64,000 nt of DNA from Stenotrophomonas sp. Marseille-Q4652 (GTDB lineage: Bacteria > Pseudomonadota > Gammaproteobacteria > Xanthomonadales > Xanthomonadaceae), in NCBI RefSeq assembly GCF_916618915.1, contig NZ_CAKAKE010000001.1, forward strand, positions 3,083,001 to 3,147,000, read 5' to 3'. The notes under the pieces are model-generated. The model saw only the letters and a program-made list of their open reading frames with translations, was not told where the DNA came from and searched no databases. Positions 1 through 64,000 of this stretch are shown here, one piece after another. A program made the position numbers and the translations under genes. The number at the start of each line of letters is the position of its first letter. Position 1 is the stretch's first letter.

Positions 1-50
1 GCGTGGCGCAGCTGGTCTCCGCCATCCGTGGCGTGACTCCGGCCCGCTGA
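1..50 (+). CDS. C-terminal tail of a protein truncated by the window edge
   Basis: An open frame enters from the left edge and stops at TGA 48-50, giving a tail ending VTPAR. The next gene converges on it from the minus strand after 23 bases, which fits a gene end here. Too little remains to name a family, and chance openness cannot be excluded over so short a stretch. Confidence 0.35.
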   Translation, partial: VAQLVSAIRGVTPAR

Positions 51-73
51 GCCGGCTGGGCGTCACCCGGCGG

Positions 74-337
74 TCATTCGTCCACCGTCACCGGGCGCGC
101 GTCGAAGCGACGTGCGTAGTCGCGTTCGGCGGCAATCCGCTCGATCTCGGCGCTGTCCATGTCCGGAGCCGCATAGACCGCATAGACCACGCTGCCATCC
201 TCGCGCTCGCCGCGCTGGTGCAGGCGGTAGCGCGATTGCCCGCCGCCGGTGTCCTCGGGGTAGTGCGCCGGCGGGCGCGGGTTTTCCAGGTCCAGCTCGC
301 TGTTGTCGACGACGCCGCCAATGAACAGTGCTCGCAT
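74..337 (-). CDS. Small uncharacterised acidic protein (87 aa)
   Basis: The protein starts MRALFIGG and has an acidic, charged body with a YAVYAAPDMD stretch and a helical tail rich in E, R and A. There is no signal peptide, membrane segment or recognisable catalytic motif. I do not recognise the family. A minus-strand gene is supported by a sensible start and by the AAGGCTGATG context, in which an AGG lies a few bases 5' of the ATG. The competing plus-strand and other minus-strand frames read as low-complexity Arg/Ala/Pro shadow translations. It is transcribed divergently from rsmC. It may be a lineage-restricted hypothetical protein. Confidence 0.55.
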   Translation of the reverse strand: MRALFIGGVVDNSELDLENPRPPAHYPEDTGGGQSRYRLHQRGEREDGSVVYAVYAAPDMDSAEIERIAAERDYARRFDARPVTVDE

Positions 338-483
338 CAGCCTTCTCCTGCACGGTGGAGCCCCGAGGGTGGCCCCGTGGGTGTTGCCGATGGATCAAGG
401 CGGCGTTGCCGCGGCGGCAAATCCGCTGGGTGCGCGCAGCGCGGCAGCTAGAATGTGCGCCCTGTCCTGAAAGCGAACCGGCG

Positions 484-1554
484 ATGGCTGCCCTGCACGA
501 TGCTCCCCTGGAAACCCTGTTCCTGCCGCTGGCCGGCGGGAAGCTGCGCTGGCCCGACGGCCCGGTGCTGTTCCTGAGGGCGCGTGACGGCTGGCCGCTG
601 CGCGAGACCGCCGGCGGCCGCGCCCTGGTCTGTGAACAGAGTTTCCGCCCGTTCGCCGAGGCGCTGCAGCGCAGTGGCTGGACCGTGCGCAGCGAGGAGG
701 AGGTCGGGAACGACGCGACCCGCTATGCCCTGGTGCTGGTGCTGCCGCCGCGCCAGCGCGAGGAGGCGCGCGCGCTGTTTGCCCGTGCCGTGGCGCTGGC
801 CGCGCCCGGTGGCGTGGTGCTGGCCTGCCAGTCCAACAACGAGGGCGCCCGCTCCGGCGAGAGCGACCTGCAGCAGCTGGCCGGGCTCGGCGGCAAGATG
901 ACCAAGAACCACTGCCGCGCCTACTGGACCGCGCCGCTGGACGGCGGCCACGACGAAGGGCTGAGCAAGCGCTGGGCCGCGCTCGATGCGCCGCGCCCGA
1001 TCCTGGACGGCCGCTTCCACAGTCGCCCAGGCGTGTTCGCCTGGGACCGCATCGACCCGGCCTCCGCGCTGCTGGTCGAGCAGCTGCCGGCCGACCTGGC
1101 CGGACACGGTGCCGACCTGGGTGCCGGCTACGGCTACCTGTCGGCCGAGGTGCTGGCGCGTTGCCCGAAGGTGACCGCGCTGGACCTGTACGAGGCCGAG
1201 GACCGCGCGCTGGCGCTGGCCCGGCGCAACCTGCAGGCCACCGGCAGCGCCGCCACGCTGCGTTACCACTGGCATGACGTCACTGCCGGCATCGAGGGCC
1301 GTTACGACTTCGTGGTCAGCAACCCGCCGTTCCACACGCCCTCGCGCGCCGACCGCCCGGACATCGGCCAGCGCTTCATCGCCGTGGCCGCGCAGGCGCT
1401 GCGCCCGGGCGGCCGCCTGTTCATGGTCGCCAACCGCCACCTGCCGTACGAGCAGATCCTCAACGACAGTTTCGGCGAGGTGCGCGTGGCCGCCGAGCGG
1501 GATGGCTTCAAGGTCATCGTCGGCACCCGTGGCCGTGGCGGAGTGCGCGCATGA
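484..1554 (+). CDS. rsmC: 16S rRNA m2G1207 methyltransferase RsmC-type
   Basis: This is a class I SAM-dependent methyltransferase that would methylate N2 of a guanine in 16S rRNA of the small subunit (G1207 in E. coli numbering). The 356-aa length matches the two-domain RsmC/RlmG architecture: a degenerate N-terminal methyltransferase-like half, then the active half. The SAM-binding loop DLGAGYGYL lies near residues 211-219 and the catalytic NPPFH motif near residue 280. ATG 484 is preferred over an upstream in-frame extension, which reads like non-coding Arg/Pro-rich sequence and would span a TAGAAT -10-like element at 449-454. The stop overlaps the rsuA start as ATGA (1551-1554), so the two are translationally coupled. 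RlmG is the alternative paralogue; length and the RsuA partner favour a 16S target. Confidence 0.85.
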   Translation: MAALHDAPLETLFLPLAGGKLRWPDGPVLFLRARDGWPLRETAGGRALVCEQSFRPFAEALQRSGWTVRSEEEVGNDATRYALVLVLPPRQREEARALFARAVALAAPGGVVLACQSNNEGARSGESDLQQLAGLGGKMTKNHCRAYWTAPLDGGHDEGLSKRWAALDAPRPILDGRFHSRPGVFAWDRIDPASALLVEQLPADLAGHGADLGAGYGYLSAEVLARCPKVTALDLYEAEDRALALARRNLQATGSAATLRYHWHDVTAGIEGRYDFVVSNPPFHTPSRADRPDIGQRFIAVAAQALRPGGRLFMVANRHLPYEQILNDSFGEVRVAAERDGFKVIVGTRGRGGVRA

Positions 1555-2258
1555 AGCTGGTCAAGCACATCGCCAACCTCGGCTACGGCAGCCGCAAGCA
1601 GGTGCAGATGATGTTCCGCGAGGGCCGCATCACCGATGCCGACGGCGAGGTGCTGTACGCCGATGACAAGGTCGAGCCCCAGGTCATCCGCATCGACGGC
1701 GAGCCGCTGGACCCGCCGCCGGGCCTGACCCTGATGCTGCACAAGCCGGCCGGCTTCACCTGTTCGACCAAGGACGTGGGCCGGCTGATCTACGACCTGT
1801 TGCCGCCGCGTTTCCGCGACCGCTCGCCGGTGCTGTCCTCCGTGGGCCGGCTGGACCGCGATACCAGCGGCCTGCTGCTGCTCACCGACGACGGCGCGCT
1901 GCTGCACCGGATCGTTTCGCCGAAGTCGGCGCTGGACAAGGTCTACGAGGCCGAGCTGGCGCAGGACCTGCGCGGCGACGAGGCGGCGACCTTCGCGTCC
2001 GGCACGCTGATGCTGGAGTCGGAGGACAAGCCGTTGCTGCCGGCCGAACTCGAAGTGCTGGGACCGCGTCGCGCGCGGCTGGTGCTGCACGAGGGCCGCT
2101 ACCACCAGGTGCGGCGCATGTTCGCTGCCGTCGGCAACCACGTGCAGGCGCTGCACCGCAGCCGCATCGGCGGGCTGGAACTGGGCGCTCTGGAGCCGGG
2201 TCAGTGGCGGATGCTCGATGCCGGCGACCTGGAGCGCCTGTTCGGCCAGCGCGGATGA
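1551..2258 (+). CDS. rsuA: Pseudouridine synthase, RsuA family (16S rRNA)
   Basis: This 235-aa enzyme would isomerise a uridine to pseudouridine in 16S rRNA (position 516 for E. coli RsuA). An S4-like RNA-binding region at the N-terminus (residues 1-60, starting MKLVKHIANLGYGSRK) is followed by the catalytic domain. The RsuA/RluB/E/F signature GRLDRDTSGLLLLT places the catalytic Asp at residue 102. KVYEAEL and the C-terminal HEGRYHQVRRM are further family hallmarks. It is coupled by ATGA overlaps to rsmC upstream and to the HAD phosphatase downstream (2255-2258). RluE or RluF activity on 23S rRNA is possible, but the RsmC partner favours 16S. Confidence 0.85.
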   Translation: MKLVKHIANLGYGSRKQVQMMFREGRITDADGEVLYADDKVEPQVIRIDGEPLDPPPGLTLMLHKPAGFTCSTKDVGRLIYDLLPPRFRDRSPVLSSVGRLDRDTSGLLLLTDDGALLHRIVSPKSALDKVYEAELAQDLRGDEAATFASGTLMLESEDKPLLPAELEVLGPRRARLVLHEGRYHQVRRMFAAVGNHVQALHRSRIGGLELGALEPGQWRMLDAGDLERLFGQRG

Positions 2259-2932
2259 CGCCGGCCCTGCCGTTCCGCCCGCGCGCGGTGGTGTTCGACA
2301 TGGACGGGCTGATGCTCGACAGCGAGCGCACCATCCTCGGATGCCTGGACCGCGCCGCCCGCGAGCACGGCTGCCAGATCGAATTCGATTTCTGGGTGGC
2401 GATGGTCGGGCAGGGCGATGCGGCCTGCCGGCGGCTGCTGGCCGGGCGCGTCGGTGACACCGCGGCCGACACCATCCTGCAGCGCTGCCACATGCTCTAC
2501 GACGAGGAAGTGGCCCGCGGCATTGCCCATCGCCCCGGCATCGTCGAGCTGCTGCGGTGGCTGGGCGAAGCCGGGCTGCCGCGGGCGGTGGCAACCTCGA
2601 CCCGGCGCCCGCTGGCGCTGCGCAAGCTCGAGGCCTCCGGCCTGCTGCAGCATTTCGACGTGGTCTGCACCAGCAGCGATGTCGCCGCGCCCAAGCCGGC
2701 GCCGGATGTCTACCTGCTGGCCGCACGCAAGCTGGGCGTGGCCCCGGAGGACTGCGTGGTGCTGGAGGATTCGCCTACCGGCGTGCGCGCCGCGCTGGCC
2801 GCCGGCATGACCCCGATCCAGGTGCCGGACATGCTGTTGCCCGATGAGCAGGTGCGCGCGCTGGGCCACCGCATCATCGGCTCGCTGGCCGAGGTGCGGC
2901 CGCTGCTGGAGCCCTCGCTGCGCGGGCCATGA
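2255..2932 (+). CDS. HAD-superfamily hydrolase (beta-phosphoglucomutase-like)
   Basis: A 225-aa subfamily IA HAD phosphatase. Motif I FDMDGLMLDSER gives the nucleophile Asp15 and the acid/base Asp17. The motif II Thr/Ser is in ATSTRRP, the Lys in PKPAPDVY, and motif III in LEDSPTGV. The cap domain is the helical insertion after motif I. The natural substrate cannot be read from sequence; relatives act on sugar phosphates, phosphoglycolate or pseudouridine monophosphate. The start ATG overlaps the rsuA stop as ATGA, so it is translated with the rRNA-modification genes. A pseudouridine-5'-phosphate phosphatase role would be a natural guess given the neighbour, but that is inference only. Confidence 0.8.
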   Translation: MTPALPFRPRAVVFDMDGLMLDSERTILGCLDRAAREHGCQIEFDFWVAMVGQGDAACRRLLAGRVGDTAADTILQRCHMLYDEEVARGIAHRPGIVELLRWLGEAGLPRAVATSTRRPLALRKLEASGLLQHFDVVCTSSDVAAPKPAPDVYLLAARKLGVAPEDCVVLEDSPTGVRAALAAGMTPIQVPDMLLPDEQVRALGHRIIGSLAEVRPLLEPSLRGP

Positions 2933-2947
2933 CGGCCCGCCAGCGGA

Positions 2948-3754
2948 TCAGGCGTACTGCATCCTGCGGCTCATGCCGCCGTCGACGATGAAGTCCTGCC
3001 CGGTGACGAAGCCCGACAGCGCCGGTGCCAGCAGGTAGACCGCCAGTTGCGCGATGTCGGCCGGCACGCCGACGCGCCCGGCCGGGTGCTGTTCGTGGTC
3101 GCGGCGCGAAAGTTTCGGCCGCCGCCGCCGCGATGGCGCCTGCCAGTCCTCGGTGGTGATCCAGCCCGGGCTGATGCTGTTGACCCGTACCTGCGGGCCC
3201 TCGCTCAGCGCCAGTGCGTGGGTGAAGGCGACCAGGCCGCCCTTGGCCGCCGCATAGGCCTCGCTGTGCGGCTCGGACTGCCAGGCGCGGGTGGAGGCGA
3301 TGTTGATGATGGCGCCGCCGCCCTCGGCCCTGGCCAGCGCCGGCAGCGCATGCTTGCTGCACAGGAAGGCGCCATGCAGGCTCGACAGCCGCGCCTGCCA
3401 GGTTGCCCAGTCCAGTTCGGCCAGCGGCGGCACGTGCGGATCGGCCAGCCCGGCGTTGTTGACCAGCCCGTCGATGCGGCCGAAACGGCGCAGCGCCTCG
3501 GCCGCGAAGGCCCTGGCGCTGCGCTCGCTGGCCACGTCCAGGCGGCGGAACGCCGCGCGTCCGGGCAACTGCCACTCGTCCAGGCAGGCGCGGCCGGCCT
3601 CGGCGTCCAGATCGCCGATCAGCACCTTGCCGCCGGCGCCGAGCACGGCCTGGGCGATGCCGCGGCCGATGCCCTGCGCACCGCCGGTGACCAGCACCAC
3701 GCGGTCGCGCAGCGGTTCGGTGGGCCAGGAGGCCAGGGGCGGGGCAAGGCTCAT
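2948..3754 (-). CDS. SDR-family NAD(P)-dependent oxidoreductase
   Basis: A 268-aa classical short-chain dehydrogenase. The dinucleotide-binding loop TGGAQGIGRG starts at residue 23, NNAG is at 99-102, and the catalytic Ser154, Tyr167 and Lys171 (YAAAK) are intact. The C-terminal PADIAQLAVYLLAP...VTGQDFIVDGG block is typical of the family. NADP versus NAD preference and substrate cannot be stated; Asp49-Leu50-Asp51 after the second strand (IGDLD) suggests NAD. It is convergent with the HAD gene across only 15 bases. An unusual basic insert (RRRRPKLSRRDHEQHPAG) sits in the substrate loop region before the PADIA block. Confidence 0.85.
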   Translation of the reverse strand: MSLAPPLASWPTEPLRDRVVLVTGGAQGIGRGIAQAVLGAGGKVLIGDLDAEAGRACLDEWQLPGRAAFRRLDVASERSARAFAAEALRRFGRIDGLVNNAGLADPHVPPLAELDWATWQARLSSLHGAFLCSKHALPALARAEGGGAIINIASTRAWQSEPHSEAYAAAKGGLVAFTHALALSEGPQVRVNSISPGWITTEDWQAPSRRRRPKLSRRDHEQHPAGRVGVPADIAQLAVYLLAPALSGFVTGQDFIVDGGMSRRMQYA

Positions 3755-3815
3755 GCGGAGTACTCGGATCGGGTGCAGTGATCATCGCGCGCCGCCGTGC
3801 AGCGCGCGTGCAGGC

Positions 3816-4394
3816 TCACTCGCCGCTCAGCAGCTTCCCGTAGCCGTCGCGGCCGATCCGCTCCAGCGTCTGGATGTTGCGCTCCACGATCACGTCCGGG
3901 TCCGGGAACGCGGCCACCGCGCGCTCCACGCTGTCCTCGCGCAGCAGGTGCAGGGTCGGATACGGCGCACGGTTGGTGCAGTTGGCCGCATCATCCGGCG
4001 CGGTGCCGGCGAACTGGTAGTCCGGATGGAAGCTGGCCACCTGCAGGATGCCCTGCAGGTCCAGCGCCTCGACCGCGGCGTCGGCGTTTTCCAGGAAGTC
4101 GTTGTAGTCCAGGAAGTCCTGCAGCACGTCCGGATGCACGATCAGCGTGGTGTCGACCTGCTCGGCCGGGGTGTCGCGCAGCAGCACCAGTTCCTCGGCC
4201 AGCTGCTCGAGCAGCGCCTCGGGTGTGCTGGCGTCGCTGAGCACGAAGCGCACCTGGTCCTTGACGTAGACCGCCTTGGCGAACGGGCACAGGTTCAGGC
4301 CGATCACCGCGCGCTCGACCCAGCGCCGGGTCTCGGCGATAGGGTCGGCACTGGTTTCGGTAGGGGCGAGGGCGTCAGTCACGGAAGTTTTCAA
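3816..4394 (-). CDS. DUF1415 family protein
   Basis: A 192-aa protein of the DUF1415 family. The early RRWVERAVIGLNLCPFAK block with its conserved LCPFAK, followed by QVRFVLSDA, TTLIVHPDVLQDFLDYNDFL, DDAANCTNRAPYPTLHLLRE and a final ERNIQTLERIG, is characteristic. The biochemical function of the family is not established. The start overlaps the end of yajQ by 20 bases (4375-4394) on the same strand, so the pair is expressed together with yajQ first. No signal peptide or membrane segment is visible, so it is likely cytoplasmic. Confidence 0.85.
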   Translation of the reverse strand: MKTSVTDALAPTETSADPIAETRRWVERAVIGLNLCPFAKAVYVKDQVRFVLSDASTPEALLEQLAEELVLLRDTPAEQVDTTLIVHPDVLQDFLDYNDFLENADAAVEALDLQGILQVASFHPDYQFAGTAPDDAANCTNRAPYPTLHLLREDSVERAVAAFPDPDVIVERNIQTLERIGRDGYGKLLSGE

Positions 4395-4860
4395 ACTGCA
4401 GCGGCTGTTCGAACTCGGTCTTCTTCAGCAGCGCGATCACTTCCTGCAGGTCGTCGCGCTTCTTGCCGTTGACGCGCAGCTTGTCGCCGTTGATCTGGGT
4501 GTCGACCTTGATCTTGGATTCCTTGATCCTGGCTGCGATCTGCTTGGCCAGCTTCTGCTCGATGCCCTGCTTGACCGTCACCTGCTGGCGCGCACCGCCC
4601 AGGTTGGTCTCGATCTCGCCGAACTCCATGCAGCGGAAGTCGATCTGCCGCGCGCCCAGGCGCTGCTTGAGGATGTCGCCCATCTGCTTGATCTGGAAAT
4701 CGGACGGGGCGGCGAGCTTGATCAGCTTGTCGCCGTCCTGCTCGAACTTCGCATCCACGCCCTTGAAGTCGAAGCGGGTGGACAGTTCGCGGTTGGCCTG
4801 GTCGATGGCGTTGGTCAGCTCGTGCTTGTCGACTTCGGAAACAACGTCGAAGGAGGGCAT
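4375..4860 (-). CDS. yajQ: YajQ-family nucleotide-binding protein
   Basis: A 161-aa YajQ (UPF0234) protein starting MPSFDVVSEVDKHELTNAID, the conserved N-terminus. DFKGVDAKFE, VKQGIEQKLAKQI and IKVDTQINGDKLRVNGKKRDDLQ complete the family pattern of two ferredoxin-like halves. From the literature, YajQ homologues in Xanthomonas bind cyclic di-GMP and act with a transcription factor in virulence control; that role is transferred here by family membership only. A 20-base overlap couples it to the DUF1415 gene downstream. The 218-base stretch from 4861 to the DMT exporter start holds the divergent promoters, but I see no clear element in it. Confidence 0.9.
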   Translation of the reverse strand: MPSFDVVSEVDKHELTNAIDQANRELSTRFDFKGVDAKFEQDGDKLIKLAAPSDFQIKQMGDILKQRLGARQIDFRCMEFGEIETNLGGARQQVTVKQGIEQKLAKQIAARIKESKIKVDTQINGDKLRVNGKKRDDLQEVIALLKKTEFEQPLQFENFRD

Positions 4861-5078
4861 GGGCAGGCTCGTGTGGGGAATTGGCCGCCCATTCTAGGCC
4901 AGCGCCGGCGGCGACGCCGAAGCGGCGAGGGCGGATTCGGGCGCAGGCACGCGCGCAGGCGAGGAGGTCATTTACCGGGCAGGGCCACCGGGAGGCAGGA
5001 GCACCATCGGCCCGGGCGCGCGGCCATCCGGTACCTCCAGCACGTGCCGCGGGCAGCGAGTGCGCGGACAATGGGCCC

Positions 5079-5978
5079 ATGCAACCGGCCCGCTCCAACG
5101 TGGCCGCCGCGGCGTGGATGCTGGCGGCGGTGGCGATCTTCTCCTGCATGGACACGGCGATGAAGCTGCTGTCCGCCCATTACCCGACGCTGCAGGTCAC
5201 CACCCTGCGTGGCGCCGCCTCGCTGCCGTTCGTGCTGGGCTGGGTGCTGGCCAGTGCCGGGCCGCGCTCGATCCTGCCGCGGCGCTGGGGCCTGCATCTG
5301 CTGCGCGGCGTGCTCGGCGTGGTGATGATCGGCTGCTTCGTGTTCGCGCTGCGCACGCTGCCGCTGTCCACCGCCTACACCATCTACTTCGTCTCGCCGC
5401 TGCTGGTGGCCGCGCTGTCGGTGCCGCTGCTGGGCGAGTACGTCGGCCCGCGGCGCTGGGCGGCAATTGCGGTCGGCCTGCTCGGGGTGATCGTGGTGCT
5501 GCGCCCGGGCGGCGACGGGCTGGTTTCGCTGCCCGGGCTGATGGTGCTGGTGGCGGCCACCGCCTACGCCGTCGCCGCGGTCACGGTCAGCCTGCTGACC
5601 CGCACCGACAGCCCGCAGTCGATGGTGGTCTGGTTCCTGCTGATCATGGCCCTCGGGGCCGGTGCAATGGCCGCGCCGCAGTGGCAGGCCATCGACTGGA
5701 AGGCGCATGGCTGGCTGATCGGCGGGCTCGGCCTGAGTGGTGCGTTGGGCCAGGTGGCGCTGACCGCCGCGTTCCAGCGCGGCCAGGCCTCGGTGATCGC
5801 GCCGCTGGAATACACCGGCCTGCTGTGGGTGATTGGCTGGGACTGGGCGCTGTGGCAGGTGCTGCCGGACCGCTGGACCTGGGCCGGCGCGGCAATCATC
5901 GTCGCCAGCGGGCTCTACCTGCTGCACCGCGAACGGGTAGGGCGCCGCCGGCGCCCCGGCACGGTCGACCATCCCTGA
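5079..5978 (+). CDS. DMT-superfamily (EamA) inner-membrane transporter
   Basis: A 299-aa integral membrane protein with about ten hydrophobic segments arranged as two EamA repeats. Features include SCMDTAMKLLSAHYPTLQVTTLRG at the start and STAYTIYFVSPLLVAALSVPLLGE in the first repeat, with the second repeat ending in ASVIAPLEYTGLLWV. The family covers drug and metabolite exporters; the substrate is unknown. The start at ATG 5079 (MQPARSNV) is chosen because the in-frame upstream extension is Arg/Ala-rich and lacks coding character. It stands alone between the divergent yajQ and the metNIQ operon. Confidence 0.85.
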   Translation: MQPARSNVAAAAWMLAAVAIFSCMDTAMKLLSAHYPTLQVTTLRGAASLPFVLGWVLASAGPRSILPRRWGLHLLRGVLGVVMIGCFVFALRTLPLSTAYTIYFVSPLLVAALSVPLLGEYVGPRRWAAIAVGLLGVIVVLRPGGDGLVSLPGLMVLVAATAYAVAAVTVSLLTRTDSPQSMVVWFLLIMALGAGAMAAPQWQAIDWKAHGWLIGGLGLSGALGQVALTAAFQRGQASVIAPLEYTGLLWVIGWDWALWQVLPDRWTWAGAAIIVASGLYLLHRERVGRRRRPGTVDHP

Positions 5979-6107
5979 TTGACGCTCCGCCGGATCCGTG
6001 TTCTTAGAACCAAAGGGAATATGATTCGGGCCATTGGCATGGGCGCGCCATGGCCGCCGCTGCTAGGCTTCACGACCCCCCTCCCGCATGCCCCGGTTCC
6101 CCGCGCA

Positions 6108-7115
6108 GTGATTGAGTTCCAGCGTCTGCACAAGTCCTACGCCGTCGGCGGTCGCGCGGTCACCGCGCTGCACCCGCTCGACCTGAAGATCGAGGCCGGC
6201 GAGGTGTTCGGCATCATCGGCCACTCCGGTGCCGGCAAGTCGACCCTGATCCGGCTGATCAACCGCCTGGAAGAACCCACGGGCGGCCGCCTGCTGATCG
6301 AAGGCGAGGACGTGACCGCGCTGGACGCTGACGGCCTGCGCACGCTGCGCCGGCGCATCGGCATGATCTTCCAGCACTTCAACCTCCTGTCGGCGCGCAC
6401 CGTGGCCGGCAATGTCGCCTTCCCGCTGGAACTGGCCGGCACCCCGCGTGCGCAGATCGATGCCCGCGTGGCCGAGCTGCTGGAGACCGTTGGCCTGTCC
6501 GGGCATGCCGACAAGTACCCGGCGCAGCTGTCCGGCGGGCAGAAGCAGCGCGTCGGCATTGCCCGCGCGCTGGCGACCAAGCCGAAGATCCTGCTGTGCG
6601 ACGAGGCCACCAGCGCCCTCGACCCGCAGACCACCGCCTCGGTGCTGGCCCTGCTGGGCCGGATCAACCGCGAGCTGGGCCTGACCATCGTGCTGATCAC
6701 CCACGAGATGGACGTGATCCGCCGCGTCTGCGACCGCGTTGCAGTGCTCGACGCCGGCCAGCTGGTGGAAAGCGGCGAGGTGACGCGGGTGTTCCTGCAT
6801 CCGCAGCACCCGACCACGCGCCGTTTCGTGACCGAGTCCGAGCATGTCGACGAGGGCGTGCTGCACCGTGACTACGATGCGGTGGCCGGGCGCATCGTGC
6901 GCCTGACCTTCCTCGGCGCCGATACCTACGAACCCCTGCTGGGCCGCATCGCCCGCGACACCGGGGTGGACTACAACATCCTGTCCGGGCGCATCGACCG
7001 GATCAAGGAGACGCCCTATGGCCAGCTGACCGTGTCGCTGGTCGGCGGCGACCTGGAGGCGGCGCAGGCGGCCTTCGTCGCGGCCGGGGTGCACGTGGAG
7101 GAGCTGCGTCGATGA
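6108..7115 (+). CDS. metN: Methionine ABC importer, ATPase MetN
   Basis: ATP-binding subunit of the MetNIQ importer for D/L-methionine. Walker A is GHSGAGKS near residues 38-45, the signature LSGGQKQR near 141, Walker [12 protein letters not shown], and the switch His lies in LITHEMDV. The C-terminal about 100 residues form the NIL regulatory domain, which in E. coli MetN binds methionine for trans-inhibition. GTG 6108 gives [11 protein letters not shown], the canonical MetN N-terminus and a 335-aa product; upstream in-frame ATGs would add a non-conserved 43-residue leader. The stop overlaps metI as ATGA (7112-7115). No S-box-like structure is apparent in the 129-base leader. Confidence 0.92.
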
Positions 7116-7798
7116 TCGCCACCGCCAACGGTTTCTTTCGCCACCTCGATGCCGGCAAGTGGGCCGACATCGGCCAGGCCACGATCGACACCCTGCTGAT
7201 GCTGGCCGGCTCGCTGCCACTGACCATGGCCATCGGCCTGCCGCTGGGCGTGCTGCTGTTCCTGACCGGCTCGCCGCAGCTGTACCGCCGGCCGGCGATC
7301 TACGGCGCGCTGGCGCTGGTGGTGAACCTGCTGCGTTCGGTGCCCTTCATCATCCTGATGATCGTGCTGATCCCGGTCACGCTGGCAATGATGGGGACCT
7401 CGCTGGGCGTGCGCGGCGCGATCCTGCCGCTGGTCGTCGGCGCCGCGCCGTTCTACGCGCGCCTGGTCGAGACTGCGCTGCGCGAGGTCGACCGCGGCGT
7501 GATCGAGGCCAGCCAGGCGATGGGCGCCACCACCGCGCAGCTGGTGTTCAAGGTGCTGCTGCCCGAGGCTCGCCCGGGCCTGATCGCCGGTGCCACCGTC
7601 ACCACCATCGCCCTGATCGGCTTCACCGCGATGGGTGGCGCGATCGGCTCCGGTGGCCTGGGCGACCTGGCCTTCCGCGACGGCTACCAGCGCTCGCACA
7701 CCGACGTGGCCCTGGTCACCGTGGTGCTGCTGCTGGTGCTGGTGCAACTGCTGCAGATGCTCGGCGACCGCCTGGTTGCGCACTACACGCGCAAATAA
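7112..7798 (+). CDS. metI: Methionine ABC importer, permease MetI
   Basis: A 228-aa inner-membrane permease with about five hydrophobic segments. The cytoplasmic EAA-type coupling loop reads [26 protein letters not shown], which docks onto Met[19 protein letters not shown] near the end is strongly conserved in MetI. Translation is coupled to metN by the ATGA overlap. The next gene, metQ, follows after 69 bases, so the three form one operon. Confidence 0.92.
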
Positions 7799-7867
7799 GC
7801 CCCGTCTCACCCCGCCGCTGCTACGGTAGCGGCGGTCCCGGATCCCGCCCCCACAGGATTTTTGCGC

Positions 7868-8659
7868 ATGAACAAGCTCCTCGCCGTCCCCTTGCTCGCC
7901 GTACTGGCGCTGGCCGCCTGCGGCAAGCCGGCCGCTGATGATTCCAGGCTGGTGGTCGCCGCCACCGCGGTCCCGCACGCCGAGATCCTGCAGGTGGTCA
8001 AGCCGCTGCTGGAGAAGGAGGGCGTGAGCCTGGACGTGCGCGTGTTCAACGACTACGTGCAGCCCAACGACCAGCTCGTGCAGAAGCAGGTCGACGTCAA
8101 CTACTTCCAGACCGAGCCCTACCTGGACGCCTACAACCGCGACCGAAAGACCGACCTGGTCACCGTCACCGGCGTGCACATCGAGCCGTTCGGCGCCTAC
8201 TCGCGCCGGGTGAAGTCGCTGGACGAGCTGCCGCAGGGCGCCGACGTGGTCATTCCCAACGACCCGAGCAACAACAGTCGCGCGCTGATCCTGCTGCACA
8301 CCGCCGGGGTGATCGAGCTGAAGGATCCGACCAACGCGCTGTCCACCCAGCGCGACATCACCGCCAACCCCAAGGGCCTGAAGTTCCGCGAGCTGGATTC
8401 GGCGATGCTGCCGCGCGTGCTTGACCAGGTCGACCTGGCGCTGATCAACACCAACTACGCGCTCGATGCCGGTCTCAAGCCGACCGAGGATGCGCTGGCG
8501 ATCGAGAGCAGTGATTCGCCGTACGTGAACTTCCTGGTCAGCCGCACCGACAACAGGGACGACCCGCGCGTGCAGAAGCTGGCCCGTGCGCTGACCAGCC
8601 CGGAAGTGAAGGGCTTCATCGAGAAGCAGTACCAGGGCGCGGTGCTGCCGGCGTTCTGA
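7868..8659 (+). CDS. metQ: Methionine-binding lipoprotein MetQ
   Basis: Substrate-binding lipoprotein of the NlpA/MetQ family that delivers methionine to MetNI. The leader MNKLLAVPLLAVLALAAC is a lipobox signal with acylated Cys18. Family motifs include ATAVPHAEIL, VFNDYVQPN, VNYFQTEPYL, DVVIPNDPSNNSRALILL and ALINTNYALDAGL. ATG 7868 is preferred over an in-frame TTG six bases earlier because it sits well spaced from the AGGA at about 7854-7857. Mature length of about 245 residues is normal. Confidence 0.92.
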   Translation: MNKLLAVPLLAVLALAACGKPAADDSRLVVAATAVPHAEILQVVKPLLEKEGVSLDVRVFNDYVQPNDQLVQKQVDVNYFQTEPYLDAYNRDRKTDLVTVTGVHIEPFGAYSRRVKSLDELPQGADVVIPNDPSNNSRALILLHTAGVIELKDPTNALSTQRDITANPKGLKFRELDSAMLPRVLDQVDLALINTNYALDAGLKPTEDALAIESSDSPYVNFLVSRTDNRDDPRVQKLARALTSPEVKGFIEKQYQGAVLPAF

Positions 8660-8705
8660 GCTGGGTGGTGACTCCTCGCAACCGGGCCTGACGGAGAGCC
8701 TGCCG

Positions 8706-9269
8706 ATGCCGCTGCTGCTGGCCGTGCCACTGGCCATCCTCGTTTTCGTGGTGCTGATGCTCGCGCTGCTGCCGCTGTCACTGTGGCAGCGCTTCCGTGG
8801 CGGCAGCGTGCGCCGCCAGGCCTGGCCGTGGTGGGTGGCGCTGAATGCGTGGAGCACGCTGGCCTCGTCGGTGCTGTTCGCAGTGTTCGTGGCCATCGCC
8901 AGCCTGTGGTGGCCGGGCGTGTGGTGGCACGCCTGCGTCGGCCTCGCGATCGGCCTGGCGCTGTCGGGGCTGGGAATGGCGCTCACCCGCTTCGAGGCCA
9001 CCCCGGGCCCGCTGTACTACACGCCCAGCCCGTGGCTGGCACTGGGGCTGACCGCTCTGGTGCTGGCGCGGATCATCGCCGGCATGGTGCAGGGCTGGCG
9101 CAGCACTGTCGGTGGCCAGCCCTGGCCGGTGGACGGCTGGCTCGGCCATGGCAGCCTGCTCGGCGCGGCGGCCCTGCTGCTGGGTTACGCACTGGGCTAT
9201 GCGTGGTTGCTGCGGCGCCGGCTGCGCCACCACCAGCGGTACCGCGGCTACGACCGCTCGCCGCGCTGA
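8706..9269 (+). CDS. Uncharacterised multi-pass membrane protein
   Basis: A 187-aa hydrophobic protein with about five membrane segments separated by short basic loops (LWQRFRGGSVRRQAWP; final RRRLRHHQRYRGYDRSPR). The central RFEATPGPLYYTPSPWLALGLTALVLARII resembles the CcdC/DUF1453 type of small membrane protein, but I am not certain of that assignment. It follows metQ by 46 bases on the same strand and is closed by a strong terminator, so it may be read through from metNIQ. No function can be given. Confidence 0.7.
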   Translation: MPLLLAVPLAILVFVVLMLALLPLSLWQRFRGGSVRRQAWPWWVALNAWSTLASSVLFAVFVAIASLWWPGVWWHACVGLAIGLALSGLGMALTRFEATPGPLYYTPSPWLALGLTALVLARIIAGMVQGWRSTVGGQPWPVDGWLGHGSLLGAAALLLGYALGYAWLLRRRLRHHQRYRGYDRSPR

Positions 9270-9281
9270 AGACAGCAAAAA

Positions 9282-9307
9282 AAAACGGGCCCGCGAGGGC
9301 CCGTTTT
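9282..9307. terminator. Bidirectional rho-independent terminator
   Basis: A 7-bp GC stem CGGGCCC / GGGCCCG around a GCGA tetraloop (9293-9296) is flanked by A-runs on the left and TTTT on the right. It can terminate the plus-strand membrane protein gene and the minus-strand ompW. Confidence 0.9.
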
Positions 9308-9327
9308 GTATTCCGTTACAGCGGCGC

Positions 9328-9957
9328 TTAGAAGCGCGCGCCGATACCAAACCCGACCACCCACGGATCCAGCTTCAGTTCCTGGCCGGTGCCGGCGCCG
9401 GCAACGCGCACTTCCGGACGCGAATGCAGGTAGCGGGCGTCGGCGCGGGCGAACCAGGTCGAGTTGATGTTCATGTCCACGCCGACGGTACCGATCGCAC
9501 CCTTGGCGGTCTCCAGGCCCACATGGTCACCGCCACCCAGGGCGCTGATGCTCTCGTTGCTGAAGTTGGACTCGTAGTAACCCAGGCCCAGGAACGGGCG
9601 GAAGGTGTTGTCGGCCTGGCCGAAGTGGTACTGGCCGCTCAGGGCGATGGGCTGCTGGTCGACGGTGCCGACCTTGCCCACGCCATCGGCGCGCACACGG
9701 TGGTTGAACTTGTCGGCAGCGCCCCACAGTTCGACCGCGAAGTTGTCATTGATGTAATAGCTGGCGCTCAACGTCGGTGCCGGGTCACCATCGACCTCCA
9801 GGCCATCGGCCGGGTTGCCCTTGGGATCCAGCAGCGCGGCGCCGCCGACGACGGCAAAGCGCTTGCCCGACGCGGTATCGGAATCCTGCGCGAACGCAGC
9901 CGGCGAAAGGGCCAGCGCGGCAAAAGTGGCAAGGGTCAGAGTCTTGATCGACCGCAT
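9328..9957 (-). CDS. ompW: OmpW-family outer-membrane beta-barrel protein
   Basis: A 209-aa outer-membrane protein with a cleavable signal (MRSIKTLTLATFAALALSPAAFA, cut before Gln24). Barrel strands alternate, with the OmpW pattern of TLSASYYINDNFAVELWGAAD, FRPFLGLGYYESNFS, TVGVDMNINSTWFARADARYL and a terminal aromatic residue (IGARF). OmpW-type eight-stranded barrels are small hydrophobic-compound channels. ATG 9957 has AGGAG just upstream; the longer frame lacks a signal at its N-terminus. It is monocistronic, bounded by the terminator at 9282-9307. Confidence 0.87.
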   Translation of the reverse strand: MRSIKTLTLATFAALALSPAAFAQDSDTASGKRFAVVGGAALLDPKGNPADGLEVDGDPAPTLSASYYINDNFAVELWGAADKFNHRVRADGVGKVGTVDQQPIALSGQYHFGQADNTFRPFLGLGYYESNFSNESISALGGGDHVGLETAKGAIGTVGVDMNINSTWFARADARYLHSRPEVRVAGAGTGQELKLDPWVVGFGIGARF

Positions 9958-10143
9958 GGTGTTCTCCTCTTGTAGTTTTCTTGTGTGCCTCGGGAGGGGC
10001 GCGATCAACTCTATCGATGTGGACATGAACAAAATCCGACGGAAAGCTGCGGGAAAACAGGCTTGTTCAGCATCAATCCCGCGCAGCCCGCGCCATTGCT
10101 GGGAGTGCGCCCGGAAGTGGTTCACGATGTTGCAAGCGCGGTG

Positions 10144-10719
10144 ATGACGAACACCCTGCTGCAGTGCCTGCCCGCGCAGGTCAACGACCGTTGCCGCGTG
10201 CTTGTACTGGGCTCGATGCCCGGCGGCGCTTCGTTGCATGAGCAGCGCTACTACGCGCATCCGCGCAACCGCTTCTGGCCGTTGATGGGGCGGCTGTGCG
10301 GATTCGATCCGGCGCTGGACTATCCCCGGCGGCTGCTTGCGGTCCAGAGCTGCGGTATCGGCGTGTGGGATGTGATCGGGCGTTGCCAGCGCTGCGGCAG
10401 CCTTGATGCCAGCATCGTGCGCGGCAGCGAGCAGCCCAATGACCTGCCCAGGCTCATCGCGGCGCTGCCGCAGCTTCGGGTGATCGCCTGCAATGGCGCC
10501 GCGGCTGCAAAGGCGTTCGAGCGCTGGATCCGTCCAGTCCTGCCGCAGGATACCTGCACGGTGCTCGCACTGCCTTCGACCAGCCCGGCCAATGCCGCCT
10601 TCGACCTGGAACGCCTGTGGCAGTCATGGCAGCAGTTGCAGCCGTGGCTGCAGGCGCGCGGAGAGCCATCGACCCTGGAGCCGCAGGACAACGGCGGACA
10701 GTGCGGAGACATTGCGTGA
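10144..10719 (+). CDS. DNA-deoxyinosine (hypoxanthine) glycosylase, UDG superfamily
   Basis: A 191-aa protein with the uracil-DNA-glycosylase fold. The first motif is LVLGSMPGGASL, followed by YYAHPRNRFWPLM, which is typical of the family described as hypoxanthine-DNA glycosylases. Later VWDVIGRCQRCGSLDASI and the ALPSTSPANA motif, which corresponds to the UDG minor-groove loop, are intact. It would excise deaminated bases in base-excision repair. ATG 10144 is used; the frame runs open upstream but without coding character. It is divergent from ompW. The last 20 residues are rich in Q and G and poorly conserved-looking. Confidence 0.8.
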   Translation: MTNTLLQCLPAQVNDRCRVLVLGSMPGGASLHEQRYYAHPRNRFWPLMGRLCGFDPALDYPRRLLAVQSCGIGVWDVIGRCQRCGSLDASIVRGSEQPNDLPRLIAALPQLRVIACNGAAAAKAFERWIRPVLPQDTCTVLALPSTSPANAAFDLERLWQSWQQLQPWLQARGEPSTLEPQDNGGQCGDIA

Positions 10720-10804
10720 ACCGGTCTTCATCCGCATGGGGACAAAGACAGGTACCCCGGCAAGGATGTCCTGGGACATACGTATTCGAATGGAACCGCG
10801 GCGG

Positions 10805-10833
10805 TTGGCGGCAACGTCCCGGACCGCCACAAT
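10805..10833 (+). promoter_or_regulatory. Candidate sigma-70 promoter of aceF
   Basis: TTGGCG (10805-10810) and CACAAT (10828-10833) are separated by exactly 17 bp and lie about 30 bp upstream of the aceF ATG, which has a GGAG ribosome site. Each hexamer matches consensus at four positions, so this is plausible but unproven. Confidence 0.45.
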
Positions 10834-10865
10834 AGGGGTTTCCTCACCGTTGCTGGAGTTACCCC

Positions 10866-12251
10866 ATGGCCGAAATCAAGGAAGCACTTGTCCCCGATAT
10901 CGGTGACTACAGCGATATCCCGGTGATCGAAGTGCTTGTCGCCGTGGGCGATACGGTCAAGAAGGACCAGGGTCTGGTGACGCTGGAGTCGGACAAGGCG
11001 ACGATGGAGGTACCGTCTGCCCATGCCGGCGTGGTCAAGGAACTGAAGGTCAAGGTCGGCGACAACCTGTCCGAGGGCAAGGTGGTGGCGCTGATCGAGG
11101 TGGCCGAGGGCGAAGCCGAGCCGGCCGCGCCGGCGGCCAAGGCCGCCGCTCCGGCGCCTGCGTCGAAGGTCGAGACCGCCGAAACCGCCGCCGTGGTCGA
11201 GCCGGTCGCCGTGGCCGCCGAGCCGGACAAGCTCGCCCAGCGTGAAATCGCGCAGTCGGCGACCCCCACTTCCACGAGCACGCCCAGTACCCCGCCGGTG
11301 CAGTTCAACGCCGACGCGGTGCTGCCGGCCAAGGTGCCGTACGCCACTCCGGCGGTGCGCGTGTTCGCACGCGAACTGGGCGTGGACCTGTCGCAGGTCA
11401 CCGGCTCGGAGAAGGGCGGCCGCATCACCAAGTCCGACGTGCAGAAATTCGTGAAGGGTGCGCTGGCCGGTGGTATCCCGGCTGCCGGTGGCACCGTTGC
11501 CGGCGGCGGCGGGCTCAATCTGCTGGCGTGGCCCAAGGTGGACTTCAGCAAGTTCGGCGAGGTCGAGACCCAGCCGCTGTCGCGCATCAAGAAGATTTCC
11601 GGTGCCAACCTCGCCCGCAACTGGGCGATGATCCCGCACGTCACCCAGTTCGACCAGGCTGACATCACCGAGCTTGAAGCGCTGCGCGTGGCGCTGAACA
11701 AGGAGAACGAGAAGGCCGGCATCAAGCTGACCATGCTCGCCTTCCTGATCAAGGCCAGCGCCGCGGCACTGAAGAAATTCCCCGAGTTCAATTCCTCGCT
11801 CGATGCCAGCGGCGAGAACCTCACGCTCAAGAAGTACTTCCACATCGGTTTTGCCGCCGACACGCCCAACGGACTGGTGGTCCCGGTGATCCGCGACGTC
11901 GACAGGAAGGGCGTGGTGCAGATCGCCCAGGAAACCGGCGAGCTGGCGAAGAAGGCGCGCGACGGCAAGCTCGGCCCGGCCGACATGAGCGGCGGCTGCT
12001 TCTCGATCAGCTCGCTGGGCGGCATTGGCGGCACCGCGTTCACCCCGATCGTCAATGCGCCTGAAGTGGCGATCCTCGGCGTGTCCAAGTCGTCGATGCA
12101 GCCGGTGTGGAACGGCAAGGATTTCGCCCCGCGCCTGATGCTGCCGCTGTCGCTGAGCTACGACCACCGCGTCATCGACGGTGCGCTGGCTGCGCGCTTC
12201 ACCACCTACCTGTCGCAGGTGCTGGCCGACATGCGCCGGGTGCTGCTGTGA
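10866..12251 (+). CDS. aceF: Pyruvate dehydrogenase E2, dihydrolipoyl acetyltransferase
   Basis: E2 core of the pyruvate dehydrogenase complex; it transfers acetyl groups from lipoyl-lysine to CoA. Domain order in 461 aa: one lipoyl domain (residues 1-80, lipoyl Lys44 in ESDKATME); an Ala/Pro/Thr-rich linker (about 82-155); a peripheral subunit-binding domain (159-195, starting YATPAVRVFARELG); a Gly/Ala linker; and the catalytic domain, with His434 in DHRVIDG and SSLGGIGG. Many gammaproteobacterial E2s carry two or three lipoyl domains, so this is the short form. The E3 gene downstream carries a further lipoyl domain. No E1 (aceE) gene is adjacent here. The stop overlaps the following start (TGATG). 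Confidence 0.93.
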   Translation: MAEIKEALVPDIGDYSDIPVIEVLVAVGDTVKKDQGLVTLESDKATMEVPSAHAGVVKELKVKVGDNLSEGKVVALIEVAEGEAEPAAPAAKAAAPAPASKVETAETAAVVEPVAVAAEPDKLAQREIAQSATPTSTSTPSTPPVQFNADAVLPAKVPYATPAVRVFARELGVDLSQVTGSEKGGRITKSDVQKFVKGALAGGIPAAGGTVAGGGGLNLLAWPKVDFSKFGEVETQPLSRIKKISGANLARNWAMIPHVTQFDQADITELEALRVALNKENEKAGIKLTMLAFLIKASAAALKKFPEFNSSLDASGENLTLKKYFHIGFAADTPNGLVVPVIRDVDRKGVVQIAQETGELAKKARDGKLGPADMSGGCFSISSLGGIGGTAFTPIVNAPEVAILGVSKSSMQPVWNGKDFAPRLMLPLSLSYDHRVIDGALAARFTTYLSQVLADMRRVLL

Positions 12252-12895
12252 TGCGGAGTGTCATCGCTGCATTGCTGCTGCTGGTGCCGGCCTCGCAGGC
12301 GTTCGCCGCGCGCAGCTGCACCACCGACCTTGGCCAGGGCTGGCCGCCGGCGGTAGGCAACTATGGCGAAGCGGTCGAGCGCCTGTTCGATGGCGACCAC
12401 GCGCCGATGCTGTCGCTGGTGGTCCTGCCGGCACGTGGCGTGGAAAGCGGCATCTCGCTGGCCCCGGCCGCCAATGGCCAGGACTGGCTGCTGCGCTCGA
12501 GCGTGGCCGACAAGCGCGTTCATTCGACCACCAGCGGCGCGAGCAAGTTCGGCGTGCAGCTGCGCGTGGACCAGGAGCCGGAGCAGCTGGAAGTCGGCAT
12601 GCCGGCAGCGCTGGCGCAGCGCCTGATCCGCACCTGGCAGGCGGCGCTGGATAACGAGGTTCCTGCCGATAGCCGAGCCCCGGTGCTGGACGGTGAAGTG
12701 GTGTCCTTCCAGGTCGACGGCAAGCGCTACAGCGGCAGCCGCCCGACCTGTGGCGCCGGCAAGCTGATGCTCGAGCAGATGGCGCTGCTGGCCACCGCGA
12801 GCGACACCAAGGAAAAGAAGCGCGACCGTCGTTGGAGCGACCTCGAAGCGTCGCTGGACGAACTGCAGGAACTGCTGACCGGCACTGCCGGCTGA
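12251..12895 (+). CDS. Secreted protein of unknown function inside the PDH operon
   Basis: A 214-aa protein with a clear signal peptide (MRSVIAALLLLVPASQAFA, cut before Ala-Arg-Ser-Cys). Two cysteines (in RSCTTDL and PTCGAGK) could form a periplasmic disulfide. The C-terminal part is a charged helix (KEKKRDRRWSDLEASLDELQELL). I do not recognise a family. It shares one base with the aceF stop (TGATG) and lies 16 bases before lpdA, so it is cotranslated with two cytoplasmic PDH subunits although exported, which is unexpected. Confidence 0.75.
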   Translation: MRSVIAALLLLVPASQAFAARSCTTDLGQGWPPAVGNYGEAVERLFDGDHAPMLSLVVLPARGVESGISLAPAANGQDWLLRSSVADKRVHSTTSGASKFGVQLRVDQEPEQLEVGMPAALAQRLIRTWQAALDNEVPADSRAPVLDGEVVSFQVDGKRYSGSRPTCGAGKLMLEQMALLATASDTKEKKRDRRWSDLEASLDELQELLTGTAG

Positions 12896-12911
12896 GCCCA
12901 GGAGAACACGC

Positions 12912-14729
12912 ATGGCGGTCATTGAAATCAAGGTTCCGGACATCGGCGATTACAGCGATGTGCCGGTCATCGAAGTGCTGGTCGCCGTCGGCGACACGGT
13001 GAAGAAGGACCAGGGCCTGGTGACCCTGGAGTCGGACAAGGCCACGCTGGAGGTGCCGTCCTCGGCCGCGGGCGTGGTCAAGGAACTCAAGGTCAAGCTC
13101 GGCGACACGCTGTCCCAGGGCAGCGTGGTGCTGCTGCTGGAGACCGAGGGCGCGGGTGATGCGCCGGCGCCCGTCCCGGCGACCGAGACCCCTGCCGACG
13201 CCAAGGTTGCCCCGGGCAGCAAGCCACCGGTGACCCCGTCGCACCGCGCGCCGGATCCGGTGGTCGCGGCCAAGGCGATTGCGTCCAGCGGCAGGCCGGC
13301 CGACATCGAATGCCAGATGGTGGTGCTCGGCTCCGGCCCCGGCGGCTACACCGCCGCGTTCCGCGCCGCCGACGTCGGCCTGGATACGGTGCTGGTCGAA
13401 CGCTACGAAAGCCTGGGTGGCGTCTGCCTCAACGTGGGCTGCATCCCGTCCAAGGCGCTGCTGCATGCGGCGGCGATCATCGACGAGGCCGCCCATGCCA
13501 GCGACTGCGGCATTGAGTTCGACAAGCCGAAGATCACCCTGGACAAGCTGCGCCAGTACAAGGAAAAGGTTGTCGGCCAGCTGACCAAGGGCCTGGCCGG
13601 CATGGCCAGGCAGCGCAAGGTGCGCACCGTGCAGGGCGTCGGCAAATTCGTCTCGGCCAATGAGCTGGAAATCACGTCGGCCGATGGCAGGACCCAGCTG
13701 CTGCGCTTCGAGCAGTGCATCATCGCCGCCGGTTCGCAGGCGGTGAAGCTGCCCAACTTCCCCTGGGACGACCCGCGGGTGATGGATTCGACCGACGCGC
13801 TGGAGCTGGCCGAAGTGCCGGGTTCGCTGCTGGTCGTGGGCGGCGGCATCATTGGCCTGGAAATGGCCACCGTGTACGGCGCGCTGGGTAGCAAGGTCAC
13901 CGTGGTCGAGTTCATGGATCAGCTGATGCCGGGCGCCGACAAGGACCTGGTCAAGCCGCTGGCCGACCGACTGAAGAAACAGGGCATCGAGGTCCACCTC
14001 AAGACCAAGGCGGCCGGCGTACAGGCTGACAAGAAGGGCATCACCGTGACCTTCGAATCGGCGACCGAGGGCGAGAAGCCGGCGCTGGCGTCGGGTACCT
14101 GGGACCGCGTGCTGGTCGCCGTGGGCCGCGCGCCCAACGGCAGGAAGATCGATGCCGAGAAGGCCGGCGTGGCGGTGACCGAGCGTGGCTTCATCCCGGT
14201 GGACCGGCAGATGCGCACCAACGTGCCGCATATCTTCGCCATCGGCGACATCGTCGGCAACCCCATGCTGGCCCACAAGGCCACGCACGAGGGCAAGCTG
14301 GCTGCCGAAGTGGCCGCCGGCCACAAGAAGGAATGGGTGGCACGGGTGATCCCCTCGGTGGCCTACACCAACCCGGAGATCGCCTGGGTCGGTGTGACCG
14401 AGACCGAAGCCAAGGCCAAGGGCCTGAAGGTCGGGGTGGCGAAGTTCCCGTGGGCGGCCAGTGGCCGTGCCATCGGCATCGGTCGCACCGAGGGCTTCAC
14501 GAAGCTGATCTTCGACGAGGAAACCCATCGCATCATCGGTGGCGCCATCGTCGGCGTGCATGCCGGCGACCTGCTGGCCGAGATCGGCCTGGCGATCGAG
14601 ATGGGCGCCGAGGCCGAAGATATCGGCCACACCATCCACGCCCATCCCACGTTGTCCGAATCGGTGGCGATGGCTTCGGAGGTCTACGACGGCACCATCA
14701 CCGACCTGTACATCCCGAAGAAGAAGTAA
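12912..14729 (+). CDS. lpdA: Dihydrolipoyl dehydrogenase (E3) with N-terminal lipoyl domain
   Basis: FAD-dependent E3 that reoxidises dihydrolipoamide with NAD+. The 605 aa comprise an N-terminal lipoyl domain (1-80, lipoyl Lys43 in ESDKATLE), a Pro/Ala linker, and the flavoprotein disulfide reductase body. The latter has GSGPGGYTAAFRAAD for FAD, the redox disulfide Cys172/Cys177 in GGVCLNVGCIPSK, VVGGGIIGLEMA for NAD, FAIGDIVGNPMLAHKA, and HAHPTLSES with the active-site His. E3s with a fused lipoyl domain occur in Neisseria, Xanthomonas and others. An AGGAG ribosome site precedes ATG. A terminator follows the stop. Confidence 0.94.
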   Translation: MAVIEIKVPDIGDYSDVPVIEVLVAVGDTVKKDQGLVTLESDKATLEVPSSAAGVVKELKVKLGDTLSQGSVVLLLETEGAGDAPAPVPATETPADAKVAPGSKPPVTPSHRAPDPVVAAKAIASSGRPADIECQMVVLGSGPGGYTAAFRAADVGLDTVLVERYESLGGVCLNVGCIPSKALLHAAAIIDEAAHASDCGIEFDKPKITLDKLRQYKEKVVGQLTKGLAGMARQRKVRTVQGVGKFVSANELEITSADGRTQLLRFEQCIIAAGSQAVKLPNFPWDDPRVMDSTDALELAEVPGSLLVVGGGIIGLEMATVYGALGSKVTVVEFMDQLMPGADKDLVKPLADRLKKQGIEVHLKTKAAGVQADKKGITVTFESATEGEKPALASGTWDRVLVAVGRAPNGRKIDAEKAGVAVTERGFIPVDRQMRTNVPHIFAIGDIVGNPMLAHKATHEGKLAAEVAAGHKKEWVARVIPSVAYTNPEIAWVGVTETEAKAKGLKVGVAKFPWAASGRAIGIGRTEGFTKLIFDEETHRIIGGAIVGVHAGDLLAEIGLAIEMGAEAEDIGHTIHAHPTLSESVAMASEVYDGTITDLYIPKKK

Positions 14730-14734
14730 ACAGG

Positions 14735-14758
14735 AAAGCCCGGCAATGCCGGGCTTTT
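14735..14758. terminator. Rho-independent terminator after lpdA
   Basis: A GCCCGGC / GCCGGGC stem with a three-base loop (14745-14747) is flanked by AAA and TTTT six bases after the lpdA stop. It closes the aceF-lpdA unit and can also act on the minus-strand DUF2061 gene. Confidence 0.9.
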
Positions 14759-14788
14759 CTTCATCGGAGGCATGCCTGGGTGCGTGGC

Positions 14789-15022
14789 TCAGGCATGCAG
14801 GTGCCGGCATCCGCCGCAGGGATCCGGTGCAGGTGACTGCTGCAGGACCAGTTGCCCACTGCCGGTCTGCCAGAACTTCTCGTGCAGGTGGAACACCACC
14901 GTGTTGCACAGCGGTTCCACCAGCGCCAACGCACCGCCCACGCGCCAGCTGCCGGTCATCAGCCAGCCAAGGCTGAAGGCGACACTGAAGTGCAGGCAGG
15001 CAAAGCTGAGGGTCTTGCGCAT
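14789..15022 (-). CDS. DUF2061 small membrane protein
   Basis: A 77-aa protein with the DUF2061 pattern: MRKTLSFACLHFSVAF, a Gly-rich WRVGGALALVEPLCNTVVFHLHEKFW, and a Cys/His tail. It would be a two-helix inner-membrane protein of unknown function. I start it at ATG 15022 because the family motif begins at this Met; an in-frame GTG at 15052 would add ten residues. The last residues (PDPCGGCRHLHA) form a small Cys/His cluster that might bind metal. Confidence 0.75.
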   Translation of the reverse strand: MRKTLSFACLHFSVAFSLGWLMTGSWRVGGALALVEPLCNTVVFHLHEKFWQTGSGQLVLQQSPAPDPCGGCRHLHA

Positions 15023-15082
15023 GGCGGGGAAGCATCGGGTGGAAGGCTTCACTCTGCGCGCCCGCCTTCCAGCGGTCCAATG

Positions 15083-15117
15083 AAAAATAGCCGGCGCCCC
15101 GATAGGCGCCGGCTATT
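15083..15117 (-). terminator. Rho-independent terminator of the outer-membrane gene
   Basis: A 13-bp stem AATAGCCGGCGCC / GGCGCCGGCTATT with a six-base loop (15099-15104) is followed on the minus strand by a T-run (15083-15087 complement). It lies 23 bases past the stop of the 15141-15959 gene. Confidence 0.88.
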
Positions 15118-15140
15118 GTCATCCTCAGCGTGGGCAGGAC

Positions 15141-15959
15141 TCAGAACGCCAGGGTGACGCCGGCCACCGGGCCCTTGAACTCCTGCTTCAGCCCGATCAT
15201 CCCGTCGTCGTTGCGGCGGTCCACGTCCAGGCGGAACCAGTCGTAGCCGGCGAACACGCCGAAGTTGCGGGTGAAGCGGTACTCGACGATGGCGTTGGCG
15301 CGGCTCAGGTCGCCGTCGTAATCACCGAAGTCGCCCCATGAGGTATTCAGGTACTGGCCCTGCAGGTTGACCAGCCAGCGGTCGCCCGGCTTGAAGGTCA
15401 GGCGCGCACCGACCACCGGCGCGGCGCCGTCGGCCTTGTCGTCCAGGAACTGGCCTTCATACAGGTCGCCGATATCGGCGTAGGCCTTGGCGCCGACCTT
15501 GGCGTACTCGGCACCGATCTGCAGGCCGAGCTGGAAGTTGTCGTTGTCCACCACCGCGTAGTCGTACACCAGGCTGGCTACCTGGTATTTCAGTTCGGCC
15601 TTGACGAAGCTGTCGGCCGGCACGGTCACGCCGCCATAGCTGACGTCCTCCCCCAGGGTCTCGCGCCGGTCCTTGTCGTACTTGAAGTAGTCGAAGATCA
15701 GCCGCTGGCGCTGGCTCATGCGGAACACGCCACCCACCCGCGGCTCCCACTCCTTGCCGCCGAGCTTGAAGTCCTCGTTGAAGGACAGTTGCTGGCCACC
15801 GGCGGTGGTCTCGCCGCGCAGGTTGTTGTCCGAGTCGATGTTCATCGCGCCCAGGCGCAGGGTGAAGCGGTCATCGTTCTCCGCGGCCGAAGCGGAAGGC
15901 GACAGCAGGCACGCGGCCAGCGCGCACGGCAGGGCAAGGGCGGTCAGGGTGTTGCGCAT
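15141..15959 (-). CDS. Outer-membrane beta-barrel protein of unknown function
   Basis: A 272-aa protein with a signal peptide (MRNTLTALALPCALAACLLSPSASA) and a barrel-like body of alternating strands: FTLRLGAMNIDSDN, RLIFDYFKYDKD, ASLVYDYAVVDNDNFQLGLQIG and a C-terminal VAGVTLAF ending in Phe, the usual outer-membrane assembly signal. The central tract is rich in Asp and Tyr. It resembles generic porin-like barrels, but no specific family is recognised. The start at 15959 is chosen for the signal peptide and the GAGG upstream. It is divergent from the ATP synthase operon across a 400-base gap. Confidence 0.75.
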   Translation of the reverse strand: MRNTLTALALPCALAACLLSPSASAAENDDRFTLRLGAMNIDSDNNLRGETTAGGQQLSFNEDFKLGGKEWEPRVGGVFRMSQRQRLIFDYFKYDKDRRETLGEDVSYGGVTVPADSFVKAELKYQVASLVYDYAVVDNDNFQLGLQIGAEYAKVGAKAYADIGDLYEGQFLDDKADGAAPVVGARLTFKPGDRWLVNLQGQYLNTSWGDFGDYDGDLSRANAIVEYRFTRNFGVFAGYDWFRLDVDRRNDDGMIGLKQEFKGPVAGVTLAF

Positions 15960-16361
15960 CGGGCATACCTCGTGGGGTGTTGAATGGGCCCCACTATCGA
16001 TATCCGCGCGTCCACCATCCGTGATCGTACGGTGCAGGCCGCGTGCAATGGCCATCACGCAAAGTGAACAGGGTGGCCCCGGGCGGGACCACCCTGCCGC
16101 GGCCTGGGAGCATCGTTGACGAGGAGAAACGCACAGGCCGGGACTTCAGACCGCCCGATACCGTGCAAGTTCCCTGTTGCGTTGCAGCAAACAATCCTCC
16201 GCTGGGGCGGTTCCCAGCCCGAAAAAATCCGATCCGGCAAGCACTTGCGTCACGTGCGTGGGGTGGGGACAGCGGTTGTCTCGCAAAATGTCCCACTGCT
16301 ATAATCTCCGGGCTCTACAGGGCGCCAGACCGGCGGCCTGCCTTCCCTCAACCATGGCAGG
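15960..16361. other. Long intergenic region upstream of atpI
   Basis: This 400-base gap separates the divergent outer-membrane gene and the atp operon. It holds a 12-bp imperfect hairpin at 16069-16096 (CAGGGTGG against CCACCCTG with one mismatch) and the atp promoter at 16276-16305. I see no convincing gene in it; short frames here have no coding character. Confidence 0.6.
16276..16305 (+). promoter_or_regulatory. Sigma-70 promoter of the ATP synthase operon
   Basis: TTGTCT (16276-16281) and a perfect TATAAT (16300-16305) are spaced by 18 bp and lie about 60 bp upstream of atpI. It is the best sigma-70 match in the window, fitting a highly expressed housekeeping operon. Confidence 0.75.
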
Positions 16362-16367
16362 ATGATT

Positions 16368-16733
16368 GTGCTGAACTCCGTTGATGCGGGTCGGCGACTG
16401 ATGCTGCGCGCCGCGGTGTATCCGCTGGTCGCGGTGCTGGTCCTGTCGCTGGTGCTCCTGCTGCTGGGCCCCAACTGGTCCCTCGGCGCTGCACTGACCG
16501 GCGTGGCCGTGGTGGCGGGTGGCTGGGTCGCGGCAAGGATGGCGCTCGGTGGTGGCGTGCAGGCCGCAGGGTCGGCGATGACGCGCCTCATTGTGGCCAT
16601 CGTGCTGAAGTGGGTGCTGGTGTTCGCCGCGTTGGCGCTGGGCTTTGCCTGGCTGCGGCTTCCTCCCTTGGCCCTGCTGGCAGGTATTGCCACGGGGCTG
16701 ATGTTCCAGGTTCTGGCCTTGGCCAGGCGTTGA
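16368..16733 (+). CDS. atpI: ATP synthase subunit I (AtpI-like)
   Basis: A 121-aa membrane protein with four hydrophobic segments, located first in the atp operon where AtpI belongs. AtpI assists assembly of the c-ring and is not part of the final enzyme. AGGA at 16359-16362 is spaced five bases from GTG 16368 (MLNSVDAGRRL), so I prefer GTG; an ATG at 16362 in the same frame would add two residues but overlaps that ribosome site. Sequence conservation in this family is low, so the assignment rests on topology, size and position. Confidence 0.8.
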   Translation: MLNSVDAGRRLMLRAAVYPLVAVLVLSLVLLLLGPNWSLGAALTGVAVVAGGWVAARMALGGGVQAAGSAMTRLIVAIVLKWVLVFAALALGFAWLRLPPLALLAGIATGLMFQVLALARR

Positions 16734-16758
16734 TCGAATTCATAAAGGTTACGGACAC

Positions 16759-17553
16759 ATGGCGGGCGAGGCACAAACCCCTACCTCCTACATCCAGCAT
16801 CACCTGCAGAACCTCACCTTCAAGGTGCAGGATGGTGGTTTCTGGACGATCCACGTCGACAGCATCGTGACCTCGGTCCTGCTCGGCCTGCTGATGGTGT
16901 TCGCCTTCTGGATGGCGACCCGCAAGGCCACGGCCGGCGTGCCGGGCAAGTGGCAGGCCTTCGTGGAGATCTGCCTGGAGTTCGTCGACCGCCAGGCCAA
17001 GGACACCTACCACGGCAAGAGCAAGCTGGTGACGCCGATCGCGATCACAATCTTCTTCTGGATCCTGCTGATGAACCTGCTGAAGATGATCCCGGCGGAC
17101 TTCATCTCCAAGCCGCTGGAATGGGCGGGCGTCCACTACTGGAAGCCGGTGCCCACCGCTGACGTCAACGTGACGCTGGGCATGTCGATCAGCGTGTTCT
17201 TCCTGATGCTTTTCTTCGCGCTGCGGTCCAAGGGCCTGGGTGGTTTCACCAAGGAATTCCTGACCGCGCCGTTCGGCAAGTGGATGATGCCGTTCAACCT
17301 GATCCTGAACATCGTGGAGTGGCTGAGCAAGCCGATTTCGCTCTCCATGCGACTGTTCGGCAACATGTTCGGCGGCGAAATCGTGTTCCTGCTGATCTGG
17401 GTACTGGGCGGCGCCGGCATTGCCGGTGCGATCGCCGGTGGTGCGTTCGGCCTTGGCTGGATGCTGTTCCACCTGCTGGTGATCCCGCTGCAGGCCTTTA
17501 TCTTCATGATGCTGTCGATCGTGTATCTGAGCCTGTCCGAAGACAGTCACTGA
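16759..17553 (+). CDS. atpB: ATP synthase F0 subunit a
   Basis: Membrane stator subunit a (264 aa), which forms the two proton half-channels against the c-ring. The invariant Arg is in the SLSMRLFGNMFGGE motif, and the last two helices contain LLVIPLQAFIFMMLSIVYLSLS. The N-terminus (TSYIQHHLQNLTFKVQDGGFWTIHVDSI) is typical of gammaproteobacterial subunit a. It is the second gene of atpIBEFHAGDC. Confidence 0.96.
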   Translation: MAGEAQTPTSYIQHHLQNLTFKVQDGGFWTIHVDSIVTSVLLGLLMVFAFWMATRKATAGVPGKWQAFVEICLEFVDRQAKDTYHGKSKLVTPIAITIFFWILLMNLLKMIPADFISKPLEWAGVHYWKPVPTADVNVTLGMSISVFFLMLFFALRSKGLGGFTKEFLTAPFGKWMMPFNLILNIVEWLSKPISLSMRLFGNMFGGEIVFLLIWVLGGAGIAGAIAGGAFGLGWMLFHLLVIPLQAFIFMMLSIVYLSLSEDSH

Positions 17554-17608
17554 TCCGCAAGTTTTCGCTTCACCCTTCATCCGCTTCGTTTCGTTTCCCA
17601 ACCCTTAG

Positions 17609-17935
<327 letters not shown>

Positions 17936-17996
17936 TCCAGCGATAGCGACACGGCCGGGCGCGTACGCCGCGCCTGGCCGCGGATGAAGGTTCGGG

Positions 17997-18016
17997 TGCG
18001 CCGCCACGGCGGCGCA
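17997..18016 (+). other. Perfect 9-bp hairpin between atpE and atpF
   Basis: TGCGCCGCC and GGCGGCGCA (17997-18005 and 18008-18016) pair around a two-base spacer, so a few closing pairs would open in RNA. No T-run follows, so it is not a terminator. It lies 61 bases past the atpE stop and 32 bases before atpF. Confidence 0.6.
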
Positions 18017-18048
18017 GCCAACCCGTCAACATCGATCGAGCGAACCCC

Positions 18049-18519
18049 ATGAATCTCGGACTTACCATCTTTGCCCAGGCGCTGGCGTTTGCCGGTCTGA
18101 TCTGGATCGTCGCGACCAAGATCTGGCCGCCGCTGATGAACGCGATCGAAGAGCGCCAGCAGAAGATCGCCGAAGGCCTTGCCGCTGCCGACCGCAGCCA
18201 GAAGGACCTGGCCCAGGCGCAGGAAAAGGTCAACGAAACCCTGAAGGACGCCCGCACCAAGGCCAACGAGATCATCGATCAGGCCCACGCGCGCGCCAAC
18301 CAGATCGTCGAGGCCGCCAAGAACGAGGCCATCGCCGAGGCGAACCGCCAGAAGGATCTGGCCCAGGCCGAAATCGAAGCCGCCGCCACCCGTGCCCGTG
18401 AGGACCTGCGCAAGCAGGTGTCGGTGCTGGCCGTCAGCGGTGCGGAAAAGCTGCTCAAGCGCGAAATCGACGCCAACGCCCACAAGGCGCTGCTCGACGA
18501 GCTGGCCGCGGAGATCTGA
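18049..18519 (+). CDS. atpF: ATP synthase F0 subunit b
   Basis: A 156-aa peripheral stalk subunit with one N-terminal membrane helix ([24 protein letters not shown]) and a long charged amphipathic helix (from [25 protein letters not shown]) that dimerises as a coiled coil. Its length equals E. coli subunit b. The atpH ATG follows the stop by three bases, suggesting coupled translation. Confidence 0.95.
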
Positions 18520-18522
18520 TCG

Positions 18523-19050
18523 ATGAGCCAGGCCCTCACGCTTGCCCGTCCGTATGCCCGCGCCGCGTTCGCGATCGCGCGCGACGAAGGCAGGTTCGCG
18601 CCGTGGTCGGACGCGCTGGCGTTCTCGGCCCAGGTGGCCGCTGATCCGCGCGTGTCGGCCCTGCTGTCGAACCCGGAGCTGGGTCGTGACGAAGCCATCG
18701 CGCTGCTGGCGCCGGAATCGTCGGGCGAAAGCTTCGGCCGCTTCCTGAGCCTGCTGGCCGAAGCCCGTCGCCTGCAGTTGCTGCCGGAAATCGCCGGGCT
18801 GTTCGAACAGCTGCGCGCCGATGCCGAGCACGTGGTCAAGGCCACCGTGACCTCGGCCGCCGAGCTTTCGCCGGTCGAGCTGGACAATATCAAGGCCGCG
18901 CTGCGCAAGCGCTTCGGCCGCGAGATCGAAGTCCAGACTGCGGTGGACGCCTCGCTGATCGGCGGCGCGGTGATCGATGCCGGCGACGTGGTGATCGACG
19001 GCTCGCTCAAGGGCAAGCTGTCGCGCCTGCAGAGCGCGCTCGCACACTGA
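18523..19050 (+). CDS. atpH: ATP synthase F1 subunit delta
   Basis: A 175-aa delta subunit that links the peripheral stalk to the alpha3-beta3 head. The N-terminal [16 protein letters not shown] motif and the C-terminal [26 protein letters not shown] block are diagnostic of the OSCP/delta family. It starts three bases after atpF. Confidence 0.95.
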
Positions 19051-19094
19051 ATTCATTTAACGTCCGGCCTGACCGCCGGCACTAGGACTTGACC

Positions 19095-20642
<1,548 letters not shown>

Positions 20643-20719
20643 GCCGGCGATCCCGGAACTGAAGGGCAGGGGACGGCCGTGAACGCCTCCCCCCACCAAG
20701 CGAGCAAAGCGAGCGAGTA

Positions 20720-21583
20720 ATGGCAGGCGGACGCGAAATCAAAACCAAGATCAAGAGCGTGCAGAACACCCGCAAGGTGACGCGCGCGCTCGAGATGGTC
20801 TCGGCCTCCAAGATCCGCAAGGCCCAGGACCGGATGAAGACCTCGCGCCCGTACGCGCAGGCGATGAAGCAGGTGATCGGTCACCTGGCCCAGGCCAGCA
20901 CCGACTACCAGCACCCGTTCCTGGTCCAGCGTGACCAGGTCAAGCGGGTCGGCTACATCGTCGTGTCTTCCGACCGTGGCCTGGCCGGCGGCCTCAACAA
21001 CAACCTGTTCCGCAAGTTGCTGGTGGAAATGCGCCAGTACCAGGATCAGGGTGCCGAAGTGGACATGGTGACCATCGGCCAGAAGGCTTCGACCTTCTTC
21101 CGCCGCGTCAAGGTCAACATGGTCGGCAGCGTGACCCACATCGGTGACATGCCGCAGCTGGAACAGCTGATCGGCGTGATCAAGGTCATGCTCGACGCCT
21201 TCACCGAAGGCAGGGTCGACCGCGTGTACCTGGTCTACAACCGCTTCGTGAACACGATGACGCAGAAGGCCAGCTTCGACCAGCTGTTGCCGCTGCCGCC
21301 GGCTGACGCGCAGGTCTCGCACCACGACTGGGACTACCTGTACGAACCCGATGCCGCGACCGTGCTCGAGCACGTGATGACGCGCTACATCGAGTCGCTG
21401 GTGTACCAGGCCGTGCTGGAGAACGTGGCGTCCGAGCACGCCGCGCGAATGGTGGCGATGAAGGCCGCCAGCGACAACGCCAGCAAGCTGATCGGTACCC
21501 TGCAGCTCGTCTACAACAAGGCGCGCCAGGCAGCGATCACCCAGGAAATTTCCGAAATCGTCGGCGGCGCGGCAGCAGTCTGA
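20720..21583 (+). CDS. atpG: ATP synthase F1 subunit gamma
   Basis: Central rotor shaft (287 aa). The N-terminal [36 protein letters not shown] and C-terminal [34 protein letters not shown] helices form the coiled coil in the catalytic head. The middle domain contains [15 protein letters not shown]. It starts 77 bases after atpA. Confidence 0.96.
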
Positions 21584-21609
21584 TCCGCGCGCAGTCAAAC
21601 CGCATTTAA

Positions 21610-23052
<1,443 letters not shown>

Positions 23053-23059
23053 TCAGGAC

Positions 23060-23110
23060 CGGGCGGCCAGTTCCGCCCGATCCCGTGCCGGTGACGGGCT
23101 GATGCCCGTC
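23060..23110 (+). other. Two tandem hairpins between atpD and atpC
   Basis: CGGGCGG/CCGCCCG (23060-23079) and GACGGGC/GCCCGTC (23093-23110) form two 7-bp stems in the 108-base gap. No T-run follows either, so transcription probably continues into atpC. They may stabilise the upstream message or reduce atpC expression. Confidence 0.5.
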
Positions 23111-23160
23111 CCGGCGGTTCCCCGCGGTGGCCCGCCATCGCGAACAGCCAAGAGATTTTC

Positions 23161-23583
23161 ATGAGCACCATCCGTTGCGACATCGTCAGCGCCGAGCAGG
23201 AAATCTTCAGTGGCGAAGCGACCCTGGTCGTGGCCACCGGTGAGCTGGGAGAGCTGGGCATCGCGCCCAAGCATGCTCCGCTGATCACCCGCCTGAAGCC
23301 GGGCAAGGTCGTGGTGACCACGCCGGCCGGCGAGCACCTGGACTTCGCCATTTCCGGCGGCATCCTCGAGGTGCAGCCGCAGGTGGTGACCGTGCTGGCC
23401 GACACCGCGATCCGTGCCCAGGACATCGACGAAGCCTCGGTCCGCAAGGCCAAGGAAGAAGCCGAGCGCATCCTGGCCAACCGTGGCGAGGCGATGGAAC
23501 TGGCCGAGGCGCAGCAGCGCCTGGCCGAGGTCACCGCGCAGCTGCAGGCGCTGGAGCGCCTGCGCAAGAACCTCAAGCACTGA
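23161..23583 (+). CDS. atpC: ATP synthase F1 subunit epsilon
   Basis: A 140-aa epsilon subunit. The N-terminal beta-sandwich ([38 protein letters not shown]) and C-terminal helical hairpin with [23 protein letters not shown] are typical. The C-terminal helices mediate ATP-dependent inhibition in characterised enzymes. It is the last gene of the operon, closed by a strong terminator. Confidence 0.95.
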
Positions 23584-23608
23584 GCCGGGATTTCCCGCTC
23601 ACCACGAG

Positions 23609-23634
23609 AAGCGCCGGCATGTCCGGCGCTTTTT
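23609..23634 (+). terminator. Rho-independent terminator of the atp operon
   Basis: A 9-bp stem AAGCGCCGG / CCGGCGCTT with a five-base loop (23618-23622) is followed by a T-run. It starts 26 bases after the atpC stop. Confidence 0.92.
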
Positions 23635-23793
23635 CGTTTGTGGGTATGTCGCCCGGGCGTAGCGGTCGTGCCGGGCCAGCTCCGGTCCGGGGGCACGCAC
23701 CTGCCATGATGTCGCGCGATATCTGCCGGCGGCAGGCTGCGTCGCCCGGTGGCGGCGCGCGAACTGGATCGGGCTGCGGATGAAACCGGCGTC

Positions 23794-24177
23794 TCAGCGG
23801 TAGACGACGTGGCGCAGCAGGAAGAACGACAACACGGCCAGCGCGCCCTCCACCAGTGGCTTGGCCAGCCACGCCAGTTGCAGTCCCAGTGCCGCGGCGA
23901 CCATGGTCACCAGCCAGGTGCTCAGGACGGTGGCCGGCACCCAGATTGCGAGGAAGCGCCGGAAGCGCTTCCAGCCCAGCCGCTGGTGACCAGCGCTGGC
24001 AAAGGTGTAGCGGCCGTTGAGCCAGAAACCGAGCAGCGCGCCGGAACTGCGTGCGAGCACGTTGCCGGGCACCGGCGGCATGCCCAGCGCGGTGGCGACG
24101 ACGAACACCGCCCAGTCCAGTGCCAGCTGCAGCAATCCGATGATGAGGAACTGGCTTCCCTGTCGGAACAGGCCCAT
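23794..24177 (-). CDS. GtrA-family inner-membrane protein
   Basis: A 127-aa protein with four membrane helices in the GtrA/DPMS pattern: GSQFLIIGLLQLALDWAVFVVATALG, NVLARSSGALLGFWLNGRYTF, RRFLAIWVPATVLSTWLV and LVEGALAVLSFFLLRHVVYR. Family members flip or present polyprenyl-linked sugars for cell-surface glycosylation. The gene is isolated, without the glycosyltransferase partner often found beside it, so its partner is unknown. It is divergent from glmU. Confidence 0.85.
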   Translation of the reverse strand: MGLFRQGSQFLIIGLLQLALDWAVFVVATALGMPPVPGNVLARSSGALLGFWLNGRYTFASAGHQRLGWKRFRRFLAIWVPATVLSTWLVTMVAAALGLQLAWLAKPLVEGALAVLSFFLLRHVVYR

Positions 24178-24223
24178 GGGTGGTCCGTGGCGGATGGAGC
24201 CGACATGCTAACGGCCGCGGCCT

Positions 24224-24229
24224 TAGAAT
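24224..24229 (+). promoter_or_regulatory. Candidate -10 element of glmU
   Basis: TAGAAT lies 34 bases before the glmU ATG. No good -35 is seen at normal spacing. It is supported only by recurrence of the same hexamer before other genes in this window. Confidence 0.35.
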
Positions 24230-24262
24230 TTGTCGACGTTATCTCCCCGAGGCCAAAGCAAA

Positions 24263-25627
24263 ATGACCCAACCCCTGCACGTCGTCATCCTCGCCGCGGG
24301 CGAAGGCAAGCGCATGAAGTCGGCGCTGCCCAAGGTGCTGCAGCCGATTGCCGGGCGACCGATGCTGGCGCACGTGATCGACGCAGCGCGGCAGCTGCAG
24401 CCCGAGGCGATCCACGTGGTCTACGGTCACGGTGGTGACGCGGTGCGGTCAGCGTTTGCCGACCAGCCCGACCTGCAGTGGGCCGAGCAGCGCCAGCGCC
24501 TGGGTACCGGCCACGCCGTGCAGCAGGCGATGCCGGGCGTGCCGGACACCGCCACGGTGCTGGTGCTGTACGGCGATGTTCCACTGATCCGCCCGGAGAC
24601 GTTGCAGCGGCTGCTGGGCGATGGTGAGCGCCTGGGGGTGCTGGTTGCCGAGCTGGATGACCCGACTGGTTACGGGCGCATCGTGCGCGATGCCGAGGGC
24701 AAGGTCGCGGCGATCGTCGAACAGAAGGATGCCAGCGACGAGCAGAAGCAGATCCGTATCGTCAACACCGGCATCATCAGTGCCGAATCCACCGCGCTGC
24801 GCCGCTGGCTTTCCAGCCTGTCCAACCAGAACGCGCAGGGCGAGTATTACCTGACCGACGTCTTCGCCGCGGCGGCGTCCGAATTCACCCCGGCCGGCAT
24901 GACCGTGGTCGCCGATTCGCTCGAAGTCGAAGGTGCCAACGATCCGTGGCAGCTGGCCCAGCTCGAGCGCGCCTGGCAACTGCGCGCGGTGCGTGCGCTG
25001 TGCCAGCAGGGCGCGCGCGTGCTGGATCCAGGGCGGCTGGATATCCGTGGCCGCGTGGTCGTGGGCAGCGACGTGCAGATCGATGTCAACGTGGTGCTGG
25101 AGGGCGAGGTCGAACTGGCCGATGGCGTGCAGATCGGTCCGTTCGTGCGGCTGAAGGACGTGAGGCTTGGCCCCGGCACCCAGGTGCGCGCGCATTGCGA
25201 CCTCGAGGGCGTGGTCACCGAGGGCGCGGCGCAGATCGGTCCGTTCGCGCGCCTGCGCCCGGGCACGGTGCTGGCCGACGGTGTGCACATCGGCAATTTC
25301 GTCGAGGCCAAGAAGACGGTGATGGGCGTGGGCAGCAAGGCCAACCACCTGGCCTACCTGGGCGATGCCACGATCGGCGCCGCGGTGAACATCGGCGCCG
25401 GCACCATCACCTGCAACTACGACGGGGTGAACAAGTCCACCACCACCATCGGTGACAAGGCCTTCGTGGGGTCCAACTCCTCGCTGGTGGCACCGGTCGA
25501 GGTCGGCGCGGGCGCGACGATTGCCGCCGGCTCCGTGGTCACCCGCAATGCGCCGGCCGACAAGCTCACCGTCGCGCGTGCGCGCCAGTCGACCATCGAC
25601 GGCTGGAAGCGTCCGACGAAGAAATGA
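24263..25627 (+). CDS. glmU: Bifunctional GlcNAc-1-P uridylyltransferase / GlcN-1-P acetyltransferase
   Basis: A 454-aa enzyme that makes UDP-GlcNAc for peptidoglycan and lipopolysaccharide. The N-terminal Rossmann domain has [17 protein letters not shown] and YGDVPLI. The C-terminal left-handed beta-helix (about 250-454) has hexapeptide repeats, the catalytic His in NHLAYLGDA and the Asn/Tyr of [11 protein letters not shown] 24263 is the family start; eleven extra codons upstream are spurious. Together with glmS at 33.9 kb two of the UDP-GlcNAc enzymes lie in this window but in separate units. The stop overlaps the GNAT pseudogene start. Confidence 0.95.
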
Positions 25628-26153
25628 GCGGAACTGGCTGGCGACTGCGTCCCGGGCGGGCGTCCGACGCCGCCACGCTGATCGGCATCGAACAACGTGC
25701 ATGCGGATTGCTGCGGGGGCACCCGGCATGGTCGCTGTTCTCGCGCACCCATCTGGCGGCGGCCGATCACATCGACGCGGCCGGCAAGGGGCGCCCGTGG
25801 GTAGCCGAAGCGGAGGGGCAGGTGCCCGGCTACGCGCTGTACGGGGAGCTGGATGGCGCCGTGCACCTGGAGCAGATGGACGTGGAGCCGGCCGATGGCC
25901 GCCGCGGCCTCGGCGCGCCCTGCTCGAGCGCGTCGCGGCACGCGCCACGGCGGAGGGATCCGGGCGGATGACCTGGGTCACCCTGCGCGGTGTGCCCTGG
26001 AATGCGCCCTTCTACGCGCGCGCCGGCTTCGCCGTGCTCGATCCGGCCGGATGCACCCCCGGCCTGCACGCCGTGCTGGCGCGGGACCGAAGCCTGGAGT
26101 TTCCGATGCACCTGCGCGTGGTGATGCAGCGCTGGCTTGGCACGCGCGGCTGA
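25624..26153 (+). pseudogene. GNAT acetyltransferase interrupted by a one-base frameshift
   Basis: The N-terminal half ([27 protein letters not shown]) reads in the frame of ATG 25624, which overlaps the glmU stop as ATGA. The C-terminal half (RMTWVTLRGVPWNAPFYARAGF to RWLGTRG) reads in the next frame to TGA 26151-26153. The join falls near 25912-25916, in DGRRGLG-(R)ALLERV: one missing base in a GC-rich run there would restore a 176-aa GNAT protein. The break lies in the acetyl-CoA-binding RxxGxG/A motif, so the product as written is dead, ending in a shifted tail at 25971. A sequencing or assembly error in the GC run is a live alternative. Substrate unknown. Confidence 0.82.
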
Positions 26154-26181
26154 GGCATCACGCCGGCGTTGCCGCCACGGC

Positions 26182-27521
26182 TCAAGGTTCGGGCAGCATC
26201 ACCGCCACGCACAGCCCTCCTTCGCTGCGGTTCTGCAGCGACAGCCGACCGCCATGCGCCTCGACGATTTCGCGGCAAAGCGCCAGGCCCAGGCCGGTGC
26301 CGTTGCGCTTGGTCGAGTAGAACGGCAGCAGCGCGTTTCCCAGCACCGCATCGTTCATGCCGGGGCCGCGGTCCAGAACCTCCAGCCGGGTCCAGCCGGG
26401 CAGGCGCAGCAGCCGCACGCGTACATCGTCGTTGGCGTCGCCCTCGCCGGAGGCCTCATGCGCATTCTTGAGCAGGTTGAGCAGGGCCTGCTCCATCTGC
26501 GCCGGATCCACGCGCGCACGCAGCTCCGCGTTGGTGCCTTCCAGTTCGAAGCTGATCTGCCGCTGCAGGCGGGCGAGGAACTCGCCCCACGCCACGGTCT
26601 GCAACTGCGGCTGCGGCAGCTTGGCAAACCGGGCATAGCCGCGGATGAAACCTTCAAGATGGCGTGCGCGCTCCTCGATGGTCGAGAACACCTCGCCCAG
26701 CCGCTCGTGGCGGCCGCGGCGCACCAGCTCGGCACCGGAGTGGGCCAGCGAGGCGATCGGCGCCAGTGAGTTGTTGAGCTCGTGGCTGATCACGCGGATC
26801 ACCTTCTTCCAGGTCTGCACCTCCTGGCGCCGCAACTCGGGCGTGAGCAGGCGCACCAGCAGCAGTTCGTGGCGCCGGCCATTGAGGCTGAAGTTGCGCC
26901 GCGACAGGTGGTAGACCTGTTCTTCGTCCTCGTCGTTCCCGTCGGCCACCGCGAACAGGCTGTCGCCGCCGCGGGCGATGGCCTCGCGCAGTTCGGCCGG
27001 CAGTGCGTCCATCAGCTCGTCCACGCGCAGGCCCTCGAGCCTGCGGCCATCGTTGAGCAGCTTGCGTGCGGCCAGGTTGGAATACACCACGCGACGCACC
27101 CCATCGCCACCGTCGGCCGACAGCAGCATCGCCACCGGCGTGTTCTGCACCATGGTGTCCAGCAGCAGTTCGCGCTGCGCCAGGTCCTGGCGTTGCTGGC
27201 GCAGTACCTCGCCTAGCAGCGCATGGGCCTGCACCAGCTCGCCCACTTCATCGTGGCTGCGCCAGTGCACGCCGAAGTTGAACTCGCCATCGCGATAGGT
27301 GTTGATGCTGCCAGCCAGGGCGCGGAACAGCGAGTTGAGCGGTGCCAGGGCGCGGCGCAGGCTCCACCAGGCCAGCGTGAGCAGGATCACGGTGGAACTG
27401 ACCGCGACGACCCAGCCGCGGTCGATCCAGTAGGCGAACGTCCACGGCAGCGCCGCGGCCAGCGCCAGCACCGGCAGCAGGCGCAGGAACAGGCGCAGGA
27501 AGAGGGTGCGACGGATCCGCA

Positions 27522-27522
<1 letters not shown>
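26182..27522 (-). CDS. NtrY-like sensor histidine kinase of the exporter operon
   Basis: A 446-aa membrane kinase. Two membrane helices near the N-terminus (about 8-28 and 34-52) enclose almost no periplasmic loop, so it may sense membrane or cytoplasmic signals. A HAMP/linker region (LNSLFRALAGSINTYRDGEF) and a PAS-like segment (LLLDTMVQNTPVAMLL) precede the H-box VISHELNNSLAPI (His near 246), N-box LLNLLKNAHEA, G1 DRGPGMN and G2 GTGLGLALCREIV. The HELNN form is typical of NtrY/NtrB-like kinases that pair with sigma-54 activators. ATG 27522 overlaps the regulator stop (TGATG), so the two are coupled. Confidence 0.88.
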
Positions 27523-28859
<1,337 letters not shown>

Positions 28860-29109
28860 GGAGGCTCGGACGTCGTTGGATGGGGAAATCGTAATGCCAT
28901 GGTGCGGCGGTGGTTCGGTGCCGTAACCTGGTAACCGGTCACCTGCCACTGGCCACCGCACAGGCGCCAGACCATGGTGAAGTGGCCAGGCCTTCGCAGG
29001 GAAGCGATGCTGGCCCTGTGCGGTCGCGCCAGGACTGGATGCCCCGGCTGGCACGCAGGTTCATGGCTATCCGCATGGAAAGGCGGTGCGCGTGGCACCG
29101 CCACGTGCT
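28860..29109. other. Structured gap between exporter permease and regulator genes
   Basis: This 250-base gap has no gene I can support. It contains an inverted repeat ACCGCACAGG (28955-28964) / CCTGTGCGGT (29015-29024), two CCATGG blocks (28908-28913 and 28972-28977) and a GGTAACC-type cluster near 28923-28940. It may be a folded intercistronic leader or a weak attenuator. No sigma-54 GG-N10-GC site was found in it on the minus strand. Confidence 0.4.
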
Positions 29110-30342
29110 TCACACGCTGCGGGTGGCCGTCGCCGGCGGGATCGACGCCGCACGCCTGGCCGGCGCATAGACCGCCAGCTGGCCCAGTGCCCACAGCAGC
29201 ACCGCGCCGATCGGCAGGTAGTGCAGCGGCAGCCGCGCGATCTCGTACTTGCCCATCAGCAGCTGGTTGATGGCAAATGCCAGCAGCATGCCGAGCACGA
29301 TGCCGATGCTGGCCAGCAGGAAGTTCTCGGTCTGGAAGTAGCGCAGCACTTGGCCGCGGGTGGCGCCCAGCGCCCGGCGCACGCCGATCTGCTTGGTGCG
29401 CTGCTGCACCCAGAAGCTGGCCAGGCCAATGATGCCCAGCGCGGTGACCAGCAGCAGGGCGACGCAGACGATGCCCAGCAGCCACGCCATTGCACGCGGT
29501 CCCTGGAAGTATTCCGAGCGCAGCTGCTCGAAGGTCTTGGAGTCGTCTTCCAGGATGATGCGGTCGGCACCGTTGGCCTGCAGCACCTTCTTCGCCGCTT
29601 CCAGTACTTCCTGGCGACGATCCGGATCGGTGCGGATCACGTAGTTGCCACCGATGTTGTAGTGGGGACGCAGCGGCAGGATCATCGCGTACTCGCGGGC
29701 GCTGGGGCCGCCCTGGCGGCTGGGCCGGATCAGGTGCTCGACCACGCCCACCACGCGGGTCGGCTGCTCGTCACCGCTGTAGTAGCCCTTGCCGATCGGG
29801 TCCTCGCCGGGCCACAGCCGGTCGGCCATCTTGCGGGTGATGATCGACGAGGGCAGGCTGCCTTCGGTCAGCCCCGCCATCAGGGTCGAGGCGTCCTTGT
29901 ACTCGTCCGGGGTGAAGGCGCGACCGGCCACCAGTTTCAGGCCAAACGTGTCGAGGAACTGCTCGTCGGCCATGTACATGGTCGCGCTCATCGTGGCCTG
30001 CTGCTGGTCCGGGCTCAGCCGCACCGAGTTGTTCCATGACGAGCTAACGAACGGTACCTGATTGGTCACGGTGGCGTTCCTGACCCCGGGCAGGCCGCGC
30101 AGCGCGGCGAGGTCGCTGCGGGTGCGGGCATCCTGTTCGGCATCGCTGCCGATGCTGGTGATCTGGATGCGGACCAGCTCGTTCTCGGCCAGGCCGCTGA
30201 CCTCGCGGACTTCGGTCAGGCGCTCGCTGATCATGAACAGCGCGTTGCAGATGATGGCGCAGGTCAGCGCGATCTCGATGACGATCAGCGAGGCCGCGGT
30301 CTTGTGGCGCATCAGGGTGGAAAGGATGGGACGGATGTCCAT
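29110..30342 (-). CDS. ABC exporter permease, MacB/FtsX type (second)
   Basis: A 410-aa protein with an N-terminal membrane helix (TAASLIVIEIALTCAIICNALFMIS), a periplasmic MacB-PCD-like domain of about 230 residues, and a C-terminal FtsX domain of three helices (MAWLLGIVCVALLLVTALGIIGLASF; FLLASIGIVLGMLLAFAINQLL; LPIGAVLLWALGQLAVYAPARRAA). The cytoplasmic coupling loop is RTKQIGVRRALGATRGQVLRYFQTEN. It lacks an ATPase domain and would act with the separate ATPase encoded upstream. It is the last transport gene; 34 bases separate it from the first permease. Confidence 0.87.
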   Translation of the reverse strand: MDIRPILSTLMRHKTAASLIVIEIALTCAIICNALFMISERLTEVREVSGLAENELVRIQITSIGSDAEQDARTRSDLAALRGLPGVRNATVTNQVPFVSSSWNNSVRLSPDQQQATMSATMYMADEQFLDTFGLKLVAGRAFTPDEYKDASTLMAGLTEGSLPSSIITRKMADRLWPGEDPIGKGYYSGDEQPTRVVGVVEHLIRPSRQGGPSAREYAMILPLRPHYNIGGNYVIRTDPDRRQEVLEAAKKVLQANGADRIILEDDSKTFEQLRSEYFQGPRAMAWLLGIVCVALLLVTALGIIGLASFWVQQRTKQIGVRRALGATRGQVLRYFQTENFLLASIGIVLGMLLAFAINQLLMGKYEIARLPLHYLPIGAVLLWALGQLAVYAPARRAASIPPATATRSV

Positions 30343-30376
30343 GGTGCGTCTCCGGTAAGCGTGCGGGCCGTGCCCG

Positions 30377-31678
30377 TTACTGGCTCTTTAGCTGGATGGC
30401 GGGTGTGACCTGCATCGCGCGCCAGGCCGGCAGCATCCCGGCCAGCACGCTGGCGGTGACGGCCAGTACGAAGGTGAGCAGCAGCATGCCCAGGTCCAGG
30501 TGGGCGTGTTCGGCATAGCTGGCCGGCTGCTGGCGCACGGCCCAAAGCCCAAGCAGGGACAGGCCCAGGCCGAGGATGCCGCCGGCCAGGCCGACCGTGC
30601 CGGCTTCCACCAGGCACTGGGTGAAGATCGCCTTGCGCGAGGCGCCCAGCGCACGGCGCACGCCGATCTCGCTGCCGCGGCGCAGGAACTTGGCCAGCAA
30701 CAGGCCCACGGTGTTGACCAGGCACACCAGCAGGAAGCCAAAGCCCAGCCACAGCTGCATCACCACGTCGTTGGGCACGACGCGGTTGAACTCCAGCAGT
30801 TCCATGACGTTGCGCAGGCGCACGTTGGTGGGCCGCTTGTAGCGGCCGGCAGCGCGCTGCTGGTCGGAGTAATTGACCAGGTAGTCGCGGAACCCGCTGG
30901 CCTGCGTCGCCGATTCCAGTTCGACCCAGTACTGGATCCACACGCACGGCGCGTTGGCCGAGGTCGGGTCGCTGCCGCTGTCGCCCCAGCAGTCCATGCT
31001 GCCGTTGCGGCTCATCTCCAGGTCGCGCGAGGTGCTGAAGGGCAGGAACACGTCTTCCAGCTGGCCGTACTGGTCGCTGTACATGTCATAGAAGCGCGGC
31101 GTCGGCCGCCATTCGTCAATGACGCCGACCACGGTGAAGTCGGCCTGGTCCACGCGCAGCTGCTTGCCGACGCTGTTGCCGCCGCCGAACACGCGTTCGT
31201 TGAGCGCCCTGGAGATCACCGCCACGCGGGCGCGGGCCTCGTCGTCCCTGGCGCTCCAGCCATTGCCGTACTGCATCGGCGTTTCGAACATCGGGAAGAA
31301 GTCGGCGCTGGTGTAGCGTGCGTTGGTCAGGAACGGCACCAGTCCACTGCGATCTGGCGTCACCGACACGCCGCCGCCGGTCATCATCGCCTGGCGCAGG
31401 CCGCGCTTCTCGCGCAACAAGGCCTCGGCGTCATAGCGGCTGACCTGGTCCGACGGTTCCTCGCCGGGGGTATAGCCGAGCATGTCGGCTGGATCCAGCT
31501 GCACGTAGAACAGGCGATCGCTCTTGTTCGGGATCGGATCGCCGGACAGTACGTGGAACACGGTGAGCGTGGTCATGCACGCGCCGATGCCCAGCGCGAT
31601 GGCCATCACCATCAGTGCGGTCAGGGCCTTGTCGCGGCGGAAGCTGCGCAGGGCCAGGTTGAAGTAGTAGGAGAACAT
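30377..31678 (-). CDS. ABC exporter permease, MacB/FtsX type (first)
   Basis: A 433-aa protein with the same topology as the following permease: N-terminal helix (ALTALMVMAIALGIGACMTTLTVFHVLS), a large periplasmic domain, then three C-terminal helices. The coupling loop is RRGSEIGVRRALGASRKAIFTQCLVEAG. The two paralogues probably form a heterodimer, since each lacks its own ATPase. ATG 31678 (MFSYYFNLALRSF) is the clear start. It begins 10 bases after the ATPase gene stop. Confidence 0.88.
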   Translation of the reverse strand: MFSYYFNLALRSFRRDKALTALMVMAIALGIGACMTTLTVFHVLSGDPIPNKSDRLFYVQLDPADMLGYTPGEEPSDQVSRYDAEALLREKRGLRQAMMTGGGVSVTPDRSGLVPFLTNARYTSADFFPMFETPMQYGNGWSARDDEARARVAVISRALNERVFGGGNSVGKQLRVDQADFTVVGVIDEWRPTPRFYDMYSDQYGQLEDVFLPFSTSRDLEMSRNGSMDCWGDSGSDPTSANAPCVWIQYWVELESATQASGFRDYLVNYSDQQRAAGRYKRPTNVRLRNVMELLEFNRVVPNDVVMQLWLGFGFLLVCLVNTVGLLLAKFLRRGSEIGVRRALGASRKAIFTQCLVEAGTVGLAGGILGLGLSLLGLWAVRQQPASYAEHAHLDLGMLLLTFVLAVTASVLAGMLPAWRAMQVTPAIQLKSQ

Positions 31679-31688
31679 GGTGGCGTCC

Positions 31689-32414
31689 TCAGGCCGGCGT
31701 GCCGGCGGTGGCACCCACGCGGGCGAGCCGGCCCGGCGCCGTTTCCAGCGACAGGTCGGTGGCCACGCCGTCGACGATGTGCACGTTGCGCTGCGCACGC
31801 GCGGCCAGTTCCGGGTCATGGGTGACCATGACGATGGTGGTACCGGCGGCGTTGATTTCCTCCAGCAGTTCCATCACCCCGCGCGCCATCTGCGAGTCGA
31901 GGTTGCCGGTCGGTTCGTCGGCCAGCAGCAGCCGCGGTTCGCCGGCCAGTGCGCGGGCAATAGCCACGCGCTGCTGCTGGCCGCCGGACAGCTCGGCCGG
32001 GAAGTGCTTCATGCGCGAGGCCAGGCCGACCTGGCCCAGCGCCTTCTCGATCCGCGCCTTGCGCTCGGCCGCGCCCATGCCGCGGTAGCGCAGCGGCACG
32101 TCGACGTTGTCGAACAGGTTGAGGTCCGGAATCAGGTTGAAGCCCTGGAAGATGAAGCCGATCTTGCGGTTGCGCAGGCGGCTGCGGTCGTCGTCGGACA
32201 TCCCGCGCACGTTCTCGCCGTCGAGCAGGTAGTCGCCTTCGTTGAAGGTCTCCAGCAGGCCGGCGATGTTGAGGAAGGTGGTCTTGCCCGAGCCGGACGG
32301 ACCGGTGACGGCGACGAACTCGCCCTCACGCACGTGCAGGTCGAGCGAGCGCAAGGCGTGGGTTTCGACCATCGCGGTGCGGTAGACCTTGGAGACCTTG
32401 CGCATTTCCAGCAT
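31689..32414 (-). CDS. ABC exporter ATPase, MacB/LolD type
   Basis: A 241-aa ATPase of the MacB/LolD group. Walker A GPSGSGKTT, Q-loop FIFQGFNLIP, signature LSGGQQQR, Walker B LLLADEPTGNLDS and the His switch MVTHDPE are all present. ATG 32414 (MLEMRKVSKVY) is preceded by AAAGGA. The C-terminal tail (LSLETAPGRLARVGATAGTPA) extends beyond the usual LolD end. It lies 41 bases after the adaptor gene. Confidence 0.92.
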   Translation of the reverse strand: MLEMRKVSKVYRTAMVETHALRSLDLHVREGEFVAVTGPSGSGKTTFLNIAGLLETFNEGDYLLDGENVRGMSDDDRSRLRNRKIGFIFQGFNLIPDLNLFDNVDVPLRYRGMGAAERKARIEKALGQVGLASRMKHFPAELSGGQQQRVAIARALAGEPRLLLADEPTGNLDSQMARGVMELLEEINAAGTTIVMVTHDPELAARAQRNVHIVDGVATDLSLETAPGRLARVGATAGTPA

Positions 32415-32455
32415 GACGTAATCCTTTTGGTGAAAGTCGTTGTGTAAGGGGCGGG

Positions 32456-33727
32456 TCAGTTGATCGCCACGCGTTCGGCGTCGCCGAACTGGTCGCTGCC
32501 GGAGATGACGATGCGGTCGCCTTCGTTGGCGCCGGAGACGATTTCCACGTAGCCCAGGCTGCTGACGCCGGTCTGCACCGGGCGGCGTTCGGCGCTGCGG
32601 CCAACCACCACCCACGCGAAGCGGCCGCCGTCCTGCTCGACGAACGGGCCACGTTCGACCATCAGCACGTTCTTCTTGGTATCCAGCACGATGCGGGTGG
32701 ACAGGCGCTGGTTCTGGCGCAGGCCCGGCGGCTGCTGGCCGTCGTCGAAGCGCAGGCGCGCGGTGACCTCGCCGTTGACCACTTCCGGCGACACCGCCGA
32801 CACCTTGGCCGGGAACTGCTTGCCCTGGCTGGTGACCTGGGCCGGGACGCCGATGCCCAGATCACGGGCGAAGCTTTCCGGCACGCGGATCTCGACCTCG
32901 AATTCGCTCAGGTCGACCACGCTCAGGATCGGTGCATTGGTGACCACGTTGGTGCCCTGGGCAATCTGCACCTGGCCGACCTGGCCATCGAACGGCGCGC
33001 GCAGGGTCAGCGCGGCGACCTGGCGCTGCAGCTCGGCCACCACCGCCTTCTGCCGGTCGGCAAGCAGGCGCTTGTTGCGTGCGTCCAGCATCGCGCCCTG
33101 GCCCTGCAGCCCGGCATCGCTGCGCGCGGTCTGCAGGCCAATGTCGGCCTTCTTCACTTCGTCCTGGGCACGGGCCAGGTCGTTGTTGGAAACCGCGCCA
33201 CCGGCGTAGGCACGCTCGTAGCGCTCCAGGTCCCGGCGCGCGGCGGTATGCGCCACTTCGGCCTGGTCCAGGGCCTTGCGTGCGTTGAGCGTGGCGATGC
33301 GCGCATCGAGCTGGGCGCGGCTGGCCTCGGCTTCCATGCTGGCCAGGGTGGACTCCTCCTGCACCAGCTTGCTGCGCAGTTCCGGGCTGTCGATCACCGC
33401 CAGCTCCTGGCCCTGCTTGACCACGTCGCCGGCCACCACCTTCAGGGCGACCGTGCCGCCGGCGATGGCGTACAGGGTCGGGCTGTTGGCGGTGATTACC
33501 TTGCCGTCGGCCGACAGGTCGCGCACCAGGTCGCCGCGGGTGACCTGGGCGATGCGTACCCGCGAGCCGTCATACGAGCGCGCACCGGCACTCCAGCCGC
33601 TGGCCACCCAGCCAATCGCACCCAGCAACAGCACCGCGCCGGCGGCCGGCCAGGCCCAGCGCCGCCAGCGTGCGGGAGCGGCGGCATCGGACAGCGGGCG
33701 ATCCTGGGCGGAGGTGTCGGGAATCAT
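32456..33727 (-). CDS. Periplasmic adaptor of the ABC exporter (MacA/HlyD type)
   Basis: A 423-aa membrane-fusion protein. One N-terminal membrane anchor (WRRWAWPAAGAVLLLGAIGWVASG) is followed by a barrel-sandwich (lipoyl-like) half-motif around AGDVVKQGQELAVIDSPELRSKL and a long alpha-helical coiled-coil hairpin (residues about 110-235, rich in A, E, L, R, Q). The second half-motif is APFDGQVGQVQIAQGTNVV, then beta-barrel and membrane-proximal domains. It would bridge the FtsX-type permeases to an outer-membrane TolC-like channel, which is not encoded here. It is the first gene of the operon and starts 34 bases downstream of the sigma-54 -12 element. Confidence 0.88.
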   Translation of the reverse strand: MIPDTSAQDRPLSDAAAPARWRRWAWPAAGAVLLLGAIGWVASGWSAGARSYDGSRVRIAQVTRGDLVRDLSADGKVITANSPTLYAIAGGTVALKVVAGDVVKQGQELAVIDSPELRSKLVQEESTLASMEAEASRAQLDARIATLNARKALDQAEVAHTAARRDLERYERAYAGGAVSNNDLARAQDEVKKADIGLQTARSDAGLQGQGAMLDARNKRLLADRQKAVVAELQRQVAALTLRAPFDGQVGQVQIAQGTNVVTNAPILSVVDLSEFEVEIRVPESFARDLGIGVPAQVTSQGKQFPAKVSAVSPEVVNGEVTARLRFDDGQQPPGLRQNQRLSTRIVLDTKKNVLMVERGPFVEQDGGRFAWVVVGRSAERRPVQTGVSSLGYVEIVSGANEGDRIVISGSDQFGDAERVAIN

Positions 33728-33760
33728 GGGCGCACTCGTGAATGGTCTGCCCTGTCTTAC

Positions 33761-33776
33761 GCACGAGTCGTGCCAA
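33761..33776 (-). promoter_or_regulatory. Sigma-54 (RpoN) promoter of the exporter operon
   Basis: On the minus strand the bases read TTGGCACGACTCGTGC. The -24 element TGGCACG is perfect, and the invariant GG and GC are exactly 10 bases apart. The -12 element is GTGC against consensus TTGC. It lies 34 bases upstream of the adaptor ATG, on the strand of an operon that encodes a sigma-54 activator. Confidence 0.8.
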
Positions 33777-33820
33777 CTGCAAGTCATTGAAACTAAAGGG
33801 AATCTCGCGAGCCCGGGAAG

Positions 33821-33876
33821 TGTCCGCCTGTCCGCGGACACCATGGCGGACACTGCCGGGCCGCTGCGGTGTCCGG
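33821..33876. promoter_or_regulatory. Candidate enhancer (UAS) for the NtrC-type regulator
   Basis: A cluster of TGTCCGC half-sites: TGTCCGC (33821), the perfect 12-bp palindrome TGTCCGCGGACA (33829-33840), GCGGACA (33846-33852) and TGTCCGG (33870). The palindrome centre is about 73 bp upstream of the sigma-54 -12 element, a normal activator distance. The sites also lie just upstream of the plus-strand glmS. Confidence 0.65.
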
Positions 33877-33893
33877 CTTGGCGAACGCCCGTC

Positions 33894-33899
33894 TAAAAT
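33894..33899 (+). promoter_or_regulatory. Candidate -10 element of glmS
   Basis: TAAAAT matches five of six consensus positions and lies 29 bases before the glmS ATG. A clear -35 is lacking; the enhancer-like palindromes lie 20-70 bp upstream. Confidence 0.4.
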
Positions 33900-33928
33900 G
33901 GCCGCCTGTCTCTACTGCTGGATCGAAT

Positions 33929-35758
<1,830 letters not shown>

Positions 35759-35911
35759 ACCCCAAGCGCCGTCGCCGCCTGCAGGCGCAGGCCGGCGACG
35801 GTGATCGGCCGGCATTTGGATGCCATGGAGAGGCAGTCCCGCGAGCCGCCGGCGCCGTGGGCGTTGTGCCACAATCCGGCGGCACGGCAGGCAGTAGCAG
35901 GATTCCCGGAT

Positions 35912-37369
35912 TTGACCACGACATCATCCACGACCACCCCGTCGCTGTTCTCGGTCGTGCCTGCCGGCATCTTCGGCCCCCTCGCATCGCCCAACCGCGA
36001 GCATTACTGGTCGCTGCTGTGCCGGCTGTTCGAGGAGTTCTTCGGCCCGGACGCGCCGGTGCCGCCCAGCCATGGCTTCCCGCGCCGCGAGATCACCGCC
36101 GCGTTCGAGCGCTACCTGCTCACCGATGATCCGTGGGAAGACGAGGACGGCCAGGCCCCCGATGCCTCGCTTAACACCCGCGCCAACGCCATCCACGAGC
36201 GCTTCCGCCTGGCCGGCTGGCTGCGCCAGGAGCGCATCGGCGCGCGCGAGATGGTGTCGATGCCTCCGGCGGTCACCCAGCTGCTGTCCACCCTGGTGGA
36301 GTTCAGCGAGCACGGGCCGACCTTCCTGTCGGCCAAGATGCGTTCAATCGAGCTGCAGCTGCAGCAGGTCAGCGAAGGCCGCGCCGATGGCGGCACCCTG
36401 GACGAGGCCGCCGACCAGGCGCGCCGCCTGCTGGTGTCGCTGTCGTCGATGAGCCTGCAGGTGCGCGACCTGATGCCGGAACTGAGCAAGGCCGAGACCA
36501 CGGCGCAGTTCGCGCGGCAGTGGTTCGAGCGCTACGTCAGCCAGCTGTTCATCGGCGACTACGCCGAACTGCACCGCGCCGACCATCCGCTGGCGCGGCG
36601 CAGTTCGATCCTGGCGATGGTGCAGCAGCTCGAAGCCGGCCCGCGCCGGCAGGAACTGTCGGCGTGGTACGCCGAGCACGCTGGCAACGGCGATCCGGCG
36701 CGCGCGCAGGCGCGGCTGGCGCGCAGCCTGTCGCGCCTGCGTGAGCTGGAACGCATCGACGAATACCTGGCCCGGCTGGACGAGGACATCCGCCAGGCCA
36801 ACCGCCGCGCGCTGGCCTTCCTCGACTACCGGCTGCGCGCGCCGGACCGGCTCGACGTGCTGCTGCGCCGGGCCTGCCGCGGCGTGCTCACCGCCAGCGA
36901 GGACGCGTTGCGTCTGCCCGTCGCGGCCGGCCCGCTGATGGACGAGAGCCGCCTGCGCGCACCGCACCGCAGACCGCAGCCGATCCCGCGCAGCGCCAAT
37001 GCCACCACCCCGCCCACTCCCGAACAGCTGGCGCGGCTGGCGCTGCTGCGGCGGATGAAGCGCGCCCGCCTGGTCAATGCCGAGGACATGGCGCGCTACG
37101 TCGGTCGCCACCTTGGCGACGGCGATGGCATCGATTCGCGCGAGCTGGCGATCGCCAGCATCGAGGACCTGCGCGCCTACCAGACCCTGCTGACCCTGGC
37201 GCTGCGCAGCCACCGCGTCGGCGGCCTGCGCCGCGAGGATCCGCTCGGGCGCCTGCTGCGCGGCTTCCGCGTGGAGCTGCTTGACGACGGCGACCACGAC
37301 AACGATTACCTGCGCGGCCCGCGCTTCCAGATCCGCCGGGTCGCGTCCACTGCACGGAACACCGCATGA
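35912..37369 (+). CDS. MksF/JetA-like kleisin subunit of an SMC-type complex
   Basis: A 485-aa alpha-helical protein that I assign to the JetA/MksF (MukF-like) family from its sequence character and position as first gene of a JetA-JetB-JetC order. It starts around LFSVVPAGIFGPLASPNREHYW, followed by winged-helix-like N-terminal segments, long charged helices (KMRSIELQLQQVSEG, ARLARSLSRLRELERIDEYLARLDEDIRQANRRAL) and a C-terminal part with PEQLARLALLRRMKRARLVNAEDMARYV. The start is uncertain: TTG 35912 has AGGA nine bases upstream, whereas ATG 35825 would add a non-conserved leader containing a CACAAT motif. The stop overlaps the next start as ATGA. Confidence 0.75.
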   Translation: MTTTSSTTTPSLFSVVPAGIFGPLASPNREHYWSLLCRLFEEFFGPDAPVPPSHGFPRREITAAFERYLLTDDPWEDEDGQAPDASLNTRANAIHERFRLAGWLRQERIGAREMVSMPPAVTQLLSTLVEFSEHGPTFLSAKMRSIELQLQQVSEGRADGGTLDEAADQARRLLVSLSSMSLQVRDLMPELSKAETTAQFARQWFERYVSQLFIGDYAELHRADHPLARRSSILAMVQQLEAGPRRQELSAWYAEHAGNGDPARAQARLARSLSRLRELERIDEYLARLDEDIRQANRRALAFLDYRLRAPDRLDVLLRRACRGVLTASEDALRLPVAAGPLMDESRLRAPHRRPQPIPRSANATTPPTPEQLARLALLRRMKRARLVNAEDMARYVGRHLGDGDGIDSRELAIASIEDLRAYQTLLTLALRSHRVGGLRREDPLGRLLRGFRVELLDDGDHDNDYLRGPRFQIRRVASTARNTA

Positions 37370-37992
37370 AACGCAGCTGGAACACCCTGAGCCAGATGTC
37401 CAACGGCACCTATGCCGTGCAGGACTTCGAGCGCGCCGCCTACCGCCTGGCCACCGAGCAGGTGCTGTACGCCTCTGATCCACGTTCGCGCGTGGCCTAC
37501 CACCTGGTCGAGGACCACCTCGCCGACTTCACCGCCGCGCTGGAGCCGCTGGGCATCCGCCTGGAGCGCAACGCACACTACCGCTACGTGGTGGCGCTGC
37601 CAGCCCATGGCGAAGGCGTGCCGGTCACGCTGGACGAGACCCTGGCCCTGCTGGTGCTGCGCCAGCGCTATGACGAGGCGATGCGCCAGGGCCTGATCGA
37701 GGACGGCGGCGAAGTCGTGGTCGAGCTGCCCGAGCTGCAGGAAAGCTGGCTGGCGCTGACCGGCCGCGGCATGCCCGACGTCGGCGCACTGCGCACGCTG
37801 GCGCGCACGCTCAAGCGCTGGGGCGTGTGCCGCCTGGTCGACTCCGAGGGCGATGACCCGCAGCCGTTCCATCTGCGCGTGCGCCCGGCCGTCGTCGAGA
37901 TCGTCGGCGAGCAGTGGCTGCAACGGCTGGACCAGCACAACCGCGACGACGACAGCGAAGTGACCGAAGAGGACGACGATGCAGCTGCTTGA
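37366..37992 (+). CDS. MksE/JetB-like (DUF4194) subunit
   Basis: A 208-aa protein of DUF4194 type, the MukE-like partner of the kleisin. AAYRLATEQVLYA near the start, a beta-rich centre, TLDETLALLVLRQRYDEAMRQG, and TLARTLKRWGVCRLVD give the winged-helix pattern. The acidic C-terminus (DDDSEVTEEDDD) is typical. It overlaps the kleisin gene by four bases and the SMC gene by 14 bases (37979-37992), so the three subunits are made in a coupled way. Confidence 0.8.
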   Translation: MKRSWNTLSQMSNGTYAVQDFERAAYRLATEQVLYASDPRSRVAYHLVEDHLADFTAALEPLGIRLERNAHYRYVVALPAHGEGVPVTLDETLALLVLRQRYDEAMRQGLIEDGGEVVVELPELQESWLALTGRGMPDVGALRTLARTLKRWGVCRLVDSEGDDPQPFHLRVRPAVVEIVGEQWLQRLDQHNRDDDSEVTEEDDDAAA

Positions 37993-40900
37993 ACGTATCC
38001 ACCTCGTCCAGTTCTTCCTGTTCGAGGCGCAGAGCCTGCAGCTGGACCCGACCAGCGCGATCATCGCCCCCAACGGCGCCGGCAAGAGCGCGCTTCTGGA
38101 CGCGCTGCAGATCGTGCTGCTCGGCGGCGACCGCAGCCGCATCCGCTTCAACGCACAGGCCGGCGGCAGCCATCGCGCGCGCACCATCCGCGACTACTGC
38201 CTGGGCGTGTTCCGCAGCGGTGACGAAGGCCGCAAGCGCCGCACCGCCACCACCTACATCTCGCTGGTGTTCCGCGACCAGGAGAGTGGCCAGCCGCTGA
38301 CCGTGGGCATCGCCCTGGGGGCATCGGCCGACGAGCCAGACCACCGCGTGCACGGCCTGTACCTGCTGCCGGGCGTCGCGCTGGAACTGGACGAGCACCT
38401 GGAACACGTCAACGGCAAGGAACTGCCGCTGGCCTGGAACAGCTTCCGCGAGCTGATCGCCCGCCGCTGCAAGGAAGCCGGCGAGAAGCCCGAGCTGCAC
38501 ACCGCCAGCGAGCGCTTCCTGCGCGACCTGCTGACCCGCCTGCGCGCCAGCCCGTCGGCCACGCCGGACATCAACGCCTACCGCAAGGCCTTCCTCAACG
38601 CGCTGAACCTGCAGCGGGTCGAGGACGTGGACCTGTTCGTACGCACCCTGGTGGCCGAGGACCGGCCTACCGACATCGCCCGCTTCCGCGCGCTGCTGGA
38701 CAGCTTCCGCCAGATCATGGTCAAGATCGAGCAGGTCAAGCAGCGCATCGAGTCGGCCGAAGGCGTGGAGCGGCAGTACGCCAAGGTCGCCGCGCAGGCC
38801 GCACGCGCGGCCTCGGCGCGCGCGCTGGCGGCCGAGTACGCCCGCGACCTGTACGGCGAACAGCTCGACCAGGCCGAGGCCGACGTCGCCAGCGCCGAAA
38901 CCTACCTGGCCGACACCCGCCGTGCGCTGGCTGATACCCGCGTCGAGCGCGACACCCTGCGCGAGGAACACGGCCGCGCCAACGCACGCCTGCAGGGCAC
39001 CCAGGGCTATGGCGAACAGGCCCAGCTCGACGAGCTGGCAGGACGCGACCGCGAGCGCCTGGCGCAGCTGAAGAAGGACCTGCTGCGCGAAGTCGGTTTC
39101 GTGCGCGAGCAGTTCCGCCAGGTGCAGGCGCTGGGCCTGGACAGCATCGACGTCGACGCGCTCGATGCCGCGCGCCAGGAATGGGACGTGTGGCATGCCG
39201 AGCTGTCGGCGCTGGCCGCCGAAGACGCGCTGCCGTGGACACCGGAGCAACTGTTCGCGCGCGCCCGCCAGGCCGTGCAGGCGGTCGCCCCGCTGCGCGA
39301 GGCGGTGGATCGCCACGCCCGCCAGTGCCATGCCATCCACGACAAGGCGCGCGACGCGCTGGCCACCGCGCGGCAGAACCAGAAGCGCCTGGCCGCCGGC
39401 CAGGCCGAACTCAACCCCGACACCGTGCGCTTGATGAGCTACCTGCGCGAGGAGGGCATCGACGCGCGGCCGGTGTGCGACCTGGTGCGGGTCACCGACA
39501 GCAGCTGGCAGCACGCGATCGAAGGCTACCTGCGCAGCAACGTCGAGGCGCTGCTGATCCCGGACAAGGACGAGGAGCGCGCGGTGAGGCTGTACCGCGG
39601 GCTGTCCGGCGGGCGCTCGGTGTACGGCGTGAAGCTGGCGCTGTCCAGCCACGCGCGCAACTCGCGTGGTGCCGACAAGCCGGCCGAGGGCAGCGTTGCC
39701 GCGCTGCTGGAAGGCGTCAACGCCGATGCGCTGGCCTTCCTGCGCCGGCAGCTGGGCGAGCTGCGCTGCGTGGACACCGAGGCGCAGCTCGTCGCCAGCC
39801 GCCAGGGCCTGACCCGCGACGGCCTGCTGGCCCGCGGCGGCAGCATCGAACGCCTGCGCCTGCCGGCGGCCGGTGACCTGCGTATCGGTGCGTCGGACAA
39901 CCGTGCGCGCCTGCGCGTGCTGCACGAGGAAATCGAATCGGCCGAGACCGCGCTGCGCCAGATCGAGCCGCAGCTGCGTCGTGCCGACGACTGCCAGCGC
40001 GGCCTGGCCCGCCTGGCCGACGCCGATGCGGTGGCGCAGTCGCTGCACGAGCGCGCACTGGAGCACCGCCAGGTCGGCGAGCGTTACCGCAGCGGCCAGC
40101 AGAGCCGGCAGGCGGCGCTGGATCCGGACCTGCTGCGCCTGTCCGAAGCGGTGCGCGAGCTCGGCCTGCAACTGACGGCCTGCGAACAGCGCGCCGATGC
40201 GCTGGTCGGCCAGGAAGCGGTGGCCGCAGCGACGCTGGAGCGCGCCCGTGCGCTGTTCGAAGGCCTGCGCCAGCAGGAAGAGCTGATCGCCCGTCGTGCG
40301 GTGGAAGCCTTCGCCGATGCGGACGTGGACCCTAACCGGGTCGAACGCCAGCGCGAGGAGCTGGACGAGAAGTATCCCTCGCTGGAAGAACGCGCCCAGC
40401 GCTGTGAGGAACGCGCCCGTGACGCCGACGCGCAACTGGCGCGGCTGCTGCCCGAGGCCTGGAGCGCGTTGGCGCAGTATGCCCGCGACCATGGCCTGGA
40501 GCTTGATTTCGAAGCGGCCGACTGGCGCCCGGCCAGCACCCTGCTGCAGCGCGAGCTGACCCAGCTGCGCGACACCGAGCTGGTCCAGTACGACGCCGAG
40601 GCCAAGCAGGCCTACGCTACTGCAGTGGAGACCTTCCGTTCCGGCGTGGCTTCCACGCTGTACGACAACTTCACCCGGCTCAAGGCGCAGATCGCCACGC
40701 TCAACCGCACCCTGCGCGCCAGCCCGGTGTTCTCCAACAACGAGCGCTACCAGTTCCATTACGAGGTGGTGCCCGAGTTCCGCGAGCTGCACCGCTTCAT
40801 CCAGCGCGCCGCCGACGTCGGGGGCGAGGACAACCTGTTCGGCAGCGCCGGCGAGGTGCCGGAGGCCTTCCGCGCGCTGGTCGAGGACAAGGTCAGCGCC

Positions 40901-41410
40901 AGCACGGCCAGCTCGCCGCTGGACGACTACCGCCGCTTCTTCCGCTTCGAGGTGCAGATCCGCCAGGACGAGCGCGTGGTCGGCAGCCTCAGCGAGCGCA
41001 TGCGCTCGGGCTCCGGTGGCGAGCACCGCGCGCCGCTGTACGTGATCGCTGGCGCCGCGCTGGCTGCGGCCTACGGCAAGACCGAGGCACAGCCCGGCGG
41101 CATGGGCCTGATCCTGCTGGACGAGTTCGGCGACAAGATCGACGCGCAGAACGCGCGTGCCACCACCAACTACCTGCGTTCGCTGGGCCTGCAGCTGGTG
41201 GTCGCCGCGCCGGATACCGCGCAGGGCACCCTGTCGGGCGTGCTGGACAGCTACATCGAGCTGTTCCGCGATGGCGACCTGCTGCAGGCCGAGCGCATCG
41301 AGGTCACCCAGGCCGCGCGCACGCTGCTGCTGTCCGACCAGTTCGACCTGCACCCGGAGTTGCTGGTCGAGGAAACCGCGCGCATTGAACGTGAGCAGGC
41401 GGTGACCTGA
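37979..41410 (+). CDS. MksB/JetC-like SMC ATPase
   Basis: An 1143-aa SMC-superfamily ATPase. Walker A APNGAGKSA is at residues 30-38. Two long coiled-coil arms (about 240-420 and 640-900) flank a hinge-like region (about 470-620, around VTDSSWQHAIEGYLRSNVEALLI). The C-terminal ATPase half has the signature GSGSGGEHRAPLY near 1010 and Walker B GLILLDEFGDKID near 1040. This is the MukB-like short type found in MksB and in Wadjet JetC. It would use ATP to extrude DNA loops. No JetD/MksG TOPRIM nuclease gene follows: the next gene, gloA, runs convergently after 95 bases. Confidence 0.88.
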   Translation: MQLLERIHLVQFFLFEAQSLQLDPTSAIIAPNGAGKSALLDALQIVLLGGDRSRIRFNAQAGGSHRARTIRDYCLGVFRSGDEGRKRRTATTYISLVFRDQESGQPLTVGIALGASADEPDHRVHGLYLLPGVALELDEHLEHVNGKELPLAWNSFRELIARRCKEAGEKPELHTASERFLRDLLTRLRASPSATPDINAYRKAFLNALNLQRVEDVDLFVRTLVAEDRPTDIARFRALLDSFRQIMVKIEQVKQRIESAEGVERQYAKVAAQAARAASARALAAEYARDLYGEQLDQAEADVASAETYLADTRRALADTRVERDTLREEHGRANARLQGTQGYGEQAQLDELAGRDRERLAQLKKDLLREVGFVREQFRQVQALGLDSIDVDALDAARQEWDVWHAELSALAAEDALPWTPEQLFARARQAVQAVAPLREAVDRHARQCHAIHDKARDALATARQNQKRLAAGQAELNPDTVRLMSYLREEGIDARPVCDLVRVTDSSWQHAIEGYLRSNVEALLIPDKDEERAVRLYRGLSGGRSVYGVKLALSSHARNSRGADKPAEGSVAALLEGVNADALAFLRRQLGELRCVDTEAQLVASRQGLTRDGLLARGGSIERLRLPAAGDLRIGASDNRARLRVLHEEIESAETALRQIEPQLRRADDCQRGLARLADADAVAQSLHERALEHRQVGERYRSGQQSRQAALDPDLLRLSEAVRELGLQLTACEQRADALVGQEAVAAATLERARALFEGLRQQEELIARRAVEAFADADVDPNRVERQREELDEKYPSLEERAQRCEERARDADAQLARLLPEAWSALAQYARDHGLELDFEAADWRPASTLLQRELTQLRDTELVQYDAEAKQAYATAVETFRSGVASTLYDNFTRLKAQIATLNRTLRASPVFSNNERYQFHYEVVPEFRELHRFIQRAADVGGEDNLFGSAGEVPEAFRALVEDKVSASTASSPLDDYRRFFRFEVQIRQDERVVGSLSERMRSGSGGEHRAPLYVIAGAALAAAYGKTEAQPGGMGLILLDEFGDKIDAQNARATTNYLRSLGLQLVVAAPDTAQGTLSGVLDSYIELFRDGDLLQAERIEVTQAARTLLLSDQFDLHPELLVEETARIEREQAVT

Positions 41411-41449
41411 GACCGGTGCGCGTCACTGGTTGACGCGCGCCGGGAAGAC

Positions 41450-41498
41450 GGTGATGCCGGCCATGCAGGCATCACCGCGGCCACGGGATTCCCGTGGC
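41450..41498. terminator. Two tandem hairpins between convergent genes
   Basis: GGTGATGCC/GGCATCACC (41450-41476) and GCCACGGG/CCCGTGGC (41480-41498) are perfect stems of 9 and 8 bp between the SMC gene and gloA. Neither has a T-run, so they may act with Rho or as mRNA 3' ends rather than as classical terminators. Confidence 0.5.
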
Positions 41499-41505
41499 AC
41501 CGCCA

Positions 41506-42030
41506 TCAGCGCTGGGTGTTGGAGATGATCTCCACCCAATAGCCGTCCGGGTCCTTGATGAAGGCCAGGTTCTTCATGCGGCCGTCGGTCAGGCGCTTCT
41601 GGAACGGCACGTCCAGCTGCTCGAAGCGGGCACAGGCGGCCTCGATGTCCGGCACCGACACGCAGATGTGGCCGAAGCCGCGCGGGTCGCTGTTGCCGTC
41701 GTGGTAGACCTTGCCGTCCTGGTTCTCGGTGCCGTGGTTGTGGGTCAGCTCCAGCACGCCGGGGATGCCGGCCATCCACAGTCGGCGCTCTTCATCGCCG
41801 GCCGGGATGCGGGTGCCTGCCGGCAGCAGGGCCAGGAAGTACAGGCTGAACTCGGCTTCGGGGAAGTCGCGGTGGTCGATCAGCTGGAAGCCGAGCACGC
41901 GGGTGTAGAAATCCAGCGAGGCGCGGATGTCCTTGACCCGCAGCATGGTGTGGTTGAACACGAAGCCGGTGGTTTCGGCCGGCGGCTGCGCAGCCACGCC
42001 GGGCTGCTGGCGGATGGCATCAAGGCTCAT
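41506..42030 (-). CDS. gloA: Lactoylglutathione lyase (glyoxalase I)
   Basis: A 174-aa metalloenzyme that converts the hemithioacetal of methylglyoxal and glutathione to S-lactoylglutathione. The metal ligand regions are FNHTMLRVKD (His), LELTHNHG (Glu), GFGHICVSV (His) and YWVEII (Glu). The long ENQDGKVYHDGNSDPRGFGH loop marks the longer glyoxalase I class, which includes Zn-activated enzymes such as the human one, rather than the short Ni-type E. coli form. ATG 42030 (MSLDAIRQQ) is chosen over an upstream Arg/Pro-rich extension. Confidence 0.93.
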   Translation of the reverse strand: MSLDAIRQQPGVAAQPPAETTGFVFNHTMLRVKDIRASLDFYTRVLGFQLIDHRDFPEAEFSLYFLALLPAGTRIPAGDEERRLWMAGIPGVLELTHNHGTENQDGKVYHDGNSDPRGFGHICVSVPDIEAACARFEQLDVPFQKRLTDGRMKNLAFIKDPDGYWVEIISNTQR

Positions 42031-42147
42031 CACGGTTTCCTTCAATGGGGGATGGCCAATTCTAGGTGCGCGGCGCGGATGTCGCACCCGCGGTGCCCTG
42101 TCTGCGGCATTCCCGCCGCCGACACGCGGACGGCGGCGGGAGGCGGC

Positions 42148-43518
42148 TCAGAACCAGAAGCGCAGGCCGGCGACCCAGCGCGATTCGCGCGTGGCCAGGC
42201 CGGCATCGCGATGCAGTTTGGCGGTGTTGCCGAAACTGCGCTCGTGGACGAAGCCGATGTAGGGCGCGACGTGCCGGCCGAGCTGGTAACGCAGCCGCAA
42301 TCCAGCCTCGACCTGCGACAGGCCGCTGCCGATGCCACGTTGCCGGTCATTGTCGGCCACCAGGTTGATCTCGAGGCTGGGCTGCAGGACCAGCGCGTTG
42401 GTCAGCAGCAGCGAGTATTCGGCCTCGAACTCGAGTTCGGCTCTGCGCGTGCCGCCCAGGTAGCCGGTGGCAGCGATCTCGAACTTGTAGGGCGCCAGCC
42501 CCTGCACGCCGATCGCTGCGCGGGTCAGGCCAGGGCCGTCGCCCCCGTCGTGGCGCACGCCGGCCACCACGTCCCACCACGGCGACACGGCGCGGCCGTA
42601 CAGCGCTTCGACCGACCAGTCCTGCAGGTGGCTGTCCTCGCGCTCGCCGTCGCTGCGCAGCCACAGCCGGTCGATGTCGCCGCCGAACCAGCCCTGCGCT
42701 TCCCAGGCCTGGCCACTGCCGTGGGCGTTGTCCCAGCCCTCGAGCCGGTCGAACACGACCAGCCTGTTGAAGGTCGGGGCGTGCTGCATCGAGTGCGCAT
42801 GCAGGGCCGGGAACGCGGCCGCGATGTCGTCGGCGGTCGGTACGGGGATGGGTTCGCGTGGTGCGCTGGTGGCGCCGTGCAAGTGGCTGTCATGGCCTCG
42901 ATGTTGCGGTTGTGTCGAAGTGCCGTGTCCGGCGTGGGCACCGGCGCTGTTCGCGGCATGGCCAGCGTGCCCGGAGTGGGCGGCATGCGGATCTTCCGCA
43001 GCCGCGGCATGCCCGCCATGCATCGCATGCGGATCCTGCCCGGCAGCGCGGCCATGGTCCTGGTGCGGATCGGCATCCTTATTGCCAGTGATGTTATGCG
43101 CATGCGGTTGCGTAGCGGGGAGCGCAGCCTGATCCGTGGTGGTCGCAGTTGCAGGCGACTCCGTGGCCGCCGTAGGCGCATGGGAGGCGTCGTGGTGCAT
43201 CGCATGGTCCGCATGCCCGTCCGTCACCGGAATGGCGTGCCGGGCATGTGCGGCATGTTCGTCGCCTTGTGCCTGCACTTCCTCGTGACCGGCGTGCTGC
43301 GGAGTCGCCTGCATGTTGGGCGCGGCACCGTGCTGCGCGTGGTGCCCGGCATGGGGATCGGCGGGAGTGGCTGGCGACGCGGCGTGGCCGGTGTGCACAG
43401 CGTCCTGCCGCGCCTGCGGAGCGACGGCATGGCCCGCGTGCGCGGGATGATCCTGCGCGGCCGCCACACCGCTGGCGGCCAGGGCGAGGGAGAGCAGGGA
43501 AGGAGTCAGCGCCTTCAT
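42148..43518 (-). CDS. copB: Copper-resistance outer-membrane protein CopB with His-rich repeats
   Basis: A 456-aa CopB/PcoB-type protein. It has a signal peptide (MKALTPSLLSLALAASGVAAA) and a very long His/Ala/Met-rich region of about 200 residues (about 22-220) with repeats such as HAGH, HAMHGGHAAA and HAAHSGHAGHA. A C-terminal porin-like barrel follows (GWFGGDIDRLWLRSDGE, KFEIAATGYLGG, LRLRYQLGRHVAPYIGFVHERSFG, ending LRFWF). CopB is thought to bind copper and allow its passage across or sequestration at the outer membrane. The His-rich part is an obvious copper sponge. ATG 43518 overlaps the copA stop as ATGA, so the two are coupled. Confidence 0.92.
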   Translation of the reverse strand: MKALTPSLLSLALAASGVAAAQDHPAHAGHAVAPQARQDAVHTGHAASPATPADPHAGHHAQHGAAPNMQATPQHAGHEEVQAQGDEHAAHARHAIPVTDGHADHAMHHDASHAPTAATESPATATTTDQAALPATQPHAHNITGNKDADPHQDHGRAAGQDPHAMHGGHAAAAEDPHAAHSGHAGHAANSAGAHAGHGTSTQPQHRGHDSHLHGATSAPREPIPVPTADDIAAAFPALHAHSMQHAPTFNRLVVFDRLEGWDNAHGSGQAWEAQGWFGGDIDRLWLRSDGEREDSHLQDWSVEALYGRAVSPWWDVVAGVRHDGGDGPGLTRAAIGVQGLAPYKFEIAATGYLGGTRRAELEFEAEYSLLLTNALVLQPSLEINLVADNDRQRGIGSGLSQVEAGLRLRYQLGRHVAPYIGFVHERSFGNTAKLHRDAGLATRESRWVAGLRFWF

Positions 43519-45278
43519 GCCTCGATCCTCACTTCGCGCATCATCCCCGCTTCCATGTGGTACAGCAGGTGGCAGTGGAAGGCCCAGCGGCCCAGCGCGT
43601 CGGCGCGCACGCGATAGCTGCGGCGCGTGCCAGGCGGCATGTCGATGGTGTGCTTGCGCAGCTGGAAGTTGCCGTCGGCATCCTCCAGGTCGCTCCACAC
43701 GCCGTGCAGATGGATGGGGTGGGTCATCATCGTGTCGTTCACCAGCACGATGCGCAGGCGCTCGCCGTAGTTCATGCGCACCGGTTCGGCCCCGGCGAAC
43801 GGGATGCCATCGAAGTTCCAGGCGAACTTTTCCATGTGCCCGGTCAGGTGCAGCTCGATCTCGCGCCCGGGCTCGCGGCCGTCCGGATCGTCGAACAGCG
43901 AATGCATGTCGGCATAGCGCAGAACCCTGCGGCCGTTGTCGCGCAGGCCGATACCCGGGTCGTCCAGCCGCGGCGAGGTGGCATTGCTGCGCATGTCCAC
44001 CAGTGGGTTGCCGTACTCGCTGGGCGGATGGTTGGGTGCGCTCGCACCCTTGTTTCCATGGCCGGCATGGGCGTCGTGCGTGCCGTGCCCGCCCTGTGGC
44101 ATCGGCATCGCATGGCCGCCACCGTGGTCATGGGCCATGTCGGCCATGGTCAGCAGCGGGCGTGGATCCAGCGCCGGCACCGGCGCCTGCAGGCCGTGGC
44201 GCACGGCCAGGGTGCCGCAGGCATGGCCGGTGCGGCCCATGTCCTGGGCGAAGATCGTGAAGGCGTCCTGGCCGCTGGGTTCGACGATCACGTCGAAGGT
44301 CTCGGCCACCGCGATGCGGAACTCCTCCACCGACACCGGGTGGATGTACTGGCCGTCGGCGGCGACCACGGTCATCTTCAGGCCCGGAATGCGCACGTCG
44401 AAGTAGGTCATCGCCGCGCCGTTGATGAAACGCAGCAGCACCTTCTCGCCGGGACGGAACAGGCCGGTCCAGTTGCCGGCCGGGGTGGTGCCGTTGAGCA
44501 GGTAGGTGTAGGTGTTGGCGTTGATGTCGGAGATGTCGGTGGGCGTCATCCGCATCCGACCCCACATGCCGCGGTCGGCCAGGGTTTCGCGCAGGCCATC
44601 GCGGCGCGCGTCCCGGAAGAAGTCGCCGACCGTGCGCTGGTAGGTGTTGTCCAGCATCGGCATCTTCTTCATGCGCCGGTGCAGCGCGGCCGGATCCAGG
44701 TCTGTCCAGTCCGACAGCAGCACCACGTGCTCGCGGTCGAAGTGGTAGGGCGGCGGTTCGAGTGGATCGACAATCAGTGCGCCGTACAGGCCGGCCTGTT
44801 CCTGGAACAGCGAATGGCTGTGGTACCAGTACGTGCCGGACTGGCGCAGCTGGAAGCGGTACTGAAAGGCCTCGCCCGGGGCGATGCCGTCGAAACTCAG
44901 GCCGGGCACGCCATCCATGTTGGCCGGCAGCAGGATGCCGTGCCAGTGCAGCGATGTCATTTCATCGGTGAGCGTGTTGGCCACGCGGAGGTTGACCGTG
45001 TCGCCCTCGCGCAGGCGCAGGGTCGGCGCCGGCAGCGAGCCGTTGACGGTGATGGCACCGCGCGCGCGGCCGGTGAAGTCCACCAGCGAACGGCCGATGG
45101 AAAGGTCCAGCTCGGTGCCGCGCAGTTCCAGCGGGCTGCCGGCCCGCGGTGGTGCGGCGAAGGCGTCGGTCGCGCGCCACAGGCCGCTGCCGGCGACCAC
45201 GCCGCCCAGTGCCAGGCCCTGTACGAAGCGGCGGCGCGAGATCGTGCTGCGGGGATCGGAAAGGAAATCGGAAGACAT
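43515..45278 (-). CDS. copA: Periplasmic multicopper oxidase CopA
   Basis: A 587-aa Tat-exported multicopper oxidase that oxidises and detoxifies Cu(I). The twin-arginine signal is SRRRFVQGLALGG (residues about 12-24). Copper-ligand blocks are LHWHGILLP, TYWYHSHSLFQEQAGLYG, HPIHLHGVW and the type 1 centre AFHCHLLYHMEAGMM. A Met/His-rich insert (MADMAHDHGGGHAMPMPQGGHGTHDAHAGHGNK) near residues 395-430 is typical of CopA, which stores extra copper. A CAGGAG ribosome site precedes ATG 45278. The order is copL-copA-copB on the minus strand. Confidence 0.94.
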   Translation of the reverse strand: MSSDFLSDPRSTISRRRFVQGLALGGVVAGSGLWRATDAFAAPPRAGSPLELRGTELDLSIGRSLVDFTGRARGAITVNGSLPAPTLRLREGDTVNLRVANTLTDEMTSLHWHGILLPANMDGVPGLSFDGIAPGEAFQYRFQLRQSGTYWYHSHSLFQEQAGLYGALIVDPLEPPPYHFDREHVVLLSDWTDLDPAALHRRMKKMPMLDNTYQRTVGDFFRDARRDGLRETLADRGMWGRMRMTPTDISDINANTYTYLLNGTTPAGNWTGLFRPGEKVLLRFINGAAMTYFDVRIPGLKMTVVAADGQYIHPVSVEEFRIAVAETFDVIVEPSGQDAFTIFAQDMGRTGHACGTLAVRHGLQAPVPALDPRPLLTMADMAHDHGGGHAMPMPQGGHGTHDAHAGHGNKGASAPNHPPSEYGNPLVDMRSNATSPRLDDPGIGLRDNGRRVLRYADMHSLFDDPDGREPGREIELHLTGHMEKFAWNFDGIPFAGAEPVRMNYGERLRIVLVNDTMMTHPIHLHGVWSDLEDADGNFQLRKHTIDMPPGTRRSYRVRADALGRWAFHCHLLYHMEAGMMREVRIEA

Positions 45279-45387
45279 GCAGGCTCCTGCAGTGCCGGGG
45301 ATCAACCGGCCGGACGCCGCGACGATGCGCATGGCGTCCACGATGAAGGAAGGCGGCTGCCACGGGCAGCGCCGGCGAGCGGATCGC

Positions 45388-45807
45388 TCAGGCGGCGATG
45401 GGAGGCCGCACCGGCTCGGCGACCAGCGGCGCGCGGTGGCCAACCGGCGGCAGCGGCTGCCATTCGCGCGAGGGTACATGGGCCAGCAGCGGCAGCACCG
45501 GCGGCAGCATCAGGCTGGGCTGCGGCAGGCAGTCGCAGTGGCGGCTGTCGCTGCAGCCGGGCATAGGCGCGTCCGGCGTCGTGTCGTGAACGGCACCGGC
45601 ATCGTGGACAGTCATCGCCTCGTGGCAGGGCGCTTCATCGGTCGTCGCCGTCGCCACGGCTTCGACCGGCATCGCCATCACCGTCGCCGCCCACGCACCG
45701 GTCACCGCGTTGGCGACCAGCAGCAGGCACAGCAGCAGTCGTGGCAGCAGGTGGAGCAAGGCGGCACCGCGCGGCGAAGGACCGGCGCAGGATAACACCG
45801 GCTCCAT
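45388..45807 (-). CDS. copL: CopL-family metal-binding protein
   Basis: A 139-aa protein immediately upstream of copA (109-base gap), where CopL lies in xanthomonad copper operons. It has a signal-like hydrophobic segment (LLHLLPRLLLCLLLVANAVTGAWA) followed by a small Cys/His cluster (APCHEAM; PMPGCSDSRHCDCLPQ) and the ending PPVGHRAPLVAEPVRPPIAA typical of the family. In Xanthomonas, CopL is reported to be needed for copper-induced expression of copAB. ATG 45807 is used; two or three nearby starts are possible. Confidence 0.8.
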   Translation of the reverse strand: MEPVLSCAGPSPRGAALLHLLPRLLLCLLLVANAVTGAWAATVMAMPVEAVATATTDEAPCHEAMTVHDAGAVHDTTPDAPMPGCSDSRHCDCLPQPSLMLPPVLPLLAHVPSREWQPLPPVGHRAPLVAEPVRPPIAA

Positions 45808-45841
45808 ACGCCCGCCGCCGGCCGTGCATGGCTGGCGCAAG

Positions 45842-45847
45842 TAGAAT
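45842..45847 (+). promoter_or_regulatory. Candidate -10 element of the Cds1-like gene
   Basis: TAGAAT lies 28 bases before the ATG at 45876. A -35 is not obvious. The region is also the divergent leader of copL. Confidence 0.35.
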
Positions 45848-45875
45848 GGCGGGGTTTCCTTGGAAGTCCTGATGC

Positions 45876-46997
45876 ATGTCCCAGCGTGAATGGGTGGCGG
45901 CGTCCATCCGCAAGATCGAGGCCGACTTCAACCGTTCGGCCGACACCCACCTGATCCCGATGGAACTGCCGGGCTTTCCCGGCATCGATGTCTACTTCAA
46001 GGACGAATCCAGCCATCCCACCGGTAGCCTGAAGCACCGCCTGGCGCGCTCGCTGTTCCTGTACGCGCTGGCCAATGGCTGGCTGCGCGAAGGCTGTCCG
46101 GTGATCGAGGCCTCCAGCGGTTCGACCGCGGTGTCCGAGGCGTATTTCGCCCGCCTGCTGGGCCTGCCGTTCATCGCGGTGATCCCGGCCAGCACCTCGC
46201 CGGAGAAGATCGCCGCGATCGAGTTCCACGGCGGCCGCTGCCACCTGGTCGAGCGCGCCTGCGACCTGAACTGCGAATCGGAGAAGCTGGCGAGGGAAAC
46301 CGGCGGCCACTTCATGGACCAGTTCACCTACGCCGAACGGGCCACCGACTGGCGCGCCAACAACAACATCGCCGAATCCATCTTCAAGCAGATGGCCGAG
46401 GAGCCGCATCCAGTGCCGGAATGGATCGTATGCAGCCCGGGCACCGGCGGTACCGCCGCCACCCTCGGTCGCTACGTCAGCTACCGCCGCCATGAGACGT
46501 TGATCCTGTGCGCGGATCCGGAAGTGTCGGTGTTCTACGACGGCTACTGCGCGGCGCTGGCCGGGCAGCCGTGGCGCGAGCTGACCTGCAGCGGCGGCTC
46601 GCGGGTGGAAGGCATCGGCCGGCCGCGGGTGGAATCCAGCTTCATCCCGACCTGTGTCGACGCCATGGTCAAGGTGCCCGACGCGCTGAGCCTGGCGGCG
46701 ATGCGCCATGTCAGCGCCACCCTCGGCCGGCGCGTGGGCGGCTCCACCGGCACCAACTTCATCGGCGTGCTGCAGGTGGCGCAGCTGATGCAGGCGGCCG
46801 GCCGCAGCGGCTCGATCGTCACCATCCTGTGCGACTCGGGCGACCGTTACGCGCACAGCTACTACGACCCGCAGTGGTACGTCCGCCATGGCATCGACGT
46901 GGCCGGCGCCGATGCGGCGGTGGCCGCCGCCGTGGCCGGGCAGGGCCTGCCGCCGCTGCCTTGTGCCTGGCTGCAGGCGTCGCCATATCAGGTGTGA
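45876..46997 (+). CDS. PLP-dependent cysteine synthase-family enzyme (Cds1-like)
   Basis: A 373-aa fold-type II PLP enzyme. The Schiff-base Lys is in [11 protein letters not shown], the substrate-binding loop is [25 protein letters not shown], and the phosphate-binding loop is [13 protein letters not shown]. The [13 protein letters not shown] form differs from CysK/CysM (TSGNTG) and matches the group containing mycobacterial Cds1, a cysteine desulfhydrase releasing H2S and pyruvate. Which direction it runs in this organism cannot be told. It is longer than CysK (about 320 aa). It is divergent from copL. Confidence 0.82.
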
Positions 46998-47034
46998 TCC
47001 CGGCTGGTCCGGGCATGCATTGACGGAGATTCCG

Positions 47035-49059
47035 ATGACCAACCCGCTGCTCGATTTTTCCGGCCTGCCGCCGTTTGACCAGATCCGCGCCGAGCACGTC
47101 GGCCCGGCCATCGACGAACTGCTGGCCCGCGCCGAAGCGGCGGTGAAGGCGGCCGAAACGGTGTCGCCGGTGAGCTGGGACAGCTTCGTGGTGCCGCTGG
47201 ACGACGCCACCGAGCGCCTGTACCGCGCCTGGGGCCAGGTCAGCCACCTGCAGGCCGTGGTCAATACCCCGGAGCTGCGCGAGGCCTACAACGCCAACCT
47301 GCCCAAGGTCACCCGCTTTGGCAGCGCGCTGGGCCAGAACCTGGCCCTGTTCGCCCAGTACAAGGCCTTGGCCGCCAGCGCCGAGGCCGCCGGCTACGAC
47401 GCGGCGCGGCGCAAGGTGCTGGACAACGCGCTGCGTGATTTCCGCCTCGGCGGCGCCGAGCTGGACGAGGCCGGCAAGGCCCGCTTCAGCGCGATCCGCG
47501 AGGACCTGTCCGCGCTGTCGGCTAAGTTCTCGCAGAACGTGCTGGACGCCACCGATGGCTTCGCCCTGTACGTCAGCGATGTCGCCGAACTGGCCGGCCT
47601 GCCGGCCGAGGTGGTTGCCGCCGCACGCGCCGCTGCGCAGAAGGACGGCAAGGATGGCTACAAGCTGACCCTGCAGATGCCGTGCTACCTGCCGGTGCAG
47701 ACCTACGCCGACAACCGCACGCTACGCGGGCAGCTGTACCGCGCCAATGCGGTGCGCGCCTCCGAATTCGGCGACGCCGCGCTGGACAACAGCGCCAACA
47801 TCGACCGCATCCTCGCCCTGCGTGCCGAGCTGGCCGCCCTGCTGGGCTTTGCCAGCTATGCCGACTACTCGGTGGCGACCAAGATGGCCGACACCCCGGA
47901 GCAGGTGCTGGCCTTCCTGCGCGATCTCGCCACGCGCGCGAATCCGCACGCCCAGCGCGACCGCGCCGAACTGGAAGCGTTCGCCCGCGACGAGCTGGGC
48001 CTGGCCGAACTGGAGGCCTGGGACCTGGCCTACGCCAGCGAGAAGCTCAAGCAGGCGCGCTACAGCTATTCCGAGCAGGAGGTGAAGCAGTACTTCACCG
48101 GGGACCGGGTGCTGGCCGGCCTGTTCGACGTGATCCAGCGCCTGTACGGCCTGCAGGTGCAGGCGGACAGCGCGCCGGTATGGCACCCGGACGTGCGCTT
48201 CTACCGGCTGGTGGACGCCAGCGGCGCGCTGGTCGGCCAGTTCTACCTGGACCTGTACGCGCGCGAAGGCAAGCGCGGTGGCGCGTGGATGGATGACTGC
48301 CGCAACCGCCGCGACCGCGCCGATGGCGTTCAGACGCCGCTGGTCTACCTTGTGTGCAACTTCGGCCGCGGCACCGACGGCAAGCCGGCGACCTTCAGCC
48401 ACAACGAGGTCACCACGCTGTTCCACGAGATGGGCCACGGCCTGCACCAGCTGCTGACCCGCGTCGGTGAGCTTGGCGTGGCTGGCATCAACGGCGTGGA
48501 ATGGGACGCGGTGGAACTGCCCAGCCAGTTCATGGAGAACTTCTGCTGGGAGTGGGAGCGGGTGCAGGCGATGACCGCGCACGTGGATACCGGTGAGCCG
48601 CTGCCGCGCGCGCTGTTCGATCGCATGCTGGCGGCCAGAAGCTACCAGAGCGGCATGTTCACCGTGCGCCAGCTCGAGTTCGGCCTGTTCGACATGCTGC
48701 TGCACAGCTGTTTCGATCCGGCCCGCGAAAACGTGCTGGAACTGCTCGAGCGCGTGCGCGACGAGGTCGCGGTGAACCGCCCGCCGTCGTGGAACCGCTT
48801 CCCGCACCAGTTCAGCCACATCTTCGCTGGCGGCTACGCGGCCGGTTACTACAGCTACAAGTGGGCCGAGGTGCTCAGCGCCGATGCCTACGCCGCTTTC
48901 GAGGAACAGCCCGACGCCCTTTCCGATACGGGCGCGCGCTTCCTGGCCGAGGTGCTGGCGCGGGGCGGCAGCCGCAGCGCGGCGGAGAACTTCCGCGCCT
49001 TCCGCGGGCGTGATCCGAAGATCGACGCGCTGCTGCGCCACAGCGGCATGGCTGCCTGA
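47035..49059 (+). CDS. prlC: Oligopeptidase A (M3 family zinc metallopeptidase)
   Basis: A 674-aa cytoplasmic thimet-type oligopeptidase that degrades short peptides, including cleaved signal peptides. The zinc motif is TLFHEMGHGLHQLL, with the third ligand Glu in the downstream GVEWDAVELPSQFMENFCWE. Late motifs SHIFAGGYAAGYYSYKWAEV and RGGSRSAAENFRAFRGRDPKIDALLRHSG are family hallmarks. ATG 47035 (MTNPLLDFSGLPPF) has GGAG upstream. It lies 37 bases after the Cds1-like gene and may share its transcript. PrlC versus Dcp cannot be fully separated; overall it fits PrlC/OpdA. Confidence 0.9.
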   Translation: MTNPLLDFSGLPPFDQIRAEHVGPAIDELLARAEAAVKAAETVSPVSWDSFVVPLDDATERLYRAWGQVSHLQAVVNTPELREAYNANLPKVTRFGSALGQNLALFAQYKALAASAEAAGYDAARRKVLDNALRDFRLGGAELDEAGKARFSAIREDLSALSAKFSQNVLDATDGFALYVSDVAELAGLPAEVVAAARAAAQKDGKDGYKLTLQMPCYLPVQTYADNRTLRGQLYRANAVRASEFGDAALDNSANIDRILALRAELAALLGFASYADYSVATKMADTPEQVLAFLRDLATRANPHAQRDRAELEAFARDELGLAELEAWDLAYASEKLKQARYSYSEQEVKQYFTGDRVLAGLFDVIQRLYGLQVQADSAPVWHPDVRFYRLVDASGALVGQFYLDLYAREGKRGGAWMDDCRNRRDRADGVQTPLVYLVCNFGRGTDGKPATFSHNEVTTLFHEMGHGLHQLLTRVGELGVAGINGVEWDAVELPSQFMENFCWEWERVQAMTAHVDTGEPLPRALFDRMLAARSYQSGMFTVRQLEFGLFDMLLHSCFDPARENVLELLERVRDEVAVNRPPSWNRFPHQFSHIFAGGYAAGYYSYKWAEVLSADAYAAFEEQPDALSDTGARFLAEVLARGGSRSAAENFRAFRGRDPKIDALLRHSGMAA

Positions 49060-49299
49060 CGGCGAGCTCGCGGCCGTGGCCGATGGAGTGCGCACGCCGC
49101 GCTAGTCCCACGGCCAGAGCCAGGCCACTACCTGCGCGCGGCGTGCCGCTTGCAGGTGGGCGGGCATGGTCCGCAGGCACGGCTGGAGGCACGAATTGAG
49201 CTGGATTTCGCCGGAATTGGAACGCAGCACGGGGTTGGTTCAAACAGCCCGTGGCAGACTGCTGGCCTTGCCCGAGACCCACTCCCTGCCGGGTTCGCC

Positions 49300-49683
49300 A
49301 TGAACAGGTTGTTGCTTGCTTCGCACTGCGCCCTGCGCTTTTCCCTGCGCCTGGCGGCCGCCGCGGCCATCGTCGGCGGCGTGATCTGGTTCCAGCCCGA
49401 GGTCGTCGAGCCGCAGGCCCAGGTCAGCAATGGGCTGAATCTGCGCACCGCGCCGGACAGGCGAGCACCTCGGCTGGCGGTGCTGCCGGTGGGATCGAAG
49501 GTGGAGATCGACAGCTGCCTGGCCGATCGCTCCTGGTGCCGGGTACGCCACGGCAGCCAGAGGGGCTGGGCCTCTGCCCAGTACCTCACTACCGCCACCA
49601 GTGGCGGCCAGATCCGGCTGGCAAAGTCCTCGGCCAGTGACCTGGAGTTGCGGATCGAACCGGCCGGCCCCAGCGGTATCTGA
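49300..49683 (+). CDS. Membrane-anchored bacterial SH3-domain protein
   Basis: A 127-aa protein with an N-terminal membrane helix (FSLRLAAAAAIVGGVIWF) and a bacterial SH3 (SH3b) domain: VSNGLNLRTAPDRRAPRLAVLPVGSKVEIDS, WCRVRHGSQRGWASAQYLT. SH3b domains often bind cell-wall peptides. ATG 49300 (MNRLLLASHC) is the likely start; upstream in-frame sequence is not coding-like. The 240-base gap before it (49060-49299) shows no gene or clear promoter. A terminator follows. Confidence 0.8.
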   Translation: MNRLLLASHCALRFSLRLAAAAAIVGGVIWFQPEVVEPQAQVSNGLNLRTAPDRRAPRLAVLPVGSKVEIDSCLADRSWCRVRHGSQRGWASAQYLTTATSGGQIRLAKSSASDLELRIEPAGPSGI

Positions 49684-49708
49684 GTCGGCTGCATCCTCGA
49701 CAGGAAAA

Positions 49709-49733
49709 AAAGGCCCGGCATTGCCGGGCCTTT
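49709..49733. terminator. Bidirectional terminator between SH3 gene and fabB
   Basis: AAAGGCCCGGC / GCCGGGCCTTT (11-bp stem) with an ATT loop. An A-run on the left gives a strong minus-strand T-run for fabB, and TTT ends the plus strand. Confidence 0.93.
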
Positions 49734-49752
49734 GCATGATCGGAGCGGCGGA

Positions 49753-50961
49753 TCAGACCCGGCCGAACACCAGCGCGGCATTGGTGCCGCCGAAACCGAA
49801 GCTGTTGGACATCACCGTATCGAGCTGGGCCTCGCGGCTTTCGCGCAGGATCGGGAAGCCTTCGGCGCGCGGGTCCAGGGTGGCGATGTTGGCCGAGCCG
49901 GCAACAAAGCCGTCGCGCATCATCAGCAGGCTGTAGATCGCCTCGTGCACCGAGGCCGCGCCCAGCGAATGGCCCGACAGCGCCTTGGTCGAGGACAGCG
50001 GCGGCACCTTGTCGCCGAACACCTCGCGCACCGCGTTGAGTTCGGTGATGTCGCCCAGCGGGGTCGAGGTGCCGTGGGTGTTGAGGTAATCGATGGGACG
50101 GTCGATGCCTTCCAGTGCCATCTTCATGCAGCGCACCGCACCCTCGCCGGACGGGGCGACCATGTCGGCGCCGTCGGAAGTGACGCCGTAGCCGATCAGC
50201 TCGGCGTGGATGCGTGCGCCGCGGGCCACGGCATGCTCGTATTCCTCCAGCACCAGCATGCCGGCGCCGCCGGCGATGACGAAGCCGTCGCGGTCGGCGT
50301 CATACGGACGCGAGGCGGTGGCCGGGGTGTCGTTGAAGCCGGTGGACAGCGCGCCCATCGCGTCGAACATCATCGACATCGACCAGTGCAGGTCCTCCCC
50401 GCCGCCGGCCAGGACCACGTCCTGCGCGCCGTGGCGGATCAGGTCCGCAGCCGCGCCGATGCAGTGCGCCGAGGTGGCGCAGGCGGCCGACAGCGAATAG
50501 CTCACGCCCTTGATCGAGAACGCGGTGGCCAGGTTGGCCGACACGGTGGAGCACATCGTGCGCGGCACCATGTACGGGCCGACCTTGCGCACACCGCGGT
50601 TGCGCAGCAGGTCGGCCGCTTCCACCTGCCACTGGCTGGAGCCGCCGCCGGAACCGGCGATCAGTCCGGTACGCACGTTGCTGACCTGGGCCGGCTCCAG
50701 CGCGGCATCGGCGATGGCATCGCGCATGGCGATGTAGCTGTAGGCCGCCGCATCGCTCATGAAACGCTTGAGCTTGCGGTCGATCTGCGCCTCCAGGTCG
50801 ATCTCCACCGCGCCGCCCACCTGGCTGCGCAGGCCGGCCTCGGCGTGGTCGGGCAGGTGGCGGATGCCGGGGCGCAGTTCGCGCAGGGCGCTGGAAACCG
50901 TGTCCAGATCGTTGCCCAGGCACGAGGTGATGCCCATGCCGGTAATGACGACGCGACGCAT
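49753..50961 (-). CDS. fabB: Beta-ketoacyl-ACP synthase I
   Basis: A 402-aa condensing enzyme that elongates unsaturated fatty acids. The catalytic triad is Cys in [12 protein letters not shown], His in [12 protein letters not shown] and His in [28 protein letters not shown] is the classic start and [11 protein letters not shown] the classic end. It lies after fabA with a one-base overlap (TGATG), so the two anaerobic unsaturated-fatty-acid enzymes are cotranslated. Confidence 0.95.
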
Positions 50962-51476
50962 CAGAAGCTCTCCGTCGAGGTGAAAAGGCCGACCTTCAGG
51001 TCACGGGCGGTGTAGATCTCGCGGCCATCGACCAGCATGCGGGCATCGGCCTGGGCCATGACCAGCTTGCGGTTGATCACGCGGCTGATGTCGACCTCGT
51101 ACTGCACCAGCTTCGCGCTGGGCAGCACCTGGCCGGTGAACTTGACCTCGCCCACGCCCAGCGCGCGGCCGCGGCCCTCGGCCCCGAGCCAGGTGAGGAA
51201 GAAGCCGGTCAGCTGCCACATCGCATCCAGGCCCAGGCAGCCGGGCATCACCGGGTCGCCGATGAAGTGGCAGCCGAAGAACCAGAGGTCCGGGGTGATG
51301 TCCAGTTCCGCCCGCACCATGCCCTTGCCATGGGGCCCGCCGTCCTCGCGGATCTCGGTGATCCGGTCGAACACCAGCATCGGGTCATTGGGCAGGCGGC
51401 CCTTGTTGGGGCCGAACAGTTCGCCGCGCGCGCTGGCAAGCAGCTGGTCGCGCGCGAACGCATGCAGACGGGTCAT
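50961..51476 (-). CDS. fabA: 3-hydroxydecanoyl-ACP dehydratase/isomerase
   Basis: A 171-aa hotdog-fold enzyme that dehydrates beta-hydroxydecanoyl-ACP and isomerises trans-2 to cis-3-decenoyl-ACP. The active-site His is in [15 protein letters not shown] and the Asp in [33 protein letters not shown] sequence closes the fold (here [10 protein letters not shown]). ATG 51476 ([13 protein letters not shown]) gives the usual length. The 206-base gap to dinB holds the divergent promoters; an AT-rich patch at 51527-51547 is the likely fabA promoter or operator region, though no defined FabR site was recognised. Confidence 0.95.
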
Positions 51477-51682
51477 GGGCAATCCATACGGGGGTTCAGC
51501 CGGCGAGGATGCGTCAGGGTCGGGGATCAATCAATCGTTTTAATCGAACGGTGGCGTATGTTCGGCGGAGATCGCCGGCGTTCACGCATGTATCACACCA
51601 GCACGTTACCGACACATTTGTAAGGACAAGTGTGCATTTACCGGCTGCAGCTATGATGTTGGCAGCCGTTGCGGACGTTGAA

Positions 51683-52768
51683 GTGAGCCCACCACGCAAG
51701 ATCATCCACGTCGACATGGACGCCTTCTACGCGTCCGTGGAGCAGCGTGACGACCCCGCTCTGCGCGGCCGTCCGGTGGTGGTGGCCTGGCGCGGGGCGC
51801 GCTCGGTGGTGTGCGCGGCCTCTTACGAGGCCCGGGTCTTCGGGGTGCGCTCGGCAATGCCCGCGCTGCGGGCCGAGCGCCTGTGTCCGGATGCGGTATT
51901 CGTGCCGCCGGACTTCACCCGCTACAAGGCGGTGTCGCGGCAGGTGCGGGAGATCTTCCTGCGCCACACCGCGCTGGTGGAGCCGCTGTCGCTGGACGAG
52001 GCCTATCTGGACGTCACCGCGTCGCCCAGCCACGGCGGCATCGCCACCGCCATCGCCCAGACCATCCGCGAGCAGATCCGCGAGGAAACCTCGCTGACCG
52101 CCTCGGCCGGGATCGCGCCCAACAAGTTCCTGGCCAAGATCGCCTCGGACTGGCGCAAGCCCGATGGCCAGTTCGTGATCCCGCCCTCGCGCGTGCAGCG
52201 CTTCCTGATGCCGCTGCCGGTCAACCGCGTGCCGGGGGTGGGCAAGGTGATGGAAGGCAAGCTGGCGGCGCTGGGCATCACCACCGTCGGCCAGCTGCAC
52301 GCGCTGCCGCTGCCCGAACTGGAGCAGCGCTTCGGCAGCTTTGGGCGCAGCCTGTACAACCGCGCGCGTGGCATCGACGAGCGGCCGGTCGAACCGGACC
52401 AGCCGGTGCAGTCGATCTCCTCCGAGGACACCTTCGCCGAGGACCTGCCGCTGGAAGCGCTGGGCCGGGCCATCGCCCAGCTGGCCGAAAAGACCTGGAA
52501 CGCGACCCGCAAGACCGAACGCGTCGGTCACACCGTGGTGCTCAAGCTCAAGACCGCGCAGTTCCGCATCCTCACCCGCAGCTACACGCCCGAGGCACCG
52601 CCGTCCTCGCTGGAGGAGCTGCGGCAGATCGCGCTGGCCCTGCGCGAGCGCGTGCAGCTGCCCGAAGACACCCGTTACCGTTTGGTCGGCGTGGGCCTGT
52701 CCGGCTTCCGCGAACCGGAGCAGGTGGCCGTGCAGGGCAACCTGTTCGACACGCTGCCGCAGGACTGA
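51683..52768 (+). CDS. dinB: DNA polymerase IV (Y family)
   Basis: A 361-aa translesion polymerase. Catalytic residues are in IIHVDMDAFYASVE (Asp), SLDEAYLDVT (Asp, Glu), with GIAPNKFLAKIASDWRKPDGQ and VPGVGKVMEGKLAALGI as fingers/thumb signatures. I choose GTG 51683 (MSPPRKIIHVDM) because the family begins close to this point and because ATG 51653/51656 overlaps a TATGAT -10-like hexamer (51652-51657). A C-terminal QGNLFDTLPQD resembles a beta-clamp-binding peptide (QxxLF). No LexA box was recognised upstream. Confidence 0.9.
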   Translation: MSPPRKIIHVDMDAFYASVEQRDDPALRGRPVVVAWRGARSVVCAASYEARVFGVRSAMPALRAERLCPDAVFVPPDFTRYKAVSRQVREIFLRHTALVEPLSLDEAYLDVTASPSHGGIATAIAQTIREQIREETSLTASAGIAPNKFLAKIASDWRKPDGQFVIPPSRVQRFLMPLPVNRVPGVGKVMEGKLAALGITTVGQLHALPLPELEQRFGSFGRSLYNRARGIDERPVEPDQPVQSISSEDTFAEDLPLEALGRAIAQLAEKTWNATRKTERVGHTVVLKLKTAQFRILTRSYTPEAPPSSLEELRQIALALRERVQLPEDTRYRLVGVGLSGFREPEQVAVQGNLFDTLPQD

Positions 52769-52816
52769 TCAATCGCGCGTGCATGCAAGCGGTGACGGCC
52801 GCTGCCGGGCGCGTCG

Positions 52817-52822
52817 CTAGAA
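52817..52822 (+). promoter_or_regulatory. Candidate -10 element of gph
   Basis: TAGAAT lies 27 bases before GTG 52849. A weak GTGACG (52792-52797) lies 19 bp upstream as a possible -35. Confidence 0.4.
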
Positions 52823-52848
52823 TGCGCGTCCCCCCGTGCCTGGAGAAT

Positions 52849-53508
52849 GTGTTGGACGCAGCCGCCGTGATCTTCGACCTCGATGGCACCCTGGTGGACA
52901 GCGCGGCGGACATCGCCGAAGCGGTCAATCGCACCCTGGCCGACCATGGCCTGCCGCGGGTCGACGAGGCGCGCGTACGCAGCTGGATCGGCGATGGCGT
53001 CGGCAGCCTGGTGCGCACGGCGCTGGCCGATGCCGGCAGCGCGCTGGCGGTGGACGAGGTGCTGCCCGGCTTCATGGTCCACTACCGGCAGTGCCTGCTG
53101 CGCAGCCCGGCGCTGTATCCGGGCGTGGTACCGGCGCTGCAGGCACTGCGCGAGCGCGGCGTGCCGCTGGCGATCTGCACCAACAAGCCGTCGGCGATGC
53201 TGCCGCCGCTGCTGGACCACCTGCAGATCGACACCTGCTTCGACGTGGTGATCGGGGGCGACTCACTACCCGAGCGCAAGCCCAGCGCCGCACCGCTGCT
53301 CCACCTGTGCAAGCACTTCGACGTGGCGCCTGCGCAGTGCCTGATGGTCGGTGATTCGGCCACCGACCTGGGCGCCGCGCGCGCGGCCGGCATGCCGATC
53401 GCGCTGGTGCGTTACGGCTATCCGCGTGACCTGGACCTGGAACAGGCCGGGGCGGTGGCGCTGGTCGACGACCTGCGCGAACTGTTCGGCGGCGACGTTG
53501 CCGCCTGA
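52849..53508 (+). CDS. gph: Phosphoglycolate phosphatase (HAD family)
   Basis: A 219-aa HAD phosphatase that salvages 2-phosphoglycolate, a product of DNA 3'-end repair. Motif I FDLDGTLVDSAADIAEAVN, motif II TNKPS, Lys in ERKPSAAPL and motif III GDSATDLGAARAAGM are complete, and the IAEAVNRTLADHGLP cap helix is Gph-like. The start is GTG 52849 or TTG 52852; GGAG lies just upstream. ATG 52822 is unlikely because it falls in the TAGAAT element. It follows dinB, which matches a repair role. Confidence 0.88.
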   Translation: MLDAAAVIFDLDGTLVDSAADIAEAVNRTLADHGLPRVDEARVRSWIGDGVGSLVRTALADAGSALAVDEVLPGFMVHYRQCLLRSPALYPGVVPALQALRERGVPLAICTNKPSAMLPPLLDHLQIDTCFDVVIGGDSLPERKPSAAPLLHLCKHFDVAPAQCLMVGDSATDLGAARAAGMPIALVRYGYPRDLDLEQAGAVALVDDLRELFGGDVAA

Positions 53509-53543
53509 GGAAGCCGGCGCCCAGGAAGGCGCCGGCCAATGGC

Positions 53544-55403
53544 TCAGTGGGCCGGGCGGTAACGCAGGCCCAGCTGGTACTCGCGCCCGGGCTGGTTGTA
53601 CCAGGCGATGGTTTCGTACTGGCGGTCGAACACGTTGCTGGCGCGGGCCTGCAGCGTCCACGCCGGGTTGAGCGCGTACTCCAGACGCAGGTCCACGGTG
53701 CCGTAACCGGCCAGGCGCACGCTGTTGGCGGCATCGTCGAATCGGTGGCCGTTGCCGATGACGGTGACGCCGGCACGCAGCGCGCCGAAGCGGCGGTCCA
53801 CGTCCAGCCGTGCGCTGCTGCGGGCGCGGCGGATCAGCCAGTTGTCGTGAGTGAAGGACCCGGCGGTGCGGTCGCGCGGATCGGTGAAGCTGGCCTGCGC
53901 CTCGATCTCCCAGCCGGCCAGGGTGACGAAGCCGGTGGCTTCCACGCCGCGGATGCGCGCCTCGTTGACGTTGACCAGGTTGAAGCTGTCGTCATAGCCG
54001 ATCAGCTGCTCGATGCGGGTTTCGTAGGCATCGATGCCCCAGCGCCAGTCCTCGCCATGCTGGGCAATACCGAGGTTGGCGCTGCGCGATTCCTCCGGCT
54101 TGAGCGCCGGATTGCTGAAGCCCGGGTAGTACAGGTCGTTGAAGGTCGGCGCCTTGAAGCCGGTGCCGACGCTGGCGGTCAGGCGCAGGCCGTGGCCCAG
54201 CGCCCAGCCCCAGCCGAGGCTGCCGGTGGCATGGTTGCCGAACTGCTGGTTGTCGTCATTGCGCACGCTGGCCTGCAGGGTGTGCGCGCCGAACCGGGCC
54301 TGGTATTCGACGAAGACGCCGAGGTTGTCGCGGCGCGCGCGATCGAACACCAGGTCGCTGGCAATGCGGTCTTCGTACCAGTCCACGCCAGCGGTCAGCA
54401 ATTGCGTGTCGGCGAGCTGGTGGTCGGCCTGCAGCGAGGCGATGTCGCGGCGGGTCTCGAAGCGGCTGGCGAACACGCGGCTGCCGGCGTCGGCGAAATA
54501 GTTGTCGGCCTCGTCGCGGGTACGGCCGGCCTGCGCGGTCACGGTCAGCGCATCCAGCGGATTCCAGCGCAGCTTGCCGCCCAGCACCTGCTGCCGGTTC
54601 TCGGCCTCGTTGCCGCCGAAGATGCTGCCGTCGTATTCGTTGAAGCTGCTCACGTCGAGCAGGTGGGCTTCCAGCTGCACTGTCTCGGCCAGCGCGTAGC
54701 CGCCGCGCAGGTTGAGCGAGGTATTGCGGTAGCCATCGCGGTCGGGCTCGTCGGCATAGCAGCCGGCGCCCCAGCCGGCGGCGGTGCCGCGGCAGGCGTC
54801 GATGCCGTCGGTGGCCTGCCAGGCACCCTGTGCCGAGATCCAGCCACGCTCACCGCGCTGGCTGAAACCGGCGCTGGCCTGGCGCAGCTGGTTGCTGCCG
54901 GCGGCCAGGCTCAGGTTCTGCTGCAGGCCCTTGGCCGCGGCGCGGGTGAACACCTGGATCACGCCACCGATGGCCTCCGAGCCGTACAGGCTGGAACGCG
55001 GGCCGCGCACGATCTCGATCCGCTCGATCTGCTCCAGCGGCAGGTCCTGCGGGGTCGGCATGCCGTTGTTGGCCGAGCCCATGCGCACGCCATCGACCAG
55101 CACCAGGGTGTGGGCGGAATTGGTACCGCGCAGGAACAGCGAGCTCAGCTTGCCGGCGCCGCCCTGGTTGGTCAGGCCGATACCGGCGCGACCCTGCAGC
55201 AGCTGGATCAGCGAGGTGGCCTGGCTGCGCTCGATCGCGGCGCGGTCGATCACTTGCACCGGCACCACGCTGTCCTGCACGGGCACGGCGGTGCGGGTGG
55301 CGGCGACCACGACTTCATCCAGCTCGGTGGCCGGCTGCTGGGCCAGCGCCATGCCGGGCAGGGCCAGCGTCATCGCAAGGGAAAGGGGGTGGAACGGCTT
55401 CAT
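53544..55403 (-). CDS. btuB: TonB-dependent vitamin B12 receptor BtuB
   Basis: A 619-aa outer-membrane receptor. It has a signal peptide (MKPFHPLSLAMTLALPGMALA), a TonB box around TELDEVVVAATR, a plug domain with LIQLLQGRAGIGL and IERIEIVRGPRSSLYGSEAIGGVIQVFT, then a 22-strand barrel ending QLGLRYRPAH. The cobalamin riboswitch upstream strongly supports vitamin B12 (or another corrinoid) as ligand. The terminal residue is His rather than Phe or Trp, which is a little unusual. An AGGAG precedes ATG 55403. Confidence 0.92.
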   Translation of the reverse strand: MKPFHPLSLAMTLALPGMALAQQPATELDEVVVAATRTAVPVQDSVVPVQVIDRAAIERSQATSLIQLLQGRAGIGLTNQGGAGKLSSLFLRGTNSAHTLVLVDGVRMGSANNGMPTPQDLPLEQIERIEIVRGPRSSLYGSEAIGGVIQVFTRAAAKGLQQNLSLAAGSNQLRQASAGFSQRGERGWISAQGAWQATDGIDACRGTAAGWGAGCYADEPDRDGYRNTSLNLRGGYALAETVQLEAHLLDVSSFNEYDGSIFGGNEAENRQQVLGGKLRWNPLDALTVTAQAGRTRDEADNYFADAGSRVFASRFETRRDIASLQADHQLADTQLLTAGVDWYEDRIASDLVFDRARRDNLGVFVEYQARFGAHTLQASVRNDDNQQFGNHATGSLGWGWALGHGLRLTASVGTGFKAPTFNDLYYPGFSNPALKPEESRSANLGIAQHGEDWRWGIDAYETRIEQLIGYDDSFNLVNVNEARIRGVEATGFVTLAGWEIEAQASFTDPRDRTAGSFTHDNWLIRRARSSARLDVDRRFGALRAGVTVIGNGHRFDDAANSVRLAGYGTVDLRLEYALNPAWTLQARASNVFDRQYETIAWYNQPGREYQLGLRYRPAH

Positions 55404-55547
55404 CGGGTTCTCCTGGCATCGCGCACGCCCGCGCGGCCTTGGGCAAGGGGCGGTTGCAGTGCAGGAGGGAAGAAGCGCGACAGGCGCATCGTGCAGGCAC
55501 GGCGCGTTTGCCGCTGCCATGCCCGCCGCATCGCAACCAGTCGTCTT

Positions 55548-55745
55548 CCGGGCCGGTCTCCGGACTTGCAGGTCGGTGCGATGCACCGCTTCCGCGCGCC
55601 TTCCCATGCCGAAGCACAGTGGCCGATGCGTGGAATCGTCCTGCTTACCGTTGCGGGGGCAGTGCCGGAATGGCCGCAGCGGTCATGCCGCTGCCGGATT
55701 CACCGGCTTCCCGTTTCAACCCGTCGCCGTGGCGGCAGGTCACCT
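55548..55745 (-). promoter_or_regulatory. Cobalamin (B12) riboswitch of btuB
   Basis: The minus-strand leader carries the class I cobalamin core in order: GGTGACCTGCCG, GGGAAGCCGGTGAATCCGGC, CTGCCCCCGCAACGGTAA, GCCACTGTG, GGGAAGGCGCGCGG and CAAGTCCGGAGACCGGCC. The B12 box GCCACTG is intact. About 145 bases separate it from the btuB ATG. It should shut off btuB when adenosylcobalamin is abundant. Ends are approximate. Confidence 0.93.
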
Positions 55746-55808
55746 GGAAGTGCGCGCAGTCTAGGCCATCGGCCGGTGGGGCGGCAAAGGAAAATGGGGA
55801 GGCAACTG

Positions 55809-56174
55809 TCAGTCGAGCAGGTCGGTGTCGTCCTGCGCCGGTTCGTCACCCTCGCCGGGTGCAACGACCTCGGTCGAGTACACCGGGCCCGAGGCCGGGC
55901 CGGGACGCTTGAGCGGCTGCACGGCGATGATCGCCTCGTACTCGGCCACCAGCTGCTGGCGCCTGGCCACCGGCAGCTCCTGCCAGTGGCAACCAAGCAG
56001 GGCCGCCTCCAGCGAATACAGCAGGTTGAGGCTGGGCTTGAAGCCGGCGCGGCGGACCTTGACGAAGGCCACCACCGCGCCGGTGTCGATCAGGTCCTGC
56101 TGGGTATGCAGGCCGACCTGGCGCAGCCAGGCCGCACTCTTGGGGCCGATGTTGCGCAGCCCCGAGGTACTCAT
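55809..56174 (-). CDS. TfoX C-terminal-domain protein
   Basis: A 121-aa protein with the TfoX C-terminal domain alone: LRNIGPKSAAWLRQVGLHTQQDLIDTGAV, then VKVRRAGFKPSLNLLYSLEAALLGCHWQELP. This domain has a helix-hairpin-helix character. The N-terminal Sxy/TfoX domain that controls competence is missing, so a competence role should not be assumed. An acidic tail (GEGDEPAQDDTDLLD) follows. It overlaps the methionine sulfoxide reductase gene by four bases (56171-56174), with that gene first. Confidence 0.85.
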   Translation of the reverse strand: MSTSGLRNIGPKSAAWLRQVGLHTQQDLIDTGAVVAFVKVRRAGFKPSLNLLYSLEAALLGCHWQELPVARRQQLVAEYEAIIAVQPLKRPGPASGPVYSTEVVAPGEGDEPAQDDTDLLD

Positions 56175-56653
56175 TGCAGCGCCTCGATCCAGGCCTGGGC
56201 GATGGCTTCCAGGCCCTGTTGGTCCTCGGCATCGAAGCGCCCCGGCAGCGGGCTGTCCAGGTCGAACACGCCGACCAGCTCGCCATTGCGCACCAGTGGC
56301 ACCACCAGTTCCGAACGCGAGGCCGCGTCGCAGGCGATATGGCCGGGGAAGGCGTGCACGTCCTCGACCCGCTGGGTCTGCCGCGTGCTTGCCGCCGCGC
56401 CGCACACGCCCTTGTGCAGGGGGATGCGCACGCAGGCCGGCAGGCCCTGGAACGGACCAACCACCAGCTCGTTACCGTCGTAGAAGTAGAAGCCCACCCA
56501 GTTCAGGTCGGGCAGCGAGTGGTAGACCAGCGCCGACAGGTTGGCGGCGTTGGCGATGCGGTCGTGCTCGCCGTACAGCAGGCCGCGGGCCTGCTCCAGC
56601 AGCTGTGCGTATTGTTCCGGCTTGCTGCCGGAGAGCGTGGATGCAGTGAACAT
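56171..56653 (-). CDS. msrC: Free methionine-(R)-sulfoxide reductase (GAF domain)
   Basis: A 160-aa GAF-domain enzyme that reduces free L-methionine-(R)-sulfoxide using thioredoxin. The three conserved cysteines are present in PACVRIP, KGVCGAAAS and GHIACDAASRSE. LNWVGFYFYDGNELVVGPFQGLPAC and VEDVHAFPGHIACD are family signatures. It comes first in a two-gene unit with the TfoX-domain gene. Divergent from bioD. Confidence 0.92.
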   Translation of the reverse strand: MFTASTLSGSKPEQYAQLLEQARGLLYGEHDRIANAANLSALVYHSLPDLNWVGFYFYDGNELVVGPFQGLPACVRIPLHKGVCGAAASTRQTQRVEDVHAFPGHIACDAASRSELVVPLVRNGELVGVFDLDSPLPGRFDAEDQQGLEAIAQAWIEALQ

Positions 56654-56768
56654 CGGTCGAGTTTAGACGGCGCTGCGGCTGGGTGGGAGGGCGGCAGCGG
56701 GACGATGGGTTGCGGTCCCGGCAGGGTCAGGGGATCCTGCGCGGCCTTCCGGCCCGTGTCATGCCTCC

Positions 56769-57458
56769 ATGTCCCTGCTGCCCGCGCTCTACATCACCGG
56801 TACCGATACTGGCATTGGCAAGACCTTCGCCAGTTGTGCCCTGCTGCATGCCTTTCGCCAGCGTGGCGCGCGTGCGGTGGGAATGAAGCCGGTGGCCAGT
56901 GGCTGCGAGCGCACCCCGGCCGGTTGGCGCAACGAGGACGCGCTGGCGCTGCAGGCGGCCAGCGAGCCGACGCCGGCCTACGACGACCTCAATCCGTTCG
57001 CGCTGCCCGCGCCGCTGGCCCCGGAGATCGCCGCGGCCGAAGCCGGCGTTGAGCTCTCGATGCCGCCACTGCTGGCTGCCTTCGGGCATCTGCGCGACGA
57101 AGCGGACACCGTGGTGGTGGAAGGTGTTGGCGGCTGGTTGGCGCCACTCTCCGCCACGCTGGACCAGGCCGACCTGGTGCACGCGCTGCAGTTGCCGGTG
57201 GTGATGGTGGTCGGTATGCGCCTGGGCTGCCTCAACCACGCGCGACTGACTGCGCAGGCGATTGCCGCCTCCGGCGCGTGCTGCATCGGCTGGATCGCCA
57301 ACGAGGTCGATCCGCAGATGGCGCGCCGCGACGAGAACTTCGCCCTGCTGCAGGCGCGGCTGCCGATGCCGTGCTGGGGCCGGCTGCCATACGCCCCGGG
57401 CGCCGACCCGGCCAGCATCGCCGCGCATCTGGCCATTGCCGGCAGCGGTCGCGAATGA
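56769..57458 (+). CDS. bioD: Dethiobiotin synthetase
   Basis: A 229-aa ATP-dependent enzyme that closes the ureido ring of dethiobiotin from diaminopelargonate and CO2. The P-loop is GTDTGIGKT at residues 11-19, the catalytic Lys is in GMKPVASGCE, and EGVGGWLAP holds the Mg-binding Glu. RLGCLNHARLTAQAI is typical. The other bio genes are not linked here. A terminator follows. Confidence 0.94.
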   Translation: MSLLPALYITGTDTGIGKTFASCALLHAFRQRGARAVGMKPVASGCERTPAGWRNEDALALQAASEPTPAYDDLNPFALPAPLAPEIAAAEAGVELSMPPLLAAFGHLRDEADTVVVEGVGGWLAPLSATLDQADLVHALQLPVVMVVGMRLGCLNHARLTAQAIAASGACCIGWIANEVDPQMARRDENFALLQARLPMPCWGRLPYAPGADPASIAAHLAIAGSGRE

Positions 57459-57468
57459 GCGGATAAAA

Positions 57469-57504
57469 AAAGGCCCGGCAGAGGGAGGGATCTGTCGGGC
57501 CTTT
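57469..57504. terminator. Bidirectional terminator between bioD and the phasin gene
   Basis: AAAGGCCCGGCAGA / TCTGTCGGGCCTTT (14-bp stem with one G-T) around an eight-base purine loop, with an A-run on the left that is a T-run on the minus strand. A second 9-bp stem TTGCATGGG/CCCATGCAA follows at 57508-57534. Confidence 0.9.
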
Positions 57505-57551
57505 GGATTGCATGGGGGGAGGGGACCCATGCAAATTCGGTTGTAGGTACG

Positions 57552-57905
57552 TCAACGCGCCTTGCGTGTTTTCCCGGTCGCGGCCGGGGAGCGGACCAAT
57601 TCGCCCAGCGCCTCGCTGGTCTTCAGGCCCAGTCCCAGCACCTCTTGGCTGGCCGTGGCCAGGCGCTCGAGGTTGTCACGGGCAAGCTGCAGGCCCTTGG
57701 GCAGCAGCTCGCTGTAACCGTCATTGCCCGCTTCGACTACCTCGCCGAGGAATCCGGCAGTGGCAGTGGCGTTCTTCTCGAAGGTCTTCAACTGCACGCC
57801 AAAGGCACTTTCGGCCGTTTCCAGCGCCAGGCGGTTGGCCCGGGTGGCGGCAGCGGCGAACTGCTGGGTGTAGCTGCTGAAGGCTTCGTTGAACTGGGCG
57901 GACAT
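57552..57905 (-). CDS. Phasin-family protein
   Basis: A 117-aa helical protein of the phasin (PhaP) type: FNEAFSSYTQQFAAAATRANRLALETAESAFGVQLKTFEKNATATAGFLGEV, then repeated amphipathic helices and a basic tail (GKTRKAR). Phasins coat polyhydroxyalkanoate granules; no PHA synthase is visible here, so this may be a stand-alone granule or membrane-associated protein. ATG 57905 (MSAQFNEAF) follows a GGAGAT ribosome site. Confidence 0.85.
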   Translation of the reverse strand: MSAQFNEAFSSYTQQFAAAATRANRLALETAESAFGVQLKTFEKNATATAGFLGEVVEAGNDGYSELLPKGLQLARDNLERLATASQEVLGLGLKTSEALGELVRSPAATGKTRKAR

Positions 57906-58051
57906 CGGGTGATCTCCGGAAACAACGCTGTTGCAATGCAACATACGCCCTTTCTGGTGCGATGCAACAGATATTTCGCGATCCGCCCGGAGCAGTTCAT
58001 TCGATGTTCTGAAACCATGAACCGCGTCGCGTTTTCACAGCGTTTGGCGGC

Positions 58052-58405
58052 TCAGCCGCGGTAGCGGCAGCCCGAGGTGCAGGTTTCGTGCACGGTCACC
58101 TCGCTCAGTTGCGGCAGCGCCGGCTTCAGCCGGTCCCAGATCCACATCGCCAGCACCTCGCTGGTCGGGTTCTCCAGCCCCGGGATGTCATTGAGGTAGT
58201 GGTGGTCGAGCTGGTCGTACAGCGGCTGGAAGGCGGCCTTGAGGTCGCCGAAGTCCATGATCCAGCCGGTGTCCGGGCCGGGTTCGCCGGCCACCTCGAT
58301 GCGCACGCGGAACGAATGGCCGTGCAGCCGCGCGCACTTGTGGCCCGGCGGGACATTGGGCAGGCGGTGGGCCGCTTCCAGGGTGAAGTCTTTGAAGATT
58401 TCCAT
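58052..58405 (-). CDS. queD: 6-carboxy-5,6,7,8-tetrahydropterin synthase
   Basis: A 117-aa T-fold enzyme of the queuosine/preQ0 pathway. Zinc ligands are His in LEAAHRLP and the two His of LHGHSF. The catalytic Cys is in [15 protein letters not shown]-like WIMDFGDLK and [15 protein letters not shown] complete the family. It is transcribed away from the TonB receptor. Its partners queC and queE are not in the window. Confidence 0.93.
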
Positions 58406-58473
58406 GCGCCAAGTTTAAGCGCGTGCGGGTGCGCGCCCGCATCCGACAGTGGTTGCGAATGAAATATTTGTCC

Positions 58474-58521
58474 ATCCGGATGAAGAGATGTATGTTCTCT
58501 TATATCCGTATGAAGAGATGT
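58474..58521. repeat. Two 18-bp direct repeats upstream of the TonB receptor
   Basis: ATCCGGATGAAGAGATGT (58474-58491) and ATCCGTATGAAGAGATGT (58504-58521) differ at one base and their starts are exactly 30 bp apart, three DNA turns. They lie between divergent queD and the receptor, where a TTGTCC (58469) / TATGTT (58491) promoter could overlap them. They are likely operator sites for an unidentified regulator. Confidence 0.7.
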
Positions 58522-58591
58522 CATTAGCCGTGGCTTGTTCCGGCATGACCCAATGCGGACCTCCCCCTCGTTCGTGCAGGTGCAGTCCCCG

Positions 58592-61234
58592 ATGTTCAAC
58601 AAGACCACCCTCTCGGCCGCATTGAGCGCGGCCCTGGCCACTTCATCCCCCGCTTTCGCCGAAACCGCTGCTCCTGCCGACGGCAGCAAGACCCTGGCGG
58701 CCGTGCAGGTCACCGGCTCCAACATCAAACGCACCGAAACCGAGGGCGCCAACCCGGTGCAGGTGATCAGCCAGGAGCAGATCGCCGAATCGGGCAAGCT
58801 CACCGTCGCCGACCTGCTGCGCTCGATCTCGGCCAACACCGGCAACTCGACCAACGAGACCACCAACAACGGCTGGTCCTCTGGCGCCGCCGGCATCGGC
58901 CTGCGCGGGCTGAGCACCAAGAACACGCTGATCCTGCTCAACGGCCGCCGCCTGGCCAATTACGGCTTCCCCAACGGCGGCCTGTCGGACACCTTCGTCA
59001 ACCTCAACGCGCTGCCGCTGGTGGCGGTCGAGCGCATCGAGGTGCTCAAGGACGGCGCCAGCGCGGTGTATGGCTCGGACGCGGTGGCCGGCGTGGTCAA
59101 CATCATCACCCGGCAAAGCTTCGAAGGGGCCGAGATCGGTGGCAGCATCGGGCGCTCGGGCGAGGGCGACATGGACACGCAGACCGTCAAGTTCGTCGGC
59201 GGCATCGGCGACCTGGACGAGGACGGCTACAACATCCTGGTCTCGCTGGAGGGCTACAACCGCGACCGCCTGGATCACAGCCAGCGCGGCCTTACCGCCT
59301 CGGGCGACTACAGCCACCTGCCCGGCGGCACCCGCAGCGGCTGGTCGGCCAAGGGCGCGCGCTTCCTGGTCGGCGGCGTGTCGGTGCCGTTCCTCGATGC
59401 CGACGGCAACTGCCCGGACGGTACCGTGCTCACCGCCAGCGCGCCGATCGACGGCCGTGCCGGCGATACCTGCGCCTACAACCTCAACGACTACAGCACC
59501 CTGATTCCCTCGACCAAGCGCTGGCAGGCCTACGTCAACGGCACCTTCCGCCTCAATGACAGCGTCGATGCGTTCGGCGAGGTGCTCTACAGCGACATCA
59601 AGGGAACCTCGTGGTTCGGCTCCAGCCCGTACTTCACGCTGGAGTCCGGTCGCTTCGCGCTCAACGCCGACACCGGCCTGGCCGAACCGATCCCGGCCAT
59701 CCTGCCGGCATCCAATCCGTACAACCCGTACGGCCGCGATGTGTCGCTGGAGTACACGTTCTTCAACCTCGGCCCGACCTTCAAGACCAACCGCTCCACC
59801 GCGCTGCGCGGCGTGGGTGGCCTGCGCGGCAAGGGCGAGGTGTGGGACTGGGAAGTGGCCGCGTTCGGCGCCAGCAGCCGCGAGCGCGAAACCGTGTCCG
59901 GCGGCTTCGCCAACCGCTGGGCGCTGGCCGACGCGCTGGCAACCGGCAGCTACAACCTCGTCGATCCGGCCGCGACCCCGCAGTCGGTAATCGACTCGAT
60001 CGCGTTGTCCACGCTGCGTCCGGCCGATTCCAAACTGTACGGCGTCGACGCCAAGGCCACCCGCACCCTGGCCGAACTGGAGCACGGCAGCGTCGGCTTC
60101 GCCGCCGGCTACGAGTTCCGCCACGAGAAGCTCGACTCCTGGAACCCCTGGCAGATCGACGCCGGCCTGCAGATCCGCCCGGCCATCGCCGAGGTGCACG
60201 GCGAGCGCGACGTGCATGCCGTCTACGCCGAGGTCGTGGCCCCGCTGGCGCGCGGGCTGGAAGTGGACGCGGCGGTGCGCGGCGACCACTACGACGATTT
60301 CGGCAATGCGGTCTCGCCCAAGCTGGGCGTGCGCTGGCAGCCCACCGACTGGGTGCTGCTGCGCGCATCGGCCTCGCGCGGCTTCCGTGCGCCCTCGCTG
60401 TCGGAGAACTCGAACTCGACGATGATTTCCTACACAACCTCCGGTGTGATCGACCCCTACGATCCCGACCAGCCCGGCGGCCGCGTCAGCCCGACCTTCT
60501 TCACCATCGGCAACACCGATCTGGAGCCGGAGAAGACCCGCAGTTTCAACGCCGGCGTGGTGTTCTCGCCGGGTGCCAACACCTCGCTGAGCGTGGACTG
60601 GTACAGGATCAAGGTCGACAACGTGATCGGCTCGGGCAACACCACCACCATCATCGAGCGCAACGATCCGGCGGACGTGGTGCGCGATGCCAACGGCAAG
60701 CTCCAGGCCGTGTACAACCGCTACCAGAACCTGAGCGAGCTGCAGACCTCGGGCGTGGACGTGGAGCTGCGCCAGCGCTGGGCCACGGAGAACGCCGGCA
60801 CTTTCACCCTGGGCAGCGCGCTGACCTACGTGATCGACTACAAGCGCCCGCAGGTGATCGGCGGACCGCTGGTGGACTACGCCGGCTCCAACCGCGGCGC
60901 CACGCTGCCCGACACCAAGGCCACCACCACGCTGGACTGGAGCGTGGGCGACTGGCGCACGGCACTGACCTGGTACTACACCGGCGGTTACGACCAACAA
61001 GGCAGCGCCGCAGCCAGGGCGGTGCAGAAGGAAGTGGCCAGCTACAGCCAGTTCGACCTGTACCTCGGTTATGCCGGCTTCGAGGGCTGGAACCTGTACG
61101 CCAAGGTGCAGAACCTGGCCGACAGGGAGCCGCCGTTCGATGCCACCTATCCGGGCATCCGCGCGCCGTACGACTTCAGCCAGTACGACCTGCGCGGCCG
61201 CTACTTCACCGTCGGCTTCGACTACCGGTTCTGA
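58592..61234 (+). CDS. TonB-dependent receptor (large, Oar-like plug)
   Basis: An 880-aa outer-membrane receptor with a signal peptide (FNKTTLSAALSAALATSSPAFA). The N-terminal plug starts AAVQVTGSNIKRTETEGANPVQVISQEQI, with IGLRGLSTKNTLILLNGRRLANYG and VERIEVLKDGASAVYGSDAVAGVVNIIT. The barrel ends RGRYFTVGFDYRF, with a terminal Phe. This subgroup of xanthomonad receptors is large and often duplicated, and ligands are seldom known. Its neighbour, a secreted M14 peptidase 91 bases downstream, suggests peptides as ligands, which is inference. ATG 58592 gives a normal signal peptide. Two direct repeats upstream suggest specific regulation. Confidence 0.88.
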   Translation: MFNKTTLSAALSAALATSSPAFAETAAPADGSKTLAAVQVTGSNIKRTETEGANPVQVISQEQIAESGKLTVADLLRSISANTGNSTNETTNNGWSSGAAGIGLRGLSTKNTLILLNGRRLANYGFPNGGLSDTFVNLNALPLVAVERIEVLKDGASAVYGSDAVAGVVNIITRQSFEGAEIGGSIGRSGEGDMDTQTVKFVGGIGDLDEDGYNILVSLEGYNRDRLDHSQRGLTASGDYSHLPGGTRSGWSAKGARFLVGGVSVPFLDADGNCPDGTVLTASAPIDGRAGDTCAYNLNDYSTLIPSTKRWQAYVNGTFRLNDSVDAFGEVLYSDIKGTSWFGSSPYFTLESGRFALNADTGLAEPIPAILPASNPYNPYGRDVSLEYTFFNLGPTFKTNRSTALRGVGGLRGKGEVWDWEVAAFGASSRERETVSGGFANRWALADALATGSYNLVDPAATPQSVIDSIALSTLRPADSKLYGVDAKATRTLAELEHGSVGFAAGYEFRHEKLDSWNPWQIDAGLQIRPAIAEVHGERDVHAVYAEVVAPLARGLEVDAAVRGDHYDDFGNAVSPKLGVRWQPTDWVLLRASASRGFRAPSLSENSNSTMISYTTSGVIDPYDPDQPGGRVSPTFFTIGNTDLEPEKTRSFNAGVVFSPGANTSLSVDWYRIKVDNVIGSGNTTTIIERNDPADVVRDANGKLQAVYNRYQNLSELQTSGVDVELRQRWATENAGTFTLGSALTYVIDYKRPQVIGGPLVDYAGSNRGATLPDTKATTTLDWSVGDWRTALTWYYTGGYDQQGSAAARAVQKEVASYSQFDLYLGYAGFEGWNLYAKVQNLADREPPFDATYPGIRAPYDFSQYDLRGRYFTVGFDYRF

Positions 61235-61325
61235 CGATCCCGATGCCGCCGGGATCCGGCGGCGGCATCCCGCTTCCAGCGCCCAGCGCAACGGCCTACG
61301 GCCGCGTAACAAAGGGGTATTACAC

Positions 61326-63902
61326 GTGTTGCACCGTTCCTTCCGCCACTGCGCGGCCGCGCTTGCGCTGGCCGTGGCCTTCGCCGCGTCCCCGGCAAAT
61401 GCACAGAACAGCTATTACTTTCCTTCCGCGCAGCAGTTCGATGCGGCGATCCCGAGCCCGGAGCAGTTCCTGGGCTATCCGATCGGCAGCCGCTATACCC
61501 GCCACGACCAGCTGGTGGCCTACTTCACCGAGCTGGCGCGGGTCTCCGACCACGTGCAGGTCGAGCGTATCGGCCAGAGCTACGAGGGGCGGCCGCTGCT
61601 GATCGTCACCGTCACCTCGCCGGGCAACCATGCGCGCAAGGCGCAGATTGCCGCGCAACGGCAGAGCGTGGTGGATCCGGCGCAGCCGGCGCTGGGCAGC
61701 GATGCGCCAGCGGTGGTCTGGCTGGGCTACAGCGTGCACGGCAACGAGACCTCCAGCGCCGAGGCGGCAATGCTCACCGCCTATTACCTGGCCGCCAACC
61801 GCGACGCCGGTACCGCGCGCTGGCTGGACGAGGCGGTGGTGGTGATCGACCCGGCGCAGAACCCCGATGGCCGCGACCGCGCCGCCAACTGGCACAACGC
61901 CTGGGGAGGCAGCCCGGCTTCGCCGGATCCGGCCGACAAGGAACACGTGGAGCCGTTCCCGCAGGGACGGGTGAACCACTACTTCACCGACCTCAACCGC
62001 GACTGGCTGGCCCTGGCCCAGGCCGACAGCTGGCCCAAGGTCGAACATTTCCATCGCTGGTATCCGAACATCCAGATCGACTTCCACGAGATGGGCAAGG
62101 ACAGCACCTACTACTTCGAGCCCTCGCCCAGGAGCATGGAATCGCCGCTGCTGCCCAGCTCCAGTTACGAGGCCAACCACTGGCTGGCGCGCTTCCACGC
62201 GCAGGCGCTCGATGACATCGGTTCGCTGTACTACACCGGCGAGAACTTCGACAACTTCTCGCCGATCTATGGCTCGACCTATCCCGACTTCCACGGCGCG
62301 GTCGGCGTGACCGTGGAGCAGGCGTCCTCGCGCGGGCTGGTGCAGGAGTCGGTCAACGGCCCGCTGCATTTCAACTTCACCATCCGCAACCAGGTCGCCA
62401 CCGGCCTGGCCAGCGTGCGTGGCGCGGTCGAGGACAAGGCGCGGCTGGTCGCGCTGCAGAAGGACTTCTTCCGCTCGGCGCTCAAGCAGGGCGAGGCCTA
62501 TCCGGTACGCGACTGGGTGTTCGGCGACGCCAACGACAGCACGCTGACCCGGCGCCTGCTGGCGGTACTGCTGCAGCACCGGATCGAGGTGCATACGCTG
62601 GAGCGCGCGGTCGAGGTCGATGGCAAGCGCTTCGAACCGGGCTCGGCCTACGTGGTGCCGGCGCGGCAGGCGCAGTTCCGCCTGGCCCATGCCATCTTCG
62701 AGTTCACCCCGCCGGTAAAGGGCGATGTGTTCTACAGCGGCACCTCCTACGCGGTGGCACCGGCCTATGGCCTGCGCTATGCCGCCAGCAAGGGCAAGCT
62801 GCCGTCGGGCGCGCGCGTGGCCGAGGTGCCTGCAGGCAGCGGCGGTATCGCTGGCGGCAAGGCGCGTTACGCCTACGTGGTGGATGCGCGCGATTTCGGC
62901 AGTTACCGGCTGGTCGGCGGGCTGCTGGGCGAGGGCATCAGGCTGCGCAGCGCGCACCGTCCGTTCACTGCGGCCACCACTCAGGGCGAGCGCGAGTTTG
63001 GCCATGGAACGGTGATAGTGCCGGTGGCTGGGCAGGAGCTTGATGCCGCCGCGCTGCACGCGCGGGTGGATGCGATTGCCCGCCAGGCCGGGGTCACCGT
63101 GCACGTGCTGGACAGCGGCCACAGCCGCGGTGGCATCGACCTGGGCAGCGACAACGTCAAGCCGCTGCGCAAGCCGGCGGTCGCCTTGCTGGTGGGCGAG
63201 GGCGTGGCGGCGACCGAGATCGGTTCGGCCTGGTATGCGCTGGACCACGCACTGGGCCTGCCGTCGACCAGGCTGGACCTGAGCCAGCTGGCCAGCGCCG
63301 ACCTCACGCGCTACACCTCCATCGTTCTCTCCGGCGGCCGTTACGACGCGGTGCCGGAAGCGGCGGTGGCCGCGCTCAAGCGCTGGATTGCAGCCGGCGG
63401 CTCGCTGGTCACCTACGGCAGCGGCGCGCGCTGGGCGATCGACAAGGGCCTGGTCGAGGCGAAGCTGCGCCAGGGCAGCGAGGACCAGCCCGAGCGCATG
63501 GATTTCGGCACGCTGCGCGACGTGTTCGCGCTGGGCCGGGTCAGCGGCAACATCCTCAGCGCCGACATCGACACCACCCATCCGCTGGGCTTTGGCGTGC
63601 AGCAACGCCGGTTCTGGGTGAACAAGGAGAGCGGGCTGGTATTCGAGCCGGGAAAGAACCCGTTCCTCAACGTCGTGCGTATCGACGCCGAGCCGGTGGT
63701 CAACGGCTACCTTGCCGAGGACAAGCGCCAGCGCGTGGCCGGTTCCAGCTACCTGCAGGTGGTGCCCACCGGCAGCGGCAACGTGGTGCTGTTCGCCGAC
63801 GATCCGGCGCACCGCAAGTACTGGCATGGCAGCGAGCGCCTGCTGCTCAATGCGGTACTGCAGGCCAACCACCTCAACCCGCCTCGCCAGCGCGGTGAAT
63901 GA
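61326..63902 (+). CDS. Secreted M14-family zinc carboxypeptidase
   Basis: An 858-aa exported metallopeptidase. It has a signal peptide (HRSFRHCAAALALAVAFAASPANA), then the M14 domain. The HxxE zinc motif is SVHGNETSSAE with His138/Glu141; DFHEMGKDSTYYFEP provides the third ligand region; DLNRDW and NPDGRDRAANW are family features. The C-terminal half (about 400-858) is a long non-catalytic region with GLRYAASKG, a class I amidotransferase-like stretch (LVGEGVAATEIG, YTSIVLSGGRYDAV) and LFADDPAHRKYW. GTG 61326 is chosen because AAAGGGG lies nine bases upstream. It is probably cotranscribed with the TonB receptor and closed by a terminator. Confidence 0.88.
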   Translation: MLHRSFRHCAAALALAVAFAASPANAQNSYYFPSAQQFDAAIPSPEQFLGYPIGSRYTRHDQLVAYFTELARVSDHVQVERIGQSYEGRPLLIVTVTSPGNHARKAQIAAQRQSVVDPAQPALGSDAPAVVWLGYSVHGNETSSAEAAMLTAYYLAANRDAGTARWLDEAVVVIDPAQNPDGRDRAANWHNAWGGSPASPDPADKEHVEPFPQGRVNHYFTDLNRDWLALAQADSWPKVEHFHRWYPNIQIDFHEMGKDSTYYFEPSPRSMESPLLPSSSYEANHWLARFHAQALDDIGSLYYTGENFDNFSPIYGSTYPDFHGAVGVTVEQASSRGLVQESVNGPLHFNFTIRNQVATGLASVRGAVEDKARLVALQKDFFRSALKQGEAYPVRDWVFGDANDSTLTRRLLAVLLQHRIEVHTLERAVEVDGKRFEPGSAYVVPARQAQFRLAHAIFEFTPPVKGDVFYSGTSYAVAPAYGLRYAASKGKLPSGARVAEVPAGSGGIAGGKARYAYVVDARDFGSYRLVGGLLGEGIRLRSAHRPFTAATTQGEREFGHGTVIVPVAGQELDAAALHARVDAIARQAGVTVHVLDSGHSRGGIDLGSDNVKPLRKPAVALLVGEGVAATEIGSAWYALDHALGLPSTRLDLSQLASADLTRYTSIVLSGGRYDAVPEAAVAALKRWIAAGGSLVTYGSGARWAIDKGLVEAKLRQGSEDQPERMDFGTLRDVFALGRVSGNILSADIDTTHPLGFGVQQRRFWVNKESGLVFEPGKNPFLNVVRIDAEPVVNGYLAEDKRQRVAGSSYLQVVPTGSGNVVLFADDPAHRKYWHGSERLLLNAVLQANHLNPPRQRGE

Positions 63903-63937
63903 GTTTCCGGTGCAATGTCACCGGTGAAACGAAACAA

Positions 63938-63964
63938 AAAAGGCCGGGCATTGCCCGGCCTTTT
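63938..63964. terminator. Bidirectional rho-independent terminator
   Basis: AAAAGGCCGGGC / GCCCGGCCTTTT (12-bp stem) with an ATT loop. It terminates the M14 gene and, by its A-run, any minus-strand gene to the right. Confidence 0.93.
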
Positions 63965-63982
63965 CATCCTGCGTGGCGCTGG

Positions 63983-64000
63983 TCAGCCCGCGGTGCGCGG
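63983..64000 (-). CDS. C-terminal end of a gene entering from the right edge
   Basis: A minus-strand TGA (63983-63985 complement) preceded by codons for PRTAG lies 19 bases from a bidirectional terminator whose minus-strand T-run suits it. Only five codons are visible, so this is a weak call. Confidence 0.3.
   Translation of the reverse strand, partial: PRTAG

Follow-up and report, generated by a model that had tools for sequence, protein, structure and literature searches.

The question raised by this locus is whether three overlapping genes for an SMC complex, with no nuclease gene beside them, encode a resident chromosomal condensin or the remainder of a Wadjet system, a DNA-looping complex that normally destroys small plasmids with the help of its nuclease. 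In the window (the whole stretch of 64,000 nucleotides that was analysed), jetA (35912–37369, TTG start) encodes a kleisin subunit of 485 aa, jetB (37366–37992) a KITE subunit of 208 aa and jetC (37979–41410) an SMC ATPase of 1143 aa, all on the + strand. The three ORFs are real and intact, with overlaps of 4 bases (jetA/jetB) and 14 bases (jetB/jetC). When the start codon closest to that of the window was picked by script in other loci, TTG was found at the same place in six other Stenotrophomonas-group loci, ATG in G212 and GTG in Luteimonas L135. Upstream, outside the complex, lies glmS (33929–35758, + strand; SIS and GATase domains). Downstream, the jetC stop is followed by a 95-base junction (41411–41505) and then by gloA (41506–42087, − strand, start codon tentative), a convergent gene whose 3′ end faces jetC and which was identified by its glyoxalase domain and by synteny. 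A sequence-only reading of this DNA had described kleisin, DUF4194 and SMC subunits with glmS just upstream, no fourth gene after the SMC gene and no break in base composition, and all of this was borne out by the ORFs, the domain matches and the G+C content. The G+C of the operon (0.70–0.72) is inside the range of the window (0.63–0.73), so there is no island-like break at jetABC. Read by eye from the ORF list (atp operon, glmU, glmS), the surroundings look like core genes. The special tie to glmS suggested in the same reading did not hold up, since glmS is next to the operon in a subset of relatives, some of which carry jetD and some of which do not.

JetA matched PF18982 (DUF5716) with 177.6 bits (cut-off 26.2; E 4e-52) and JetB matched DUF4194 with 78.7 bits (cut-off 32.7; E 5.5e-22). 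The PADLOC profiles JetA1, JetB1 and JetC1 scored 785, 329 and 1668.9 bits, respectively, far beyond chance, and the ATPase motifs of JetC are intact (Walker A APNGAGKSA, signature SGSGGE, Walker B LDE). No DUF3375 or PF21980 match was found in the window proteins at E≤0.001; both are matched by the proteins of locus L251, and two further genomes of the genus have the DUF3375-type MksFEB operon, which was read there as a different operon. Judged by these profile matches, the window genes are of the Wadjet type I JetA(PF18982)/JetB/JetC type and not MksF(DUF3375)/MksE/MksB, so that the name MksF-MksE-MksB given earlier does not apply. In the structural comparison that had been proposed, the predicted model of JetB (pLDDT 88) matched best the JetB chains of the P. 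aeruginosa PA14 and E. coli JetABC structures (8dk1 and 8as8), and then MukE. The low-confidence model of JetA (pLDDT 70.7) matched MukF and JetA chains with low TM-scores. PDB sequence searches with JetC as a single query and with the JetD profile gave no match, and a JetC profile matched the 8dk1 JetC weakly. A RecN- or SbcC-type repair ATPase, which had been considered for the 1143-aa protein, was rejected because the ATPase is encoded together with a kleisin and a KITE subunit, whose genes overlap in series with its own.

Compared to relatives in the same genus, exactly jetD is absent. Three of these relatives have the order jetABCD-gloA, and the gene after jetD is gloA in both S. daejeonensis (G221) and G233. 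The window aligns with G233 as far as the jetC stop, and the alignment resumes inside gloA with no trace of jetD between the two, which places the relatives' jetD site in the 95-base junction. A JetD/MksG nuclease was sought at the locus and in the whole 3.35-Mb genome (G000) and not found: neither PF09983 nor the clade-specific JetD profile A1 (E≤0.01) gave a match. This speaks against the objection, raised in the sequence-only reading, that the gene might lie elsewhere in the genome, and supports its alternative of a Wadjet-derived complex minus its nuclease. An overlooked diverged JetD was rejected after profile A1 had been run over 247 genomes and over the + strand frames for 1.6 kb past jetC. 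A substitute gene at the jetD position was rejected as well, the downstream genes differing among jetD-less loci. The junction folds into strong hairpins (41405–41525, folding z −5.1), which are perhaps a two-way terminator; no canonical T-tailed terminator was present there, and a scan for consensus promoters and terminators found nothing.

The operon is not family-wide, being present in 37 of 247 family genomes. Seven genomes of the genus carry jetABC: jetD adjoins jetC in G221, G233, G256 and G266, and is missing in G000, G263 and G289. An intact jetD was lacking in 17 of the 37 JetC-bearing family genomes (17 of 29 once eight distant JetCs are excluded) and, with calls based on coverage and positions, in 17/49 named loci of the window's JetC clade, while jetD sequence was kept in all 24 more distant loci (one split, two cut by contig ends). 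In a tree of 58 loci the jetD-less loci formed 16 separate maximal clades. Fitch parsimony gave 14 changes of the jetD state, against a mean of 18.8 for shuffled labels, so jetD-less tips are somewhat clustered. Remnants of jetD were found in three jetD-less loci (P. mexicana L102, G117 and Luteimonas L142). Within the clade the tally is 16 losses of jetD, a single jetA with an apparent frame break (in the jetD-less X. massiliensis L123) and no damaged jetB, in a comparison ascertained on jetC. Outside the clade damage is not everywhere confined to jetD, as the distant jetD-bearing set includes a jetA of just 272 codons (L157) and a split jetD (L159). Distances of JetD and JetC were correlated over 30 jetD-bearing loci (Mantel r 0.71; 0/2000 permutations), which favours co-inheritance over repeated gain; the gene tree of the operon mixes genera, so it also moves horizontally. 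Tree and gene content show that jetD has been lost many times within the window's JetC clade. Besides, JetD sequence without a window-type JetC was seen in four family genomes (intact in G232, fragments in G021, G169 and G213); these count against the main reading given below.

Walker A, signature and Walker B LDE were invariant in 24/24 jetD-less JetCs. Pairwise dN/dS of JetC was 0.03–0.09 in nine jetD-less pairs and 0.03–0.13 in ten jetD-bearing pairs (an eleventh listed pair was one sequence twice and was excluded). For JetA it was 0.04–0.16 in jetD-less pairs, with the top value of 0.157 in one pair, and at most 0.099 in jetD-bearing pairs. JetC had a dN/dS of 0.093 on the window branch and 0.069 elsewhere (2ΔlnL 2.5). 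On jetD-less branches compared to the rest, values were 0.083 vs 0.060 for JetC (2ΔlnL 8.4) and 0.090 vs 0.052 for JetA (9.8) in the Stenotrophomonas set, and 0.072 vs 0.029 (20.8) and 0.109 vs 0.025 (15.9), respectively, in the P. suwonensis set. Constraint is thus mildly weaker on some jetD-less branches, with all values far below 1. Post-loss JetC showed 0.04–0.07 in the four sets having post-loss branches, and post-loss JetB 0.19 in the Arenimonas/Thermomonas set. Five Pseudoxanthomonas-group loci that share a jetD-less state have JetC synonymous distances of up to 0.75 at a dN/dS of 0.04–0.09. General relaxation of the jetD-less proteins was rejected on column variability. Among columns invariant in 34 jetD-bearing proteins, 21/148 (JetA), 6/64 (JetB) and 28/328 (JetC) varied in 23 jetD-less ones; with the jetD-bearing set cut to 23 rows these became about 29/164, 10/72 and 45/365, and the reverse comparison (invariant in jetD-less, varying in jetD-bearing proteins) gave 45/172, 27/85 and 81/381. 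JetA residues 69–72 (DDPW), present in 34/34 jetD-bearing proteins, were changed in the five P. suwonensis-group proteins, and one of them in G181; this may be a lead, resting on one clade. The JetB N-terminus, reported as the JetD contact site in another type I system, was unchanged in jetD-less proteins, which gives no sign that docking has been lost and counts against the main reading. These substitution patterns show that strong purifying selection on JetABC continues once jetD is gone.

The complex coexists with Smc (a frame of 1187 aa at 829953–833396) and ScpA (G000:C1:621846) in the same genome. Another DUF4194 operon, of the DUF3375/MksFEB type where it was read, was found in 53 of the 54 remaining genomes of the genus and in none of the seven jetABC carriers. 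This complementarity may go back to a single replacement or to a small number of them; the counts ignore phylogeny. The locus is probably best explained as a type I Wadjet core from which jetD was deleted and which has been retained as a condensin-like loop extruder that works without a nuclease. The SMC core is intact; without JetD, JetABC would no longer cut plasmids, yet it may still load on DNA and extrude loops. Selection would then keep it through a role in chromosome organisation or segregation, beside Smc-ScpAB, like that of MksBEF in Pseudomonas aeruginosa, and in the genus it may substitute for the MksFEB-type operon of most other species.

An action on plasmids that persists without JetD is an unlikely alternative. 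JetABC might bind or compact small circles, the effect being a lower copy number or segregation of small circles, or it might borrow a nuclease, be it some enzyme of the host unrelated to JetD or a JetD brought in by another element. JetB and most of JetA are conserved, the JetB N-terminus included, as if JetD could still be bound. In the jetD-less G136 a JetD_C match lies next to a second DUF4194 gene, in the jetD-less G053 profile A1 gave a weak match at another place (31 bits), and the intact JetD of G232, which is of this kind, has no window-type jetABC beside its gene. However, 16 of the 17 jetD-less family genomes, that of the window included, have no JetD_C match, and no gene consistently replaces jetD downstream. 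PMC10586767 states that a block of plasmid transformation in B. subtilis requires all four subunits, and the window's genome holds a plasmid-like contig of 20,959 bases.

Somewhat more doubtful still is a dead relic, in which a costly jetD was lost too recently for jetABC to have decayed. A jetD-less operon in S. maltophilia is termed 'probably inactive' in section 12 of PMC11680222, and the mild relaxation on some jetD-less branches, the apparently broken jetA of L123 and the three genomes with JetD fragments but no jetC would fit such decay. The divergence of the five Pseudoxanthomonas-group loci under low dN/dS, the invariant ATPase motifs, the post-loss JetC values and the jetC-ascertained clade tally all argue against it. 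A resident condensin of the MksBEF type, free of a nuclease from the outset, is very improbable for the window: the three-gene operon, the apparent core-gene neighbourhood and the presence of Smc and ScpA would suit it, but it is contradicted by the Wadjet family type (JetA1/B1/C1 with PF18982, not DUF3375), by relatives' jetD at the same site, by remnants in other loci and by the agreement of JetD and JetC distances.

The retained Wadjet core resembles type I Wadjet (JetABCD) in its JetA/B/C profiles, predicted JetB fold, gene order and overlaps, and in having relatives with jetD directly after jetC. It differs in that the JetD TOPRIM nuclease is absent from locus and genome, so anti-plasmid activity is not expected. 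Like MksBEF of Pseudomonas aeruginosa, it combines a kleisin, a KITE subunit and an SMC ATPase without a nuclease beside Smc-ScpAB, but its JetA is of the PF18982 and not the DUF3375 type, its loss is a separate one with jetD-bearing relatives in the same genus, and its chromosome role is putative. MksBEFG/EptABCD of Corynebacterium and Mycobacterium has the same class of SMC core but retains the TOPRIM nuclease MksG. MukBEF shares the kleisin-KITE-SMC architecture, and MukF and MukE are likewise among the matches of the predicted JetA and JetB models; however, MukBEF replaced Smc-ScpAB, and the window's genome has Smc and ScpA. The jetD-less 'Wadjet I' of S. maltophilia described in PMC11680222 comes from the same genus and likewise has jetABC conserved and jetD missing; it is most likely the DUF3375-type operon that was read in other genomes of the genus.

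The interconversion of defence SMC complexes and chromosome condensins is a standing question. A review proposed that MksBEF derived from JetABCD through loss of JetD, and this idea and the 'probably inactive' jetD-less operon are already published; what is added here is recurrence and selection. About 16 natural cases are provided, with closely related loci with and without jetD, of which some share a genus and some retain half of jetD, which permit a direct test of nuclease-free JetABC action on the chromosome. These cases argue against dismissing 'incomplete Wadjet' calls in surveys as inactive. We tentatively suggest, as a possibility that falls short of being probable, that in Xanthomonadaceae and related bacteria Wadjet cores have repeatedly and recently become chromosomal condensins in one genetic step, by losing jetD, and that in a Stenotrophomonas branch such a core has taken the place of the resident MksFEB-type condensin. 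If true, the shift from defence to housekeeping proposed for MksBEF would be present here in many natural replicates, with jetD-bearing relatives.

Three overlapping genes on the plus strand, jetA (35912–37369), jetB (37366–37992) and jetC (37979–41410), were found to encode proteins of 485, 208 and 1143 aa, respectively. The upstream neighbour is glmS and the convergent gloA follows 95 bases past the jetC stop, which confirmed the three-gene operon without a fourth gene described in the sequence-only reading. Its label of an MksF-MksE-MksB condensin was dropped, since by sequence the proteins match the Wadjet type I families JetA (PF18982, 177.6 bits; PADLOC JetA1, 785), JetB (DUF4194, 78.7 bits; PADLOC JetB1, 329) and JetC (PADLOC JetC1, 1669; Pfam SbcC_Walker_B and AAA_29), making the operon a Wadjet I core without the nuclease JetD. 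The predicted JetB model (pLDDT 88) was closest in the PDB to JetB of P. aeruginosa PA14 and E. coli JetABC, followed by MukE. The weaker JetA model (pLDDT 70.7, pTM 0.39) reached low TM-scores against the chains that it matched, those of MukF and JetA. JetC of the window contains all of the Walker A, signature and Walker B motifs.

The suggested genome-wide search for JetD gave no match to JetD_C (PF09983) in the 3.35-Mb, two-contig genome, and none at E ≤ 0.01 to a profile built from 20 JetD proteins of the family. In two genomes of the genus Stenotrophomonas, G233 and S. daejeonensis G221 (whose JetC sequence is shared with S. daejeonensis locus L099), jetD begins where jetC stops, and gloA comes next. 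The window was similar to G233 up to the jetC stop and again from inside gloA, and no trace of jetD was detected in the jetC-gloA gap between these stretches. Folding of this junction predicted strong hairpins (z -5.1). Seven genomes of the genus carry the operon, four with jetD and three, including that of the window, without.

In several genera, jetABC, with or without jetD, immediately follows glmS or lies a short way beyond it (window, with 35759–35911 between the two genes; loci L135, L136, L142, L126, L123 and L255). Tn7 has its attachment site past glmS in other bacteria, so this position may be a hot spot for insertion.

Within the family, 37 of 247 genomes had a JetC match (E ≤ 1e-10); intact JetD was found beside JetC in 20 of these and not in 17, or 17 of 29 when eight distant JetCs were left out. 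A scan of named genomes, in which the best 73 of a larger number of loci were kept, placed 49 in the clade of the window's JetC (58–88% identity), with jetD in 32, fragments in two and none in 15, the last including L115, where the contig ends 1.5 kb past jetC and another gene starts at +99. jetD sequence was present at all 24 more distant loci among these 73, truncated by a contig end at two of them and split at a third. The set of family genomes and that of named genomes overlap (identical JetC in 21 loci). In the distant set, jetD of L159 was split over two frames and the jetA frame found in L157 comprised 272 codons only. An intact JetD of the kind found in the window's clade was present in L067 (G232; 7377–8690), within a 19-kb stretch in which the window's jetA, jetB and jetC were unmatched, and JetD fragments without jetC were present in L068, L069 and L070. 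On the 316-kb Salipiger plasmid NZ_CP014597.1 (86000–98000), jetABC had no jetD listed beside jetC, although a gap in the locus tags points to a gene missing from the annotation at this place, perhaps a broken one. jetD was listed at three further plasmid loci (L262, L263, L264), of which L263 has an IS3 element within jetC.

In an IQ-TREE tree of JetA, JetB and JetC from 58 loci, the 24 jetD-less loci formed 16 maximal clades; with gains allowed, 14 changes of jetD state were obtained. JetD and JetC distances agreed (Mantel r 0.71, 30 loci), which favours co-inheritance and loss. Judged from these sequences, jetD loss is recurrent. Remnants were detected in G117 (JetD profile positions 2–108 and 361–395), P. 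mexicana (2–30 only) and Luteimonas FCS-9 (13–47 and 140–394). Within Pseudoxanthomonas, jetD is intact in G206, gutted in G117 (next gene after 587 bases), nearly gone in P. mexicana (199 bases) and gone in P. dokdonensis/G191 (139 bases). The following gene is common to G206, G117 and G191; that of P. mexicana is equally long (679 aa). These states do not form a single line of descent, since the tree places the loss in P. dokdonensis apart.

The JetABC core has not decayed after jetD loss. JetA, JetB and JetC were open at full length in the clade's jetD-less loci, barring contig-end cuts and jetA of X. massiliensis, and the Walker A, signature and Walker B (LDE) motifs were invariant in 24 of 24 jetD-less JetCs. 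The X. massiliensis jetA (L082/L123), the only damaged core gene among these loci, appears frame-broken, maybe through sequencing error. All dN/dS values are rough in absolute terms at this high G+C, so that the comparison is relative. Pairwise dN/dS was 0.03–0.09 in nine jetD-less and 0.03–0.13 in ten jetD-containing JetC pairs (one duplicate pair left out), and 0.035–0.157 in eight jetD-less versus 0.039–0.099 in jetD-containing JetA pairs; several jetD-less pairs lack independence, coming from one clade. In four sets, post-loss values from codon branch models were 0.066, 0.046, 0.054 and 0.040 for JetC, 0.112, 0.037, 0.055 and 0.060 for JetA, and 0.090, 0.035, 0.074 and 0.191 for JetB. The window's JetC branch showed 0.093 versus 0.069 elsewhere (2dlnL 2.5), and four jetD-less Stenotrophomonas-group tips jointly 0.068 versus 0.073. 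With transitions included, jetD-less branches were mildly raised in two sets: Stenotrophomonas with P. dokdonensis counted (JetC 0.083/0.060 and JetA 0.090/0.052), and P. suwonensis (JetC 0.072/0.029 and JetA 0.109/0.025). They were lower in the sets of Lysobacter and Arenimonas and did not change in that of P. japonensis; the rises count against undiminished constraint. The DDPW motif at JetA residues 69–72, invariant in 34 of 34 JetA proteins from jetD-containing loci, was changed in the jetD-less P. suwonensis group (L085, L125, L126, L128, L137), and is possibly a JetD-related surface.

SMC and MksBEF are both reported to serve chromosome organization and segregation in P. aeruginosa (PMC7485682); MksBEF is also dealt with in PMC10586767. 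The window's genome contains Smc and ScpA, and its single DUF4194 gene is the window's jetB. DUF4194 was found in 60 of 61 genus genomes, the exception, G260, being a fragmented assembly with jetA pieces. Seven had only the window type (78–82 bits; G000, which is the window's genome, G221, G233, G256, G263, G266 and G289) and the other 53 a high-scoring type (140–166 bits), accompanied by a third type in three genomes. In the two high-scoring operons read, G029 (L251, 6151–11930, adjoining folE) had a DUF3375-DUF4194/MksE-SMC, MksFEB-type arrangement, and G163 (L252) also had DUF3375 and an SMC-type ATPase. JetD_C was unmatched in the 10 high-scoring genomes examined for it. Both types occurred together in one of 37 family genomes against 8.4 expected (hypergeometric 4e-4, kinship ignored; cut of 90 bits chosen after inspection of the list), which fits one accessory condensin having taken the place of another, although the exclusion may reflect few events. 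PADLOC models named the G029 proteins JetA1/B1/C1, which may account for reports of Wadjet I lacking jetD in S. maltophilia; in one such paper, the conserved jetABC without jetD was termed probably inactive (PMC11680222). Further related literature comprises PMC10123090, PMC10512200, PMC7251935 and PMC9148166. Among the matches listed, in a search outside which most subscription journals fell, no paper described repeated loss of jetD in which the core stayed under selection.

The second contig of the window's genome (20,959 bases) encodes an ArdC-type protein and MqsR/MqsA, and a stretch of it resembles plasmid DotA/TraY genes. No terminal overlap indicative of a circle was found; the contig is perhaps a plasmid, in keeping with tolerated plasmids in a genome without JetD.

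We regard the operon as a known kind in an unusual, recurrent state, with a candidate function only. JetABC most likely still extrudes DNA loops as an ATP-driven dimer; with JetD gone, a small circle would be fully extruded but left uncut, so that small plasmids would be tolerated. Where plasmids benefit the host, selection would favour losing a nuclease that is costly or harms its own cell, and the extruder would be retained for some chromosomal effect.
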